Assembly (NCBI GenBank): GCA_025558095.1
Contig: JAIVFI010000032.1
Coordinates: forward strand, 310,001 to 374,000
DNA length: 64,000 nucleotides
Source of the DNA: Hyaloraphidium curvatum
Lineage: Eukaryota > Monoblepharomycota > Hyaloraphidiomycetes > Hyaloraphidiales > Hyaloraphidiaceae
Reading direction: 5' to 3'
Shown: one piece after another, positions 1-64,000 of the stretch
Layout of the letters: every line of letters begins with the position of its first letter
How positions within the stretch are numbered: position 1 is the first letter of the stretch
Notes under the pieces: generated by a model
Databases searched by the model: none
Seen by the model: only the letters and a program-made list of their open reading frames with translations
What the model was told of the DNA's origin: nothing
Translations under genes and position numbers: made by a program

Positions 1-540
1 GTTCCGCGCCGTAACGGAAGCGGCGTGCGGGAGCCAGCGGTCAGAGCGAGTCCCTCAGGCGTTCCGCAATGCCGCGCACACAGAGGTCCGAGAAGCTCGC
101 GAGGGGAGACGTTTCGGAGGCTGCGATGAGCAATCGTGAGCCTCGAATTTATCTCATGGCGGGAATCGGCGGCCCAGACCGTGTGCGGCTCCGAAGCCGC
201 TCCGGGCGGCTTCAAACTCGGACTGCCCCGCTTCCCCGCCATCCCTATGCCACACGCAAACCGCATTATGTGAGCCCGCAACTAGCCGGCGATGTCAGAA
301 ATGTTTCTTCGGTAGCTGCCGCCGGATTAAGAGAGCGAATTCATGCACTCCCAGCCCTAAAGGCGCCGGGAGACGGAATAGACTCTTTTTTTTGGGATCT
401 GGTTGGGATCGGCCGTCGGTGAGCCGTTAGTCATTGCCGCTTGCTGCGGGAGGCAAGGAGTCCCGACTACAAAGCTTCCCGTGTCCGCTCCGCCGCAGCG
501 CACTTTCACCCAGTCTCCCGCACCTCAACGACTCGCAGCA
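1..540. other. Leader/intergenic region with no recognised gene
   Basis: I see no supported coding region upstream of the acetate transporter. Short open frames here show no family motif or start context that I recognise. The last ~100 bases probably hold the promoter and 5' leader of the gene starting at 541. Confidence 0.4.
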
Positions 541-1446
541 ATGAGCGAAAAGGTCGACATCGTCTCCGGTCCTGCCGCTGCCCAAGCTGCGCATCGCATG
601 ACCGCCAAGGTTCGTGCAGGGCGGACCAACAGTCTTGTGCCCCTACGTCATGGCCACTTCCGTCTCTGATACGTGCCGCTGGTGACCTCCAGGACTTCGG
701 CGAGGTCACCCTTCGCGTGGACAGCGCCGCCGCCATCGGCACCCCGACTCCCGTCGGCCTGTTCGCCTTCGGCCTGACCTTGATCCAGCTTTCCTTCTTC
801 TATGCCGGCTTTGTCGAGCCTGCCTTCGGTGGCATCGTTTTCGCGTTCGCATTCGCTCTCGGCGGCATCGTTCTCCTGATGGTCGGACAATGTGGGTCCT
901 CCGAACCGCATAGCATACGATACTGACGGATGCTTCTCCAGGGGAGATGTACAAGAAGAACACTTTTGCTGCCACCGCATTCACCGTCTTCGGCGGCTTC
1001 TGGCTCGGTCTCGCCGTGTGGTTCCACGCCGGCCTAGCATGGCCCGCGGCCAACCCCGCCCTCACCAAAGGCTTCACGGCCTTCCTCTCCATCTGGGGCA
1101 TCTTCTCCTTTGTCCTGTTCCTGCTCACCCTTGTCACCAACTTTGCTCTGTGCTTCACCTTCTTCACTCTCGTGCGTCCCCCTACGCCCCGCACAGCTGC
1201 CGTGCCCCGCTGACCAGTGCGCTCCACCAATCGACTCAGACCCTCACGTTCTTCCTACTCGTTGGCGGGCAGTACACTCCTGGCGCGCTGACCGCCGGCG
1301 GCTACGTTGGCATCATCTGCTCCCTGGCTGCGATGTATACCGGAGCCGCCGTCCTGGCTGCCGAGATGCTGGGGAGGGAGGTGCTCCCCGTGGGTCCCAT
1401 GGCCGGCCTGTGGTCGCGCAAGGTGGATGAGGAGAAGATGGTGTGA
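541..1446 (+). CDS. GPR1/FUN34/YaaH-family acetate transporter
   Basis: Predicted plasma-membrane acetate/succinate (monocarboxylate) transporter of the AceTr family, 234 aa, about six membrane segments. Exons: 541-609, 693-891, 942-1171, 1240-1446. The join at 891/942 rebuilds a Trp codon and gives GQWEMYKKNTF, matching the family's WEF-x-x-GNTF block. The N-terminal signature appears as TPTPVGLFAFGL in place of NPxPLGLxxFG. The C-terminal hydrophobic block ends in a short charged tail. Length is normal for the family. Family members import acetate, usually under glucose repression and ammonium control, but no regulatory site is obvious here. The substrate is inferred from the family. Exon 1 is the least certain part, since it is supported only by splice signals and frame. 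Confidence 0.85.
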
Positions 1447-1696
1447 TTCTTCCGCCCTCGGCCATGGAAGTCCTCGGGGAAACGGGCATGTTCGACGTCA
1501 AGAGTGCAAGATGTAACCAGCTTTGGAGAGTAGTCATAGAGTAGCCCTGCAATCGGAATAGCCTGCAACAAACCGCCTCCATTGTGGTCAAGGAACTACC
1601 TCCGTCGAGCTTGAACAATCCTATTTGAAGGGCGCGTTGGCGCGCACGCCCGCAACAACATAAGTCAACAAAGAACGACACTCAACGGCGACCGCG

Positions 1697-2914
1697 ATGT
1701 TCGTTACTACGATCCTCCAGATCCTCGTGCAATTGATCAGGTGCGCGTTCCGCGGCGGAGAGGCCGCATCGCGCCAGCTCGCGTCCCAGTGCTCACTCCG
1801 CCTCCCTGCCCTGTGCGCGACGTCGTGGCCTGCTTTGCCGCTGGCCCATGTCGCCACGATCCACCCTTGGGAACCTTTTCGCGCGCCTGCACCCAGCGTG
1901 CCCTTCGAGCTCGTGATTCTCCTCCTCGATGTCCTCGGGCTCGGCGCGAAGCGGCTAAGGCCCAAGAAGCCCAAGAGCATATTGATTACCGGCGCGACGT
2001 CGGGGATCGGCGAGAACCTCGCGATCCACTACGCCGCCTCGGGCGTCACGCTGGCGCTGACGGGCCGCAACCCCGAGGCCCTGGCGCGCGTGACGGCCGC
2101 GTGCGAGGGCAAGGGTGCCCGTGTGCTTTTCAAGCAAATCGACGTCTCGGACAAGGAGGGCATGGCGCGCTGGATCGCAGAAGTGGACGGCAAATCGCCT
2201 CTGGATCTGGTGGTGGCCAACGCTGGTGGGTTGCGTTCCCTCCCGTTATTGCGAGATTTCGGCTGATCACTGGACCAGGTGTTACTGAGGACACCGTTGG
2301 GCTCCGGTCGGACCTCGAGGCCGCCTCCTACGTCGTCTTCGACACAAACGTTAATGGCGTGTTCAATACCCTTTTCCCCGCGCTCCCGGGGATGCAGAAG
2401 CGGGGATCGGGGCAGCTCGTGATCATGTCATCTCTCGCGGGCTTCGGCGCGCTCTCTGGTGCCGCCGCGTACTCCGGGTCCAAGGCGGCGGTTAGGGTAT
2501 GGGGAGAGTCTCTGAGGCTCCAGCTCCAGAGGGACGGGATCTGCGTCAATGTCATTTGGTGGGCGGCATTCCGTGTGGCTTCGGGCGATTGTGGAAGCTG
2601 ATGAAGCCACCTACAGCCCCGGCTACGTGGAGTCCCCCATGGTCAAGGCCGCCACCTTCAACCCCACCTCGATTCCGATGGCGCAGGCTATCAAAGAGAT
2701 CGTTGCCGGGCTCGAGCGGAACGAGGCCGTCATCGCGTTCCCCGCCGTCTTGGCCGTGCAGACCTGGTTCATGGGCCTCCTGCCGGCCCAAGTCAAGGAC
2801 TGGATCGCGGCAAACAGGCTCGTGGCCCAGATCGGTTACTGGAAGAAGCGCAAGACGGGGTCGAAGGAGGCTAAGCAGGCAAAGGAGGCCAAGGAGGACA
2901 AGAAGGCGACCTAG
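1697..2914 (+). CDS. Membrane-tethered short-chain dehydrogenase/reductase
   Basis: NAD(P)-dependent classical SDR oxidoreductase, 368 aa. Exons: 1697-2225, 2279-2558, 2617-2914. Both introns are phase 1 or 2 and rebuild NAG-V (the NAG motif) and VI-C-PGYVESPM. Visible motifs are the nucleotide loop TGATSGIG (98-105), NAG near 175 and a catalytic Ser228-Tyr241-Lys245 triad (YSGSK). The N-terminal ~85 residues contain hydrophobic stretches that likely anchor the enzyme in a membrane. The C-terminus is a Lys/Glu-rich tail ending KEDKKAT. The architecture resembles ER or lipid-droplet SDRs acting on lipids or sterols (3-ketosphinganine reductase or DHRS-like). The substrate cannot be read from the sequence. 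Confidence 0.87.
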
Positions 2915-3016
2915 GCGCGGAGCCGTCCCGACCAGAGGTCTTGAAAATCTTGAAACACGGTGAATGTCATGAGCTTTGTTCGTGTGCCAAGCCTCGCCCG
3001 TCCGTCAAGCCGCCCT

Positions 3017-5132
3017 CTACATCTCCCCATCCCTCTTTTCCTTCCTGGGCGACCAGCCCGCTGGGCTCGCTGGCGCCGAACCCGATCCCGCCCTTCCCTC
3101 GATCACCAGCCTGTCCGGTTTCGCCGGGGACCGCCTTGCCGCCGGCGCGATCGCTGCGGCGATGCTCGCCGTGGCACCCACGGGCTTGCGGTCTTCCGCT
3201 CGGGGCTGGTCCCATGATCCCGCGCGGCGAAGCGGGGATTCCTCCCTCCGTAGCTGCGGCCGCACCGGCGAGGGGCTCCCGGCCCGATCGCGGTCTCGCT
3301 CGCGCTCGCGGCCAAAGGAGCCAGCGCGGAGGATCCCCGCGCGGTCGCGAACGGGGGATGAGGGTTCGGGAGAAGCGGTCATGGGCCTGTCCAGGTTTCG
3401 CCGAAGGTCGCGATCGGGGCTCGGATGCGGCCGTTCCCGCGGGTCGTACGACGCGCGATCGGGGCTCGGTGGAGGCCGCTCACGCGCGTCGTAAGACACC
3501 CGATCGGGGCTGGCGGAGGATGCCAACGACGTGCGGTGATCAGCGTCGCGGTCCGGGCTCGCACGAACATCGTAGGCCGGGTTGTGGTCCTGCGAAGGCC
3601 GGCGCTCTTCACGCTCCCTCCGCTGGGATTCTCGCTCGGGCGATCGCGGGGCGGGCTCATCCCTGCGCAGTTCGCCGGACCGCTCGCCCGACCGTTCACG
3701 CAGATCGGTCGAACCGGCCCTCCCCAGCCGCGGTCCCGCTTCGCGTTCGCGTCCCCAGAGGACGCCATCCTCGTCGTGCCCACCACGAGGATCGAAATCG
3801 AACGACCCCGCCCGCCTGTGCTCCACCGGATGCTCCCTCTCCCGCAAATCGAACGACCCCGCCCTCCGCGCCTCGCGGTCTCCCGGCCGCCTAGGCCCGG
3901 CGTCGAACGACTCCGCCCTCCGCACCTCCTTCTCCACGCCGTACCGCTCCCCGAGCCACTTCTTCAGCTCCCCGGTGCCCTTGGCTGCCGACCGCGCGAT
4001 ATCCTCTGGAGGCTCGCGGAAGCCGCGCCAGGGGAGCACGACGGTCTGCATTTTGTCGGCGCGGGCAAAAGCCGCGGGCAGGGCGGTGAGGCGGGTGGCC
4101 CACAGGTCCAGAAACTCCAGGCTGGGAAGGGAGGCGAGCGCGGGGGGGACGGAGGTGAGGGGGTTGTGCGCGAGGTCCAGACGGCGCAACGAAGGCAGCG
4201 ACAGCGACGTCGGGAGCGATTCCAGGCCGCAGTGGCGGGCCGAGAGTTCGACGAGGGTCTGGGGCAGAGGTGGGAGTCGGGTAAGCGGGGTGTAGGAAAG
4301 GTCAAGACGGTGCAGGGAGGGCGGAAGGGAGGAGGGTGCCGCGGGCATGTCGCACAGGAGGACGGTACGGAGGGCAGGATGCGCGGGCAGTTCCGGCCGG
4401 AGCGGGTTCGAGGACAGCACGAGGTGCGCGAGGTGCGGGGACGCGCGGATCAGCGCCGTCGGCGGTGCCGATAGCAGGTTCTTGAAGGCGTCCAGGTGGG
4501 CGAGGCGGGTGGGCCCGGGTGCCGCGGGCAGTGTTTCGAGGGCGTTCGCGCGCACGTCGAGGTATTCGAGCAGCGGGAGGCGCGCAAACAAGTCGTCGGG
4601 CAGCATGCGAAGGCGATTGAAGGCGAGATTGAGGCGGCGCAGGCCGGCCAGCTGCAGCAGTTCGGGCGGCACCGCGGGCAGCTGGTTCGCCTCGAGGTGC
4701 ACTGTGCGCGCGCCGCCCGAGTCCACCAGCGTGCGGCCGAGGACGTGCGACTTTTTGCCGTCTGCGGGAGGGGCGAACGGTATTCGGGGGTGTTTTAATC
4801 GCAGGAAACAGTATCAGCGGGTTCGACGGGGAGGAGCCGGCCAACCCACAGCTCAGGTCCAGCACCGCGCCGGCGTCCGTCCGCGGCAGCGAGCCGAACG
4901 AGCTCAGCGACGCCGAGTCGCCGTCGTCGGGGCGGCGCGGCGTCGGCGGGCGGCGGCGCGGCGGCGACGCGGCGGGCAACGGCGGCAGCGACGCCAGCCG
5001 CCGCTCCAGCCGCCCCACGTCGAGCACGTCGTCCGCCGCGAGGAGGTCGTCGAACGTGTCGTCGTCGGCGTCCATGGCGGCGCCGCCGGTGGGGGATCCC
5101 CGGGGGGATTCGGGGGTTGTTGTCGCACCCAC
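3017..5132 (-). CDS. Leucine-rich-repeat protein with Arg-rich phospho-motif tail
   Basis: Predicted 675-aa intracellular protein. Exon 1 is 5132-4850 and exon 2 is 4761-3017, with a GTGGGT donor and GCAG acceptor. An internal ATG at 5075 is an alternative start, giving a more acidic N-terminus. Residues ~115-365 hold about ten LRRs of the Ras-suppressor/Shoc2 type (LxxLxLxxNxLxxLP). The remaining ~300 residues are low complexity, rich in Arg, Asp, Ser and Pro. They carry repeated RRAxSFD-type motifs (RRAESFD, RRAGSFD twice, GRAGSTD, LRAGSFG, RRAGSWD) and SPDRxSYDxRERP repeats. RRxS is a basophilic-kinase consensus, so a phospho-regulated scaffold is inferred. No catalytic domain is visible. 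The gene lies downstream of the kinesin on the same strand but has its own intergenic space. Confidence 0.75.
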
Positions 5133-5356
5133 ACGGCAGCTCCGGCTGGGCCGGCCCCGAATCCTCGTCCGACATCAACCCCAACCGCGAAAGAAGCCAG
5201 TTATCGAATGCCTACTTACGTGGATGGAATTCGCCAGGGTCTAGAACCGGCAGTTTTCGGCCAGATTTGGAACATCAAACATGTAGCACTAGCGATACGC
5301 GACTCGCAGTGCCCCGTCTAGTGGAAAGAACATGCACAATCACCCGTTCCATGCAA

Positions 5357-7396
5357 TCACGCCGCATCCCGCACCCGAGCCCGTCTGCTCCTGGCTTCTG
5401 CAATCGTTCCCGACACCAACGCCCTCAACCCGAGGTCGGGCGCGATGGCCTGCAGCGGTGCCATAGGCTCCACGTTCTCCTTGCCCCTTCCCGGCACCCG
5501 CTCCCTCGAGTCCTCCTTGCCCGTTTGCGCCGGCACCTCGGGAGCTCGTGGCCTCGGTTCGGTCCTCCGCCTTGGCACCTCGCCGTGGAGTCCGAGCACG
5601 CCTCGCGTCTCGGCGACGTTGAGGTTGTACCGCAACTTCTCGGCCTGCTCCTTCCACCGCACGGCTTCGGAGGCCAGGGTACGGACAAGGTCTGCGCGGG
5701 TGCGGTCGGGGAGGGAGGCAAAGGCGGCGCAGAGACCGTTCACGTCGCGGCGCGAGACGAAGCGAGAGACGTCCGAGGGATCAAAGGTCGGCTCGTCCAT
5801 CCAGTCGTCGCCGGCATCCACAGGAATTGGCAGTTCAGCACGGGCTGGCGTTGGCTCGGTAGAGGAGTCTTCAGGAGACGCCAGCTCGAGCTCGGCGGCC
5901 ATTGCGGGTTCTTCGAAGGCCAGCTCCTGCACGTTGGCGTCGACCATTGCAGCGGCAGAATGTTCGGCAGAGGTCGAAGCAGACTCCAGGTCGGCCACCT
6001 GCAGATCGGTGCACAGTCCGCCCGAAGCCTCGTCGTTGTCCGCCTGCTGGGTTCCTGACGCAACGCCGGCGTCCTGACTGGCAGACGGTGTGGCGGCTGG
6101 GAGGAGGCTTCGCAACTCGGCCAGCTCCTTCTCGAGCTCCTCGGTCCGGCTCCTCCGCGTCTCGAGCTCCCTGTCGAGCTCCTCGATCCGGCTCCTCTGC
6201 GACTCCACCATTACCCGCAGATCCTCCTCATCGTCTACTGCGACCGGCAGCTCCGGCGCCATTTTCAGCTGCCTCGCCTTGGTCCCGAACGCCAGCGTGC
6301 GCTGCGTGTCCCTCTGGTCGCGCAGGAACGGGCTCACGCACGCGACGATGCGCAGCTGCCCGCGCGTGAGCCCGGCCTCCAACAGCCTGGTCAGGGCGTG
6401 CCGCCGGTAGAGCACGAACCCGCCCTTGCGCCGCTCCTCGACGCACATGCCCAGGGCGAGCAGAGAACTATTGATTCGCGTGGCTTCGGCGAAGGCTTCC
6501 TGGTCCGCCGCGAGCGCAGGGGCCTCAGACCCGGCGAGGTCGACGAGGGTGACCAGGGAAATGCCGATCCGCACGCGGAAGATGAGGTGCGACCGTGAGG
6601 AGAGCGGGGATCTCTGGGTCGGGCGGGAGACGCGGAGGGCCGAGACCCGCGCGTGCAGCGCGGCAAAGTCCGCGGCCGACGCGGCCGATTCTCGGGTGAG
6701 GTTGGCAAGGAGCTGGTCGGCGGCTTCGGTGCCCATCATCTTGTGCGCGGAGGGGTCGGCGGAGAGGAGGTCGGCGAGCTTCTCCCCGTAGAGCTCCAGG
6801 GCGGTCACCTCCGCCTCACCCGCCGCACCGTCCCCAAAGACGGCCGTCCATAGGCCGGCAACGAACGACTCGGAGCTCGTGGTTTTCCCAGAGTTGGTCT
6901 GGCCGTACTTGATGACCGTCATGTCCTGGCCACTCTTGACGGCGCGGGAGGTTTCCGCGAGCAGCCATGCGGTCACGCGGTCCTGGACGTCCGGCCCGGG
7001 GCTGCCCGCGGGACCAGGTTCCGAGACGAACACAGCGTCGAAGGGGTACACCGCCTCGCCGGCCGTCTGCACCGCCGGCGAGCCGTCCGGCAATGCCACG
7101 ACCGAGAGGGGGAGCAGTTCGCCCTCTTCGCTGGAGACATCCCGCGTTAGACGAGGTCCTACTTCGCGCCACTGCGGGGAGCATTCCCACTCATTCTGAG
7201 GCCTCTGCTTGACGCAGACCTTCACGCCCTCGGGATCAGCGGGTGCTTGCCGCCGCCCGGGGGTGGCCGCTGTCCCGCGCGGCGTCGCGGCGGCCCGCGG
7301 CGTCTGCGGGCCGTGCCCGTGCCGGAATCGGAACGTCGGCGACCGAAAGGGTGTCTGCACGTTGAAATGCACGGATTTCCCCCGCGGCGTTGCCAT
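5357..7396 (-). CDS. Divergent kinesin motor protein
   Basis: Microtubule motor, 679 aa, apparently intronless. The start at 7396 (MATPRGK) was chosen because a longer frame would run into the divergent gene at 7563. An N-terminal ~55-residue basic, Pro-rich extension precedes the motor. Motor motifs are the P-loop GQTNSGKT (165-172), switch I SSRSH, switch II LVDLAGSE, and INSSLLALGMC for the alpha-4 region. Coiled coil follows (repeats of RIEELDREL and RTEELEKEL), then an acidic linker, a second helical segment and a basic C-terminus. The motor core is short and several loops look reduced. The motor being N-terminal suggests plus-end motility, but the subfamily is unclear. It shares a 166-bp intergenic region with the divergent GH-like gene. 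Confidence 0.88.
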   Translation of the reverse strand: MATPRGKSVHFNVQTPFRSPTFRFRHGHGPQTPRAAATPRGTAATPGRRQAPADPEGVKVCVKQRPQNEWECSPQWREVGPRLTRDVSSEEGELLPLSVVALPDGSPAVQTAGEAVYPFDAVFVSEPGPAGSPGPDVQDRVTAWLLAETSRAVKSGQDMTVIKYGQTNSGKTTSSESFVAGLWTAVFGDGAAGEAEVTALELYGEKLADLLSADPSAHKMMGTEAADQLLANLTRESAASAADFAALHARVSALRVSRPTQRSPLSSRSHLIFRVRIGISLVTLVDLAGSEAPALAADQEAFAEATRINSSLLALGMCVEERRKGGFVLYRRHALTRLLEAGLTRGQLRIVACVSPFLRDQRDTQRTLAFGTKARQLKMAPELPVAVDDEEDLRVMVESQRSRIEELDRELETRRSRTEELEKELAELRSLLPAATPSASQDAGVASGTQQADNDEASGGLCTDLQVADLESASTSAEHSAAAMVDANVQELAFEEPAMAAELELASPEDSSTEPTPARAELPIPVDAGDDWMDEPTFDPSDVSRFVSRRDVNGLCAAFASLPDRTRADLVRTLASEAVRWKEQAEKLRYNLNVAETRGVLGLHGEVPRRRTEPRPRAPEVPAQTGKEDSRERVPGRGKENVEPMAPLQAIAPDLGLRALVSGTIAEARSRRARVRDAA

Positions 7397-7562
7397 CCTC
7401 GGGAGTTTGATTTGGGGGCTGGCCGGCGCGCCCCCGGGCGCGCGCGGCGCGATCGACGCTCCGCCAGAACAACGCAAACAAGACACCGCCCGCACCGGCG
7501 ATGTGGAGCGATAGTCACGCGTGTTTGAACTAGAAAGGACGGCCTTGTCCCGGCGGACCACG

Positions 7563-9947
7563 ATGGGAGACAGCGGCGTGCACGTCTACCTGGCCCTCAG
7601 GTTTCATGTCAACTTCTACCATTCCTACCGAGGAGATTCGCTGGACGACAAGGGCATCGGGAAGGACATCCGCATTATCAGGAAGATTCTGGACACGCTC
7701 GACAAGCTCGAAGCGGAGGGCTTCCCCGTCCGCTGCGCCTGGGACATTGAGAACTACTATTCTCTCGAACTCTACATGCCCAAGCATGCTCCGGACATCA
7801 TCGAACGCATCAGAGCTCGCGTGGCGGCGGGAAAGGACGAGGTGGAGCCCATGAGCTACAACAATGGGCTCGCGACAGCGCACGATCTTGAGGAATTGAA
7901 GGCGGCCATCGGCGCGGCCATCTCCAACCCGGCCAAGTCTGGACTGAAGGACGTCTTTGGTACCATGGCCCCCATCCTGCGCCCGCAAGAGTGCTGCTGG
8001 AACTCCTCGCAGATCGTGCCCCTGACGGAGCTCGGGATCGAGGCCGTTTCGCTCTACTACAGCGCCATCCCCTTCAACGGCTTCGGCTCCTTCGTCCCCC
8101 CCTTGCCCCTGGAACAGCGGTACAACCCCATCCGCGTCGTTGATCCAGATACGGGGAAGGCGATGCGCCTGCTTCCGTGCTATAACCCGGGGGACGTCGT
8201 GGAACACAACGCTTCCCTGCGCGGCTGGCTCAAGTCCGTCCGGAAGGAGCAGATGCGCTCCAAGGCCCCCAAGGACCTGCTGCTGCTGCTGGATATGGAC
8301 GCGGACGATGATTTCTGGGAGGGATATCACGAGAGCATGCTCCCCGCCTTCCTCAAGCCCCTTGGCATCCTGCCCGCCTCGCTGCGCGGGCTGGGGCCCC
8401 TGGTCCGCAGCCTCAAAGGCTTGCCGTGGCTGCGATTTGCGCTGCCGGGCGAGTACCTCAAGGCGCACCCGGACGAGGGTGAGCTGTCGCTGGGGCAGGA
8501 CATCGCCGACGGCTCGTTCGACGGGTACTCAAGCTGGTCAGAAAAGGAAGACAACGCGAGGCTGTGGACGGTGATCCACGCTGCGAGGAAGACGGCGAGG
8601 CTGGCCAGGAGGCTGGCGGAGGATTCGGGGGCCGGGGTGCAGCCGGAACTCGCGCACGTGCTGGACGAGGCTCTCCGTCTCAGGCTGCTGGCGATGTCGA
8701 CGACGCATTTCGGCATGGCGTCGCCGGTGATGAACGCCGAAAGGCTGGTGGACGCCTTCCGGAGCGCCGAGGCGGCTCTCAAGGCTTCGGAAAGGGCGCT
8801 GGAGATGGGCAGGACGCAGGTGGCGGGCGCGGAGCCGCCCGAGAGCGTCTGGTTCTTTGACGACCGCATCGATGGGCTTCGGCTGGGCTCCGGTGCCATC
8901 GGCAGGGATGCTGCCGGGAAGCTGCGGCTGCTGAACCCCCCGAGTTCCAAATGCTTTGTGGCAGAAGGTACGGCACTGGTGCCTGCGGAGCCTCCAGTTG
9001 CTCCGGCCCCTGGCTCGACCGCCATCTCCAACGGGAGGATCTCGCTGGTCTATAGGGAAGGCGCGGGCGTGACCGCAACCCTCGACGGCAAGGAGATCTT
9101 TGCCGCGCCGCTGTCGCGGCCGTGGATCACCCACACCGACCGGACCAGGGTCGGCCGCGTGCTCAAGGTGGAGGTCGAGGCGGCGCCCGGGTTCAGGGAG
9201 CTCGTCCTGTCGGGCGAGATCGTGCTCCCGCGTTCCGGCGCCGGAGGGAGCGACACCGCGGCCAAGTGGACGCACCGGTACTGCCTTGCCGACGGCGTCC
9301 CGACCATCCGTGTGGACGTCTCGGTGGACTACCCCAAAACGGAGCGGCTGGGGTACGACAAGAAGCGCGCCTCGCGGCTCGCGAGGGACTGGGACGCCCG
9401 TTGGAGCGAGGTCGTGCCGTTCGAAATGGAGCCCGCGATCGGCGCCACCCCCGACCGCCCCGCCCGTGTTTGGAAGGAGGACTTCACCGGCCGCGTGTCG
9501 TCATACGAGCTCAACTACCACACCTTTGGGCCCAACCGCGAGCCGGACTCGCTCAACAACCAGATCACGGACGGGTGGGTCGCCGTATCGGGGCCCGCGG
9601 GCGGACTGCTGGTGGCGCAGTCGGACGAGGCCGAGGTGCTGTTTGCGTTCTGCCCCATGCGGGTGCGGATGGGGCGTGGGGGCCAGCGCGTTTTGCTCAA
9701 CCCGTTCGGCTCGTACAATGGCAAGCAGTGGAGGTATCCGACGGCGACGACGGGGCTGGGGAGGCTGGCGGCGTTGGCCGGGGCCGACAATTTGGATCCG
9801 TACGCGCCGTCATGGGAGGGCGGGAAGCTGCGCGCGGCGCTGTACCTTGTACCGTACGCTGGCGATCGGCCGCCGGATGCGGTGCGGAGGGACGCGCTGG
9901 TGTTTGCGTACACGCCGGCCGCGGCGCGGGAAGAGAAGAAGGGCTAG
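7563..9947 (+). CDS. Large GH38/GH57-like glycoside hydrolase
   Basis: Predicted 794-aa enzyme, single exon, start at the ATG at 7563 (MGDSGVHVYL). The N-terminal ~350 residues look like the (beta/alpha)7 barrel shared by GH38 and GH57. The first strand ends in FHVNFYHSYRGD, and an ILRPQECCWNSSQ segment matches the GH57 region where the nucleophilic Glu sits in a PE-c motif. The middle is helical, and the C-terminal ~300 residues form a beta-rich domain like those following GH38 catalytic domains. No signal peptide is seen, so a cytosolic role (for example glycogen or mannan oligosaccharide turnover) is inferred. The fold assignment is by motif only. It could be a family not yet in CAZy. Confidence 0.65.
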   Translation: MGDSGVHVYLALRFHVNFYHSYRGDSLDDKGIGKDIRIIRKILDTLDKLEAEGFPVRCAWDIENYYSLELYMPKHAPDIIERIRARVAAGKDEVEPMSYNNGLATAHDLEELKAAIGAAISNPAKSGLKDVFGTMAPILRPQECCWNSSQIVPLTELGIEAVSLYYSAIPFNGFGSFVPPLPLEQRYNPIRVVDPDTGKAMRLLPCYNPGDVVEHNASLRGWLKSVRKEQMRSKAPKDLLLLLDMDADDDFWEGYHESMLPAFLKPLGILPASLRGLGPLVRSLKGLPWLRFALPGEYLKAHPDEGELSLGQDIADGSFDGYSSWSEKEDNARLWTVIHAARKTARLARRLAEDSGAGVQPELAHVLDEALRLRLLAMSTTHFGMASPVMNAERLVDAFRSAEAALKASERALEMGRTQVAGAEPPESVWFFDDRIDGLRLGSGAIGRDAAGKLRLLNPPSSKCFVAEGTALVPAEPPVAPAPGSTAISNGRISLVYREGAGVTATLDGKEIFAAPLSRPWITHTDRTRVGRVLKVEVEAAPGFRELVLSGEIVLPRSGAGGSDTAAKWTHRYCLADGVPTIRVDVSVDYPKTERLGYDKKRASRLARDWDARWSEVVPFEMEPAIGATPDRPARVWKEDFTGRVSSYELNYHTFGPNREPDSLNNQITDGWVAVSGPAGGLLVAQSDEAEVLFAFCPMRVRMGRGGQRVLLNPFGSYNGKQWRYPTATTGLGRLAALAGADNLDPYAPSWEGGKLRAALYLVPYAGDRPPDAVRRDALVFAYTPAAAREEKKG

Positions 9948-10043
9948 TTATGGCTATTCGAACGGCTATGCATCCGTGGCCACCTCGCGCTCTAGCCCGC
10001 GGGGGTCGACACCAGTGGTGAGCAAGTGAGCGGAGCGAAGGTA

Positions 10044-10790
10044 TCACGCGGCCGCGCTGGACCGCGGCCCAGGGCCGCCACCGACGCGCCCCAGCAGCAC
10101 GCAGCCCCAGTCGAGGCCGCGCTCGCGGTCCGGGAACGGGTCACCATCCGCGATGGGCAGCGCCGCGGCCCACGCCGCGGCGTTTGCCGGGTCGGGGTCG
10201 GGGCCGGGGCCGGGGTCGTGGCGGCCCGGGAAGCCGGCGCACCGCAGCTCCAGCGCGCCAAAGTCCGCTGCCGGCAGACGCCACGCCTCGCGCACGGCGC
10301 ACCGCAGGTCCCAGCCCGAGCGGCAGCGGCGAACGGGGACGGCCCGTGCCGAGCCGGCCAGTGCGACGACCACGGCCGGGCCAGGGCCGGGCGCGGTGGC
10401 CGGGGCGGCGGGGGCGTCGCCGCCGACACCGACGGCGACACCGACGGCGACCCCGACACGGCCGATGCCGCGCCCTGCCGGGCCGAGCACGGCCCACTCG
10501 GGCGTGCGGCCGACAAGAAACGATCCCGCGAGCGCTCGACCGTCCACATCGCGCGGCAGCCGCGCCGCCGCCGCCCACACCGAGTCGGCCGCCGCGTCGC
10601 CCGGCCGCAACGGCCCGCAGTTGCGCAGCTCCAGCTCGGCCGCGCCGCCGCGCATGCCAAAAGCCGCGGCCGCTGCCGCCGCAACCGCCGCCGCGCCGCG
10701 CACGCCCGCCAGCGGCACCGCCTCCCACCGCGCGCGCAGCTCGGGCACGCTGACAAACGCCGGGGCGGTCGCGTCGGCCGCCGCGTCCAT
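10044..10790 (-). CDS. Ala-rich protein of unknown function, possible internal duplication
   Basis: I do not recognise this 248-aa protein (start at 10790, MDAAADATAP). It is extremely rich in Ala, Gly, Arg and Pro, and codons are strongly GC-ending. Two halves show a similar layout: a short strand, an Ala-rich helix, then an LELR strand (AELELRNCG near residue 58; ALELRCAG near residue 190). A Gly/Pro/Ala linker separates them. This spacing is loosely ubiquitin-like, but that is inference. No membrane segment or catalytic motif is visible. The C-terminal WGCVLLGRV segment is the only other hydrophobic patch. Coding status is supported by the long open frame and a plausible ATG only. Confidence 0.5.
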   Translation of the reverse strand: MDAAADATAPAFVSVPELRARWEAVPLAGVRGAAAVAAAAAAAFGMRGGAAELELRNCGPLRPGDAAADSVWAAAARLPRDVDGRALAGSFLVGRTPEWAVLGPAGRGIGRVGVAVGVAVGVGGDAPAAPATAPGPGPAVVVALAGSARAVPVRRCRSGWDLRCAVREAWRLPAADFGALELRCAGFPGRHDPGPGPDPDPANAAAWAAALPIADGDPFPDRERGLDWGCVLLGRVGGGPGPRSSAAA

Positions 10791-10948
10791 CCTCTCTCGT
10801 ATTCTGAGGGCGGAGTGAGTAGTACGTGATCGAGCATTATTTACTCGGAAAAATGGAAAGAGGCCCACGCGCGTTAGATCTGTCATACATTGAGAGAGCG
10901 GCTTGGTTCCCAATAGAGACCACCGAAGAGATCACATCAGCCATCTTT

Positions 10949-11527
10949 CTACATCTCAATGTGCTCAGCATTGATGTGGACCGCTTGGGCAGCGATTGCT
11001 GCCTGAACGAGGCCCGTCAATGCGACCCCGATCGCCACCACGAACCCGAATGAAGTCGAGCCCGCAACCTCCTTCACCAGGTTCCCGCAAGCAATCCCCA
11101 CCCCCAGGTACGCGGTCCACAGCAGGAAGGGCTGGAGGCTCCGCGCCCACCTCTTCCGCCTCTCCCGGTCCCTCTGGTCTTCCCGCTGCAGCTCCTCCAC
11201 GCGGTCCACCCTTTCTCTGTTCAACACCGCCTCCCGGCACATGGCACGGGCCAGGGCATCACCAGTGGGGTCGTCCTGGAGCTGGGGAGGAGCACGGAGC
11301 TGATATGACTGGCCTGCCCGCAGCACGGCATCGTCCGCCAGGGGCTGCCCCGCCATCCCCAACCCAGCATTGCCCGCGGCACCGGGTGCTGCGAGCAGGT
11401 GCACTTCGGCACGAAGCGCGCGAATGCCGTAGATGCATCCCTGGCGGACCCTGAGCTCCTGCACTGACATGCACCGGACTCGTGCCGTGTCTCCCGACCA
11501 GGAGTTTGACAAGGAAGACTCGTCCAT
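10949..11527 (-). CDS. Small two-helix membrane protein, unknown family
   Basis: A 192-aa protein, start at 11527 (MDESSLSNSW). The N-terminal ~90 residues form a mixed alpha/beta segment ending GQPLADDAVLRAGQSYQLR, which resembles a ubiquitin-like or beta-grasp layout. A charged helix follows (RVDRVEELQREDQRDRERR). Two hydrophobic segments close the protein: PFLLWTAYLGVGIACGNLV, then a Gly/Ala-rich stretch to QAAIAAQAV. This suggests a tail-anchored or hairpin membrane protein with a cytosolic beta-grasp head. I cannot assign a family. It lies on the same strand as the GMC oxidoreductase, 241 bp downstream of that gene's stop. Confidence 0.55.
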   Translation of the reverse strand: MDESSLSNSWSGDTARVRCMSVQELRVRQGCIYGIRALRAEVHLLAAPGAAGNAGLGMAGQPLADDAVLRAGQSYQLRAPPQLQDDPTGDALARAMCREAVLNRERVDRVEELQREDQRDRERRKRWARSLQPFLLWTAYLGVGIACGNLVKEVAGSTSFGFVVAIGVALTGLVQAAIAAQAVHINAEHIEM

Positions 11528-11768
11528 GGCGGACAAGTCGGATTCTGTCTGGTATGTGGGGTTGCTTTTGAGGTGGTGGTGACGGTGTGCGGGGTGACGG
11601 TGCGCGGAATGGGGGCTGTGCCATCGCCGTTTGCAACGATGTCGGGGAGCCATCAATTAGCCGCATTATTCTAGTAGCGACACACTTGAAGCCAATTGCG
11701 GATCCTAAAGGCATCCTGCTCCGGCCCCAGAAAACCTCCGGCAAGAGCATGATGTCCATTTCATACAT

Positions 11769-13985
11769 TCACGCACCGGCCTTGATGACCTTGATCCCGT
11801 TCTCCTCCTTGATCAGATCCGCCGCCTGCCAACATCCCCGTTACTTCTCACGCACCGCAAACACTCCATCCACTCACCCGCTCCGCGACCGCATACGTGG
11901 GCGCATTCGTGTTGCCCGCCGGAATCTCCGGGAACACGCTGGCGTCCACGACCCTCAGCTTCTTCACTCCGCGCACCCGCAGCCTCAGGTCGACGACGGC
12001 GTTGGGATCACCGTCCGGTCCCATGCGGCAGGTACTAGTTGGGTGGAAATTAGTAATAAGCTGGTGAAGAACGGCTCAAAATGTCAAGTCCGAGGTGCCC
12101 GGTCACCGCGCCGGCAACCCACCCGTCTCCGCACGTACTCTTCCAAGTACGCCTCCGACTCTGCCGGATGCGCAATCTCCTCATCCAGCACCTCGCTTTC
12201 CACCAACCCCTTCAACCCGCCCGCCCCCGCAACCGCCCGCCCCATCCTCAGCCCGGCCTTCATCACTTCCAAGTCTCGAGGGTGCCTCAGATACCCCACG
12301 TCCAATTCCGGGTGCTCGAACGGGTCCGCGGAGCGCAGGGTGACGGAGCCCGCGGACCGCGGCTTCAGGAGGATGGGGATGAAGGTGATGGCGTTGCGGA
12401 TCTTGTTGTGCGGGTCCAGGGTGGGGAGGTCCGCGGATTTGGCAAAGAAAAGGGGTGAGCCGTAGAATTGGACGTCGGGGATGGTTTGTTCGGCGTCGAC
12501 GCCCGAGTCGCCAAAGGCCATGACTTGGATCTGCGCCCCGGGAAAGGTAAGGGAGTCGCGGGTGCTGTTGGTGGATCGACCCACGGGGATCACGGAGAGG
12601 AAGCCGGTGCCAAACAGCGTCACCTCGAGACCCTTGGCGATGAACTGCGCGTTGAGACCAAAGTTGAAAGTCCCAGGCTTGGTTGCAAAGCAGTGCTGCA
12701 GGTACGGATGGTCCTGCACAAGGCGCAGCCCAATCAGCCACCACTGCCGGACCCGTCACACAATCCCGACCTTCAAGTTCTTCCCGACCGCAGGCAGATC
12801 GCTGATGCACGGTATTCCGAACCTCTTCAGAGTCGCCGCGGGCCCGATCCCGGAAAGCATGAGCAGCCACGGGCTGTTTATCGCACCCGCGGATAGCACG
12901 ACCTCCTTGCGCGCGCGCACTGTCTGCTCCGGCGCGTTGCGGGCGTCTCCGGCGGTGGCGCCCTGGCGGAGCCGCACGCCCGTGGCGACGTTGTCCGAAA
13001 CGTCGATGCCGGTGACGTACGAATACTGTTTGGGTGCGAGGTTACCTCGACCTTGGCCGGCGTCCCCGCGATCCACACTGGACCCACGGTGGCGATGGTC
13101 AGGTTGCTCCTCTTGTCCGCGCCGGTCCCCTTTATGAACGCCGTGTACGAATCCTGCCTCACCCCCCTGAACACGTTCCACTGCGGCACCACCACGCCGC
13201 GCTCCGTATCGCCGTTGTAGTCCTTGTTGAACCCGCCGAACAGCCCCGAGTCGACCATGGCGCTGAGGAAGTGGGCGTTCCAGGGGTGGAACTTGGACGC
13301 GTTCTCCTCCGGGGTGACGTATGTGACCGTCAGCGGACCCGAGGTGCCGTGCCGGGGCATGGAGAGCGGGGTGCCGTCCAGGGAGCGCAGGGTCTCGGAG
13401 CGCATGAAGTACGGCAGGAGGGTCTTGTACTGGTTGCACCGCGGGTGAGGCCGGGTCCGACGCGCCGGCAAAGAACCCACGTCCCAGCCCACGCAGCCAA
13501 ACTTGGACGCCCACTCGTCGTAGTCTTCCGGCGCGCAGCGCGTGTACATCGATCCATTGATCGAGCTCGTGCCCCCGAGCGCCCGCCCCCGCGGCCAGTG
13601 GTGCACGCGGCCGCGGGTCCCGCCGTCGGGCACCGACCTGAACGCCCAGTCGAACTGCGAGAACCACAGGTTGCCGAGGTTCCTGACGTTCTGCACGTCC
13701 GAGTGGGTGTTGGAGCCGCCGGCCTCGATGAGCAGCACGCTGACGCCCGGGTCCTCAGAGAGCCGCGACGCGAGCACGCAGCCGGCGGACCCGGCGCCCA
13801 CGATCACGACTGCGCGACGGCGGCCCCGCGGTCAGGTCCGTCGGGTGTCTCCCGCGTCTAGACCCACAATCATACTCCTTCCCGTCGACGGCCACCGGCG
13901 CCGGCTGGGACGTCCAGAGCCACCCGGCCGCAGCTGTCGTCGTCGCGCCGGCCGCGTACAGCTTCGTAGAGAGCCGCCGGAACAT
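11769..13985 (-). CDS. GMC-family FAD oxidoreductase (choline dehydrogenase-like)
   Basis: FAD-dependent alcohol oxidase/dehydrogenase, 624 aa in seven exons: 13985-13868, 13809-13481, 13429-13088, 13025-12771, 12713-12123, 12060-11878, 11825-11769. All six introns are 51-62 nt. Joins restore family motifs: [11 protein letters not shown] (FAD loop, GAGSAG 44-49), [34 protein letters not shown] and AERAADLI. The PROSITE-type segment [13 protein letters not shown] and the C-terminal His and Asn ([15 protein letters not shown]) typical of GMC catalysis are present. An N-terminal hydrophobic stretch (residues ~10-27) may be a targeting or anchor peptide. The substrate could be a primary or fatty alcohol, choline or an aryl alcohol. 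It is divergent from the membrane-protein gene starting at 14250. Confidence 0.93.
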
Positions 13986-14249
13986 GGCGAAGGGGTGGAG
14001 CAGAGTGGCGGCGGCGGCAACTCGCCACTCTCAGAGAAACACAGCCTCGCGCCAGCGTCACCGCCAATCCACCTTCCGCGACGCTAGCGACATCAGGGCC
14101 TCCGTTTCGACGTATCATTTAGCTCAGAAGGATAACCATCGTCGTCGCCAGCATCGTCCGGGATGCTCTGTGTTTGGCCGCCGTGATCGACGCCCGATCG
14201 CGCGTCCCTGCATGTCTCCAACCCACCTGTGCGCGTTCCTCAGAGAGAT

Positions 14250-15786
14250 ATGGACGCGAGGGAGCCCGGCGCCGAGGACCGAAAGCCCCTGTTCACGGCG
14301 ACGGAATGGCGCGCCATATTCCCCGCCGAGCCGCGGCAGCCTTGGCGCCTCTCCGGCGCGCCCGCGATCCCCGCCTCCGCCGACGCTGACGGCTCCCCGC
14401 TCTCGCTCGCCGCGATGCTGCGCGCGCTGGCGCCGTACCCGGCCCTCTGCACATCCCTCCGCGTGCAGCGTGCATTCGGCACGTTTTCGCGCGCGTTTCA
14501 TCCCCTCGCGGCAACCGGTCTCGTGCTTGCGCTCGTCGTCGCGTCGCTCCCGTGGGTGTTCAACGACGGGCGCTACGGCGCCGCGCAATTCGGCACGTAC
14601 GCGGCGACGATGGTCGCGGCGTTCTGCGGCAACTTCGCGATAAGTGCCGTCACCTCCCGCCGGCAGGGCCCCGCCGCCGAGAACCCGCTGGACACGCACG
14701 GGTTGGCGCCCGTCGCCAGGTGGCGGATGCTTGTCGATGCCGGCGAGACTGGGCCTGGATCCGCGAATCCCGCGCGCAGTGCATTGGTGGCCCACGATCC
14801 AGACGACCGGGCGTGCCCGTGCGACGGCGGCGGGTGCTGCGGCGCCATCCCAGCCAGGGTCTTGTGGAGCTGGCTGCTCAAGAACCTGGCCACGGCGACT
14901 TTCGCTTTTGTCTGCACCGGCATCTTTATGCTGTGGTCGTCCATCGTCACGTTCGGAGCCCGCACATGGACCACTCCGTGGTCCACTGCCGTGGCTGGCG
15001 CCACGCGTAAGTGGGAACCGCTCAGGCGTGTTCCTGCTAATGCTTTGCCTGCGAGTGATTCTCTTTGCGGTGGGGCAGTACGTGGCCTTCAACTTCAGCA
15101 TGTTCCCCGAAACCATCCCGGGCTTCGAGCTCGTCTCCCGCATCACGGACAGGGCCATCAAGTTGCAGCTCACGGACCTTCTACAGCGGTACCGCGCCGA
15201 GCTTGCTGCCGCGGACGACGCGGACCTCCCGGAGAACCTCTCGCGGCACGAACCGTACACCCGACTCCACCCCTGGGTCGTAGCCGCCGCCTCGGAGCGC
15301 GTGGCCGGCCTGTTCCACTCGCAGGTCTGGCACTCAGTCAGCATCGCGAGCTACGTCGTCTACAATTCCGTCTACATCGCCACCGGCTCCTGCATCACCC
15401 TCGGCTTCCTCCTCGCCTTCCTGTACTCGCTCCTCTCCCTGGTGCACGACCTCGTCGTGGTCGCGGCCGGCAACGCGCACCTCGACTCGGCCGCGGCGCT
15501 GTACCTCGCCGCTCGCACCGAGGCCCTGGAGCTCTCGGCGTCGGCGGCGGCGCGCCCCGGCCCGCGTGCGGGAGTGCTTGCGGCGGCGCTGGCGCGGCAC
15601 GCCGATGTGCTCGGGGCGTATGCGCGCATCGCGGACGTGGGGACGCGGTTCCTCGGGTTCAGGGTGTCGTACGGGGCCGTGAGGACGCTGTGCGTGACGG
15701 GGTTGACGGTCGCGTTCGGCGTCTGGAGCGTGCTCAGGGGGGCGGGTGTGTTTGTGACGGTCGAGTCGGTTTGCCCAAGCGGGTAG
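14250..15786 (+). CDS. Orphan multi-pass membrane protein, copy A
   Basis: A 495-aa protein, exons 14250-15006 and 15056-15786. The intron has a GTAAGT donor, a CTAAT branch sequence and a GAG acceptor. I do not recognise the family, but a clear paralogue lies at 25043-26566. Shared features are an acidic N-terminus leading to a W-x-A-x-(F/L)-P segment, two hydrophobic hairpins, a Cys-rich patch (CPCDGGGCCGAIPARV), a WTTPWS loop, a helical linker, two more hydrophobic segments and a C-terminal RFLGF-x-V-x-YGAVRT block ending VFVTVESVCP. About six to eight membrane segments are predicted. The Cys patch could bind metal or form disulfides. Function is unknown. Confidence 0.75.
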
Positions 15787-15850
15787 CTCCTCGACGGAGG
15801 CCGGATTGGTACAGAAAGCTGGGAGGCGTTACAGTTCGTCGGAGAGACCG

Positions 15851-16282
15851 TCATGCCGGAACGATCTGCTTCGTGACCCTCACGAGCGCCGCTGCCTCTC
15901 CGCCCTGCCGAGCCTCCACCTCCACGAACGCCAGCGCCCTCCCGGCCCTCCTCACCGTGGCCACCAGCTCCACGTCCTGCCCCGCCCTCATCGGCCTCAA
16001 AAACTGCGCGTGCAGGTCCGCGGTCACCGCGAACGCGTCCCGCGGTATCGTCGGCAAAAGCGCGATCATGGCCGCCGGTTCCGCGAGGAGGGAGACAAGG
16101 CCGCCGTGCACAGTGGTGCCGCTCGGGCCCAGCGCCGGGGGTGTAGCGGGGAACCTGAGGGTCGCGCGACCGGGGGAGACGTGCACGGCTTCGAGGGCGA
16201 AGAGGCGGTGCGCGGGGAGACCGAGCACGTTGGCGATGGTTGATTCGAGTTCGGCGCCGGTGCGCGGTTCGGGGGGCGGCAT
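15851..16282 (-). CDS. Hotdog-fold thioesterase (PaaI/ACOT13-like)
   Basis: Predicted acyl-CoA thioesterase, 143 aa, start at 16282 (MPPPEPRT), single exon, usual length for the 4HBT family. Visible motifs are the VHGGLVSLLAE segment, corresponding to the HGG helix that carries the active-site acid, then alternating strands ADLHAQFLRPMRAG and FVEVEARQG typical of the hotdog core. It would hydrolyse acyl-CoA or aryl-CoA in cytosol or mitochondria. An open frame extends upstream to 16450, but that part overlaps the divergent ORC3 leader region and lacks similarity. Substrate is not inferable. Confidence 0.85.
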   Translation of the reverse strand: MPPPEPRTGAELESTIANVLGLPAHRLFALEAVHVSPGRATLRFPATPPALGPSGTTVHGGLVSLLAEPAAMIALLPTIPRDAFAVTADLHAQFLRPMRAGQDVELVATVRRAGRALAFVEVEARQGGEAAALVRVTKQIVPA

Positions 16283-16467
16283 CGCGGTCCGGCGCGTTCC
16301 GAGCCGGTCTCGGATAGGTAGAAGCCGCTTTAGGCGTGCTTTCCTCTCGGACAAGGAGCGCGCAGCTTCCGCTTGCGGCTGTTCGAAAGAATGGAGCAAA
16401 GCGCGTCGCGGCGGCAAACGCGCGGCGACACCGTCCACGCGAACCCGCAATCCCCGCCAACACCGCG

Positions 16468-19062
16468 ATGCTCGGCGCGGCGCCCGCCGGCCCCTCGTCG
16501 GGCTCCTCGTCCGGCGCGTCGTCGCCGCCGCCGGCGCGCGATCCCCCCGCGGGGCTCATCTCGTCGGCCGCGACGCTCACCGAGGTCGGCGCCGAATTCC
16601 CGCCGGCCCCCGCCGCCCCTCACCGCGCCCCCCGCAGGGCGTCTCCGTGCGGCTGCCGCCCGGCTTGGCCGCCGCCGCGGGCTCAAAGCGCAAGCGGGGG
16701 CGGGCGTCGTCGCCGCCGCGGCACGCCGGGACGGCCGTCCCCGTCGACTCGCCGGGGTTCCCGCCGCGGGCGGAGCGCAGGTTCAAAGAGCCCGCGGCGC
16801 TGGCGAGGATGAGGGAGGAGAGGTACCGCGCGGCATGGGGCCGCGCTGAGGCCAGGATCAAGGTGAACGAGCCCAACTTCCTTGCCGGCCCACACCTGCT
16901 CACCCCGTGCCACCCGCGTCGCCCCTCTCACACGCGGGAACAGTCCGCACAACACAGCGTGCACGCCGCCGCGCTGGCCCGCATCGCCGCATTCGCGCTC
17001 GACCCGCCCGCCCCCACGCCGACGCCCACGCTGCCCACGCTGCTCGTCGCCACGCGCTCGCCCGCCCCGTCGACCTACGTCCCGCCCGTGCTCGACGAGC
17101 TCAAGGGCCGCGCGCTGTGCGCCGTGCTGTACCCCAAGGACTGCAAGGACACCAAGGCCGCCTTCTCGGCGCTGTCGCGCGGCCTGCGCGAGGCGGCTGC
17201 TGGGTTCCTCGGCGCAGTGCAGGACGGGGGGGAGGACAGCGACGGCGAGGACGACCTGGGCTACTCCCTCGCCGCCGCTCGGCCGGCCCGCGGCAAAGCC
17301 CGCATCCCCGAATGGGACCCCGCGTGGGCCCTGGCCTGGTGGAAGCTCGTCTCTTCCTCCTTCGCGCGCAAGGACCAAATCCCCCCGCCAGTGCTGGTCA
17401 TCCTCCCCTCCCTTCCCAACTTCCCGCAACTCCCCGCGCTGCTCCACGCCCTGCACTCCCTCTCTTCCACCCTCCCCCTCCGGCTGCTCGCGTTCCCGCA
17501 CGGCGCCGACCCCGCGGAGCTCCTCCCGCACCGCTCCCTGGCGCTGCTGGACGTACAGCGCGCGCGTATGCAGGGGGGGACCGAGGCGGTGTGGGGGGGA
17601 TGGCTGGGGGTGCCGCTGGTGGGGCCCAACGGGACCGACGTGCCGATGGACGTGGGATCGTTGGAGGTGGGGGTGGGGAGGAGGGTCATGGCGTTTCTGC
17701 AGCACAGGGCGGCGGATTGGGAGGGCGGGGACGGGCTGCCCATGGGCCTCAAGGTACCTCGCTCGGGACGGATTGGTGCCGCCGATCGGTAGGCTGATTG
17801 CCCCGGTTCGCAGTTCGCGACGATGCAGCACTACTACGAGAACCCGCTCTCGGTGCTCTGCCTACCGCCCGGGTGCGACGCCGACGCCGAGATCGACGCG
17901 ATCGTGTCCGAGATCGAGCGCGCCGGCGCGGTGGACGAGTACGCCGGCCTGCTGGCCGAGCTCGGCAGCGGCTCCCTGTCGCGCTTCCTCGCCGCGGCCG
18001 AGTCCCGCCCCCCCTCGAAGGACTCGGACCTCGCCTGCCTCCTCCGCCTCGCCGCCTCGCTCCCCACGTACCCCCCGCCCCGCGGCCGCAAGACCGACCT
18101 CCGTCCCCTCTTCTCCCCCCTCGTGCTGCACCTCTCGTCCCTCCTCGCGCGCCTGCGCCGCTCCTGGCGCGCCCTCGCGCTGCTCGCGTCGCGGTGCGGC
18201 ATGCGACTGACCGCCGAGGGCTGGCTGATGCTCCTGGAAGGCACGCTGGCGGGGTCGACGTGGTGGAACCGCGCGTGGGGGGAGGTGGGCAAGTGGGACC
18301 GCAAGAACTGGGACGGGATGCTTGCGGATCTGGAGGGGGTGGAGGGGTTCGCCTCCAAGGCCGGGGAGCTCCGCGGGGAGCTGGCCTCGTTCGACGAAGA
18401 AGAGGACCTGCGCCCCCGCGCGGCGGGGTGGGTCGGCACCGCCTCCTCGCGCACCACCTCGCGCTCCCTCCGCGCCCGCGAGGACGAGGAAGCGCGGAAG
18501 GCGGCGCAGGGCGGGATCGAGGGGTGGCGCTGGGGCGCGGGGAGGTGGCTCGAAGGGGAGCTGAGGGAGGGCTTGGCGAGCCCGATGGGGTGGCCTTTCG
18601 GGGAGGTGGTGCTGGTGGATTCGGTGGGCGTCGTGGAGAAGGTTGGTTGCCTTTGCCGCGGAGTGCGTGCATTATCGCGGCTGACGGTGCGTACAGCACT
18701 TTGCGCCCCCGATCAGGGCGTGCCTCCACACGGCCCTCGGCAAGCCCTCGCCGACCTACCTCGCGTGCGCGTGCTGCCCCGACGACCAGCTGCGCGCGAC
18801 CATGGGCGACCCGCAGATCGCCTACCGCCTGCACCTCGAGCACGGGCGCATGGTCAACCTGGCCGACTGGGCGGTGCAGTTCCGCGACGTCGTCAACGGG
18901 TCCGTCGAGCGGAAAGAGGAGGAGGATGGGGGCGAGGAGGCCGAGTGGAGGGCCAAGGAGGTGCACGCGCGGTTCGTGCGGAGCGCGAGCGAGCTGCAGT
19001 TCGTGGGGCTGGTAAAGAGGACCAACAGGCGCAAGGACCACGTGGTCAAGGCGCAGATGTAG
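16468..19062 (+). CDS. ORC3: Origin recognition complex subunit 3
   Basis: Subunit of the ORC that marks replication origins and helps load the MCM helicase in the nucleus. 781 aa in five exons: 16468-16584, 16638-16862, 16944-17753, 17814-18641, 18697-19062. Diagnostic blocks are ERYRAAWGRAEARIK (N-terminal helix), FATMQHYYENPLSVL, FAPPIRACLHTALG followed by a C-x-CC pair, the winged-helix segment QIAYRLHLEHGRMVNLADW, and the C-terminal ELQFVGLVKRTNRRKDHV. The last two match the ORC3 consensus closely. The second intron (16863-16943, 81 nt) is in frame and could be retained, but its removal aligns the helix better. Acidic inserts (DGGEDSDGEDD and others) are expected in the ORC3 insertion region. 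Confidence 0.9.
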
Positions 19063-19331
19063 AAGAGGGGGATAGATGCTTGATTCTGGATGCGAGTAAT
19101 GCAAGTTGGCGACCGCAAGGCGAGGATTAACCGACGACACCTGTCCCCGTCGAGTCGGGCGGGATCCTTAGCATCTATCTTTAGATGTCGTACGCAAGTG
19201 ACAAAGCTCTGCCCGGTCAGCGAGTTAGGGGTATGTGGCATGATGGTGCGGTCCTATTCGAAAGTGCAAGCCCAGGAGGAACCAATTGGCGGCGAGTTCG
19301 GAGAAGAAGATATTGGTTCTATAGATTTCCA

Positions 19332-21299
19332 TCACGAAGCCGTTAGAAACAGTATCGCGACGGTAATGACCGGCAGCGCAAATGGAGGGACCGATCCCGC
19401 ACTCCGAGCACCAGAAAGACTTCCCTCGCCCTGGGTATCCGCCGTCGTCCTCGTCGGGCTGGCCACGGTAGCGCCGCTCGAAGTCGGACACTGGGGAACC
19501 GCAGACTGCTCCCCACTGAGCACCCCGAAAGCCCTCGCGCACCAGCCGTCCGCTCGTTCCGGGCAGACCATCCCGCCGCCTTCCGCCGATGGCTTGGGTT
19601 CCCCTGGCGCGAGCATGGCGCACGCCTGATCCGAGTACCACGAGCACCGCTGGGTATCGGGGCCGCGACACTGCGCCACAGGGCCGGCTGCGCGAACCGC
19701 GACGAAGTTGCCCTTATCCGCGCAGGAGCGGATGCAGATCCAGCTCGACGTCGTCGGTGTCGGCGTGACGGGCGCTTGCGTAGTGGAGGTGCCTTGCCCC
19801 TGCACGATCGTCGCTGCGGCTGCCTGCGACCTAGCTTTGGTCGACATCTCGGTGGTGGTTGACTGGTCGTTGGCATAGTCCCAGTCTGGATGCTCGGAAA
19901 AGCTCCGCAGCAACCTCGCGCACCAGGCCTCCGTACATGGGCAGACGCAGGCGGTACCACCGGCCAGCTCCGTTGGGCTGCACACCGCACCGCCCGAGCC
20001 GTCCTCTCGAGCGGGGGCCGCCCGCCCGCATCCGCGCGCATCCGCCCTCCGGCAAACGAACGGCCATGCCACCTGAATGGTACAGTTCCCGTCCTTATAC
20101 GACCAGCAATTTCCAGCATCAGGCCCGCGGCATTGCAGCGTGTTGCGGCCGTCGGCATCCACGAGCCGCCCCTTAACGTACCCGTCACAGATCACATTGT
20201 GCAGGCAGTGCCAGTCCGAGCGCGGTGACACGGTGCGCACCGGGCCGGGGGTCGTGGTGGTAGCCGTGCGCGTTGGCGTCATTGGGCTCGCGATCCCGGG
20301 GCATTCGTAGTTCGGCGCGATCCCGCGGAGGACGGCGTCCGCGGCGAGCTTGCACCACCCTAATTCCGTCTGCTTGCAGGTGAAACCCGCGGCGCGGTCG
20401 CCGTAGGTGTTTGGCTCAGGCTCGCCAGGGGCGAGGGTGGACAGACTCATCTCCGTGTACCAGGAGCACCGCGAGCCCTCCCAATCCGGCCCGTGGCACA
20501 TCACCCCGAATCCGGCGCGCCTGACCCGGAGGTAGTTGCCCTTGTCCTCACACGAGCGGATCGCGATCCAGGGCCCGAAGAATGTATCGTTGCTCGATGT
20601 CTCCGTCACATCCGGGCACGCGTCCGGTTTCTTGGGGTAGAGCAGGTCAGAAACAACTGAACTACTTGCCTCCCCACAGAAGCTGTAATCTTCTTTCCAC
20701 TCGTAGCCGTAGTGTGCTTCATTGACGTTGACACTCTTGCCGTTGCAAAGGGCACCGCCGCCAGCGACCGGATCCCCGTTCTGAGCCTGGGTGCAGAAGG
20801 GATCCGAGAACAAGCTACATTCCCCATCAGACGGGCCGGTGCACCGCACGTGAAGCGGGTATTCTCCGCCGCTGCTGTATTTCGAGGCATCACTCCTGAA
20901 CCCTGCCCGGATCCACAGGCAACCCAGCGATGGAGCCCGGACACACGAGCCGTCGCCGTTGTACTTGCCGCACGCAAAACCCCACTGCGAGCGGGCGGCC
21001 AGGCGGCGCCGGCCGTAGTTGGCGAACGGGCCGCCGTCGCACCACCCGACGCACTGCGAGGCCAAACCGGGGCTCTCTGTCCGGCAGACCAGGAATCCCG
21101 TGGCGGGGTCCACGACCTCCTTTGTCAGAACATAGCCGGAGCTGGTGGCGCCTGCCTGCGCCGGGAGGTCGAGCATCGCGGCGAGCAGGGTGCCCGCGGT
21201 GACCACGGCGCCCGCTGCGCGGCACAGGGCGGTGGCCCGGGACCGGTGCCGCTGGGATCGCTTCGGAGAGGTGTCCTTCGGGTTTCTCTTGCAGTCCAT
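19332..21299 (-). CDS. Secreted modular Cys-rich protein, likely GPI-anchored
   Basis: A 655-aa single-exon protein, start at 21299. A basic N-terminus and hydrophobic stretch (AAGAVVTAGTLLAAMLDLP) act as signal peptide. The body consists of about four Cys-rich modules of ~110-150 residues sharing a C-x-GPD-x(3-6)-C core (CTGPSDGEC, CHGPDWEGSRC, CRGPDAGNC, CRGPDTQRC), two with a following LAPGEPxP tail. Modules are joined by Thr/Pro-rich, probably O-glycosylated linkers. The C-terminus is a short hydrophobic tail (FALPVITVAILFLTAS) after a small-residue region, typical of a GPI signal. Function is unknown, and an adhesin, lectin-like or wall protein is plausible. It is divergent from another small secreted Cys-rich gene at 21725. 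Confidence 0.75.
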   Translation of the reverse strand: MDCKRNPKDTSPKRSQRHRSRATALCRAAGAVVTAGTLLAAMLDLPAQAGATSSGYVLTKEVVDPATGFLVCRTESPGLASQCVGWCDGGPFANYGRRRLAARSQWGFACGKYNGDGSCVRAPSLGCLWIRAGFRSDASKYSSGGEYPLHVRCTGPSDGECSLFSDPFCTQAQNGDPVAGGGALCNGKSVNVNEAHYGYEWKEDYSFCGEASSSVVSDLLYPKKPDACPDVTETSSNDTFFGPWIAIRSCEDKGNYLRVRRAGFGVMCHGPDWEGSRCSWYTEMSLSTLAPGEPEPNTYGDRAAGFTCKQTELGWCKLAADAVLRGIAPNYECPGIASPMTPTRTATTTTPGPVRTVSPRSDWHCLHNVICDGYVKGRLVDADGRNTLQCRGPDAGNCWSYKDGNCTIQVAWPFVCRRADARGCGRAAPAREDGSGGAVCSPTELAGGTACVCPCTEAWCARLLRSFSEHPDWDYANDQSTTTEMSTKARSQAAAATIVQGQGTSTTQAPVTPTPTTSSWICIRSCADKGNFVAVRAAGPVAQCRGPDTQRCSWYSDQACAMLAPGEPKPSAEGGGMVCPERADGWCARAFGVLSGEQSAVPQCPTSSGATVASPTRTTADTQGEGSLSGARSAGSVPPFALPVITVAILFLTAS

Positions 21300-21724
21300 T
21301 GTTCGTTCGTGAAAATGTGTTTGCGGAATGTCTTTGGTCCGTAGTCATCCGTGTGGAGTCAGATCTCTTAGGGTGCGCTGTTCCAGCGTACGCGGACGAG
21401 CGGCGACTGCACGATCTCTATCACAGGCGCTGAGCGCCCCCCAACCCCGATACATCACGCCATACACATTGAATTCGGGGAAGAGGGGAGGGGTTAGATG
21501 GTGTGGAGTCATCCTTCCGTCGGTGGCGGAGCCTCCTTGCCATCCCAAGCATCCCAATAGCATGTGAAAGGGACAGCGGCCCCTTTCACGCTCCGGCCTG
21601 CTGCCCAGGAGCCCCGGAGAGGAGGATGAAGGCACGATCGCGCGCAGGGGCGCGATCGGAGGGGAGGAGGAGGATAGTTAGATTGTCACATGTATTGTCG
21701 CCAGTCATCGCCGCGCCCAGCAAG
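21300..21724. promoter_or_regulatory. Divergent intergenic region between two secreted Cys-rich protein genes
   Basis: A 425-bp spacer between outward-facing start codons. It should carry both promoters, so the two secreted proteins could be co-expressed. I see no canonical TATA box or named operator. No convincing coding frame is present. Confidence 0.45.
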
Positions 21725-22324
21725 ATGCGACTGCCTTCGCTTCTCGTTCTGCTCCTCGCCGCGGCCCTCGTCGCGCTCGCCGCGCGCCCGGGTGCGGCCG
21801 CCCCTATCCCGACATCCTGCACCGCCAGCTACTATCGGAACTGCACGACCGGGTGCTGTTTCCAGGGAGCGTGCGCGCCGCACTCGGTCTGCTTCGGAAA
21901 CATAGCGCAACTACAATGCACTGCCAGCTCGTACACCCAGTGCGACTCGGGTTGCTGCTTCAACGGCCGGTGCTCGAAGAAGCGCAGCTGCTTCCCCGAC
22001 CCCGTCGACACTCCACTAGGCTCGTGCAACGCTTCGTTCGATCTTGGCCAGTGTCGCACCGCTTGCTGCGTCGACGGGCGCTGCCGCTCGCTCGGCCGCT
22101 GCCTCGGCCCCGGGCGCGCACCCAAGGCGTCACCATCCAAGCTCCGCTCCCGGCAGGAGACATCCTGCCCTCCGGATTATGCGTTGCTCTGCGGAGAGTG
22201 CGCGGCGCTGGCGGGCAACCCCGCGCTCTGCGGCAGCCTGGACGCGCTGACGGCCGCGATGCGCAACGAGCTCGCCGACGAAGGGGACATGCCGCAAGGG
22301 AAGACCGCCGTCTTGCCCGAGTAG
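21725..22324 (+). CDS. Small secreted protein with three CC-motif Cys repeats
   Basis: A 199-aa protein, start at 21725 (MRLPSLLVLLLA), with a clear signal peptide cleaved near AAAPIP. Residues ~30-135 contain three repeats with the pattern C-x(7-9)-C-x3-CC-x2-G-x-C-x5-C (C-TTGCCFQGAC; C-DSGCCFNGRC; C-RTACCVDGRC), a spacing expected to form a disulfide knot-like fold. A Lys/Arg-rich stretch and a separate C-terminal domain with C-GEC Cys follow. There is no GPI tail or membrane segment, so it is probably secreted. It could be a wall component, lectin-like module or effector-like protein. The sequence does not decide. Confidence 0.75.
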   Translation: MRLPSLLVLLLAAALVALAARPGAAAPIPTSCTASYYRNCTTGCCFQGACAPHSVCFGNIAQLQCTASSYTQCDSGCCFNGRCSKKRSCFPDPVDTPLGSCNASFDLGQCRTACCVDGRCRSLGRCLGPGRAPKASPSKLRSRQETSCPPDYALLCGECAALAGNPALCGSLDALTAAMRNELADEGDMPQGKTAVLPE

Positions 22325-22593
22325 CCCCGCGGCTGGAGTTGCCCGAGTTCGGATCAAAGGACGTCTCGAATGGGAGGGGCCGCGTCAACTGTTGTGACTC
22401 AAAACGTTGTGATTTATGCCGCAGTTATCTTTACAATCTTTAGATGTCGTGCGCCGGCGAGTTAGGGTAGGTGATTCCGATAGCGCGATGGTGGCCGCGC
22501 GGCCGGAGCGGGAGCCGTGGACTTCCGTGGCGCCGTCCCGTCCAATGCATAAACACCGCCGCCGAATCGGCGGTTCGCCACAGAGTCCCGGCG

Positions 22594-23547
22594 ATGGCAT
22601 CCCCAGAAGTGCAGGCCACCAAAGACCCGAGCGTGTGGGCCATCGACTGGCTTTCAACGCCTGCCGGCGCCATCCGCCTCGGCCGCGCCCGCACGGCGTT
22701 CCGCGGCCCCTCAACCCCGACCGTGCTCATAATCCCCGGCCGCGGCGACTCCCTCGAGCTGCGCGCCTGGGTTGCCGCCCGGCTAGCGCGAATGGGCGCC
22801 GACGTGGTCATGGCCGAGCACCTCGGCCAGGGCGGATCCCGGGCGCTTGGCAGGCACCCCGGCGCCGTGCACGTCGGCTCCTTTTCGCAGCACCTTGATG
22901 CCGTGGAGGCCGTGCTTGAAGGGATTAACGGTCCGGCGTACCTGCTCGCGCATTCGATGGGAGGGCTTCTTGCCGCGCACCTTCTCGCGAGGCACCCCGA
23001 CAGGTTCGCCGGTGCCGTGCTCACGTCGCCAATGTGGCGGTTTGCCGGAGTGCCGACGTGGCTGGCCGCTGCGTTGGCGAAGGTGGCCTTGTTGTTCGGC
23101 TGGGGAGATGAGTTCGCGCTCGGGGAAGGCCCTTTCTCGCTGCAGGCCTGCACGCAGATGCGCACCTCGGGCAAGACTGACAGGGACCAGCTCGTCGCCC
23201 TCGCCGCTTTCGCTACCGCCTATCCGGAGCTCGTGAGGGGCGGATCGACCTGGGGATGGACCGCCGCTGCCGCGGAGTACATGACCGCTCTCGGATCCCT
23301 GGACCTGGGAGCGGTCCGCTGCCCCGTGCTGGTCTTCAAGTGCGCCGAAGATGCCACGGTGGACCTCGGCATCATGGATGCGGTCGCGGCCAAGTTCGCG
23401 AGGGGCACCTGCCTGGCGCTCCCGGGCGGACACGACCCTTTCTTTGGCAACCGCTCAGTGAGGGAGGAGCTTTGGGCTGCGATCGAAAAGACCTTCTCTC
23501 TGCCAGTCAAGAACTACGACGCCTCGATGCCGATTCTTCGCCTGTAA
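22594..23547 (+). CDS. Alpha/beta hydrolase (S33 / lysophospholipase-like)
   Basis: A 317-aa serine hydrolase, start at 22594 (MASPEVQ), single exon. The oxyanion segment is IIPGRGDS (~47-53), the nucleophile elbow is AHSMGG (Ser121), the acid is probably the Asp in CAEDATVD, and the base is His in PGGHDPFFGN near the C-terminus. Order and spacing match the serine aminopeptidase S33 group, which includes monoacylglycerol lipases and PldB-type lysophospholipases. No signal peptide is seen, so it is likely cytosolic or lipid-associated. Substrate cannot be fixed from sequence. An open frame continues upstream to 22471 but lacks similarity and is treated as leader. Confidence 0.85.
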   Translation: MASPEVQATKDPSVWAIDWLSTPAGAIRLGRARTAFRGPSTPTVLIIPGRGDSLELRAWVAARLARMGADVVMAEHLGQGGSRALGRHPGAVHVGSFSQHLDAVEAVLEGINGPAYLLAHSMGGLLAAHLLARHPDRFAGAVLTSPMWRFAGVPTWLAAALAKVALLFGWGDEFALGEGPFSLQACTQMRTSGKTDRDQLVALAAFATAYPELVRGGSTWGWTAAAAEYMTALGSLDLGAVRCPVLVFKCAEDATVDLGIMDAVAAKFARGTCLALPGGHDPFFGNRSVREELWAAIEKTFSLPVKNYDASMPILRL

Positions 23548-23930
23548 TAGTGCTGCGGATGCAGACATACGCGTTCGGACTTCGGCTTGCCAACCCTGGC
23601 CAGTTTGGACGAGGCCAACGGCGGCTAGGACGACGGTGCAGATCAGCCAATCTTTGGCATTTAAATTGCTTCCGTAGTCTTATGTAAGAGCTTGGGCGGA
23701 ATTCAAGTGAGGTGACGTCTCCAGAAGCCCAGCGCAACGGCACCTCTCCAAACCGCTCTCGTAAGGCGAATCCCGGCAGGAGATTTTGCGGAGCTCTGGA
23801 TCAAGAAAAGGGCCCGCGACTGTTCCCTCTTGTGATCGTTGCGGGGGTTCGGGGGCCACCGATCCGCGTGCGCACGGATTCCGTGTTGTGTCGACCCGCG
23901 TCGATTTCACCGCTCCCCCGCAAACACACG
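23548..23930. other. Intergenic region, nothing recognised
   Basis: This 383-bp spacer has somewhat lower GC than its neighbours around 23640-23690. It carries terminator/leader sequence for the flanking same-strand genes. I see no RNA gene, repeat or conserved coding frame. Confidence 0.35.
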
Positions 23931-24563
23931 ATGAGGCTCGCGATTTTCGGCGGCACCGGCAAGACCGGCCGCCTCGTTGTCGAGCGCGCGCTCGCCGCCG
24001 GCCACGAGGTCCGCATGCTGGCGCGGTCGCCGGACAAGGTCGCGCTGAAGGACCCCAGGCTCACTGTCGTCGCGGGCCAACTGTCGGACTGGGAGCGCGT
24101 TGCCGAGACCGTCCGCGGGACCGACGTCGTGATTTCCGCGCTGGGGCCCACGCACAACAAGCCGACGTTCGACGTGTCGGCCGGGATGGCCAACATTGTA
24201 GCGGCTATGAAGCAGGAAGGCGTCAAGCGGATCGTGGCCACTGCGGGGGCCGGCGTGCCGGATCCCGGCGACAAGCCGGGCTGGATGGACGCGGTGGTCG
24301 TGTTCATGCTCAAGCGGCTGCAGGGCAACCTTCTGGCGGACGTCACCAAGGCCGTCGAGATCCTGCGCGGCTCGGGGCTGGACTACACCGTCCTGCGGGC
24401 GCCCATGCTGACGGACGACGCCCCTACGGGCTCGGTGCGCCTCGGCGCGGTCGGAAAGGACATTGGCGTCAAGCTAACGAGGGGCGATTTTGCGGCCGAG
24501 CTCTTCAAGCAGGCCGTAGAGAAGTCGAGCTGGATCGGGAAGGCACCCGGCATTTCGAATTAG
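23931..24563 (+). CDS. NAD(P)-binding atypical SDR (biliverdin-reductase-B-like)
   Basis: A 210-aa Rossmann protein, start at the ATG at 23931, single exon. The dinucleotide loop GGTGKTG lies at residues 7-13, the basic residues after strand 2 (MLARSPDK) favour NADP(H), and VVISALGP ends strand 4. LDYTVLRAPMLTDD marks the substrate-side loop of the NAD(P)H-binding (NmrA/SDR_a5) group. Length is typical of flavin reductase/biliverdin reductase B-like proteins. Activity may be a reductase or a redox sensor. No classical YxxxK is present, as expected for the atypical group. Confidence 0.88.
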   Translation: MRLAIFGGTGKTGRLVVERALAAGHEVRMLARSPDKVALKDPRLTVVAGQLSDWERVAETVRGTDVVISALGPTHNKPTFDVSAGMANIVAAMKQEGVKRIVATAGAGVPDPGDKPGWMDAVVVFMLKRLQGNLLADVTKAVEILRGSGLDYTVLRAPMLTDDAPTGSVRLGAVGKDIGVKLTRGDFAAELFKQAVEKSSWIGKAPGISN

Positions 24564-25042
24564 TGGATCAGCAGAAGGAGATATCGAGGCCGTGCCTATA
24601 GAACCGTTGTATGGGCACATTTCGAGGAACATGGAAGAGACGATAGCGCAGACATCAATCTGGCAACTTCAGTCGACGAGAGTTCGCTAGGTTCAGTCGC
24701 GCTAGGATGAAGGTCGTAGGATCCGCCTCCTGATGGGACATGCGGATGCGGTCTATTGGCCGTAACACCGAGGGTCCTGCCCCGCGGGAGAAACGTCGTG
24801 AACCCCGAGGAGCTCATTCGCGTAAACGCCTCAGCGTCAACCATCTGGGTCACGTGTAGGGCGGCAAAGGCAATAACAACCGCAGGAGATGTCGGATCCA
24901 AATGATTGCTCGGCGATTACTTGGACGAGCGGCGACTGCAGGATTCCACGTGGGCCGTCCCAGGCGGCGCGCTCGATCGCGACCACGCACTCCATGCGTT
25001 CGAACCGTCGCACTGTCGGGGCCCGCTGGACGCGTTCTTCCG
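24564..25042. other. Intergenic region, nothing recognised
   Basis: This 479-bp stretch lies between the NAD(P)-binding gene and the second orphan membrane protein. An open frame in phase with the membrane protein reaches back to 24902, but it looks like a basic, non-conserved leader. No RNA gene or repeat is seen. Confidence 0.35.
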
Positions 25043-26566
25043 ATGGACGAGGGGCACAAGGAGGAGCCCGGCGGGCCTCCCGCGGGCCCCACCGCGGCCG
25101 ACTGGATGGCGGTCCTCCCTCTGCCGCCGGCGCCCCCGCAGAAGCGCTTCGCGCGGCCGTCCCCCGCGGACCCGGCGGCGGCCCTGCGCGCCGAGCGGCC
25201 CCTCACGCTCGAGACGCTCCTCGCGGATCTGCGCCGCTTCAGCTCCTCGCTGGCGCTGGCCGTCCGGATACAGCTTCTCATAGGCCCCTGGGCACGTCGC
25301 GTAGTCCTACGCGCGATGGTGGGCACGGTGCTTGCCGGTGCCCTGTCTGCGGTTCCGTTCGTGTTTGGCGGAGGCGCGGTGTTCGCCCTGCCTCAAATGG
25401 TGGTCGGCACTGTCGCGCTGAACCTTTTCGCCCTCGCAATGTGGGGGATAACGGCCCTGGCAGTGTACCGCGCCGCCTTCGCGGCGGCATCGGGCGCCCC
25501 TGCCGCATCTGCTCCCAGGGACTTCTCCGCCCTCGGTGTAGCCGGGCTTGCTCGCTGGATTGAGGCACTTGGCCCCTCCAATCAGCCTTCGGTGCTGCTC
25601 GAGCATGACGCGAAGGACCCGCCAGGCATGTGTCCCTGCGCAGAGCCATCCTGCTCCGGAAAGCTCCCAGCCCGCGCGGCCGCGCTGCGCTGGCTCGAGA
25701 TTGTCTCCAAAACCGCCCTACTTCTGGTGTTTCAGACTTTCGTCCTCTGGACGCCGCTAGCATCGCCCGTCTACGCTGCAACAACCTGGACCACACCGTG
25801 GAGCATTGTTCTTGGCTGCCTCGCCGTGCTAGGGGCGCTCAGCTTCTCCATCCCGATCTCCCTCGGACGGTTCACGACGAACCTTGCGCTCCTACAGCTT
25901 GCACACCGCGTGGACCGCCGCGCCGTCCAGCTCGCATTGACCGACCTGCTTGACCGCTACCACGCCGCCGCAACCGGCACGGCACCGTGGCATCCGCGCG
26001 CGCCCGAGCCCTATACCACCACGCACGCGCTGCTTCTTTCGGCGTGGAACCGGCGCCTTTCGACCTTCAATTCCTCCGTCTCTTTCATCTTTGGCCTCGC
26101 CGCGGCTGCCATCGCGGCCGCGGCCAACGCCATCGCCGGCGGGTGCATCCCCGCCGTCTACATCGCCTACTGGGCCTACGCCGGCGTGATCAACCTCTTT
26201 GACCTCGTCAACGTCGCCGCCGCCAACGCCCAAGTCTCGGACATTGGCGAGCTCTACGCCGACGCCGCGCGGGAGCTCGCAGAGACGCACCGCGACGCCG
26301 CCGCGGCAGGGGCAGCTGCGGACACCTCCCCGGCGCGGACCGCGGCCGACCCCGCGCTGCTGGTCGCCATGCGCGCCGATGCCGCCGTTCTGGCGACGTA
26401 CGAGGATGTGGACAGGTTCAGGACGAGGTTCCTGGGCTTCGTGGTGACCTACGGCGCGGTTAGGACGATCGTGGTGACCGCCGTGACCCTGGCGGTGGCG
26501 CTCTACTCCGTAGTCCGCGGTCTGGGCGTTTTCGTCACATTGGAGACCATGTGTCCGACGAGGTAG
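25043..26566 (+). CDS. Orphan multi-pass membrane protein, copy B
   Basis: A 507-aa single-exon paralogue of the protein at 14250-15786. Start at 25043 (MDEGHKEEPGG), chosen because the acidic beginning parallels copy A. Conserved landmarks are ADWMAVLPLPP near the N-terminus, a Cys patch CPCAEPSCSGKLPARA in place of CPC-x-CCGAIPAR, the WTTPWS loop, AVQLALTDLLDRY, and the C-terminal RFLGFVVTYGAVRT block ending VFVTLETMCP. About seven hydrophobic segments are visible. Intergenic distance to copy A is ~9 kb with unrelated genes between, and copy B lacks copy A's intron. The pair therefore looks like an old duplication. Family and function are unknown to me. Confidence 0.8.
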   Translation: MDEGHKEEPGGPPAGPTAADWMAVLPLPPAPPQKRFARPSPADPAAALRAERPLTLETLLADLRRFSSSLALAVRIQLLIGPWARRVVLRAMVGTVLAGALSAVPFVFGGGAVFALPQMVVGTVALNLFALAMWGITALAVYRAAFAAASGAPAASAPRDFSALGVAGLARWIEALGPSNQPSVLLEHDAKDPPGMCPCAEPSCSGKLPARAAALRWLEIVSKTALLLVFQTFVLWTPLASPVYAATTWTTPWSIVLGCLAVLGALSFSIPISLGRFTTNLALLQLAHRVDRRAVQLALTDLLDRYHAAATGTAPWHPRAPEPYTTTHALLLSAWNRRLSTFNSSVSFIFGLAAAAIAAAANAIAGGCIPAVYIAYWAYAGVINLFDLVNVAAANAQVSDIGELYADAARELAETHRDAAAAGAAADTSPARTAADPALLVAMRADAAVLATYEDVDRFRTRFLGFVVTYGAVRTIVVTAVTLAVALYSVVRGLGVFVTLETMCPTR

Positions 26567-26822
26567 AGTGTGGAATTTGCCTGCGTAAGGTATCCCGACG
26601 GCCCAGAAAAAGTCTAGTAAATATGCCTCCAAGTATCGGGAGATCGGCGTCCTGTCCGAATCCCCGATCGTCTTTGGGCGGCGCGCCCGATCGTAGTTGA
26701 GCCGACAAGCAGCCGCTCGTCCCCGGTCACTCGACGCCCGCTCTCCCCTCGGAGAAACCTCCTGCACCGGCCGCCCACCTTCCTCCCCCCCGGCCCGACC
26801 GTCCCGCCCCCGCCCCGCCGCG

Positions 26823-27689
26823 ATGGCCCGCGTCTACTCCCACGAGGAGCTCTACAAGGTTTCGGGGTCCCTACCGGCGAACGGCCGCCCCCCGCTGACC
26901 GTGCCCCGCCGCAGCTCGTCAAGACGTGGATAAAGGAGGAAGAAGGTTGGTCGCTGCAGAACCAGAGGGATGGGCTTGTCATGCACAGGTGGGGGCCGGC
27001 CCCCTTGGGGGGTTACTCCGTTGAAGGGTCTGACGGGCGCTCCACCCCGCGCCGGGTCAAAGCAAGCCGATGAACGGGCTGGCCATCGCGTGCTACAGGA
27101 TCGCCGATACCGGGTTGGAGAAGGGGAAGGATGCCAAGAAGATGGTGGACCACATGGTGGGCGGCCGCCGGTTCCTGGCCGGATCGAAGGGGCCGCTGAC
27201 CGTTCCGGCCAGGTCGGGATGAGGGAGAAGGAGTGGAAGGAGCTCGACGCGTCCACCAAGGTCTGGAAGCTCCTCGATTCCAACGCCGAGCGCGACGTCA
27301 TCTACCAGTGCAACTCGCTGCCCTGGCCGCTCTCGAGCCGCGAGTTCCTGGTGGAGCGGAGGCGGTTCAGCGACGACGAGGGAGAGTTCCTCGTCGTGCT
27401 GGATGCCGAGGGCGTCAGCGGGGCGCCGTCGGAGAAGGGGGCGGTCAAGGCGCGGAGCGTGATCAACGTCAACGCGGTGGGCGGTGCTGCGGCGCTCTCC
27501 TGGGGAAGGGGAGGACTGAAATTGCGCCGCCGTGGGTTCGGTTTCCAGTTCCTCAAGGTCGACGGCGGCACCAAGATCTTCCGGTTCGTCCAGATCGACC
27601 CGGCGGGCTCGATCCCGTCCTTCGTCGTCAACGCCAAGGCCTCCGACTTCATGGACGACGTCCTCAAGTTCAAGAAGTTTCCGGGGTAG
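26823..27689 (+). CDS. START-domain lipid-binding protein
   Basis: A 226-aa protein almost wholly made of one START (StAR-related lipid transfer) domain. Exons: 26823-26858, 26915-26988, 27063-27156, 27213-27689. The second join rebuilds a Ser codon, and the third restores DHMVGMREKEWKELDASTKV, the region of the family consensus (r-x-kWD). SLPWPLSSREFLVER matches the conserved P-x-S-x-RDfv block, and the C-terminal helix ends VLKFKKFPG. START domains carry a single sterol, ceramide, phosphatidylcholine or other lipid between membranes. No targeting sequence or second domain is seen, so it is likely a cytosolic lipid carrier. Ligand is unknown. Confidence 0.85.
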
Positions 27690-27949
27690 CGTCGGTGTTC
27701 TTGGGGCGTGGGCGGAAAGTGGGAGCCGCGGGGTGGAGGTGGGCGGAAAGTGCGACGGTCGATACTCGAAAGTGCGAGCGGGGTGCCCGATGCTTCGATG
27801 TACGTCCTCGCTAATCTATCGAATGTCAAGTTCCTACTGTCGACGAAGGACGGCTCTCGTCCCGACAGCGGTAGTGCCCCTTGTTGGGGCCTCGATTGGT
27901 GGTTGCGAAGGCGACCCACCGCACTTTTGACCGCCGAGGAGGCGGCCCG

Positions 27950-30790
27950 ATGGCCAAGCCTCCTGCGCCGGACCCGCGGCATTCGCACGGGTCCGACGCG
28001 TCGGAAGCTGTGCCGAACGGCGGCGCGTCCGGCGGCGCGGCGGCGGACGACGGTGCGCGGCGGCGTCGCAATGCCGACCCCTCGCGGGGCCCGTCTTCCC
28101 GCGTCGATTTCCGGTTCTCGGCGGACTCGGCGGACCTGGGCGACGCGGATCTGCCGGCGGCCGACGAGCCGCTGCCGCGCTACGAGTCGGGGTTCCTCCC
28201 GGCGATGGCGCTCGGCGTCGACGCGGACGCCGCGCGCGCCGCGCTGCTCGCCTCGCCGCCGCCGGCCGCCGTCGTGTCGCCCGAGCTGTACGCCGAGCAG
28301 CCGCGCGGGCTGGCGCCGAACCGCTACCCGACGATCGACTGGGTGCGCGACGGCATGCTCGACCGCAGGAGGCGCCGCGCAGAGTTCGTCGCCGCGCGCA
28401 CGTCGGTGGCGCCGACGCTCTCCGCGTGGGCAATCGGCGCTGCGGACGCCGCCCGCCCGTGGGCAGCAGCGACCCTGGCCGGCCTGATGACCGGCCTGCT
28501 CGCCGCCTCGGTCGCCGTCTTCACGGCGTTCCTGGTCGACGTCAAGACCGGCGTGTGCCGCGCGCTCATCTCGGACGGCCGCAAGGGCTGGTACCTCCCC
28601 AAGCGCGCGTGCTGCCTCGGCGCCGTCGACGCCGACGCAGGCGACTGCCCCGAATGGCAGCCGTGGTCGGAGCTCCTCGGCGTGCCGGGCTCGTACCTCG
28701 CGGACTACGGCGCCTTCACCGCCTTTTCGGTCCTCTTTGCCATGGTCTCCTGCCTGTGCGTCGTCACCTTGGCGCCGTGGGCCGGGGGCGAGGGCATCCC
28801 GGAACTCAAGACGGTGCTCGGCGGCAACCGCATCCCCGGCCTGCTCTCTCCGACCACGCTGCTCGTCAAGGCCGCCGGCCTGCCGCTGGCCATCGGGTCG
28901 GGGCTTTCGGTCGGCAAGGAGGGCGCGCTGATCCACGTCGCAGCCTGCCTCGGCGGCCTCGCGCTGCGCCTGGTGGGCGGCGCGAGCTCCGAGAGCCGCA
29001 ACCGCGAGATGCTCTCGAGCGCGGCCGCGGCGGGGATCGCCGTGGCTTTCGGCGCCCCCATCGGCGGCGTCCTTTTCTCCCTCGAGGAGGTATCGACGTT
29101 CTTCCCGCTCAAGACCGTCTGGCGGAGCATGCTCTGCGCCATGGTCGCCGCCGTGACGATGCAGATCATGGACCCGTACCGCGGGAAGCGCGTCGTTTTC
29201 GAGGTGCTCGGCCAGGGCGAGGCGGACTGGAAAATGTTTGAGCTCCCCGCCTTTATCGTGCTCGGCGCCATCGGCGCCGCCTACGGCGGCTTCTTCATCA
29301 GCGTCAACATGAAGGTGCAAGCCTGGCGCGAATGGCTCTACGCCCCCGCCCCCGCACCGCCGCAGCGCGATCCCCGCGCCCCCGCCCCCCCACCGCGCTC
29401 CCCCTTCCTCACCCCCCTCCTCGACGCCTTTGCCCTCGCCCTCCTCACCGCCGTGCTCTTCTACCCCTCACCCCTCACCCGCCTCGACGACCTCCGCGTG
29501 CTCGAGCTGCTCTTCCGGGACTGCCCCGAGCCCGGCTCCACCCTCGCCCCCGCGGACCCGCTCTGCCCCGCCGGCCCCGTCGCCCGCACCAAGCTCTTTG
29601 TCGTGCTCGCGCTCACCGCCTCCCTCAAGACCTTCCTGACCGCCGCCACCTACTCCCTCCCCGTGCCCTCGTCGGTGTTCATCCCCGGGATGGCCGTCGG
29701 CGCGCTGCTCGGCCGCGCGGTGGGGATGCTGGTGCAGGGGTCGGCGGCGGGCGGGGGCGCGTGGTTCGGCGAGTGCCGGCTCAAGCCGGACGAGGAGTGC
29801 GTGGGTCTGGGACGGTACGCCCTGCTGGGCGCGGTGGGGGCGCTGGGCGGGATCACCAGGTTGACGGGTGGGTACCGCGCGCGCCGCGGACGTCCCGCCC
29901 TTCCCTGACCTGACCGCGTGCATGCCGCAGTCTCGCTCGTGGTCATCATGTTCGAGCTCACGGGCCAGCTCTCCCTCGTCGTGCCCTCCATGGTCTGCCT
30001 CGTCTCGGCGCGCATCGCCTCGGACCTCATGGGCATCCGCCGCGGCTTCGCGGACGAGTGCATCCGCGCAAAGGGGTACCCGTACCTGGACCCCAACGAC
30101 GACAGGGCGCCGCAGGGGGAGGTGCGGGACTGCATGACGCCGCTGGAGGAGCTGGTGACGCTGCCGGCGCGGGGGGAGCCGGCGGAGAGGGTCGGGGAGA
30201 AGATGGGGAGGGGGTACCACGGGTTCCCCGTGGCGGACGGGGAGCTGATGGCCGGGTGGGTGCAGGCGGCGGACGTCAGGAGGGTGCTGGACGGGCTGCA
30301 GCTCGCCCCCGGGGCGTGGGTGAGGTTCGACGGGCGGGGCAGGACGAACGGGAGGAGGGTGTGGGTCGGCGGGGCGCCGGTCTACGTGGAGGAGGAGGCG
30401 GGGGACGGGGAGGCGATCGAGATGGTGGGGGATGCGGGGGTGGGGAGGGTGCGGGCCGCGGACCTGGCGAGCATCGTCGATCCCGCGCCCATCACGCTGA
30501 ATCCGCACCTGCCCGCGGCGGTGGCGGTGGACCTGTTCCGCAAGGTCGGTCCGCGGTGCGTGGTGGTCACGCGCAGGGGGAGGCTGAGGGGAGTGCTGAC
30601 CAAGAAGGACCTGCTGGTGGTCCTGGACTCGATGGATGCGGAACCGGAAGCCGAGGAGGGGATGGACGAGGAGGAGAGGGAGATTGCGGGGACGGTCGGA
30701 GGCGAGGAGCGGTCGTGGTGGGAGAGGCTGACGGGGCAAGGTGTGGGAGCGGACGAGATACCGCTTGTACGAGGCGGGCGCGGGGAGTGA
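27950..30790 (+). CDS. CLC-family chloride channel/antiporter with CBS domains
   Basis: A 925-aa CLC protein. Exons: 27950-29867 and 29931-30790. The join gives TRLTVSLVVIMFELTG, a conserved CLC block. Start at 27950 (MAKPPAPD). The ~18-helix core contains the gating glutamate motif GKEGA (Glu324), the LFSLEEV segment carrying the proton-glutamate of exchanger-type members, and PSSVFIPGMAVGALLGR (third filter motif). The first filter motif reads GGEGIPE, so Glu281 sits where GSGIP normally has Ser. The C-terminal ~260 residues hold two CBS domains (CMTPLEELVTL and GRVRAADL to KKDLLVVLD). Presence of both glutamates suggests a 2Cl-/H+ exchanger of endomembranes like ClC-3/7 or Gef1. Ion specificity is uncertain because of the substitution. 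Confidence 0.92.
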
Positions 30791-30849
30791 TACATCTTGA
30801 TACCGAGGCGAGGAGTGTTGAAGAGCAAGCGTCCGTCTATCGGCGGTGG

Positions 30850-32511
30850 TCAGGTCGCCCACGTGCCCTCCCAAAGATCGGCCATGATCTCGATCCACTC
30901 TTTCGACACCATGTCCGAGAACGGAACCTCCTCCATCTTCCACGCCTTGCCCTCGGCGTGCTCGATGGAAAAGCAGAGGTTGAATGTGGCCTGCTCCTTG
31001 GTGCACGGGGCCGAGAATGGTGGCTTCAAGCCCGGATCGCCCAAAGAGACGTTGATGGCAGGCGCCGGGTATGCAAACTGCGGGCGCGCCATGAGCGGGC
31101 TCGAGGGATGCAGGCGTCCCGGGGGCCATTGGCCCGTGGCGTTTCTAGCCACCTCGTACCCTCGCTTTCGAACGAGGCGCCGCACGAACGCCCATGGAAG
31201 CAGGTGCTTGAAGCGGGGCGCTTCTCCGTCGCCCCACGAGCAGTTGGCACCGAACCCCGGCGTCGGGGAGTACTTGACAAAGTTTGCATGCAGGAAGAGC
31301 GCCTTGCCGTCCGTCGGCGAGAACTGCACGAGCGAGTGGCCGCAGAAGCCCGGCTTCCCGGCCATCACCCGGAGGTGCTCTGTAAACGGGAGCTCCAGGT
31401 CGAGGATCGACCCTCGCAGGCCAGCTTCGGCGGGCATGTCGCGAACGAGGTAGTACGGTACGCCCAGGGCGAGAAAAGCGAAGCGGAAGGTATCCTTGTC
31501 GCCGAGGAAGATGTCGTACCAGGGCCTGTTCTTTCGCGGCGTAGAGGAGCGGGCAAAGAGGTTGATGCCAAAGACCGGTTCGTCGCTGTAGCCGCGTTCG
31601 TTCATCCACCACGCCAGCCACAGCGCGCGGCGGACGTCCCGGTTTCCCTTGTCGACCAGCATGGCGCCGCTCTCAAACTCCCACTCGTTTCGGCACGGGA
31701 CCTCGAAGATCTCCCACACGCGGCTCTTGGACGTCACGCGCCAGAAGTCGGGCCAGAACAAGGCCCCGACCGCAGCTTCCTGCGAGCCGAAAACCGGTCC
31801 CGGATTCGAAAGAGGCAGAACGTCCGAATCGAGCCATAGCGGCCGCTGGAACTTGGAGAGCAACAAAGCGGCCGGCTTGACCAGGAAGTTCTTCTTCCCG
31901 ACCCGCGGCGTGGGATTCACGACGTCGCTTTCGTTGTGCCCAAAGCTCCGGAAAAAGACCGGTTGAAGGCTGTAGTTGCCCGGATGCCGGGCCTGCAGCC
32001 TGTCCAACTCCGTGTTCAGCGCGTTCCCGGCCACCTCGTGATCAAAATCCGTCGCCACTCCGTACATGTGGAGGAACCAGACCTCCACCGGGAGCGTGCA
32101 TCCCAGGGCGCGGAGGAGGACCACGATGGTGGCCACCCGCGACATCGCCCCCTCCGTGTTCTCCGCCGACATGACGATGCCGTCCGTTCCCGGGTCGAAG
32201 GGCGCGTCGTCCCGCAGTCCGGTCGCGACGTGGCGCTTCCATTTGGTCCTCAGGCGATCCACCTCCAGGTCCGTCAGCCTCTCCGGCACATGGAGGTTCG
32301 AGTTCACGCTCTCCAGGACGTACGGATCGAAGTCCTCCCCGACACAGGACGCATCTCGAGGCCCAGAGGCAAGCGAGACGGCGGCCGGCTCCGATTTGGA
32401 GTGAGGGAGAAGCGAACCGGCCCCGAAACGAAAGAGCAGCGCGGCCGCGGCGAGGGCCGCCAATCGCAGCGGGAGCGCCAGTTTCGGGAACGTTCGAAGC
32501 CGCAGAAACAT
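30850..32511 (-). CDS. GT71 alpha-mannosyltransferase (MNN1/MNN2-like)
   Basis: Golgi type II membrane glycosyltransferase, 553 aa, single exon. A short basic tail precedes a signal-anchor (residues ~15-32), then a stem and the catalytic domain. Family landmarks are GIVMSAENTE, LPVEVWFLHMYG, the DxD motif LWLDSDVLPL (Asp228/Asp230) and LFWPDFWRVT. CRNEWEFESGAMLVDK follows the fungal MNN2-type pattern closely. The enzyme transfers mannose from GDP-mannose to extend or branch wall mannan and protein glycans. This gene is one of the best indications that the organism is a fungus. It lies convergent with the CLC gene (60 bp between stops). Confidence 0.93.
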   Translation of the reverse strand: MFLRLRTFPKLALPLRLAALAAAALLFRFGAGSLLPHSKSEPAAVSLASGPRDASCVGEDFDPYVLESVNSNLHVPERLTDLEVDRLRTKWKRHVATGLRDDAPFDPGTDGIVMSAENTEGAMSRVATIVVLLRALGCTLPVEVWFLHMYGVATDFDHEVAGNALNTELDRLQARHPGNYSLQPVFFRSFGHNESDVVNPTPRVGKKNFLVKPAALLLSKFQRPLWLDSDVLPLSNPGPVFGSQEAAVGALFWPDFWRVTSKSRVWEIFEVPCRNEWEFESGAMLVDKGNRDVRRALWLAWWMNERGYSDEPVFGINLFARSSTPRKNRPWYDIFLGDKDTFRFAFLALGVPYYLVRDMPAEAGLRGSILDLELPFTEHLRVMAGKPGFCGHSLVQFSPTDGKALFLHANFVKYSPTPGFGANCSWGDGEAPRFKHLLPWAFVRRLVRKRGYEVARNATGQWPPGRLHPSSPLMARPQFAYPAPAINVSLGDPGLKPPFSAPCTKEQATFNLCFSIEHAEGKAWKMEEVPFSDMVSKEWIEIMADLWEGTWAT

Positions 32512-32650
32512 AGAAGGGTGGTGGCACCGGGCCTACAGCGGCGCGTTTCGTGCCATATGGTTCGAGAACCATGAAGCGAAAAAGCGGAGGGACGGGCGAA
32601 GCATATCACGCGCAGGCGGCAAGTCGAAATGGCATCTCGGACATGAGAAA

Positions 32651-33922
32651 TCACTTCGAATCCGTAGCTACATCAACGCCATCTCCAGCCACTGACTTTT
32701 CCAGATCGCCGTCGACGGCAACCCCGGGCCAGGTGTTGCGATGGAGCCTGACCGCGTCCCCGTTCGCCCGATACCGCCGCCATCCTGCGTCCGTGCCGAG
32801 CCACCAGTCCCAGGAGAGCAAGGGGATGCCAAAGAAGGCACCGAAGTTACCGGCGTTCTGAGAGTGGTGATCTGGGGAGGGGAAACAAGGGGTTAGGCTC
32901 AGATGGTAGATCGCATCGCGCAATCTACTCACAATCGTGGAAATACTGGGGGCAGAACCAATTGTACGGGATCCAAGGCACCGTGTAGCCGCAGTGGATG
33001 TGCAGATCGTTGCTGATGGTGTAGGCCAGCACGGCAACCTGGGTGAACAGGTCCTGCCCGACGGTGTGAGCCAGGATGAGGTCTGCGATGACGCCCATCA
33101 GGCCGAGGCAGAGTTTCTCCTCCGGCGAGTCCTGGTTGCGAGCAATGAGCGCCGACACGAACGCATTCAGACATGTACCAACCACTAGGTGGCCGTAAAC
33201 GTTGACCGTCTTCATGTCGTGATGCTTTTTGTGTTTAGGCCAAGAGGTGTAGGCTTTGGGCGTGTGCATCCAGCGGTGGAACCAGTAGTCTACCCCAAGG
33301 ACCAGTCAGGCGAGAAGACCAGGGACATTCGGATGTCCTACACATCGTGTCAAAGGCGAAGATGTTGAAGCAGAAACGCGCGACGAAAGCAGGAACAGAG
33401 GGCACCGTCGACGTCGCGATCTCGCCGCGGCTGTAGAATAGGAGCCAGAACGAGAGCTGGTCCCACGGAATAAGCTTGTCGAGTCCCGGCCGGATCTGCG
33501 GCCAAAACTCGTCCTCCAGCCCCGTGTCCTCGTTCTTGCGGTGGGGCAATGTCTTCCATCGGTCAAAGTAGCCGTAGTGGTCCGCGCTGCGGGGGAGGAG
33601 TCGGCCCTCAAGTTTCCCGGACTGTCTCCCGACACACGAACCCGCGGTACAGAAGGAAAGACGGCCAGAACCCGACGTTGTACGCGATCTTGAGCGCGTA
33701 GGACTGCACGACGCCTGTAGCGATCCAGTTCCGCCATTGCTCGGAGAGAAAGCGGGGCAGAATCGAGGCTAGCGAGGCGACGGATCGCCCGACGACTCCG
33801 GTCCACGCGTCTCGTAGCCAAAAAGGAAACACAGGCCAGCCCGGGCCGGGAAAGAGCGCAAAACGCGCAAATCGATATGGAGACGAGCTCGTGGACCCCG
33901 CGAGGGGCTCGAGCCACCCCAT
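32651..33922 (-). CDS. Fatty acid/sterol hydroxylase superfamily protein
   Basis: Di-iron membrane oxidase, 369 aa. Exons: 33922-33636, 33586-33342, 33289-32933, 32871-32651. Joins rebuild FVADHYGYFD, DTMYYWFHRWMH and FHDYHHSQN. All three histidine clusters are present: HRWMH (182-186), HKKHH (197-201) and HDYHH (295-299), matching the HX3H/HX2HH/HX2HH pattern of C-5 sterol desaturase, sphingolipid hydroxylase and alkylglycerol monooxygenase relatives. Several hydrophobic segments surround the clusters, and SWDWWLGTD near the C-terminus matches the family's D-x-L-F-G-T region. ER location is inferred. The exact substrate (sterol, ceramide or fatty acid) is undecided. Start at 33922 is the first in-frame ATG. 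Confidence 0.9.
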
Positions 33923-34139
33923 GTCGATGTGGGTGGGCAGCAGGCGGAGGATTCGGACGGGGCTGATCGTTCCGCTCCGAGTCCTCTGCGTTCTGCTCCT
34001 GGCGGAAGAAGCACATCTGTATCCCACCTGTTTGCCACAACGCAGAGTCAATGAATTTCCGTCGATCTACTCGGGTACATGTTTTCCGTTGCTTCCTCCC
34101 TCCAACGGCACGGGAACCCGGTCGTCATCAGGCTAGCTT

Positions 34140-35423
34140 TCAGATTTCGTCGAGATCGGAATCCGAGTCCGACACGGCCATGACCTCATCCCTCACATCG
34201 TTGTCCCAGCGTCCAATCTCTGCGTTCTCCAACGACTCCCAGAAGAGGATTTCGCGCTTCATCGCCCTCATCCGGGCGACCGTCAAGTCCTCCAAGTTCT
34301 CGTCTTCCGAGGGGCAAAAAAGTGTGAAGACGAGCCGAACGTGGCCCGACTTCAGCGCGGTTGCGATGCCATCAAGAACGGCGGCCGGACGTCCGGTGAC
34401 GTGGACGACAAAGGCTTGAAGTTCCTCAAGATTCGGAGGGAGGCCAGAGAGAAACAGATCGGGGTCGAAATTGTCAAATGAAAGTGTGCGCACGGAACGC
34501 AAGCCCGTGATCAATTCCCAGCATGGTTCCGATGGAGATTCGGAATCACTTTCCCCGTCCCATACGATCGCCGTTGGACTGAATCCTTCCATATCCAGGG
34601 CAAGCCGAAGATCGCCGACGTTAAGATATGTCCACGTTCTGATCTTTTGTCGGAACTGCGCGGGCAGCCACTCTTTAAGGGTCTCATTGCTCAAGTGCCG
34701 CAGGCCCCAGAGCTCGCAATCGACGGACTCCAAACACGGGCAGCGGTCCACCAGTCCGTGGAAGAGAGTTCGGTTGGGTCTACCAGCGTAGGAGAAAACA
34801 CTGAGCCGCGGCATGTGGTCGAACCAGCCCGGTTCGTCCGCTTCTCCTTTCACGCAAAGCCGCAACTCCCTAAGATTATCTTTGCGAAGCTCGCTGAACA
34901 CCATTCGCACGTCCCGCCAGGATGCAAAAGTGAATGAGCCATTTTGGAGACCCGTGCAGGCGTAAAGGAGCCGGCGGAACCGTTCGACCATGCCGCTTTC
35001 CCAACACGTGAGATCGAGTACCAGGGTCCGCACGGACTCGAACTTGTCTGTCGTCGGGTAGTAGCGTTCAGGAACAAAGTTCTTGACGGCACGCTCCGGG
35101 TAGAACATTTGCCGGATGTCGAGCTCCGACAGGAAGCGCGGCCTCACAAGGTCGCGGAACTCCCGGCACGCCAGCATCATCCGAAGCAAGACGGGAGAGC
35201 GCGGAGGAAAGTACGCGGCGATACTGAGCACCAGCTCGGGCGGCAGCGTCGGCACAGGGGCAACGGGGCTCGGTTCCGTGTCACGAGACGCGTCCGCGCC
35301 GCAACCCGCTTGCGCAAGCCGCTCGTGGAGCGCTACGACTTCGGCGCGCAGGGCAGCAACTTCGGAGTGGAGTCCAGCATTTTCCGCCCGGAGCAGCGCG
35401 TTTTCTGCAGCGAGAGTCGCCAT
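34140..35423 (-). CDS. F-box-like protein with N-terminal coiled coil, copy 1
   Basis: A 427-aa single-exon protein, start at 35423. Residues 1-40 form a short coiled coil (AENALLRAENAGLHSEVAALRAEV). A putative F-box follows (PTLPPELVLSIAAYFPPRSPVLLRMMLACREFRDLVRP). The rest is a solenoid-like region with LRR-like strands and ends in an acidic Ser/Asp tail (SDSDSDLDEI). It is a tandem paralogue of the gene at 35505-36797. F-box proteins bring substrates to SCF ubiquitin ligases, but the F-box match is from pattern only. No other domain is recognised. Confidence 0.75.
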   Translation of the reverse strand: MATLAAENALLRAENAGLHSEVAALRAEVVALHERLAQAGCGADASRDTEPSPVAPVPTLPPELVLSIAAYFPPRSPVLLRMMLACREFRDLVRPRFLSELDIRQMFYPERAVKNFVPERYYPTTDKFESVRTLVLDLTCWESGMVERFRRLLYACTGLQNGSFTFASWRDVRMVFSELRKDNLRELRLCVKGEADEPGWFDHMPRLSVFSYAGRPNRTLFHGLVDRCPCLESVDCELWGLRHLSNETLKEWLPAQFRQKIRTWTYLNVGDLRLALDMEGFSPTAIVWDGESDSESPSEPCWELITGLRSVRTLSFDNFDPDLFLSGLPPNLEELQAFVVHVTGRPAAVLDGIATALKSGHVRLVFTLFCPSEDENLEDLTVARMRAMKREILFWESLENAEIGRWDNDVRDEVMAVSDSDSDLDEI

Positions 35424-35504
35424 TGACGCGCGATTTCGGTGTACCGTCGCTCGTCATGCATCGCATCATCGATCTCCACCGCGCACTACATTTGAAGAAC
35501 CTCG

Positions 35505-36797
35505 CTATTCATCGAGCTCGTCGCCATCCGAATCGTCCGCATCCGACACGGCCATGATGGCCGATCTCCCATCGTTGCTCCAGTATTCGATCCCCGCGTT
35601 CTCCAGCGACTCCCAGAAGAGCACTTCCCGCTTCATCGCCTTCATTTCGCCGACCGTCAGGCGCTCCGCTGCACTCTCGCCCGAACGTGGGCAGTAGAGG
35701 TCCACGAAGAGGCGGAGATTCGTCCCGGCGAGCTTCGCAGCTATGGCTCCGAGCACGGCGGGCGGCAGTCCGCTGACGTCGACGGTCCCGGTTCGGAGCT
35801 CCTCGAGATTCGGAGGTAGGCCGAGGAGAAGGAGCTCCGGATCGAAAGTTTCAAGCCAAAGCGTGCGCAAGCGAGACAGGCCCGTGATCGATCTCCAGCA
35901 TGCTTCCGAAGGGAAAGAGATGTCTTCGATGTCTTCGCCAGGCATGATCGATGTTGGGTCGAAGCCATTCAGAGAGAGGGCGACCGAAAGAGCGGCGGGA
36001 TGAAGGCACGTCCAAGTCCTGATTTTCCGAACGAACTTCGCCGGCAGAAGGTGGTTCAAGGTCTCATGATCCAGTGCCCACGGGAGCCACAGCTCGCAGT
36101 CCACGGACTCCAAAGATGGACATTGCTCCACCACTCCGCGGAAGAACGCTCGGCTGGGTGCACCGGCGTAGGAGAAGACCTTGAGAGACCGCGTGCGCTC
36201 GTACCAACCCGCACCATCAGGTTCTCCTTCCATTCGAAGCCTCAGCTCCGTCAGGTTCTCTGCGCGGATATGATGGAGCGCTGCTCGCGCGTCCTCCCAG
36301 GATGAGAAGGAGAACGAGGCATTTTGCAGCTTCGTGCACGCTTCAATGAGTGTCTGGAATCGACCGAACATGTCGGTTTCCCATCGCCCGAGATCGAGAT
36401 CCAGGGTCCGCACAGCTTCGAACCCGATCCTGCTTGGATCACGGCGGTGTGCGAGCACGAAGTTCATCAAGGCACTCTCCGGGTAGAACATCCCGCGGAG
36501 GTCGAGCTCCGACAGGAAGCGAGGTGCGACGAGGTCGTGGAAAGCCCTGCAGGCCAACATCATCCGGAGCAGGGTGGGCGACCGGGGCGGGAAGTACGAG
36601 GCAACCTTCAGAACCAGCTCTGGTGGCAGCGTAGGAACTTCGACCGCCTCGGGGTCCGGCCGGAGTTCGGGCGACGGGTGCGCCTCAAGCCCCGCCCGGG
36701 CGAGCAGCTCGCGAAGCTGCGCGACTTCCGCCTTCAGAGAAACATTCTCGGCACGGAGCTCCGCGATGAGCTCGTTTTCGTCGGCGAGGGCGGCCAT
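35505..36797 (-). CDS. F-box-like protein with N-terminal coiled coil, copy 2
   Basis: A 430-aa tandem paralogue of the gene at 34140-35423, same strand, 81 bp apart. Start at 36797 (MAALADENEL). The open frame continues upstream, but that part overlaps the divergent SM-protein gene. Coiled coil (ELRAENVSLKAEVAQLRELL), then F-box-like VPTLPPELVLKVASYFPPRSP and RFLSELDLRGMFYPES, followed by repeats such as CPSLESVDCELW that are shared nearly word for word with copy 1. It ends in an acidic tail (DADDSDGDELDE). The conserved lengths and positions show a recent duplication. Substrate specificity is unknown. Confidence 0.78.
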   Translation of the reverse strand: MAALADENELIAELRAENVSLKAEVAQLRELLARAGLEAHPSPELRPDPEAVEVPTLPPELVLKVASYFPPRSPTLLRMMLACRAFHDLVAPRFLSELDLRGMFYPESALMNFVLAHRRDPSRIGFEAVRTLDLDLGRWETDMFGRFQTLIEACTKLQNASFSFSSWEDARAALHHIRAENLTELRLRMEGEPDGAGWYERTRSLKVFSYAGAPSRAFFRGVVEQCPSLESVDCELWLPWALDHETLNHLLPAKFVRKIRTWTCLHPAALSVALSLNGFDPTSIMPGEDIEDISFPSEACWRSITGLSRLRTLWLETFDPELLLLGLPPNLEELRTGTVDVSGLPPAVLGAIAAKLAGTNLRLFVDLYCPRSGESAAERLTVGEMKAMKREVLFWESLENAGIEYWSNDGRSAIMAVSDADDSDGDELDE

Positions 36798-36857
36798 TGC
36801 GAAGCGGTGTTCGAGTCGATGGGCCGCGTGATTGAACGACACGTCAACCTCCCTACG
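36798..36857. promoter_or_regulatory. Very short bidirectional promoter region
   Basis: Only 60 bp separate the divergent ATGs of the F-box-like gene (36797) and the SCFD2-like gene (36858). Promoter elements must overlap or reach into coding sequence. No TATA box is evident. Confidence 0.4.
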
Positions 36858-39212
36858 ATGTCCTTCCCCGGCGGCGCGTTCGCGCTGCCGACGCCGCTGC
36901 TCACCGAAGCAACGCGGCGGTTGGCGTCTCCGACCGGCCTCCGCGGGCTGCGCGGCGCGGCGGTGTTTGTCGACGCGTCCGCGGCGGCCGCGCTGCGGTG
37001 GTCCCCGCCGGGCGGGTTGGCCGGGCTGCTGCTCGAAAGGGGCGGGGCGGCGTCGGTGCAGGACATTTCCAGCATCAGACTGGAGGACGACGACGCGTCG
37101 GAGGTCGCAGCGGAGGGCGCCGAGGACTTTGAACCCCTGAGGCCCGCCCAATCCCGCCGCGCCGCGTTCGTGGTCGCCGCACCGCTGCCGTACCATTTGA
37201 GGCGGATCCGCCGCGCGCTGCTCTCTCACGGCTACGAGAAATGCACCGTGTTCTCGGCACTGGACGAGGCGGCGCACGCGCAGCTGGCCGAAGCGCCCTA
37301 TCCCGCCCAGGGCCGCGAGCGGGGCGACGAGGACACGGGGAACGAGCCCGAATATGCCCGCCAGCTGTGGATCGAGTGCCGCAAGGGCGGCGGCAGCTGG
37401 GAGCGCGACGCGGACGACGCGTACTTTGCCGCCGCCGAGATGCGGCTGCGACACTGGCTGCTCGAGGGCCGGGAGAGGCACCCGCCGCCCGAGGGCGCGG
37501 AGCCTTTCGGCGAGCCCGAGGTCTCCGTCCTGCACTTCCCACTGGCGCTGTACGCGCCCATTTCGGACCGCTTCTTGCTGCTGCCGGCAAGCGACATGTT
37601 CCCGCTGCTGGATCCGGACCGCCACATCGCCGACCAGGAGCCCAGGCTCGGCAACCTCTCCCCCGTGGTGCAGCGCCGCTTCCTCCTCGCCGCCGGCGCC
37701 CTTTCCTCCCTCCTGGATGCCCTAGACGTGCAGGACCACGTCTACAGCGCCGGCCGCTCCGCCGGTCTCCTCGCCCGCGTCCTCACCACGCAGTTTGCCA
37801 CCACCCCGCGCCGACGTTCCTCTCGCACCGCATCCCTCGTCATCCTCGACCGCACCCTCGACATAATTCCACCGGCCTCGGCGCCGGACAACCTCTTGGA
37901 CCAGGCACTCGCCGTTTTGCCCCGCGACACCCCTTACGACGCCTCCGTCCCCTCGGACTTCCTCCTCCCCCTCTTCACCCCGCGCCTCCCCCTCTCCCAC
38001 GGCATGGACCCCTCCAAGCTCCCCCTCCTCGGCACCATCCTTTCCCACCCCGCGCGGGAATCCCTCGCCCGGGTGCGCAAGAAGCTCGCCGACGCCGTGA
38101 ACCGCGACGGGCCCGAGGAGTTCCGCACCCCCGGCAAGCTCCCCGGCCGCGTGACCGCGGCGCAGCTCAACAGGCTGCTGTCGGCCTTCAGGGGGGATGA
38201 GGAGAACCTGCTGCGGCATGCGGGGGCGGTGGAGGCGGCGGCGATCGCGGCGGGGGTGCTGCAGCGGCAGGCAGGGCTGGAGGAGAGGCTGGGGACGGAG
38301 AAAGTGCTGCTGCTGGGGCTGGCGCAGGGGGACGAGGAGGCGGTCGAGGGGGCGGTGGAGCAGTGGAGGTCGCTTCTGCCCGAGGAAACGTCGAGCGAGG
38401 AGGGGAGGCAGAAGTTTGCTGCGGCGGTGGGGCTGCTGGTCAACGTTTGGATGCGGCTGCCGCGGCCCGACAGGGGGCTGGCGGGGAGGGTGAGGGAGGC
38501 GCTGCTAAAGTGCCTGCTCGCTGAGCCGCCGGCATCGGACGACGAAGCCGGGGAGCCCGAGGCGGACGAGGAGTTTGACGCCGATTGGGGCTGGGGCCAG
38601 GAAGGCGGGTCCTCCCCTCCCCGCGCGGAAAAGGCGCCCAAGCCCGACGCCGAGGACCGCTACCGCGCGTGGAAGGAGCGCAAGCGCACGCTCGAGTTCG
38701 AGGCCGACGTGTTCATGGAGCGCCTCGAGGCGCTGCGGCGGCAGCAATCCCGCATCTTTTCCGAACCGGGCGCCGACTACGCGCCGCTGGTGCGCAGGGT
38801 GGCGGCGGAGCTCACTTCCCCGCGCTCGCAACTCGCCTCGCGCGCGGGCGCGCTGACATCTGCCGCCTCCGCCCTGGGCTCGTGGCTTCAGAAGCCCGGA
38901 GAAGCCGCGGGCGGAGAAGAGCTGAAGCACCACTCGTACGGGCTCATCAGCTACGCCGCCTCCTCCGTCGCCGGCGGCCTCGCGGGGGTGCTCAAGACGG
39001 TGCAGACGGCGGCGATGAAGACGATCGAGCCCGGCGGGAACAAGGTGCTCATCCTGTTCGTGCTCGGGGGGATCACGGGCGGCGAGGTGCAGGCGGCGGT
39101 GGAAGCGTGGGAGGCGAGCAGGGGAGGGGTGGAGGAGCTGATTGTGGGGTCGGGGAGCATGGCGGGGGATGTTTTCGAGAGGCTGGGAGGGGAGCTGTTG
39201 TCGACGCCTTGA
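36858..39212 (+). CDS. SCFD2: Sec1/Munc18-family protein, SCFD2-like
   Basis: A 784-aa single-exon SM-family protein, start at 36858 (MSFPGGAFAL). SM proteins clasp SNARE bundles in vesicle fusion, and SCFD2 is an atypical ER-Golgi-associated member. Matching blocks are ASLVILDRTLDIIPP (domain 2 start), the helix SLARVRKKLADAVNRD followed by PGRVTAAQLNRLLSAF, characteristic of SCFD2 rather than Sly1 or Vps45, and a C-terminal VLILFVLGGITGGEVQAA strand that parallels the last SM domain. An acidic loop (DDEAGEPEADEEFD) interrupts the C-terminal region. Length is somewhat above the animal protein (~680 aa), as the loops are expanded. It is divergent from the F-box-like gene. Confidence 0.8.
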   Translation: MSFPGGAFALPTPLLTEATRRLASPTGLRGLRGAAVFVDASAAAALRWSPPGGLAGLLLERGGAASVQDISSIRLEDDDASEVAAEGAEDFEPLRPAQSRRAAFVVAAPLPYHLRRIRRALLSHGYEKCTVFSALDEAAHAQLAEAPYPAQGRERGDEDTGNEPEYARQLWIECRKGGGSWERDADDAYFAAAEMRLRHWLLEGRERHPPPEGAEPFGEPEVSVLHFPLALYAPISDRFLLLPASDMFPLLDPDRHIADQEPRLGNLSPVVQRRFLLAAGALSSLLDALDVQDHVYSAGRSAGLLARVLTTQFATTPRRRSSRTASLVILDRTLDIIPPASAPDNLLDQALAVLPRDTPYDASVPSDFLLPLFTPRLPLSHGMDPSKLPLLGTILSHPARESLARVRKKLADAVNRDGPEEFRTPGKLPGRVTAAQLNRLLSAFRGDEENLLRHAGAVEAAAIAAGVLQRQAGLEERLGTEKVLLLGLAQGDEEAVEGAVEQWRSLLPEETSSEEGRQKFAAAVGLLVNVWMRLPRPDRGLAGRVREALLKCLLAEPPASDDEAGEPEADEEFDADWGWGQEGGSSPPRAEKAPKPDAEDRYRAWKERKRTLEFEADVFMERLEALRRQQSRIFSEPGADYAPLVRRVAAELTSPRSQLASRAGALTSAASALGSWLQKPGEAAGGEELKHHSYGLISYAASSVAGGLAGVLKTVQTAAMKTIEPGGNKVLILFVLGGITGGEVQAAVEAWEASRGGVEELIVGSGSMAGDVFERLGGELLSTP

Positions 39213-39386
39213 ATGAACGCGATGGTCTTCCCGAAGATTGCGAAGAGAAAGGAATGGAAGCGGACGACAACCAAGCAGCGCGCGCGGGGATTCGAGTGTG
39301 TTGATATGCTTTCTGTGGTGCAGCGCTCGAGAGCAACCGACACTTGAGTCATCGGTCGTGAACTCGTCCAGTCACCCCTCAACGCG

Positions 39387-40034
39387 ATGGAAGCTCCCAC
39401 AGTTCCCGAACTCCCTACAGAGATCCTGCTCATTATAATGGAGCTGCTCGCCTCCCGTCGTTGCCGGCGCACTCTCTTGTCCTTGGGTCTCGCGAGCCGG
39501 GCCGCCTGGGAGTTTGTGCGGCCCGTGCTCCACCGGAAGCTGGAGGTCACGGACGGCAACTACGCGGCCGTGATGACCCTGTTCGCATACGAGGGGGAGC
39601 AGGGACCCCGCTTTAGGGAACTGGTCTTGGAAGTGGATTGCGCGGACGCCTGGTCGCTGCTCATTCGGCGATCCCCGGTCCTCGCCGAGGTGCACTCCCT
39701 TACGTTGATGCTGCGAGGCGATCTAGCCTACATTCACACGATTTGTGAAGAGCTGTCTCGATTTCCCCGGGTTGTTGCTGTCGCATTGGACAATTGGGAC
39801 CCGTTGAGGCTCGTGGTCTACAGCTCTCCGCCGGAGCTCGTCTTAGTTTCTCCAAAACCGACGAGGCTGCTGTTCGAAGGAGATCAAAGGGAGCACGCAG
39901 TGCGTTATGTGAAGGAGCAGAGGCGTCCGCACACCCGAGTCACGGTCAGGGGACTGCAGCCATCGTATGGGACCAGCGTCGAGGAGCAGGCGGCCTTTTG
40001 GCGGTCGCTGCCCAACACGACCGTCGAGCCGTGA
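39387..40034 (+). CDS. Small F-box-like protein
   Basis: A 215-aa single-exon protein, start at 39387 (MEAPTVPELP). The first ~45 residues resemble an F-box (VPELPTEILLIIMELLASRRCRRTLLSLGLASRAAWEFVRP). The remainder has alternating strand/helix content (FRELVLEVDC; VHSLTLMLRGD) like a short LRR-type solenoid. It is not closely similar to the two tandem F-box-like genes upstream but belongs to the same general type. Substrate and partners are unknown. Confidence 0.6.
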   Translation: MEAPTVPELPTEILLIIMELLASRRCRRTLLSLGLASRAAWEFVRPVLHRKLEVTDGNYAAVMTLFAYEGEQGPRFRELVLEVDCADAWSLLIRRSPVLAEVHSLTLMLRGDLAYIHTICEELSRFPRVVAVALDNWDPLRLVVYSSPPELVLVSPKPTRLLFEGDQREHAVRYVKEQRRPHTRVTVRGLQPSYGTSVEEQAAFWRSLPNTTVEP

Positions 40035-40172
40035 CGTTAGTGTACAACTGAGGTTTTACGGTGTATCGCTTCTAGAGTTTAACGGAAAGCTCATCTTCAA
40101 CGCCTCGGAAAGCGACCAGTCGGCGCCGTAGTGACGAGTGTCCCAACTCCACTTCCCTCTCCACCAACCACG

Positions 40173-41241
40173 ATGACCCTGAACACCTCGCCGCCGCCGC
40201 TCCACCCGCGTGCCGAGGCCGCCGACGAGAGCACCGCCGGCTGCCCCGCGTGCCCGGGCTGCGCGGCGCCGCTGCTTCCCTCCGCCGAGCCGTCGACCGC
40301 CTGCGAGTGCCGCACCGTCCGCTGCCGTGCCTGCGCCGAAGCCCTCTTCGCCGACCCCGCCGCGTGCCCCGACTGCGGAAAGGCGCCCGCCGGCCCGCGC
40401 GGGGTCGTCGGCATCGAGGCGTTCCCGGAGATCCACCGCGCGCTGCTCGCCGCCAAGTTCGACTGCGTCTGCGGCACCCCGCTCGCCATGGCCGCCGCCG
40501 AGGAGCACTACAAGACGTGCGAGGCCCTGTGCTGCCAGCACTGCGGCTTCGCCCAGGCCAACCCGGAGGAGCTCGCGGTGAGTCAGCGATCGCACCTGCT
40601 CCGATCGCGGGCCCTGACGGTGGCCTATCCTCACCGCGTAGAACCACGTTGAGGTCCATTGCACCAAGAGGATCATCATCTGCGAGAACGGCTGCGGCGC
40701 GGAGGTGCCCGCCGGCAAGCTCGAGGCGCACTTCCTCGCGTGCACCAAGCGCCTCGTACCCTGCGGATTCGCTGCGTGCGACTACATGGTGGGCATCGTC
40801 TGCTTGCGATCATTCTCAACAAAATGCCAACCTCTGCATTGTCTTCCAACAGGGTTCGTTCGATGCCATGCCCCAGCACGAGCAGACATGCGCCTTCAGG
40901 ACCTCGGGCACCGCCGACCCCAACTTCCTACTGCACGACGCCACCAAGGCCCACTCGAAGTCCTTCTCGACCTCCTCCAGCATGCCTCAACAGGTCGGTG
41001 TGGGTGGTTTCCCGTTCCTAGGCACCGATCTGACCGATCTTGGTTTGCTGTCCCAGGAACCCAACCAGCGCAAGCATCCGGCCAGGAACGTCAGCTTCTT
41101 CGGCGTCAGCGTGAGCCAGCACTGCACCGCTCCCACGTTTTGGTTGGTGACCCTGTCCTCCTCCCTCAGTCCCCCAGGCGCGTGCAGGAGCCCGCCAAGG
41201 ACGGACCGGGTGTCGCCTTCCAAGAGGCCACCACCCTCTGA
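40173..41241 (+). CDS. RING/TRAF-type zinc-finger protein
   Basis: A 272-aa protein in five exons: 40173-40577, 40642-40788, 40853-40993, 41057-41110, 41170-41241. The N-terminus carries a degenerate RING-like Cys cluster (CPACPGC, CECRTVRCRAC, CPDCG). Two or more TRAF-type fingers follow, with repeats of C-x(2-5)-C-x(11-12)-H-x(3-5)-C (CQHCGFAQANPEELANHVEVHC; CENGCGAEVPAGKLEAHFLAC). The first join falls inside a finger and preserves the His-Cys spacing. No MATH/TRAF-C domain is present. The C-terminus is short and Ser/Arg-rich. The last exon's acceptor (CTCAG at 41169) was chosen because it gives an in-frame stop at 41241. It is probably an E3-ligase-like or scaffold protein. Confidence 0.75.
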
Positions 41242-41528
41242 GCTGGCCCCCGGCGTAGATCAGAAGCACACGAGCATGGGCGACAATGGAGAGTGAGGTT
41301 AGACAGAGATCGGATATCGCTGTATTTGTAGATCATCAATCCGTCCGTCTGCATCGCGCGGACTGTTCGTGTGGACCCTGAACTTCTGATGGCTGGGGTC
41401 CAAGTCAACTTCTTTCCTGACGCCCGAAGACAGTCTGGCCCCGAAATCTTTCGTTGTCCCATTTCCGATTTTGTTCCCACGGACGGGATTCCGCGGAGCT
41501 TCTTGCCGCATGCGCCCTTGCCGACGCG

Positions 41529-43065
41529 ATGGCGCGGCCGCACAGTTTCCACCTCCATTCCGACGTGGTGGATTTCGACACGGACCCCCAAACCTACCGA
41601 AAAGTCATCCTGGGCGACGGAGGGTTTGCCGTCGTGTACCGGGGCAGGTATTGCCGGGACACGCCCGTGGCCATCAAGGTGCTCAAGAGCCAAGACCAGC
41701 AGGGCCAGTATGAACGGCTCCGCGTGAAGCTGGTCCATGAGGTCGAGAAGTGGCAGGGTCTGACGCACGGGAATAGTGCGTGTTTCGACTCCGCGTTCCG
41801 ACCGAATTTAACAGGACGCGTCTCGCGCAGTTCTCCAGTTCCATGGCTACATCACGGAACCGCTGGCCATGGTTGCCGAAATCGCCGATGGAGGAGACCT
41901 GCGTCAGCTGCTGAACCGGGCGATTCAACAGCCGGGACTGCTGGACAGGGACGGACCCCGCATCTTGCTGCAGATTGCGAAGGGCATGTCCTACCTCCAC
42001 TCGCGGGACGTCCTGCACTGCGATCTGAAGCCAGAGAATGTCGTGATCTCCGGGGACGTGTGCAGAGTTTCTGATTTTGGGCTGGCGGCTGTGCGCGATG
42101 CCATGGGGACCGAAGGGGGCATCCCGCTTGGGGGGACACTCGGATACATTGCCCCGGAAGTGTTCGCCAACCCGCCGATTCGGAATAAGCTGAGCGATGT
42201 CTGGAGCTACGGTGTTATCGCATTCGAGGTATTCTCCGAGACCCACTCCGCCGCGAACTGGGACAGGGACAGGCGCCCGCGCCCCTACAGAGTCGACGAT
42301 CGTTCATGGAACTTGATCAGCAGCTGTACCAACCCCCTGTACCACGAGCGGAACCACTTCTGGAAGATCGTGGACATCCTCACTCTCAACAACGAATGGA
42401 GAGTGGATGGCAGGCCGCTCCAGTGCACGGCCATCGACGGCAGCGCAAGAGCGCCAGCAGGGAGCACTGATTTCGAGGCCACTTTGTCGCGCAGCTTTGT
42501 AGATCTTCCCAGCTCCCTGGACTTAAACTCTTCACCGAGCGAACCTAGGCCGGATGGGGCCGGACGGCACCTCGATAGCGCGGTTACCCCGGACGTGGAC
42601 GATTTGCTCCGTCGCGGCCTCGCGCTTGAGAACGGCGATGGGGTCCCCAGGAACCTCGAAGCAGCAGTCAGCCTCTTTCGCCAAGCCGCTGATCTTAGCG
42701 ACCCGCGGGGCCAGTTTGCCGTCGGGTGGGCGTGCGAGAGCGGCAGAGGCGCAGAAAAGGATCTCGCCGAGGCTTTTTCGTGGTACCGCAAGGCCGCGGA
42801 GAAGGGCCACATAGACGCGTGTGTCCACCTGGGTTGGTGCTACGAGTTTGCAAAGGGCACTGCTGCGGACGTGGACGAGGCTGTGAGGTGGTACCGGATC
42901 GCGGCTGAGCGTGGCGAGCCGAGGGCGCAGTACGCTCTTGGTTGGGCTCACAAGACGGGTCGTGGCGCTGCAAAAGACGACAGTTTGGCATTTGCATGGT
43001 TCAAGAAAGCGGCGGACCAGGGTCATGAGGATGCCTCGAACATGCTCGCTGCGGCAACGACGTGA
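41529..43065 (+). CDS. Protein kinase-Sel1 repeat fusion
   Basis: A 493-aa protein, exons 41529-41775 and 41831-43065. The join rebuilds LTHGNILQFHGYITEPLAMVAEIADGGDL, a classical kinase beta4-alphaD region. Motifs are the glycine loop GDGGFAVVYRG, AIK lysine (PVAIKVLK), catalytic loop LHCDLKPEN (HCD at 145-147 in place of HRD), DFG and APE. All catalytic residues are retained, so activity is expected despite Arg to Cys in the HRD. Residues ~345-490 contain four Sel1-like repeats (for example EAVSLFRQAADLSDPRGQF and EAFSWYRKAAEKGHIDACVHLG). Sel1 arrays act as protein-binding solenoids. The combination is common in Mucoromycota/chytrid-like and amoebal genomes, and the pathway is unknown. Confidence 0.88.
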
Positions 43066-43111
43066 TGTTGCTACTTGCTCTCTCCAACATGTTCGAACTC
43101 GAACGGTCAGA

Positions 43112-44576
43112 TCATCCCACCAGTGCCCTCCACGTCCCCGCGATGCCGCCCAGCGCCGCCAGCAAGCCGCAAGTTCCAACCAGAACCTTCTCCACCATCC
43201 CAATCCGGCCGCCAAACAGCGTCAGGTAGCATGTGCAAGAAAGACGACTGCGGTGGCGGAGCCGAAGGCCGATCCGAGGAGCACCGAGGCGCGCTGGAAG
43301 CCCGGGAAAAGCAAGGCGACGGTGATCACGAGGAGCATGAGGGATGTGCGGAGGAAGATGCGGGTGTCCGGGATTGGGAGGGGCGGAGCGGGGCGGGGAT
43401 CGGGAGAGGCTTCTGGCCGATCGCCGTCGGAAGCAGGCTGGGCTGCCTCTTCTTCGTCTTCGACGTCCGTCAGGAGAGGCACGTAGCTGTCCGTGTCCGT
43501 TCCACCTCTCGGCGCCGCCGGCCGCCCGCTCGGGCTGCCCTCAGCTGGGAGGCGGGGCGACGCCTCGAACACCCGCACCACCCTTCCTTCCAGCGCCCTC
43601 GCCACCGGCTCCGCCACGATCCCAATCTTGCTTAGCGGATTCGCCACGAACAACCCCACGCAGAGCTTCACGATCCACTTTGGGTATCGCGGCAGCGCGG
43701 CCAGGTTCGCCGTGATCTCGGGCATCGCCCACCTGCCGAACATCAGGTACCCCGCGCCCGAGAACGAGAGGTAGAACAAGAGCACGGAGAGGTAGGCGGC
43801 GCTGACGGCGTTGGGGAGGAGGGAAGGACGACGCATGTCCCGCGCGAGAGAGGGAAATACGATGTGCGAAGCGGCCGACATGACGAAAATGCCGAAGGAT
43901 GATGGGAGGTGCGTAATCCACTTGTCTGCAAAGAGTTGCGTGGGCGACGGGTGGAGAATGGAGCCGGTCGGGCCGTCTGGAGATGGTGGGGCGTCCAGGG
44001 GGAGGAAACCACATCCGAAGAGCGCCCCAACGAGAATTGCGATGGACACGATTCCTTCAAGACATTAGTCGTAAGCTAGGAAATGGCCAGCTTTCGACTT
44101 TTCTCACCGGTGATGCTCACAAAGCTCAGCCATCGCAGCTTGCCGAAGCAACCTAGAGGAACCGCCACCGCTGCAACCGCCAAATGAGCCCTGCCTCCCT
44201 CCCAAATGGGCGACAGCTCCCTCAGCGAGTCGACGCAGAGAATCACGTAGGTGACGGCCACGAGGAAGAGGTTAGAGAGCACCACGCCCCCGACGATCCT
44301 CTGGCCGGCCTCGCCAAAGGCAGCCCTTCCGATCCCGGCGTACGACTCAGGCTTCTTCCCCTCAACATCCTCGTGTTCCAGGCACCGAGCCAGCAGGCAG
44401 GCGGTCCAATATGCCGCACCGCACGCCGAGCAGACGAGGACCGCTCCTGGGACCCAGCCGACGAGGGAAAGCGCCCGGGGAAGCGCGAGTAGGCCCATCC
44501 CGATGAGCATGTTGATTGCATTGAGGAAGGTATGGAGGGAGGTCGAGGAGTGGGGCTGAGGGGGTTCGGCGGGCAT
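43112..44576 (-). pseudogene. Amino-acid transporter (AAAP/SLC38-like) with apparent frameshift
   Basis: Multi-pass amino-acid/auxin permease-type transporter. Exon 1 is 44576-44108 (start MPAEPPQPHSS) and exon 2 starts at 44054. The join gives FVSITGIVSIAILVGALFG. The first membrane helix, NAINMLIGMGLLALPRAL, carries the family's G-x-G-L-L-x-L-P. A long acidic loop (TDVEDEEEAA) interrupts the later helices. Near 43233 the frame reads AVVFLAHAT-stop, while the frame two bases over continues CTCYLTLFGGRIGMVEKV to a stop at 43112, matching the family's last helices. One missing base inside the codon after VVF, an unusual 62-nt intron (43185-43246) or an assembly error could explain this. If the frame is really broken, the protein lacks its last helix. 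Confidence 0.7.
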
Positions 44577-44720
44577 CTTTGTACGGAAAGGGCGATGACG
44601 TGGACGCACAGCTGACTGTGGACGGTCGATCGTCTGATCTCTGAACCGGTCTGGCAAAATCACGATAGACAAGTAGTGCTCGAGAGGCCCAAATCAAACA
44701 TAGTCCTAACTCTGGGTCCA

Positions 44721-45621
44721 TTAAACTGTTAGGTTCCCTTCACTGGCCTCTACGCTCTCCCGGTACTTGATGAAGGAGCGGTTAGCCTCGATCTCGTTCA
44801 GCTCCCCTCCCAGGGCTTTTGGCAGGTGCTTTGCGTCCGGATACAGCGAAGCAACTTCGCCCTTGGCCACGAACGAGACCCGTGACGCGAAATCTTCGGA
44901 CATCATTGGTCTAATCAGCTTCCATACCGCGCCTGATGATCGATAACCGAGATTAGCTTGGCCAGATCGAAGACTGCTGAAAATAATGCCTACCAAACCA
45001 CGACGGCGCATTGTACATGATGAACTGGCGCACCCGGGTTGGATACTTGCCTTGGATGATGGCGAAGAACTGCAGGTTGGTCAGCTTTTGCGCCAATCTC
45101 TCCCCCGAGCGGCCTACCTGAGAGGCATAGGCGACACCAAAGTTCGACCAGCCCCAATCCGTCAGGTCCGCGGTGAAGCTGATGCCGTCGGTGGCGGCCG
45201 CCTCCTCCTCATTGATCGCCTTTAGGAGGTAGACGAGTGACCTCAGGAGCTCGTCCAGAGAGTCCTTGCCGGGGCGGAACCGCGCAGGGCGCATGTACAG
45301 ATTCCTCAGGCCCGATGCGGTGCGGCCGCCCGTGTAGATAAGAGTGTCGGTTTCGAGCTGCCTCTTGACGCTCGCCAGCGACAGCTTTCCGAGGTCGAGC
45401 TTCGTGGTGAGCTGGGCAAGGCCTTCCGCTGCCTTGCTGGCGGCGGGAACGTCGCCGTTGGCCGCGCGGAGGAGGGCGAGGAGCGAGGCATCGTCCGGCG
45501 GCCCGCTGATCTTCGACCGGAGCTCGTCGAGCACCGCCGCATTCTCCCTGATCTGCTCCGCGAGAGGGCGCTGCGGAGGAGGTCCCACGGTCCAGTCGAT
45601 AATGTCGAGCAGCGCGGGCAT
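44721..45621 (-). CDS. CRAL-TRIO (Sec14-like) lipid-binding protein
   Basis: A 279-aa protein. Exon 1 is 45621-44994 and exon 2 is 44932-44721. The join rebuilds NAPSWFGAVWKLIRPMM, the core CRAL-TRIO signature (iiNaP-x-F-x-x-x-w). The domain also shows the KYPTRVRQFIMYNAP strand, VSFVAKGEVASLYPDA and the gate-like HLPKALGGEL (LP-x-x-x-GG). Family members exchange phosphatidylinositol, phosphatidylcholine, tocopherol or similar lipids. An in-frame ATG at 45720 would add 33 residues, and the start at 45621 (MPALLDIIDW) is preferred but not certain. It is divergent from the AMP-forming ligase at 46084. Confidence 0.85.
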
Positions 45622-45721
45622 TATGAGCGGGCCTGAGCACGACGACGCAACTCGAATCGGGAGCAAAGGTTGGTGTGCGGTGGGATCGGCGCGCGAAGTC
45701 AGCTGGGGATGTTGCGCCATT

Positions 45722-46083
45722 TTGCCGCCCGCTTGTTACGCCATTTCCCCCTGCGGGTGCCCTTGCGCTTAAAGAAGTGAGATAAGACGGCGACAGTCAA
45801 AATCAGGGCAATGGTTCCGAAAGTGAGCTCGCAAGGAACGGCGGTCAGGAAACACAGGAGGTAAGTGACGCACCTACCTCCCTGTTGACATTGATCTTCC
45901 CAACGCCGTGCATTGAAAGCCGGGGAGGCAGGTTCTGTGTATGCTGTGCGGTAGGGAGAGAATCAGTATAGCAGCTAGGTCGAAGCGGGAAGAGGGGGCG
46001 AATGATGGCGGGGCAAGGCTTGGCCACCGGGTGGGCCATCCCAGGCACTTCCTTGTCGAACGCTGCACGACCGAGAAACAGAC
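45722..46083. other. Divergent intergenic region, CRAL-TRIO / AMP ligase
   Basis: A ~360-bp spacer between outward-facing genes, probably holding both promoters. I see no conserved frame, RNA gene or recognisable operator. Confidence 0.35.
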
Positions 46084-48655
46084 ATGGACGTCGGCCTGAC
46101 GTCCGAGGCTCTTCCTCCGACGTCGGAGCTGCCGACGGTTCACGAGCTTGTCGACCGTGTTGCTCTAGCCAATCCGAGCTACCCCGCTCTGGCGACGGTC
46201 CGCAACACGGTGTCTCTGGAAGCGTCGTACCTCGAGACGACGACATGGGGCGACCTGGTTGCCATTTCAAAGCGGGCTGCCTACTATCTGACAGCGCCGG
46301 AGTACGGGATCGGGCTCAAGCGGGGGTAAGAGGAGTCCCTCCGCAGCTGGGAGACATCTCACGGAATCCTCTTTTCGCACGCCATCTCCGCCGATGGACG
46401 CGACGAACCTCGCCCAATCGTCTTTGCCGATGCCACTCGTGTCTCGGGACGCGTCGAACCTTGCCGGATGTCGTTCTCGCGTTCCACCAACGGCCATAAA
46501 GCTCGACGGTCGCGCTCTGGGCCTCGAATCGCGCCGATACCTGGATGGCTTCCTTCCTCGCGTGTTCCCGGATCGGCGCCCTCGTCGTCAACTTGAACCC
46601 GCGGTTCCGTGAGGCCGAAATGGAGCACTTCCTCCGGACCGCCGATCCCGACCTGATCATCCTGGAGGACGGCCTCCTCGGCGTGGACTACCTCCGGATG
46701 GCGATCGAATGCGCGCCCACGGGCGGCAAGATGGCCGTCCTTAACCTCGGGAGCTCGAAAGGGGCTGTTCCCGAGGTTCGGGGGAGGGTGAAGAAGGTGG
46801 CCTCCCTGCCCCCCGGCTTCTCTTTCGACTGCCCCGATCCGGTGCCCGAGCTGCCTCCGGAATGTCGGGGTCAGGTCGATTCGCCGCTGGTCTGCTTCTC
46901 GACTTCGGGCACCACCGGTCCCAGCAAGCTCGCCATGCACACGCACCGGTCGGTGGTGCGGATGGCGGTCGACATCAGCTTCAACTGGGACATGCGGCCG
47001 GCAAAGGGGACCATGATGGAAGGGAAGCAGCGGTATGGGAAGGTCCTGGATTGGGGTGGCAGGAAGGAAGTGATGGAGCTGGACACGGGAGAGCCCACAT
47101 TTGAGAACCGGATCCGCGACGTCTCCCTTGTCTGCGTTCCTTACTGCGGAGGTGAGCCAGATGACGATCTGCAAGGAAGAAGGCTCATTTTGTTTCCAAA
47201 GCTTTTGGCTTCCACTCCGTCTTTTCCATGCTGATCGGCGCCGGCGGCACGGTCCTCATCCTAGATGGCGTGAGTTTTTGGAGCTGCAAGTTCTCATCCC
47301 CTGACGTGTTTTCCGCAAGTACAACCCCGACATCGCCGCCTACTACCTCCACAACTACTGCCCCCTCCCCATCCCCGACCCCCCCGCGCACCTCCGCGGC
47401 GCGACCCACGTCGGCCTGCCCGACGCCGTACACGCGGACCTGCTCGCCCGCGCGCACCTGTATGGTCGCGTGCCCTCGTCCCCGGGTGAGGTCGTCCCGT
47501 ATCCGGAGCGGCCGTACAAGAGGTGGCGCTACGCGCTCTCGAGCAACTTTGCGAACATCTGCAGGGAGGTGATCAGGAAGGCGCAGGCCGTGGTGCCGCA
47601 CATGTTCATGACCCAGTCGTACGGTGGGTCGGATCGCCGTGGGTTCGGGTTGCCGTGCTGATGTCCGGGGCAGGGATGAGCGAGTCCATGGCCAGCCTCG
47701 GCACATGGCCCCGCAGGCCGTACATGGAGCGGGTCGGCGGGGTGTGGACCCAGACGAGGGTGCCCGACGCGGAGGAGACGGGCCGGGCGGGCGGGTTCCT
47801 CAACAACGTGCTGGAGATGGACATCCGGGTCGTGGATCCGGATTCGGGCAAAGGTAGCTGCCAGCGAATCATGGCCCGTTTCAGCGCGGCTGATGGAAGC
47901 CCAATGGCAGCCCAACCCCCCGGACGGGACACTCCCGGGGAGATCCACCTACGCGGACCGCAGGTGCACGCGGGCTACCTCAACAACCCCGAGGCGACGG
48001 CCAAGAGCATCGTGCCAGCGGAGCAGGGCGATCCAGACCGGCGGCCGTGGTTCAAGACGGGGGACTTTGGCTACATTGCGGGGGGCGGCAAGGCCGACGG
48101 GTTCGCGTTCCTGAACAGGCTCGGGGACAGCTTGAGGCTCAGGGGTTTCTTGACGAATCCGGGTACGTCTGCGCTCGGAACGATGATCGGTTTCCCTGAC
48201 TGATCTCTTTGGCCCAGGTGAAATCGAAGACCTAATCAAGACCCACCCCGCGATCGTCGAGGCCCAGGTCGTCGGCTGCCAGCCGACCGTGACCGTCGGC
48301 GGCATCGTCCAGGACGCCGCGGGCACAGGCGACGTCCCCGTCGCCTTCGTGATCTTGCGTGAGGAGCTGAGGAAGGCGGCGGAGGAGGAGCGGGTCAAGA
48401 AGGAGGTCATCGCGCTCTGCAGGGAGAAGCTGGCGAACTACAAGGTTCCTGGTGAGTCGCTCCCCTTATCGGCTGCGAGTCCCTCTCTGAACCTGTGCAG
48501 CCGAAGTGTTCTATGTCACCGAGTACCCGGTCACCGTAGCAGCTAACGGTGTCAAGATTCAAAAGCACCGCCTGCGCGAGATGGCCCGGGAGCGTGGCGT
48601 GACGTTGACTCGCGGCCAAGGCCCGAGCGGTGCCAAGGTCGAAGCCAGGCTGTGA
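46084..48655 (+). CDS. AMP-forming acyl-CoA ligase (ANL superfamily)
   Basis: Adenylate-forming enzyme, 694 aa, eight exons: 46084-46325, 46502-47151, 47202-47269, 47320-47623, 47674-47853, 47911-48162, 48218-48451, 48501-48655. Joins restore GLKRGSTVALWASNRADTW, CGAFGFHSVFSMLIGAG, QSYGMSESMAS (the A5 YGxTE motif, Thr to Ser) and PGEIEDLIKTHPAIVEAQVVG. The AMP-binding P-loop reads CFSTSGTTGPSKLAMHTH, WFKTGDFGY gives the GD motif, and the C-terminal lysine motif is NGVKIQKHRLRE. It would activate a fatty or aromatic acid to acyl-AMP and then acyl-CoA. An insertion of ~45 residues follows the P-loop. The first intron (176 nt) is unusually long for this genome. Substrate is not inferable. Confidence 0.88.
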
Positions 48656-48889
48656 AACACTGTACGACATGGAGGTGGAGCTCAATTCATCGTTTGCTAT
48701 GTTACGAAAGACAGCATGCCCATCGTCGTCCTCTCTGCTCCGTCTGAAGAGCTGTTTTCGCCTCGAGATTCGGAGGCTCTTGGTTGGGTCAAAAGCCGCC
48801 CGCGCGCGACCTGTCGCCCATTGTTTGCCCACGAATCCCGGAGCGCTTGTGCCCTCCCGCGCCGTGCTCCCGCCGTTCCCGCACCGCCA

Positions 48890-50784
48890 ATGGTTGCGAC
48901 GGCCCCGGACATGGCAGCGACGCCGGTCGTGTCGCCGCCCGACGCGGCCAAGGACGGGAAGGACGGCTTCGACTACGAGGAGATTCTCAAGAGCCCGCTG
49001 ACGCCCGCGGCCGCCGAGGCCAACAAGGCGAAGACGGGATTCTGGACAAAACGGCGAGCAATCGTCGCCGGTGTTGTCGGTGGGGACCGCGGGGCGCGGG
49101 GCGCGAACCGTCCTCAGTTGCGTCCACCGCAGGCGCGCTTGTGCTGGCCGGCGTCGGTGCCGCGCTCGGAATCCTCCTCGCGCCCAAGCAGGCCGCTTCC
49201 CCGGCGCAGCCGGATATCGTCGGCTCCCCCGCGTCCGGCTCGGCCTCCCCCGCCGCGGGCTCCGGCTCGACCCCGCCGGCCGCGACACCCGCACAGCCGC
49301 CGGCGCCGCCCGCCCCCGCCTACCGCACGGGCCGCGCGGCACCGAAGAACTGCTCGCTCTCGCCGCTCACGGACCGGGTCACGCCGCCCGGCACTAACCG
49401 CCTGGAGCCGCCGTCCGCCTCGGCGCCGTACATCGGCTTCTCGCTCGAATGGGGCTGGGACCGGCCCGTGCGGCTGATCAGGAGGCTGGACGGCGCCCCG
49501 GCCATCATCGGCGCCTTCCTGCAGTCATACAGCCCGACGACCTGGGACCAGGACGCGTTCGACCTCTACGTCGGGGCCGCGATCAACATGACGAAGGAGG
49601 GCGACGCCGGACTGGTGAACCCCATCCTCAACCTGGCCCTCATGCCCGCGTATGAGCTGGACAAGCTCTCCGCCGAGACCATGACGGGCTGGGCAAAGCA
49701 GTTTGCGAGGGTTAACTGTTGGTGGATCGTCATGCGCGGCGGCCTTCCTCATTCTGATGGCTTGGTCCGCAGACCAGCTCGGCGTGCCGATCATGCTTCG
49801 CTTTGCGCACGAATTTAACGGCAACTGGTCAGTGGCCTTTTTTCGGTCTCGGCGCTCGTCATTGACGGGTCGCCTACTACGCTGCACAGGAACGAGTATG
49901 CTCAGAAGCCGGAGCAGTTCATCCGCAAGTGGCGCGAGTTCACGGGCATCGTGCGCGCTCACACCAACTTGACCGCCATGGTCTGGGCCCCTGTGAGCGT
50001 CACTCCATGCGTCTTTTCGGACTGCTCTCACCGCCTTGCAGAACGTCGCCGTCGGCTACCCCTACGGCTCGTCCCAGTTCTCGGCCAACCCCGGCACCCC
50101 CGACTTTGTCGCCCTGGACACCAACCAGGACGGCAAGGTGGACCAGCTCGACGACCCCTACTCCCCGTACTGGCCCGGCGCCGAGTTCGTCGACTGGGTG
50201 GCCGCCTCGATCTACTGGTTCGGCGGGCGCTGGCCCGAGGTGTTCAACAGCCCGCCCCCGGCGGGGTATCTCTCCACCACCATCCACGGCAACTCGACCG
50301 AGAGCGAAAACTACGGCCAGCCGGCGTGGGACTTCCACGAGATGTTCGCCCGTCGCTACAACAAGCCCATGATGATCCCCGAGTCGGGCGTGTCGTTCTA
50401 CTCCAGCAACAAGAGCGGGCCCGTGCCGGCAAACGAGGGCGAGCTGGCCATCAAGCAGGCCTGGTGGAGGCAGACATACAACGCGACCTTCTTCAAGGAG
50501 TTCCCGCTGCTCAAGGGGGTCACGCATTTTGAGGAGGCCAAATTGGAGGAGCGCGGCAACGTGGGCATCCCGGGTGCCTCCTTCGGAAGATCACGCTGAC
50601 CCGCTCCGTACCGCAGGTCACTTACCTGATCACCATGGAGCCGCAGATCCGCGATGCCTTCCTCAAGGACCTGCAGACCAACCCCGTGACGTGGGCCAGC
50701 GACGTGCTGCAGTGGGAATGCGACGGGAGGGTCTCCAAGGCTCCGCCCAAGGTCCAGAAGAGGGTGCTCAGGAGCGAGCTGTGA
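48890..50784 (+). CDS. Membrane-anchored GH26 beta-mannanase-like hydrolase
   Basis: A 539-aa type II membrane glycoside hydrolase. Exons: 48890-49079, 49133-49717, 49773-49827, 49890-49992, 50042-50560, 50617-50784. A cytosolic tail with an acidic patch is followed by one hydrophobic anchor (IVAGVVGALVLAGVGAALGILL), then a Ser/Pro/Ala-rich stalk and the catalytic domain. The GH26 acid/base motif is RFAHEFNGNW (Glu272), WAPNVAVGYPYG follows strand 5, and the nucleophile is in MIPESGVSFY (Glu425). Family enzymes cleave beta-1,4-mannan or related beta-glucans. Anchoring in the secretory pathway or at the surface suggests wall remodelling rather than free secretion. Start at 48890 was chosen over a later in-frame ATG at 48911. 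Confidence 0.87.
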
Positions 50785-50795
50785 AGGGTGAGGGG

Positions 50796-50861
50796 CGAGG
50801 AGGGGCACATTCCATATTGAGCGGCCTTCGAGGAGGGGCACATTCCATATTGAGCGGCCTT
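50796..50861. repeat. 33-bp tandem duplication, two copies
   Basis: Two perfect adjacent copies of a 33-nt unit (50796-50828 and 50829-50861), each containing CACATTCCATATTGAGCGG. It lies just after the GH26 stop codon, in the 3' untranslated region or intergenic spacer, and may be recent. Confidence 0.9.
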
Positions 50862-51028
50862 ATCAGGTATTGCCGCAATACATACGATGATGAAGACTTG
50901 ATTGCGGCTGGTCTCGCCTCGACGAAAGTGACGCCTTCGCTACCGCCTGCACTGTGGCGCGCCGATCGGCGGACCCACTGCCGATCCGCAATCTGTTTCC
51001 CGCCGCTGCACGCGTCGCATCGTCCGCA

Positions 51029-52597
51029 ATGGCGCCTCCACCCCCCTCCGACATCGATCTCGCAACCCTCACGCTCGCCGATGTGCGGGCCGGGCTGCTG
51101 TCGCGCCGGTTCACGGCCGAATCGCTGTGCGAAGCGCACCTCCAGCGGATCAAGAAGTTCGACAAGGCGTACAACGCGTTCACGCTGCTGAACCCGTCGG
51201 CGCTGGACGATGCGCGCAAGATCGACGCGCGCATCGCGAAGGGCGAGGATCCGGGGCCGCTCGCGGGGGTGCCCGTTGCCGTCAAGCACGCGATGGACGT
51301 CGCCGGTTTCCCGACGACGGGCGGCTATCCGGCCTATGCCAAGCCCGCAAACGGCCCTCCACTGGTTCCCGAGCGTGATGCGCCCGTCGTGGCGCGCGTC
51401 CGCGCCGCGGGAGGCATCGTCATCGGGCACACCAACATCCCGGCGTTCAGCTACGACGGTGCCCGCACCACCGGCTCGTGGGCCGGGACGACGTACAATG
51501 CCGTCGACCGGCGGATCGTTCCCGGTGCCAGTTCGGCCGGGACTGCGACCGCCGTAGCCGGGGGCTTCGCGGTCGTCGGCCTCGCGGAAGAGACTGGGGG
51601 CTCCATCCAGAACCCGGCCGCCGCACAGTCTCTGGTCGGAATCAAGCCCACTTTCGGCCTCGTGCCGAACGCTGGCGTGGTTCCGATTGCAGGATCAACG
51701 CGCGACGTGGTCGGACCGCACGCGCGGACCGTCAGGGACGCCGCCATTCTCCTTGACGTCCTCGCCGGTTTCACGTCCGAAGACCCCAAGACGGTCGCGA
51801 GCATCGGCAACATCCCCACCGGCGGATACACGAGCAAGCTGTCGCCCGATGCCCTCAAGGGAGCGAAGCTGGGAACCTACGGACCCGGCTGGCGCGCCGA
51901 GCCCCTGTCCGGCGAGACGACCAAGCTGTACCAGACAGCGCTGGACGAGCTCGCCAAGCTGGGGGCTTTGCTCGTCAAGGATCCGCTCGCGGGCACCGAT
52001 TTCGCTTCGCTGACCAAGAAGATCAACGGGTTCGACCGCCGCGGCTTCGAATCCATCGTCTACGACTTTGAAGCATACCTGCGCCGCTTGGGCTCCTCGT
52101 GCCCCGTCAAGAACCTTGCCGAGCTGGCAGCCTACACCGGCGTGGATCCGTTCGCCGAGGGCCAGATCTTCTCGAACCTTGCACCGGACGCCGAGATCGG
52201 CGGTGTCGTCAAGGCCTCCCTCGCCGACCGCGCCACCCCGCCCGACCTCTCCGGCTTCCTCGCCGCGCGCAACGCCTTCCTCCGCACCCTGTACGCGGCC
52301 ATGGACGCGCACGACCTCGACGCCTTCGTCTTCCCGCAGACCTCCTCCCGCCTCCCCTTCGTCGAAGGCGACGCCCGCTTCCCATCCACCACGGTCTCGG
52401 AGATCAACATCGCCGGCGTGCCGCTGGTCGTCGTCCCCGCGGGCCGGTACCCCAACGGGTCGCCGTTCGCGCTCGTGTTCGTGGGGAGGATGTGGGACGA
52501 GGCAAAGCTGCTGGCGCTGGCGTACGCGTATGAGGCGGCGGGCTCGAGGCGGATCGTGCCGGTGCTGGAGGAGCCCGGGCCCAAGGCAAAGATCTGA
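51029..52597 (+). CDS. Amidase signature family hydrolase
   Basis: A 522-aa amidase, single exon, start at 51029 (MAPPPPSDID). The Ser-cisSer-Lys triad is visible: Lys86 in VAVKHAMDV, cis-Ser168 in PGASSAGTATA and nucleophile Ser192 in EETGGSIQNPAA. The usual GGSSGGS motif is partly altered (GASSAGT), but the key serines remain. The C-terminal region carries a helical domain and INIAGVPLVVVPAGRY, typical of the family. It would hydrolyse linear amides, for example fatty acid amides or aryl amides. There is no signal peptide or membrane anchor. Substrate is unknown. Confidence 0.93.
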   Translation: MAPPPPSDIDLATLTLADVRAGLLSRRFTAESLCEAHLQRIKKFDKAYNAFTLLNPSALDDARKIDARIAKGEDPGPLAGVPVAVKHAMDVAGFPTTGGYPAYAKPANGPPLVPERDAPVVARVRAAGGIVIGHTNIPAFSYDGARTTGSWAGTTYNAVDRRIVPGASSAGTATAVAGGFAVVGLAEETGGSIQNPAAAQSLVGIKPTFGLVPNAGVVPIAGSTRDVVGPHARTVRDAAILLDVLAGFTSEDPKTVASIGNIPTGGYTSKLSPDALKGAKLGTYGPGWRAEPLSGETTKLYQTALDELAKLGALLVKDPLAGTDFASLTKKINGFDRRGFESIVYDFEAYLRRLGSSCPVKNLAELAAYTGVDPFAEGQIFSNLAPDAEIGGVVKASLADRATPPDLSGFLAARNAFLRTLYAAMDAHDLDAFVFPQTSSRLPFVEGDARFPSTTVSEINIAGVPLVVVPAGRYPNGSPFALVFVGRMWDEAKLLALAYAYEAAGSRRIVPVLEEPGPKAKI

Positions 52598-52819
52598 TTC
52601 CGGAATGGAAGTAATCAGGAGCGAGAGAATGACTCTGAAGAGTGTAGATCAACGGGGCACAGCTGAGTAGGAAACGTGCGAACAGAATAATTGCGCGTAC
52701 TTTGAAGCTTGTTGGACTCGTGTCGAGGTGAATGGAAGTGTCAGACGCCTTGCGAGGAGACCAAGAGATCGGAGGGCGAAGGCGGAGAAACCCTCCAAAC
52801 ACCGCTCGAATTCAACGCC

Positions 52820-54073
52820 ATGCTGGGCCACGAAATCGAGTCAACGGGGGTGCCTTTGCTCTCACATGATCCTCAGAGCTCCGCCGACGGACCCAGCGGC
52901 TCGGCCGCGGCGGGATCCGGACCCGCCACGGAGGGAGCTCACGGACCCTGCCGCGCCGCCCCGTCGCTGGACACGCTGCCTGCCGAACTGCTGGCCATGA
53001 TCCTCGCGCGAAAGGAACTCTCTCTTCACGACACGTACGGCCTGCGGTTCCTTTGCAGGAGCGTCGGGGGCGCAGCGACGGCCGAGTTCTACCGCCGTGC
53101 CTCCGCGACCGTTGCGGAGCGGAACTTGGCGATCCTTAAGGAGTTCATCCGAGAAAATCGTGCCACAACCTCAGTCGTCGTTGGCCCCAACATTCTCCCC
53201 GACGCGGCGATCGATGGCGGCGACCGGGTGGGACCATTCACGCTAGGTCTGATCCTGGCGAAATGTGGCATGCCTGCCGAGTCGGTTATGGTCTACCACC
53301 TTGCGAAGGAGTTTACCGCAAAGGAGGATTACATAGTTGCGAACGCCGCTGACTTGTTGCGGGGCATGGGAGCAGATGGCGTCGCTTTCGCTGCTCATTG
53401 GGACCCTCTTTTGACCCAAACCGTGCTTGGTCGACATTCACGTCAAGAGCTGCTCACCTTGCTTCTGCCACTGAGTTGGTTCCTCAAATGCTTGGGCTTC
53501 GAGGGCGAGGCATTGACCGGAATGGCCCTGGAAGCTCCGCTAGAGATTCGCTGGGCGTTGCTTTCCGAGGTCATGGGTTGGCGCTTGCACCGAGGGCCAA
53601 TGCCAATGATATTGCTCGTTACATTCACTCAAAAGATCTTCCCAACCCTCGTGAAACGGCTCTACAGCGAGTTGGACTCGCCTCCTGGAGCTCCCATATG
53701 GACGAAAGAGTTTGTCGACTGTGTGGCAGATGCCCTTTCTTTCCTCGATTGGCCATGTATTGCCGCTGTGCTTGCGCGCTGCGAGCAGCTAACACCTGGC
53801 GTGGCTGCCTACGTTGCCGTGAAACAGCTCCGGTTCCCGCCCGAATACCTGCTTTCTTGCTTTCTCGCCCACAAGCTTCCGGGGAACTTCCTGGCGGTCG
53901 TGATAAGCTTCCCCTCAGCGCTCGTTGCAGTTCTTTTCGGGTCTCTCCAGGGATCCCAACACTTTCGGTCTTTTGATCGCGACCATGATCCGGAAGGAGA
54001 TGTGGCCTGTGCACACGTGCCCGAATCACCCAAAGATGCTGTATCAGACGGTGTGAAGGACTGGGCCGGCTAG
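52820..54073 (+). CDS. Large F-box-like protein of unknown function
   Basis: A 417-aa single-exon protein, start at 52820 (MLGHEIESTG). An F-box-like segment (LDTLPAELLAMILARKELSLHDTYGLRFLCRSVG) follows a Gly/Ser/Ala-rich N-terminus. The rest is helical with Leu-rich segments (RQELLTLLLPLSWFLKCLGF; FVDCVADALSFLDW) and no named domain. Unlike the tandem pair at 34-37 kb, it lacks a coiled coil at the N-terminus. It is probably an SCF adaptor, but the target-binding region is unrecognised. Confidence 0.6.
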   Translation: MLGHEIESTGVPLLSHDPQSSADGPSGSAAAGSGPATEGAHGPCRAAPSLDTLPAELLAMILARKELSLHDTYGLRFLCRSVGGAATAEFYRRASATVAERNLAILKEFIRENRATTSVVVGPNILPDAAIDGGDRVGPFTLGLILAKCGMPAESVMVYHLAKEFTAKEDYIVANAADLLRGMGADGVAFAAHWDPLLTQTVLGRHSRQELLTLLLPLSWFLKCLGFEGEALTGMALEAPLEIRWALLSEVMGWRLHRGPMPMILLVTFTQKIFPTLVKRLYSELDSPPGAPIWTKEFVDCVADALSFLDWPCIAAVLARCEQLTPGVAAYVAVKQLRFPPEYLLSCFLAHKLPGNFLAVVISFPSALVAVLFGSLQGSQHFRSFDRDHDPEGDVACAHVPESPKDAVSDGVKDWAG

Positions 54074-54376
54074 AGGGCTGGACTAGGGCCCGGCCGCACA
54101 GGGTGATGGTTCTCCGAGCTTCTGTCGTGGGCCCTGGGGTGATTAGAGATGAACTCGACCTTTGAATGACGCTGAATCCGGGGGTAGCGAAGGGTTGTTT
54201 ACGCTTATCTCAGAGGGACGCGAAGCTTCGGGAGCTTGTCCGAAGCTCACCGGCCCAGCTCAGGAAGTGCTAGAGGAGACTGGCTAGGTCTCGGGCCGCA
54301 GCCTAGGATTTCCGGCTAGCTGCGTGGCCCGGACCTCCACAACGGGCTGGATCACAGCTGGCATGTCACCACGCTC
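54074..54376. other. Intergenic region, nothing recognised
   Basis: A 303-bp spacer after the F-box-like gene. No conserved frame, RNA gene or repeat was recognised. Confidence 0.35.
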
Positions 54377-54748
54377 ATGATTGTTCTGGTATTGAGAACG
54401 CCCGATTTTGATCACGGCGAGCTGGGAAGATTCGCGGTAGCGAATCATGCGGATCTCCACGAACGGGCAACCGAGGCACACGAGTTGGCGATCACTGAAC
54501 TGAAGAAGAGAGGCATGTACGACGCGGCAACATTGGAAAGGTTGCAGAAGGTTGCAACCGCACTGCAGCGCGTGCCATCGGCGGAGGAGTTGGAGGAGCT
54601 GCACCGCTGCAAGAGGTGGTGCGCTTTGGCGGGTCGTGAACCCTCCGAGAAGGAGGACGCAACTGAATCCACGTCGGACCATGGGAATGATGAGAACGGA
54701 GCCGAGCAAGAGCCGGACACTTGGAGCGTTGATGAAGCTGATCCTTAG
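54377..54748 (+). CDS. Small acidic hypothetical protein
   Basis: A possible 123-aa protein starting at 54377 (MIVLVLRTPD). A hydrophobic N-terminus is followed by two charged helices (EAHELAITELKKRG; LERLQKVATALQRV) and an acidic, probably disordered tail (SEKEDATESTSD). It could be an isolated gene or the 3' part of a gene whose upstream exon I cannot see. No family is recognised. Coding status rests on frame length and amino-acid composition only. Confidence 0.4.
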   Translation: MIVLVLRTPDFDHGELGRFAVANHADLHERATEAHELAITELKKRGMYDAATLERLQKVATALQRVPSAEELEELHRCKRWCALAGREPSEKEDATESTSDHGNDENGAEQEPDTWSVDEADP

Positions 54749-54815
54749 CCGAACGACGGTCCGCGGATGCTTCAGATATAGTGTTTTCGCATAAAGGTAC
54801 GAAACAGAGTCCGAA

Positions 54816-56102
54816 TCATGGCCTTGGAACCACCAGGAACGCCCACACCGGCCTCTCCGGCGGCTTCCCCAACCCGCTCAGTGCCTGCTGCGCCGCCAAA
54901 GCGGCCTCGGCCTGGGCTTCGAACCGCCCCGTGAGCATCGCCGCCCCGACCGCGTGCGCCGTCCTCGCGTGCGCCATCGCGCCCGGCCCCGGCCCGGGGA
55001 CCCGCGGCCGGATCTCCTTCTCGGCCTTGCCGCGCGCCGGTTCGACGCAGAGTCCGATCGAGCCCCGGAGGATCGCGAGCGCCTCCTTCTCGTGCGCCGT
55101 CAGCCGCGCCGTGGGCCCGAATGCCGAGGCCAGCCGCTCGGCTGTGTGCCCGTTCTGCAGGAACATTGGCTTGAGGAAGGACGGGTCCCGCCGCCCGGCA
55201 GCCACGGCGGCGACGTACACGGTCGTCCCGGCGTGCAGCTGGTCGCGGAAGCGCCGCTCGCCGGGGCCGGCGAGCTCGGCGAGGTAGGGCAGTGAGACCC
55301 GCTGCGAGTGCAGCCATGCGTGCACGGCGAGACATCGGCCGAGGAGCTTGTCGAGGTCCGGTCCGCGGGCGGGATCGTCGCCGGCGGCGTCTTCCAGCAC
55401 GGGATGCCAGGGGTTGGCGCGCCACGCGAGGGGGGCCTTGAAATCGTCGTCGTCGGAATCGATCTCGACGACCAGGCACGACGGGAGCTTGGCGTTGGGC
55501 GCCCGCCAGGCCCAGGCGAGCGAGATGAGCGCTCCGGCTCCCATCTGCACGATCGCCGTCGCAGCCGTGGAAAAGGCCTTGATCTGGGCATCGACCTTCA
55601 TCTTCCCCATCGCGGTGCCCGACTCCTCCCTGGCCTTTGAAGCCGCTTTGCATTGGGCCTTGTGGGCGTCCCAGTCGGCTTTCTGGCATTCGGGTCCGCA
55701 GTAGAATGCGCCATGACACCGCGAGCAAGCTTTGAGCTTCTGCGACGCCTCGGGCGCCTCGGCACCCAACCAAGCCTGTCCTGCAGCACCCGCGGCGCGT
55801 AGATGCAGGTTGTCGTGGCGCGTGGCCTGGGTCGGGCACGACGGGTTGCGGCACATGGCAACAGCCGCCGAGGCGGCAAGGAGGTTGTCCGTGCGCGACT
55901 GCTCCGCGGCGTTTCTCGGGGGGAGGGCGATGACCGTCGTCCGCGGCCCGCCGGTGTCGGCCGTGCTCGGCGCAATCAGCTCCAGGGCCGCGAGCGGCTC
56001 CAGCGCGTCGCGCTGGCCCAGTGACAGGGCCGCCAAGTCGCGGGGAACGCGGCCCGATGCTCGCCTTATGGCCCCCTCCTCCGCGGGCGACACGTGCGCC
56101 AT
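54816..56102 (-). CDS. MYND-type zinc-finger protein
   Basis: A 428-aa single-exon protein, start at 56102 (MAHVSPAEEG). Residues ~84-151 form a MYND finger: C84 and C89 (CRNPSC), then C126, C129, C135, C139, His147 and C151 (CSRCHGAFYCGPECQKADWDAHKAQC). The first pair is separated from the rest by ~36 residues, longer than usual. MYND fingers bind Pro-rich peptides and often recruit regulators. The C-terminal ~270 residues have no named domain, although hydrophobic helices and a GPGPG stretch are present. It is divergent from the DDD-type glycosyltransferase. Confidence 0.85.
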   Translation of the reverse strand: MAHVSPAEEGAIRRASGRVPRDLAALSLGQRDALEPLAALELIAPSTADTGGPRTTVIALPPRNAAEQSRTDNLLAASAAVAMCRNPSCPTQATRHDNLHLRAAGAAGQAWLGAEAPEASQKLKACSRCHGAFYCGPECQKADWDAHKAQCKAASKAREESGTAMGKMKVDAQIKAFSTAATAIVQMGAGALISLAWAWRAPNAKLPSCLVVEIDSDDDDFKAPLAWRANPWHPVLEDAAGDDPARGPDLDKLLGRCLAVHAWLHSQRVSLPYLAELAGPGERRFRDQLHAGTTVYVAAVAAGRRDPSFLKPMFLQNGHTAERLASAFGPTARLTAHEKEALAILRGSIGLCVEPARGKAEKEIRPRVPGPGPGAMAHARTAHAVGAAMLTGRFEAQAEAALAAQQALSGLGKPPERPVWAFLVVPRP

Positions 56103-56371
56103 GGTGCCAAGGATTCCCGACCAGCGTCGCGACAACGGCCGTCTGATCGTCCGGGGGTTCGCGGGGGTTCGCGAGGGTCGGTCGAGTCAGGTCGCACTTC
56201 CGGGTGCCCAGGCGATTCCGCTGCGCTCCAATCGAGCGAGATCGGAATCCAAGGAGCTCTGGGCACCCTCCTAAGGCGAGATTAAGCCGGTCCGACCGGG
56301 GCCGACGCCGTTCAGGGACGTACGCGGTTTGGTGTCTCAGCCAGCCGCGGCGGGGCAGCGAGCGGGACGCC

Positions 56372-58427
56372 ATGAGGGCCGGGCGGGCGCTGCGGCTCGG
56401 CGCGCTCTTCCTGCTCATTGCCGGGGCGACGTACGCGTGGTTTGCCGGCCTCGTGCCCGATTTCTGGCTCCGGCCGGCGGGGCACCCCGGACCGCCAACG
56501 CCCACCGTCGCGTTGGAAGCGCGAGGGAACCCCGAGGAACGGCCACTAGGACCGTCCCGGGCAGCGCCATTTCCGACGGCCTTCGTTGCCGGCGTGCCCC
56601 ATCCCGGGATACTGCGGACAAAGGCGCCTGCCGCGTCTCCAACGCCGGCCTTTGCGCCTCTCCTCCCCGAGCCGGTTGCTCCGCCCCCGGTGCCTCAGCC
56701 GAACCCGAATCAGCCCTGTGTATACCACAACTTTGTTCTGGCCGTGAAGACCGGCGCGGAGACCATGAACTCGCGCCTCCAGATGATGCAGGACGTCTGG
56801 CTCTGGCCAGGGCCCTGGTGCAACGTCGTCGCGCTCACGGAACGCTTCCCGGCCAACGATTCCTTGCTCGGGATTGCGCCGGGGGAGGACGAAAAGTACG
56901 TCAGAACGCTGGGCTGGATGACGGTCATCGACGTCGTCACCAAGCGGACAACGGCTGGAGAGACCGCCGGGGACGCCGGTGGCAAATCTACCGCCGCGGG
57001 AGGCGCCGGGCCCGCGGATGGGGACGCAGTGAAAGGGGTGAACACCATCCCTCGTCGGAGACCCCGAATCCGAAGGCGCGGAATGGACGACTCCGCAAAA
57101 GGGGGCGTTGCCGTGGACGGTGCCTCAAAGGGGCACGACGGCGACACAGCAGTCGCCGATCCTCCTGCTGACGCCGCGGACGACGCAGCTCCTGTGCTCC
57201 GCAAGGCAGGGGGCACGGAGCAAGGCTGGGCCGACGACCAGGACAAGTTCCTGCCCGGATTCGCGGAGCTCTGGAGACGCTTCCCCGGCGTCCACTGGTG
57301 TAAGTGGTCCGGCGCTGCCTGAGGATGTCGCTGCTCACACTCCTTCGCCAGTTTTGATGATCGATGACGACACGTACCTCCACATGCCGACCCTGGTCCA
57401 CCTCCTCCCCATGTCGTCGTTCGCCGACCCGGACAAGCCCACCTACCTCGGCTCGCAGCACTGGTACAGCGGCTGCCCCGACTCGAAGCGCCCGAAACGC
57501 GAGGGAGAGGAGAACGACAGCGGTGGCTTCAGCGTCGGCGGCGGCGGCATCCTCCTCTCGCGCGCCGCCCTGCGCAAAATGCTCGTGATCGTCAGGGGCT
57601 GCATCGAGGACCTCGCCGGGTGCTGGGCCGGCGACGTGCGCACGAGCATCTGCCTGCGCCGCGCGGGGGTCGACCTCTCGGCGATGGACAACGCTGGGGA
57701 GGGCGGGTTCTGGGCGGACTGGAGCGAGAACGTGGCACGGTGGCCGCAGGGCTCGCCCTGCGACCCGCTCATCACGATCCACCACGTCGTCGACAGATCG
57801 CAGCTGGAGCGGCTCGGCGACCTGGGGAGGGCGGTGCCGCTGGATAGGATGTTCACCATGGCCGCCGCTTATCCGGCGGTGCAGAGGGACTCGGACAGGG
57901 AGGCCATGGCGGTGGAGGAGGGCACGGTGCGGCGCCATGCGATGCGGAGGGGCTTCGCGATCTCCAGCGGGCCGCCATCCGCAGCATCCAAGAACCTCGG
58001 CGCTGGCAAGCTCAGGGTGCTGCTGAGCAACGGCACCCTGCCCCTCGGGGCCGAGGATTTGGCCGGGCTCGCGGCCCGCGGGATCGACGCCTCCTCCGCG
58101 CTGGCGTGCCACGCCGCGTGCGTTGCGAACACCCGATGTTCCACATGGAACCTCTCGCCCGACCAGACCTGCGTGCTGATGGCCGCCCTCGGGCGGCCGG
58201 TGGGCGCCAACGGGATCCCGGATCCGAACGCGGATCCGCCCTCCGATCCGGGTACCGAGGCGTCGAAGGAAGAGTGGGAGGGCGGGTGGACCGGCATGGT
58301 GGACGGGGCGGTCGCGAGGTGGCTCGAAGGGGGGAGGAGGTGCCCTGCCGCGCCGGATTGGCCGCAGTGGAGGGCGGAGGGGGGACGGTGGGGAGGCCAG
58401 CACGATGTCTTCAGCCCGGCTGATTAG
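56372..58427 (+). CDS. Fringe-like DDD glycosyltransferase with apple-like C-terminus
   Basis: Predicted 667-aa type II Golgi enzyme. Exons 56372-57299 and 57352-58427, joining as HWFLMIDDDTYLHM. Signal anchor at residues ~10-27, then a Pro-rich stem. The catalytic domain carries DDD (314-316) followed by a G-G-x-L-L motif (GGGGILLS), and the acidic Arg/Lys-rich loop before DDD is very long. This is the GT31/Fringe-type pattern (beta-1,3-glycosyltransferase). After the catalytic domain a Cys-containing segment (CHAACVANTRCSTWNL) resembles a PAN/apple module that binds proteins or sugars. The donor sugar is unknown. The CDS follows a divergent promoter shared with the MYND gene. Confidence 0.82.
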
Positions 58428-58764
58428 CATGGAAGCTATGGAAGGAAGATAAAACAAGATCCGTGAAGATTGAAACGAACCGTGATCCACGTCAAATCTC
58501 GTATTGGAGCTTATCCAAAGCCGGTGTCAGCCATCATCACGCCTGGGAGCTTCGGAATAGATACATGAACGAAGAACGCGTCTTAGTTCTCCATAGAATC
58601 ATGTCGTTTTCATGAACGGACGTGCCAAAGCTTTCGGTGCGGGGCTCCAGAATCCGTTTTCCCTCTGTGTCTGGTCCCTTTGGACCCAGCTGCCCTCCGC
58701 CCAACACCGCCCGCGGCTTTGCTGGCGCCACTCGGTCCTCACCCTGCTCTTCCCCATCCTGACC
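58428..58764. other. Intergenic region and leader, nothing recognised
   Basis: A 337-bp spacer, AT-richer than its surroundings around 58430-58520, with no conserved frame or RNA gene. It should contain the terminator of the glycosyltransferase and the promoter of the GPI-protein gene. Confidence 0.35.
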
Positions 58765-59039
58765 ATGGCCCGCCTCTCTTTGCTCTTTGTGGCCATTGCC
58801 GCTCTCCTCGGCTGCCTCGCCGCGCCCGTCGCGGGGCAGGCCTTTGTCACCATCATCGGCTACGGTACTCCCAACTGCACCGGTGGGGCGGGCATTTGGG
58901 CCGCTTTTCCGAGATCTAACTTCTGACGACACCGTGGCCGGTCTCCTACGCTCGCTGCTACCCAGGAACTGTCATTGGTGCGTCCACCATTGCCTGGGAC
59001 GTTGGGCCCCCACCGGGGGGACGCTAATCACTACTGCTA

Positions 59040-59076
<37 letters not shown>

Positions 59077-59814
59077 CAGGATTCGGCACGGGATTGTTCC
59101 CCAACGCCACCAACTGCTCCGACCCCAATGTTCTTCCGTTCATTACCGGGGGACGGTGCCAAACTGGGTCCCTTCCGGGAACGAGCAATACTACGACGTG
59201 CTCGAACACTGCTCCCTCCAACATGTGCGTTTGCTGGGCCCTACTTTTCTGCTCTGCCTCATTCCGTCCTGCCGTTGCTCTATAGCACCGTTCCTTCGGG
59301 AGCGTCGGGAGACTACGTTCTGGGGACACTCTGTAAGCGGACTTGGACAACTAGGCATAACAGCCTCTGAAACATGTGATCTGCCACAGACGAAGGCTCC
59401 AGCTGCAACAGAAGCGCCTGGGGCAGCCAGCAGGCAGTTCGTTCGGGCCTCTGCACTCCCACCGACCTGGCACCCGGAGCGTTCACCCTCTCGAACTGCA
59501 ACGGCACTGACGGCCTCATCACCGTGTTTTCGGACAGCAACTGTTCCACCCCGCTTCCTGTAGTCCCGCCGATCAGTGTCGGATCCGGGTGCACGAACGT
59601 CTTGGGACTGTTCTCAATCACCGGAGGTGGGATCGAATCCCTGGCGGCACAGCGAATCAGCTGACTCCTTCCGCTGCGATCGCAAGGATGCCTGAAAATC
59701 AACAGCACCGTCATCACGACCACCACGACGAGGCCCGCATCCGCCGGCCGCGTGGGAGTGGGGGCCATGGGGGCCCTGGCGGCAGCTGTCGTCGGAATGA
59801 TCACCCTGTTCTAA
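58765..59814 (+). CDS. Secreted, GPI-anchored Cys-rich glycoprotein
   Basis: Predicted 225-228-aa surface protein. Exons: 58765-58882, a possible 12-nt exon at 58966-58977, 59080-59224, 59286-59332, 59390-59626 and 59687-59814. Signal peptide 1-24 (MARLSLLFVAIAALLGC to VAGQ). Two or three related Cys segments follow the pattern (T/S)-x-NC-(S/T) (GTPNCTG, FPNATNCS, LSNCNGTD, DSNCSTP), several with NxS/T glycosylation sequons. Joins rebuild GTLYEGSSCNRSAW and ITGGCLKINS. The C-terminus has a Thr-rich stretch then a hydrophobic tail (VGVGAMGALAAAVVGMITLF), a GPI signal. Exon 2 is uncertain: both including and omitting it preserve frame. Function is unknown, and a wall or adhesion protein is likely. 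Confidence 0.72.
59044..59073 (+). repeat. (TC)n microsatellite in an intron
   Basis: About 15 TC dinucleotide units just upstream of a CTCCAG acceptor in the GPI-protein gene. It doubles as an extended polypyrimidine tract. Confidence 0.9.
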
Positions 59815-59966
59815 GTCATGACGGACAGAAGTGAAAGGAGGAGCAGTTGGATCAAACTCAAGTTGCGGGAGACGATATATATGGGAATAGCGACACAGTC
59901 AGACGTTCAGATCCGCTTCCTCGGTCCACCTTGCACCAGATCCTCCTACCCCACCCGCCACACCCC

Positions 59967-62900
59967 TCAATGGGTCGCCGCGTTCCACATCCTGAAGTAG
60001 TCCCCGTGATGCTCCAACAGCTCCGCGTGCGTCCCCTCCTCGACGACGGCGCCCTGGCGCACCACAAAGATGCGGTTGCAGCCGACGACCGAGGGCAGGT
60101 CGTCCGTTGTGCGGAGCACGGTGCGCCGGTCCGCCGCCGCCAGGAGTAGCCGCGCGAGCGCGGGATCGGAGGACGGCTCGGCGGGATCGTCGACGAGGAG
60201 AAGCTCCGGGTCGCGGATGAGGGCGCGAGCTGAGCAATCGGGTTGTCAATGGCGGATGCGGACGGCAGCGGCACCAAACACCCACCCAGAGCCATCCGCT
60301 CCGCCGACTCGCCATCCAACTCCTTCCCGCCCGGTCCGAGCACGGTCTCGTATCCACCGACCGCCTGTATCGCGTCGTGCACCCCCGCGGCCCCGGCCGC
60401 GGCCATGATGCTCTCGGGCGTCGCATCCGGCATCCCGTACGCCACGTTGTCCGCAGCCGTGCCCGAAAACACGGGCGCATCCCGGTCCCAGAGCGCCGTC
60501 ACGCGCGCACGCATGAACCGCCCATCCCAGTCGCGCACGTCGACGCCGTCCAGCACGATGCGGCCGTACGAGGGCTCGTACAGGCCAAGCACGAGGGCGT
60601 GCAGCGCGCGGCGCTCGGCGTGGGTGGCGCCAACGACGGCCACGTGCTCGCCCGGGTGCAGCGAGAGCGCGAAGCCGCGGAGGACGTCGGCGCCCGTGTC
60701 GGGGTCCGTGTACGCGAGGTCCGCGATCTCGAGGCTGCCGGAGGGAGCGGCAGCCTCGCCCATGTACCGCCGGCCCTCGGGTTGCGGCGGGCTGGGGGCC
60801 ATGATGAGCGCGACGGTGGCCAGCGCGCGCCGCGAGGCCTCGAGCACGTCGCCGACGGCAGGCAGCTGCCCCGACGCAGTGCCACAAAAGGCCGCGAGCG
60901 CCCAGATGATGGCGATGTTGAGGAGGGAGTACTCGAAGGGCCGGAGCAGCGAGGCCGCGTACCACCAGAAGAGCGCCTGGAAGAAGTAGAGCACGCCCTG
61001 GGCGAGCCCGTGGGCCGCGGCGGCGATCCCCCGGCCGAGCTCGGTCGACTCGGAGACGTCCTTGAGCGAGGCCTTGTACCTCGCGAGCACCTTGTCCTCG
61101 AGCCCGTACGCCGCCACCGTCCTCCACGCATCTACGGCCTCGGCGACCAGCCCGTCCGCCGCCGCCACGCCCGAGGAGAGCACCTTGCCCGCGCCGCCGG
61201 AGAAGTACCGCTCCACCGCGCCGAGGATGGCCACGGCGGGCACCAGCGCCCACGCCACCAGCGCGAGCTTCCAGCCGCACAGCATGGCCCACACAAAACC
61301 CCCGATCGCGGTCGAAAGGAACCCGACGAGGTTCCCCCACGCTCCCGTCGCCGCGCCCCGGATCTTGGGCGCCTCGGCCGACAGCGCGCGCATCACCTGG
61401 GCGGGTGAGTGCTCCTGCATCGAGAACCACGCGAGCTCGTGGGCCAGCGCGGCGTCGAACGCGCGCTTGCGCACCCGCATCGTCAGACGCTCCCCGGCCA
61501 GCTCGAAGCAGAGCACCTTGGCGTAGAAAGCAACCCCCTCGAGTGCGGCGACGTTGAACACGATCAGGGACCAGAAGTTGGCCCCCGCGGTCACGTCCTC
61601 CGGATCGGGGTCCGTGTAGACGAACAGGAGCTGTCCGAGCACGACGGCAAAGAGCACCACCACCATGCCGCCGAACAGCGACGCCGCGGTGCCGCCGGCG
61701 AGCACCCCCGCCTCGGGCCGGGAGAGCTTGAACACGTCCAGGAGGGAGAAGCTCGGCGCCGGGCCGCCGGCGACCTCCTCGTCCGCGCGCACCTGCACCT
61801 GCGCGGGGGCGGCGCCGGCGCCGGGCGCGAGCAGCATCTGCTCCTCGCCCTTGCCCGCCTCGGAGCCCTGCGGCGTGGCAGACTCGCCGTCCTGGGGGGT
61901 CGATTCCTCGTCGTCCCAGTCCGAAGTCGGAGTGGGCGGCTTATCCCCGCCGAGGCGGCCGGTGCGGCGGAGCTGCGGCGTCTCCGGGGGCCGCGAGGCG
62001 AGCAGCGAGAGGTGCGACGAGGGATCGGCGAGAAGAGCGTCGTACGAGCCGCGTTCGGCCACGCGGCCGCCGGCAAACACGGCGACGGCGTCGCACAGCC
62101 GGAGCGCATCCGTGCGGTGGCTGCGGAGGAGCACCGTTGGGCGGCGGCCAGGCCGCCGGACGACGTAGCGCAGCAGCTCGAGCTCCTCCTCGGCTGTGAG
62201 GTGCGGTACGGGGTCGTCGAGGATCAGGATCTCGGGGTCCTTGTAGAGCGCGCGGGCCACCGCGATTCTGAGGGTCACCACAGCACGTTTCCAGTCAGAA
62301 GACGTTCACCTGACTGCGCGCCGCGCTCGAACCCACCTCTCCCTCTCACCCTCCCCGAGCACCCACACGCTCGTCCCCGCCCCCCTCGGCAGGCTCCCCA
62401 CCACCTCCCCCATCCCCACCGCCGCCAAACACTCCTGCACCCTCGCCTGGTCCGGCGCCTCGGTCCCCCCTCCCAATCCGTCGGCCACCGCCTCGGCCAC
62501 GCTCCCCGTCAGCAGCGGCATCCCGCCAGCCGCCAGCGACACGGTCCTCCGGCGGAGATGGGGCACGTCGTACGACGCCAGCTCGACGCGGTCGACCCAC
62601 GCCCTTCCCGCCTCGGGATCCGCCAGCCTCACCAAGATATCCGACAGGGCGCGCATCTCCTCGCCCCCGACGATCCCCAAAACCTCCCCCCGCGCCACCA
62701 ACAGATCGCACGCGTCGAGCCCCGGCCGCAGCGCGATCCCCTCGAACGCAACCTCCCTCCCACCCCCGCCGGGCACCGGCTCGGGCACGAACCCGCCCAT
62801 ATCGCTCCCCGTCGCCCCCACTATGCGCTCCTCGGCGAGCGCCACCAGCCCCGCCGCCGCCCTCCTCCCGGTCTTGATCTCCGCCAGCCGCCCGCGGAAC

Positions 62901-63964
62901 CCTTGCGCGGCCGAAAGCCCGGCCGCGGCGCAGGCAAACACGCACAGCGCGGTGCCGGCGGACAGCTGTGCCGAGGAGGCGAGGGTGCCGGCGTACCATG
63001 CGGCGAGGGCGAACGAGCCGATGAGGAGGAAGCCGAAGACGGCGCGGGAGAGGGCGTGCCTGTGCGCCGCGCGTTCGGAAAGCAGGCTCGCGCCGCGGAC
63101 AAGGGTGTCGAAACGCGCCGAGGCGGCGGGCTGCGCGTCGGCGGAGAACACGGGGAGCAGCGAGGTGAAGGTCCTCAGCGCGTGCGAGGCGGCGGCGCGC
63201 AGGGCGGCGACGGAGGTGCGCGCTGCGCCAGCGGCGGAGCGGGCGAGGAGGAAGGTGACGGCGAATTGGAGGGGGACCAGGGCAAAGATGACGAGGGCGA
63301 GGCGCCACGAGCGGAGGAGGGCGACGGCGAGGGTGGCGATGCAGGTGGACGCGAGGGCGATGATGGAGGGGTACTGCAGGAGCGCCTTGCGGTAGAGCGG
63401 TGGGTCCCTGCGATGCGGAATCGAAGTGAGCGGAAATTGGGGACCGGCGGCGGTTGAAGCCCACCTCGAGAGAACGGTCCGCCACGCACGCTCACTCCCG
63501 TCGCGCCATCCCCCCAGCGACCCGATGGCGAGCAGGTGCGCCACCACGCGCCTCCGCAGCTCGCGCTCCTTGTCCATCGCCCACTGCTCCCACATCCATT
63601 TCCCCACGCCCGCCGCTATGGCCGCGCCGGCGCCGATCGCCGCCAAAGCCCACGCGATGTAGTTGATCTGCTGGTTGAAGGGCAGCACGGGCAGCCTGCC
63701 CAGGGAGTACTTTGCGAGCAGGTCGAAGGCCAGCCCCGCGTAGAGCGCCAGGATCGCCGGGAGAGCGCCCAGGGCCACGGAGAGGATGGTCGGGATCACG
63801 GGCGGCAGCGGCATCTTTGACCAGGGCAGCGGGTCCGGCAGGCCCAGCTTGGCGGCGGCGGGGCCGGCGGGGATCAGCTCCTTGATGCCCTTCAAATTGA
63901 GGGCGGGCATGGAGGGCAGCGAGGGCAGCGACGGCAGGGCGGGGAGCAGCGGCAGCTCGATCAT
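59967..63964 (-). CDS. Full-size ABC transporter with degenerate ATP-binding sites
   Basis: A 1271-aa ABCB-type protein (TMD-NBD-TMD-NBD). Exons: 63964-63465, 63407-62337, 62267-60286, 60229-59967. The joins rebuild GEGERERIAVARALYKDPEILILDD and ERMALARALIRDPELLLVDD. NBD folds are clear, but the catalytic motifs are altered. In NBD1 the Walker A region is GIVGGEEMRALS (no GKS/T), the signature is LGEGE and Walker B ends in DD (537-542), with an SHR H-loop (His574). In NBD2 the Walker A region is GATHAERRAL (1070-1079), the signature is LDGES and the H-loop reads RTTDD. Long acidic linker after NBD1. The N-terminal start at 63964 is near the window edge, and an upstream exon is possible. Role is inferred to be non-hydrolytic or regulatory. 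Confidence 0.85.
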
Positions 63965-64000
63965 GGGACGGGTGGCCTGGCTGCGAGCCGTGGGCGGGGT

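Follow-up and report, generated by a model that had tools for sequence, protein, structure and literature searches.

A full-size ABCB gene of Hyaloraphidium curvatum with both ATP sites degenerate and an intact reading frame

Introduction

Motion powered by ATP is the defining property of ABC transporters. Each composite ATP site is formed by the Walker A motif of one NBD and the signature motif of the other NBD. To our knowledge, the known cases of lost sites either retain one working site or have lost the NBDs entirely. A stretch of 64,000 nucleotides from Hyaloraphidium curvatum (contig JAIVFI010000032.1, positions 310,001 to 374,000; hereafter the window) carries, on its minus strand at 63964-59967, a gene for an ABCB protein in which both sites appear to be lost. 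The locus raises the question of whether such a protein is retained and works without ATP, or whether the gene is a decaying or artefactual copy.

Results

Gene model and splicing

A sequence-only reading of the locus had proposed four exons, an uninterrupted protein of 1271 aa with the order TMD-NBD-TMD-NBD, and intact splice signals and frame. The gene rebuilt from the DNA agreed with this proposal at every point: four exons and three introns on the minus strand gave 1271 codons without a stop. Exon 1 (63465..63964), with the ATG at 63964 and the donor GTGGGC, encodes the N-terminal tail and the first part of TMD1. Exon 2 (62337..63407) encodes the remaining TMD1 and NBD1 through the degenerate signature LGEGE, and contains the degenerate Walker A GIVGGEEMRALS. 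Exon 3 (60286..62267) encodes the end of NBD1 (ILILDD, PHLT and LRSHR), the linker, TMD2, and NBD2 to LDGES, including GATHAERRAL. Exon 4 (59967..60229) encodes the end of NBD2, with LLLVDD and with LRTTDD replacing the H-loop, and the stop. All three introns were GT-AG, with a branch-like CTCAC, CTGAC or TTGAC upstream of the 3' end. Intron 2 (62268..62336, 69 nt), which lies directly after the degenerate NBD1 signature, and intron 3 (60230..60285, 56 nt) were recovered at identical bases by a homology-guided spliced alignment that used ABCB4 as the query and made no use of our own gene model. Intron 1 (63408..63464, 57 nt, phase 2, with a branch-like CTCAC) is the least certain of the three; it sits in a poorly conserved stretch, and read-through also keeps the frame open.

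The uncertainty of intron 1 speaks for an artefact, namely the misassembly, sequencing errors or mis-splicing of a normal ABCB gene. However, this explanation is largely refuted, and we consider it highly improbable. The motif stretches fall within exons 2-4, and the independent spliced alignment bore out the boundaries of these exons. Dozens of substitutions that leave the frame unbroken are unlike an error pattern. No near-identical copy with standard motifs, intact or allelic, was found in the genome. The sequence-only reading had named misassembly among the ways in which it could be wrong, and a misassembled standard paralogue is disfavoured, as the closest relatives within the genome are only about 25-30% identical.

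An open reading frame of 682 aa on the plus strand (61409-63457) was rejected as an artefact. Its GC by position is the pattern of the ABC gene read antisense, and the frame exists because the codons of the ABC gene are GC-rich.

Family and fold of the protein

The Pfam search matched two stretches to ABC_membrane (E 5e-54) and two to ABC_tran (E 1e-21), and the best solved (PDB) matches were P-gp (ABCB1) and ABCB4. By its sequence and descent, the predicted gene product is a full-size ABCB with two TMD-NBD units in one chain. The second half of the protein grouped nearest the second halves of the ABCBs of the same genome, with weak support (72/51). The hydropathy profile was compatible with 6+6 TM helices if the long stretches 175-229 and 833-883 are each counted as two.

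TMD2 and most of NBD2, which are contiguous in exon 3 (492 aa), were modelled with AlphaFold from an alignment of 22 rows, with a pLDDT of 77 and a pTM of 0.67. The TMD2 helices are present in the model. Superposition on TAP, MsbA and TmrAB gave Z scores of 18.6-19.5 and an rmsd of 3.6-4.4, with about 450 residues aligned. The model and its superposition are compatible with an intact exporter fold, but they are no proof of folding in the actual protein, because canonical relatives in the alignment assist the model.

The order TMD-NBD-TMD-NBD is common to full-size ABCBs (PMC2848647), to animal P-gp and ABCB4, and to the gene described here. However, those ABCBs have standard ATP-site motifs, whereas both sites here are without the Walker A Lys, the signature and the Q-loop. 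The main text of Kovalchuk and Driessen 2010 (PMC2848647) contains no occurrence of 'degenerat', and our limited literature searches gave no described ABCB in which both sites are as degenerate as here.

Both ATP sites are degenerate

The NBDs were compared with those in spliced models of the other ABCB genes found in the same genome (four of full size, and three that are half-size or partial), and all halves were aligned with ABCB4. The Walker A consensus GxxGxGKS/T is lost twice (GIVGGEEMRALS at aa 411 and GATHAERRAL at aa 1070): the aligned residues are G--GEEMRA in NBD1, which is additionally two residues short, and GATHAERRA in NBD2, and both Lys are gone. The LSGGQ signature is replaced by LGEGE in NBD1 (aa 517) and by LDGES in NBD2 (aa 1174). 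Walker B terminates in DD in both NBDs (ILILDD at aa 537, LLLVDD at aa 1194), so that the catalytic Glu is changed to Asp twice. The Q-loop Gln is changed to Gly and Arg in the two NBDs, the D-loops are altered (PHLT and PSSD), and the A-loop Tyr is missing in one NBD and is Asp in the other. The H-loop His is retained by NBD1 only, and NBD2 has LRTTDD (aa 1223) at that place. The losses in Walker A, LSGGQ and the Walker B Glu, and the second H-loop without His, all read as the sequence-only reading had given them.

Eighteen catalytic positions, defined as those conserved across the intact halves in the alignment, were scored in each NBD. NBD1 kept 6/18 and NBD2 kept 3/18, against essentially all in the ten intact halves, which upheld the claim that both sites are degenerate. 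The other sampled NBDs of the genome, from several ABC subfamilies, had standard or near-standard motifs, and no second degenerate ABC gene was present among the sampled loci, which were the best-scoring candidates of the genome search. A search for orthologues, limited to prokaryote genomes and viral contigs, returned only bacterial and archaeal ABC proteins from the former and nothing from the latter.

Because each site pairs a Walker A with the opposite signature, and all four of these motifs are lost, no consensus ATP site remains. Mutation of Walker A in either site blocks ABCB1, while a change of the Walker B Glu to Asp is frequent where a site is degenerate and still permits slow hydrolysis (PMC7756269). 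Since the latter change alone is common, the argument is carried by the losses in Walker A and in the signature. By established ABC chemistry, transport driven by ATP is implausible once no consensus site remains. The earlier claim that the protein must work without ATP hydrolysis is in line with this, as hydrolysis would be implausible for a protein of this sequence; the roles that it gave as examples (channel, receptor, scramblase or partner of another transporter) are hypothetical.

The reading frame and the NBD core are retained

Canonical paralogues were mutated neutrally in silico to the observed 25% catalytic retention. On average the simulated genes acquired 15-26 stops in frame, never fewer than 7, together with 106-120 indels over a 3.05-kb stretch, at an assumed indel rate of 5%, whereas the real gene has 0 stops and 0 frameshifts across 3.8 kb. 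The hydrophobic core of the NBDs, taken as those positions of the alignment at which intact NBDs carry hydrophobic residues, was retained at 64/76 positions in NBD1 and 69/75 in NBD2 (133/151 together). Elsewhere in the NBDs, 42/150 and 42/161 positions (84/311) were hydrophobic (Fisher p ~2e-37 versus the core). The GC content by codon position was 0.73/0.53/0.92, against 0.62-0.63 in the introns, and the coding pattern therefore persists. Simple neutral decay is improbable. The sequence-only reading had judged pseudogenisation unlikely and the fold-bearing residues to remain; the simulation and the retained core bear out the first point, and the core, which is largely kept, bears out the second.

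Divergence was also observed outside the motifs. Other invariant NBD residues were kept at 29/63 positions in NBD1 and 33/63 in NBD2. Identity to the paralogues was down from about 58% to 27-33% in the NBDs and from 33-35% to 20-23% in the TMDs, and the branches of the two halves were very long (2.4 and 1.8 substitutions per site). Judging from these residues, constraint on the NBDs is broadly relaxed, and because the NBDs diverge everywhere, the motif loss may partly reflect this general relaxation. The loss was heavier at catalytic positions than at the other conserved positions of the NBDs (9/36 versus 62/126 retained, p = 0.013), an excess that was clear in NBD2 (p = 0.008) but not in NBD1 (p = 0.42).

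The amino acids of the protein are strongly GC-biased (Ala 17.3% versus 11.0% and Lys 1.7% versus 4.4% in the paralogues). The composition is partly regional, because other open frames of the GC-rich region likewise show raised GC1 and GC2. GC pressure as the sole cause was rejected, as a paralogue on C1 with a GC3 of 0.91-0.97 has normal motifs and normal GC1 and GC2.

The very long branches, the fall in NBD identity and the amino-acid bias all favour a fast-evolving copy on its way out, in which catalysis has been lost and little or no selection now acts, so that only the recency of the final inactivation accounts for the open frame. The many stops and frameshifts of simulated drift, none of which occur in the gene, the retained hydrophobic core and the partly regional composition speak against it, and we consider this explanation unlikely. 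A recently disabled gene, for example one with a promoter lesion, would look identical.

Neighbouring genes and other features

The ORF at 57042-58427 on the plus strand, near the ABC gene, has Fringe-like and DUF604 matches and encodes a probable glycosyltransferase. A probable multi-exon gene at 58763-59814, also on the plus strand, would give a short secreted product, possibly GPI-anchored, with no Pfam match for the one exon tested; a CT dinucleotide run at about 59044-59075 lies in an apparent intron of this gene. Further away on the plus strand of the window, 41812-43062 encodes a protein kinase domain fused with Sel1 repeats, and 27875-29905, which is GC-rich, encodes a member of the voltage-gated chloride channel family. 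The 31.9-Mb genome gave 74 fungal-type transcription factor domain matches and no clear IFT57, which together with the short introns marks the host as a fungus. The Fungal_trans pairs C10:42653/C51:10831 and C25:4796/C25:28295 had identical scores and frame lengths, which suggests recent duplicates or duplicated assembly pieces.

Discussion

The explanation that we hold with moderate confidence is that this is a real coding gene for an ABCB with a dead ATPase, retained as a folded protein that works independently of ATP, most likely as a carrier or facilitator. This confidence applies mainly to the dead ATPase and the retained protein, and the carrier step alone deserves less. An old, fast-evolving ABCB duplicate would have lost ATP turnover long ago and would then have been kept as a folded membrane protein, with the dead NBDs acting as a scaffold that holds both TMDs together. 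The TMD cavity would need no ATP; most probably it would let a lipid-like or amphipathic substrate pass as a carrier or facilitator driven by a gradient, in a mode comparable in principle to that of SbmA. The predicted TM segments contain few charged residues, among them E767, K774 and E876, which counts against a carrier mechanism.

SbmA is an ABC-exporter-type TMD powered by the proton gradient without ATP (PMC13316013). However, SbmA/SLiPT proteins are bacterial and without NBDs, whereas the protein here has two dead NBDs on one chain and is not SbmA-like by architecture. A single D-loop change in TAP converts the pump to a nucleotide-gated facilitator (PMC7756269), and the altered D-loops of both NBDs would fit a facilitator without proving it. 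The change of the Walker B Glu to Asp, the altered signature and the altered H-loop are also seen in TAP1/2, BSEP, CFTR and the MRPs, which have one degenerate site (PMC7756269). These transporters retain one working site, whereas in the present protein neither site is left and the Walker A motifs are gone as well. An ATP-independent carrier or facilitator is favoured, and a regulatory role placed second, because of the SbmA and TAP precedents and the absence of a consensus site.

SUR is an ABC protein that controls a potassium channel, and a regulatory or receptor role of this kind ranks as the next most likely after a carrier or facilitator, although we regard it as unlikely. Such a pseudo-transporter would move no substrate; it would bind a ligand or partner and control another membrane protein. 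The loss of the ATPase motifs together with the retention of the TMDs and NBD cores suits a scaffold, SUR1/SUR2 (ABCC8/9) use the ABC architecture for regulation and not for transport, and SUR1 is described as a regulatory ABC subunit (PMC4699857). However, SUR1/SUR2 belong to the ABCC family and have nucleotide-sensing NBDs that keep nucleotide binding, whereas the protein here most likely cannot bind nucleotide, and no gene-cluster partner was recognised among the neighbours of the ABC gene.

It is possible, but doubtful, that a carrier or facilitator of this kind represents a fungal clade of full-size ABCBs in which both sites are ATP-free for good and the whole TMD-NBD body serves as a carrier, scramblase or channel. 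If true, this would be a natural primary-to-secondary conversion with the NBDs retained as dead scaffolds. Should the same losses occur in close relatives and be maintained there by purifying selection, the finding would gain considerably in interest, whereas standard motifs in those relatives would make this gene an isolated, relaxed copy. An ABCB of full size in which neither site works, but in which the residues of the fold persist, would offer a natural test of what TMDs do once uncoupled from ATP, and the same protein would bear on how a primary pump becomes a passive carrier, channel or regulator.
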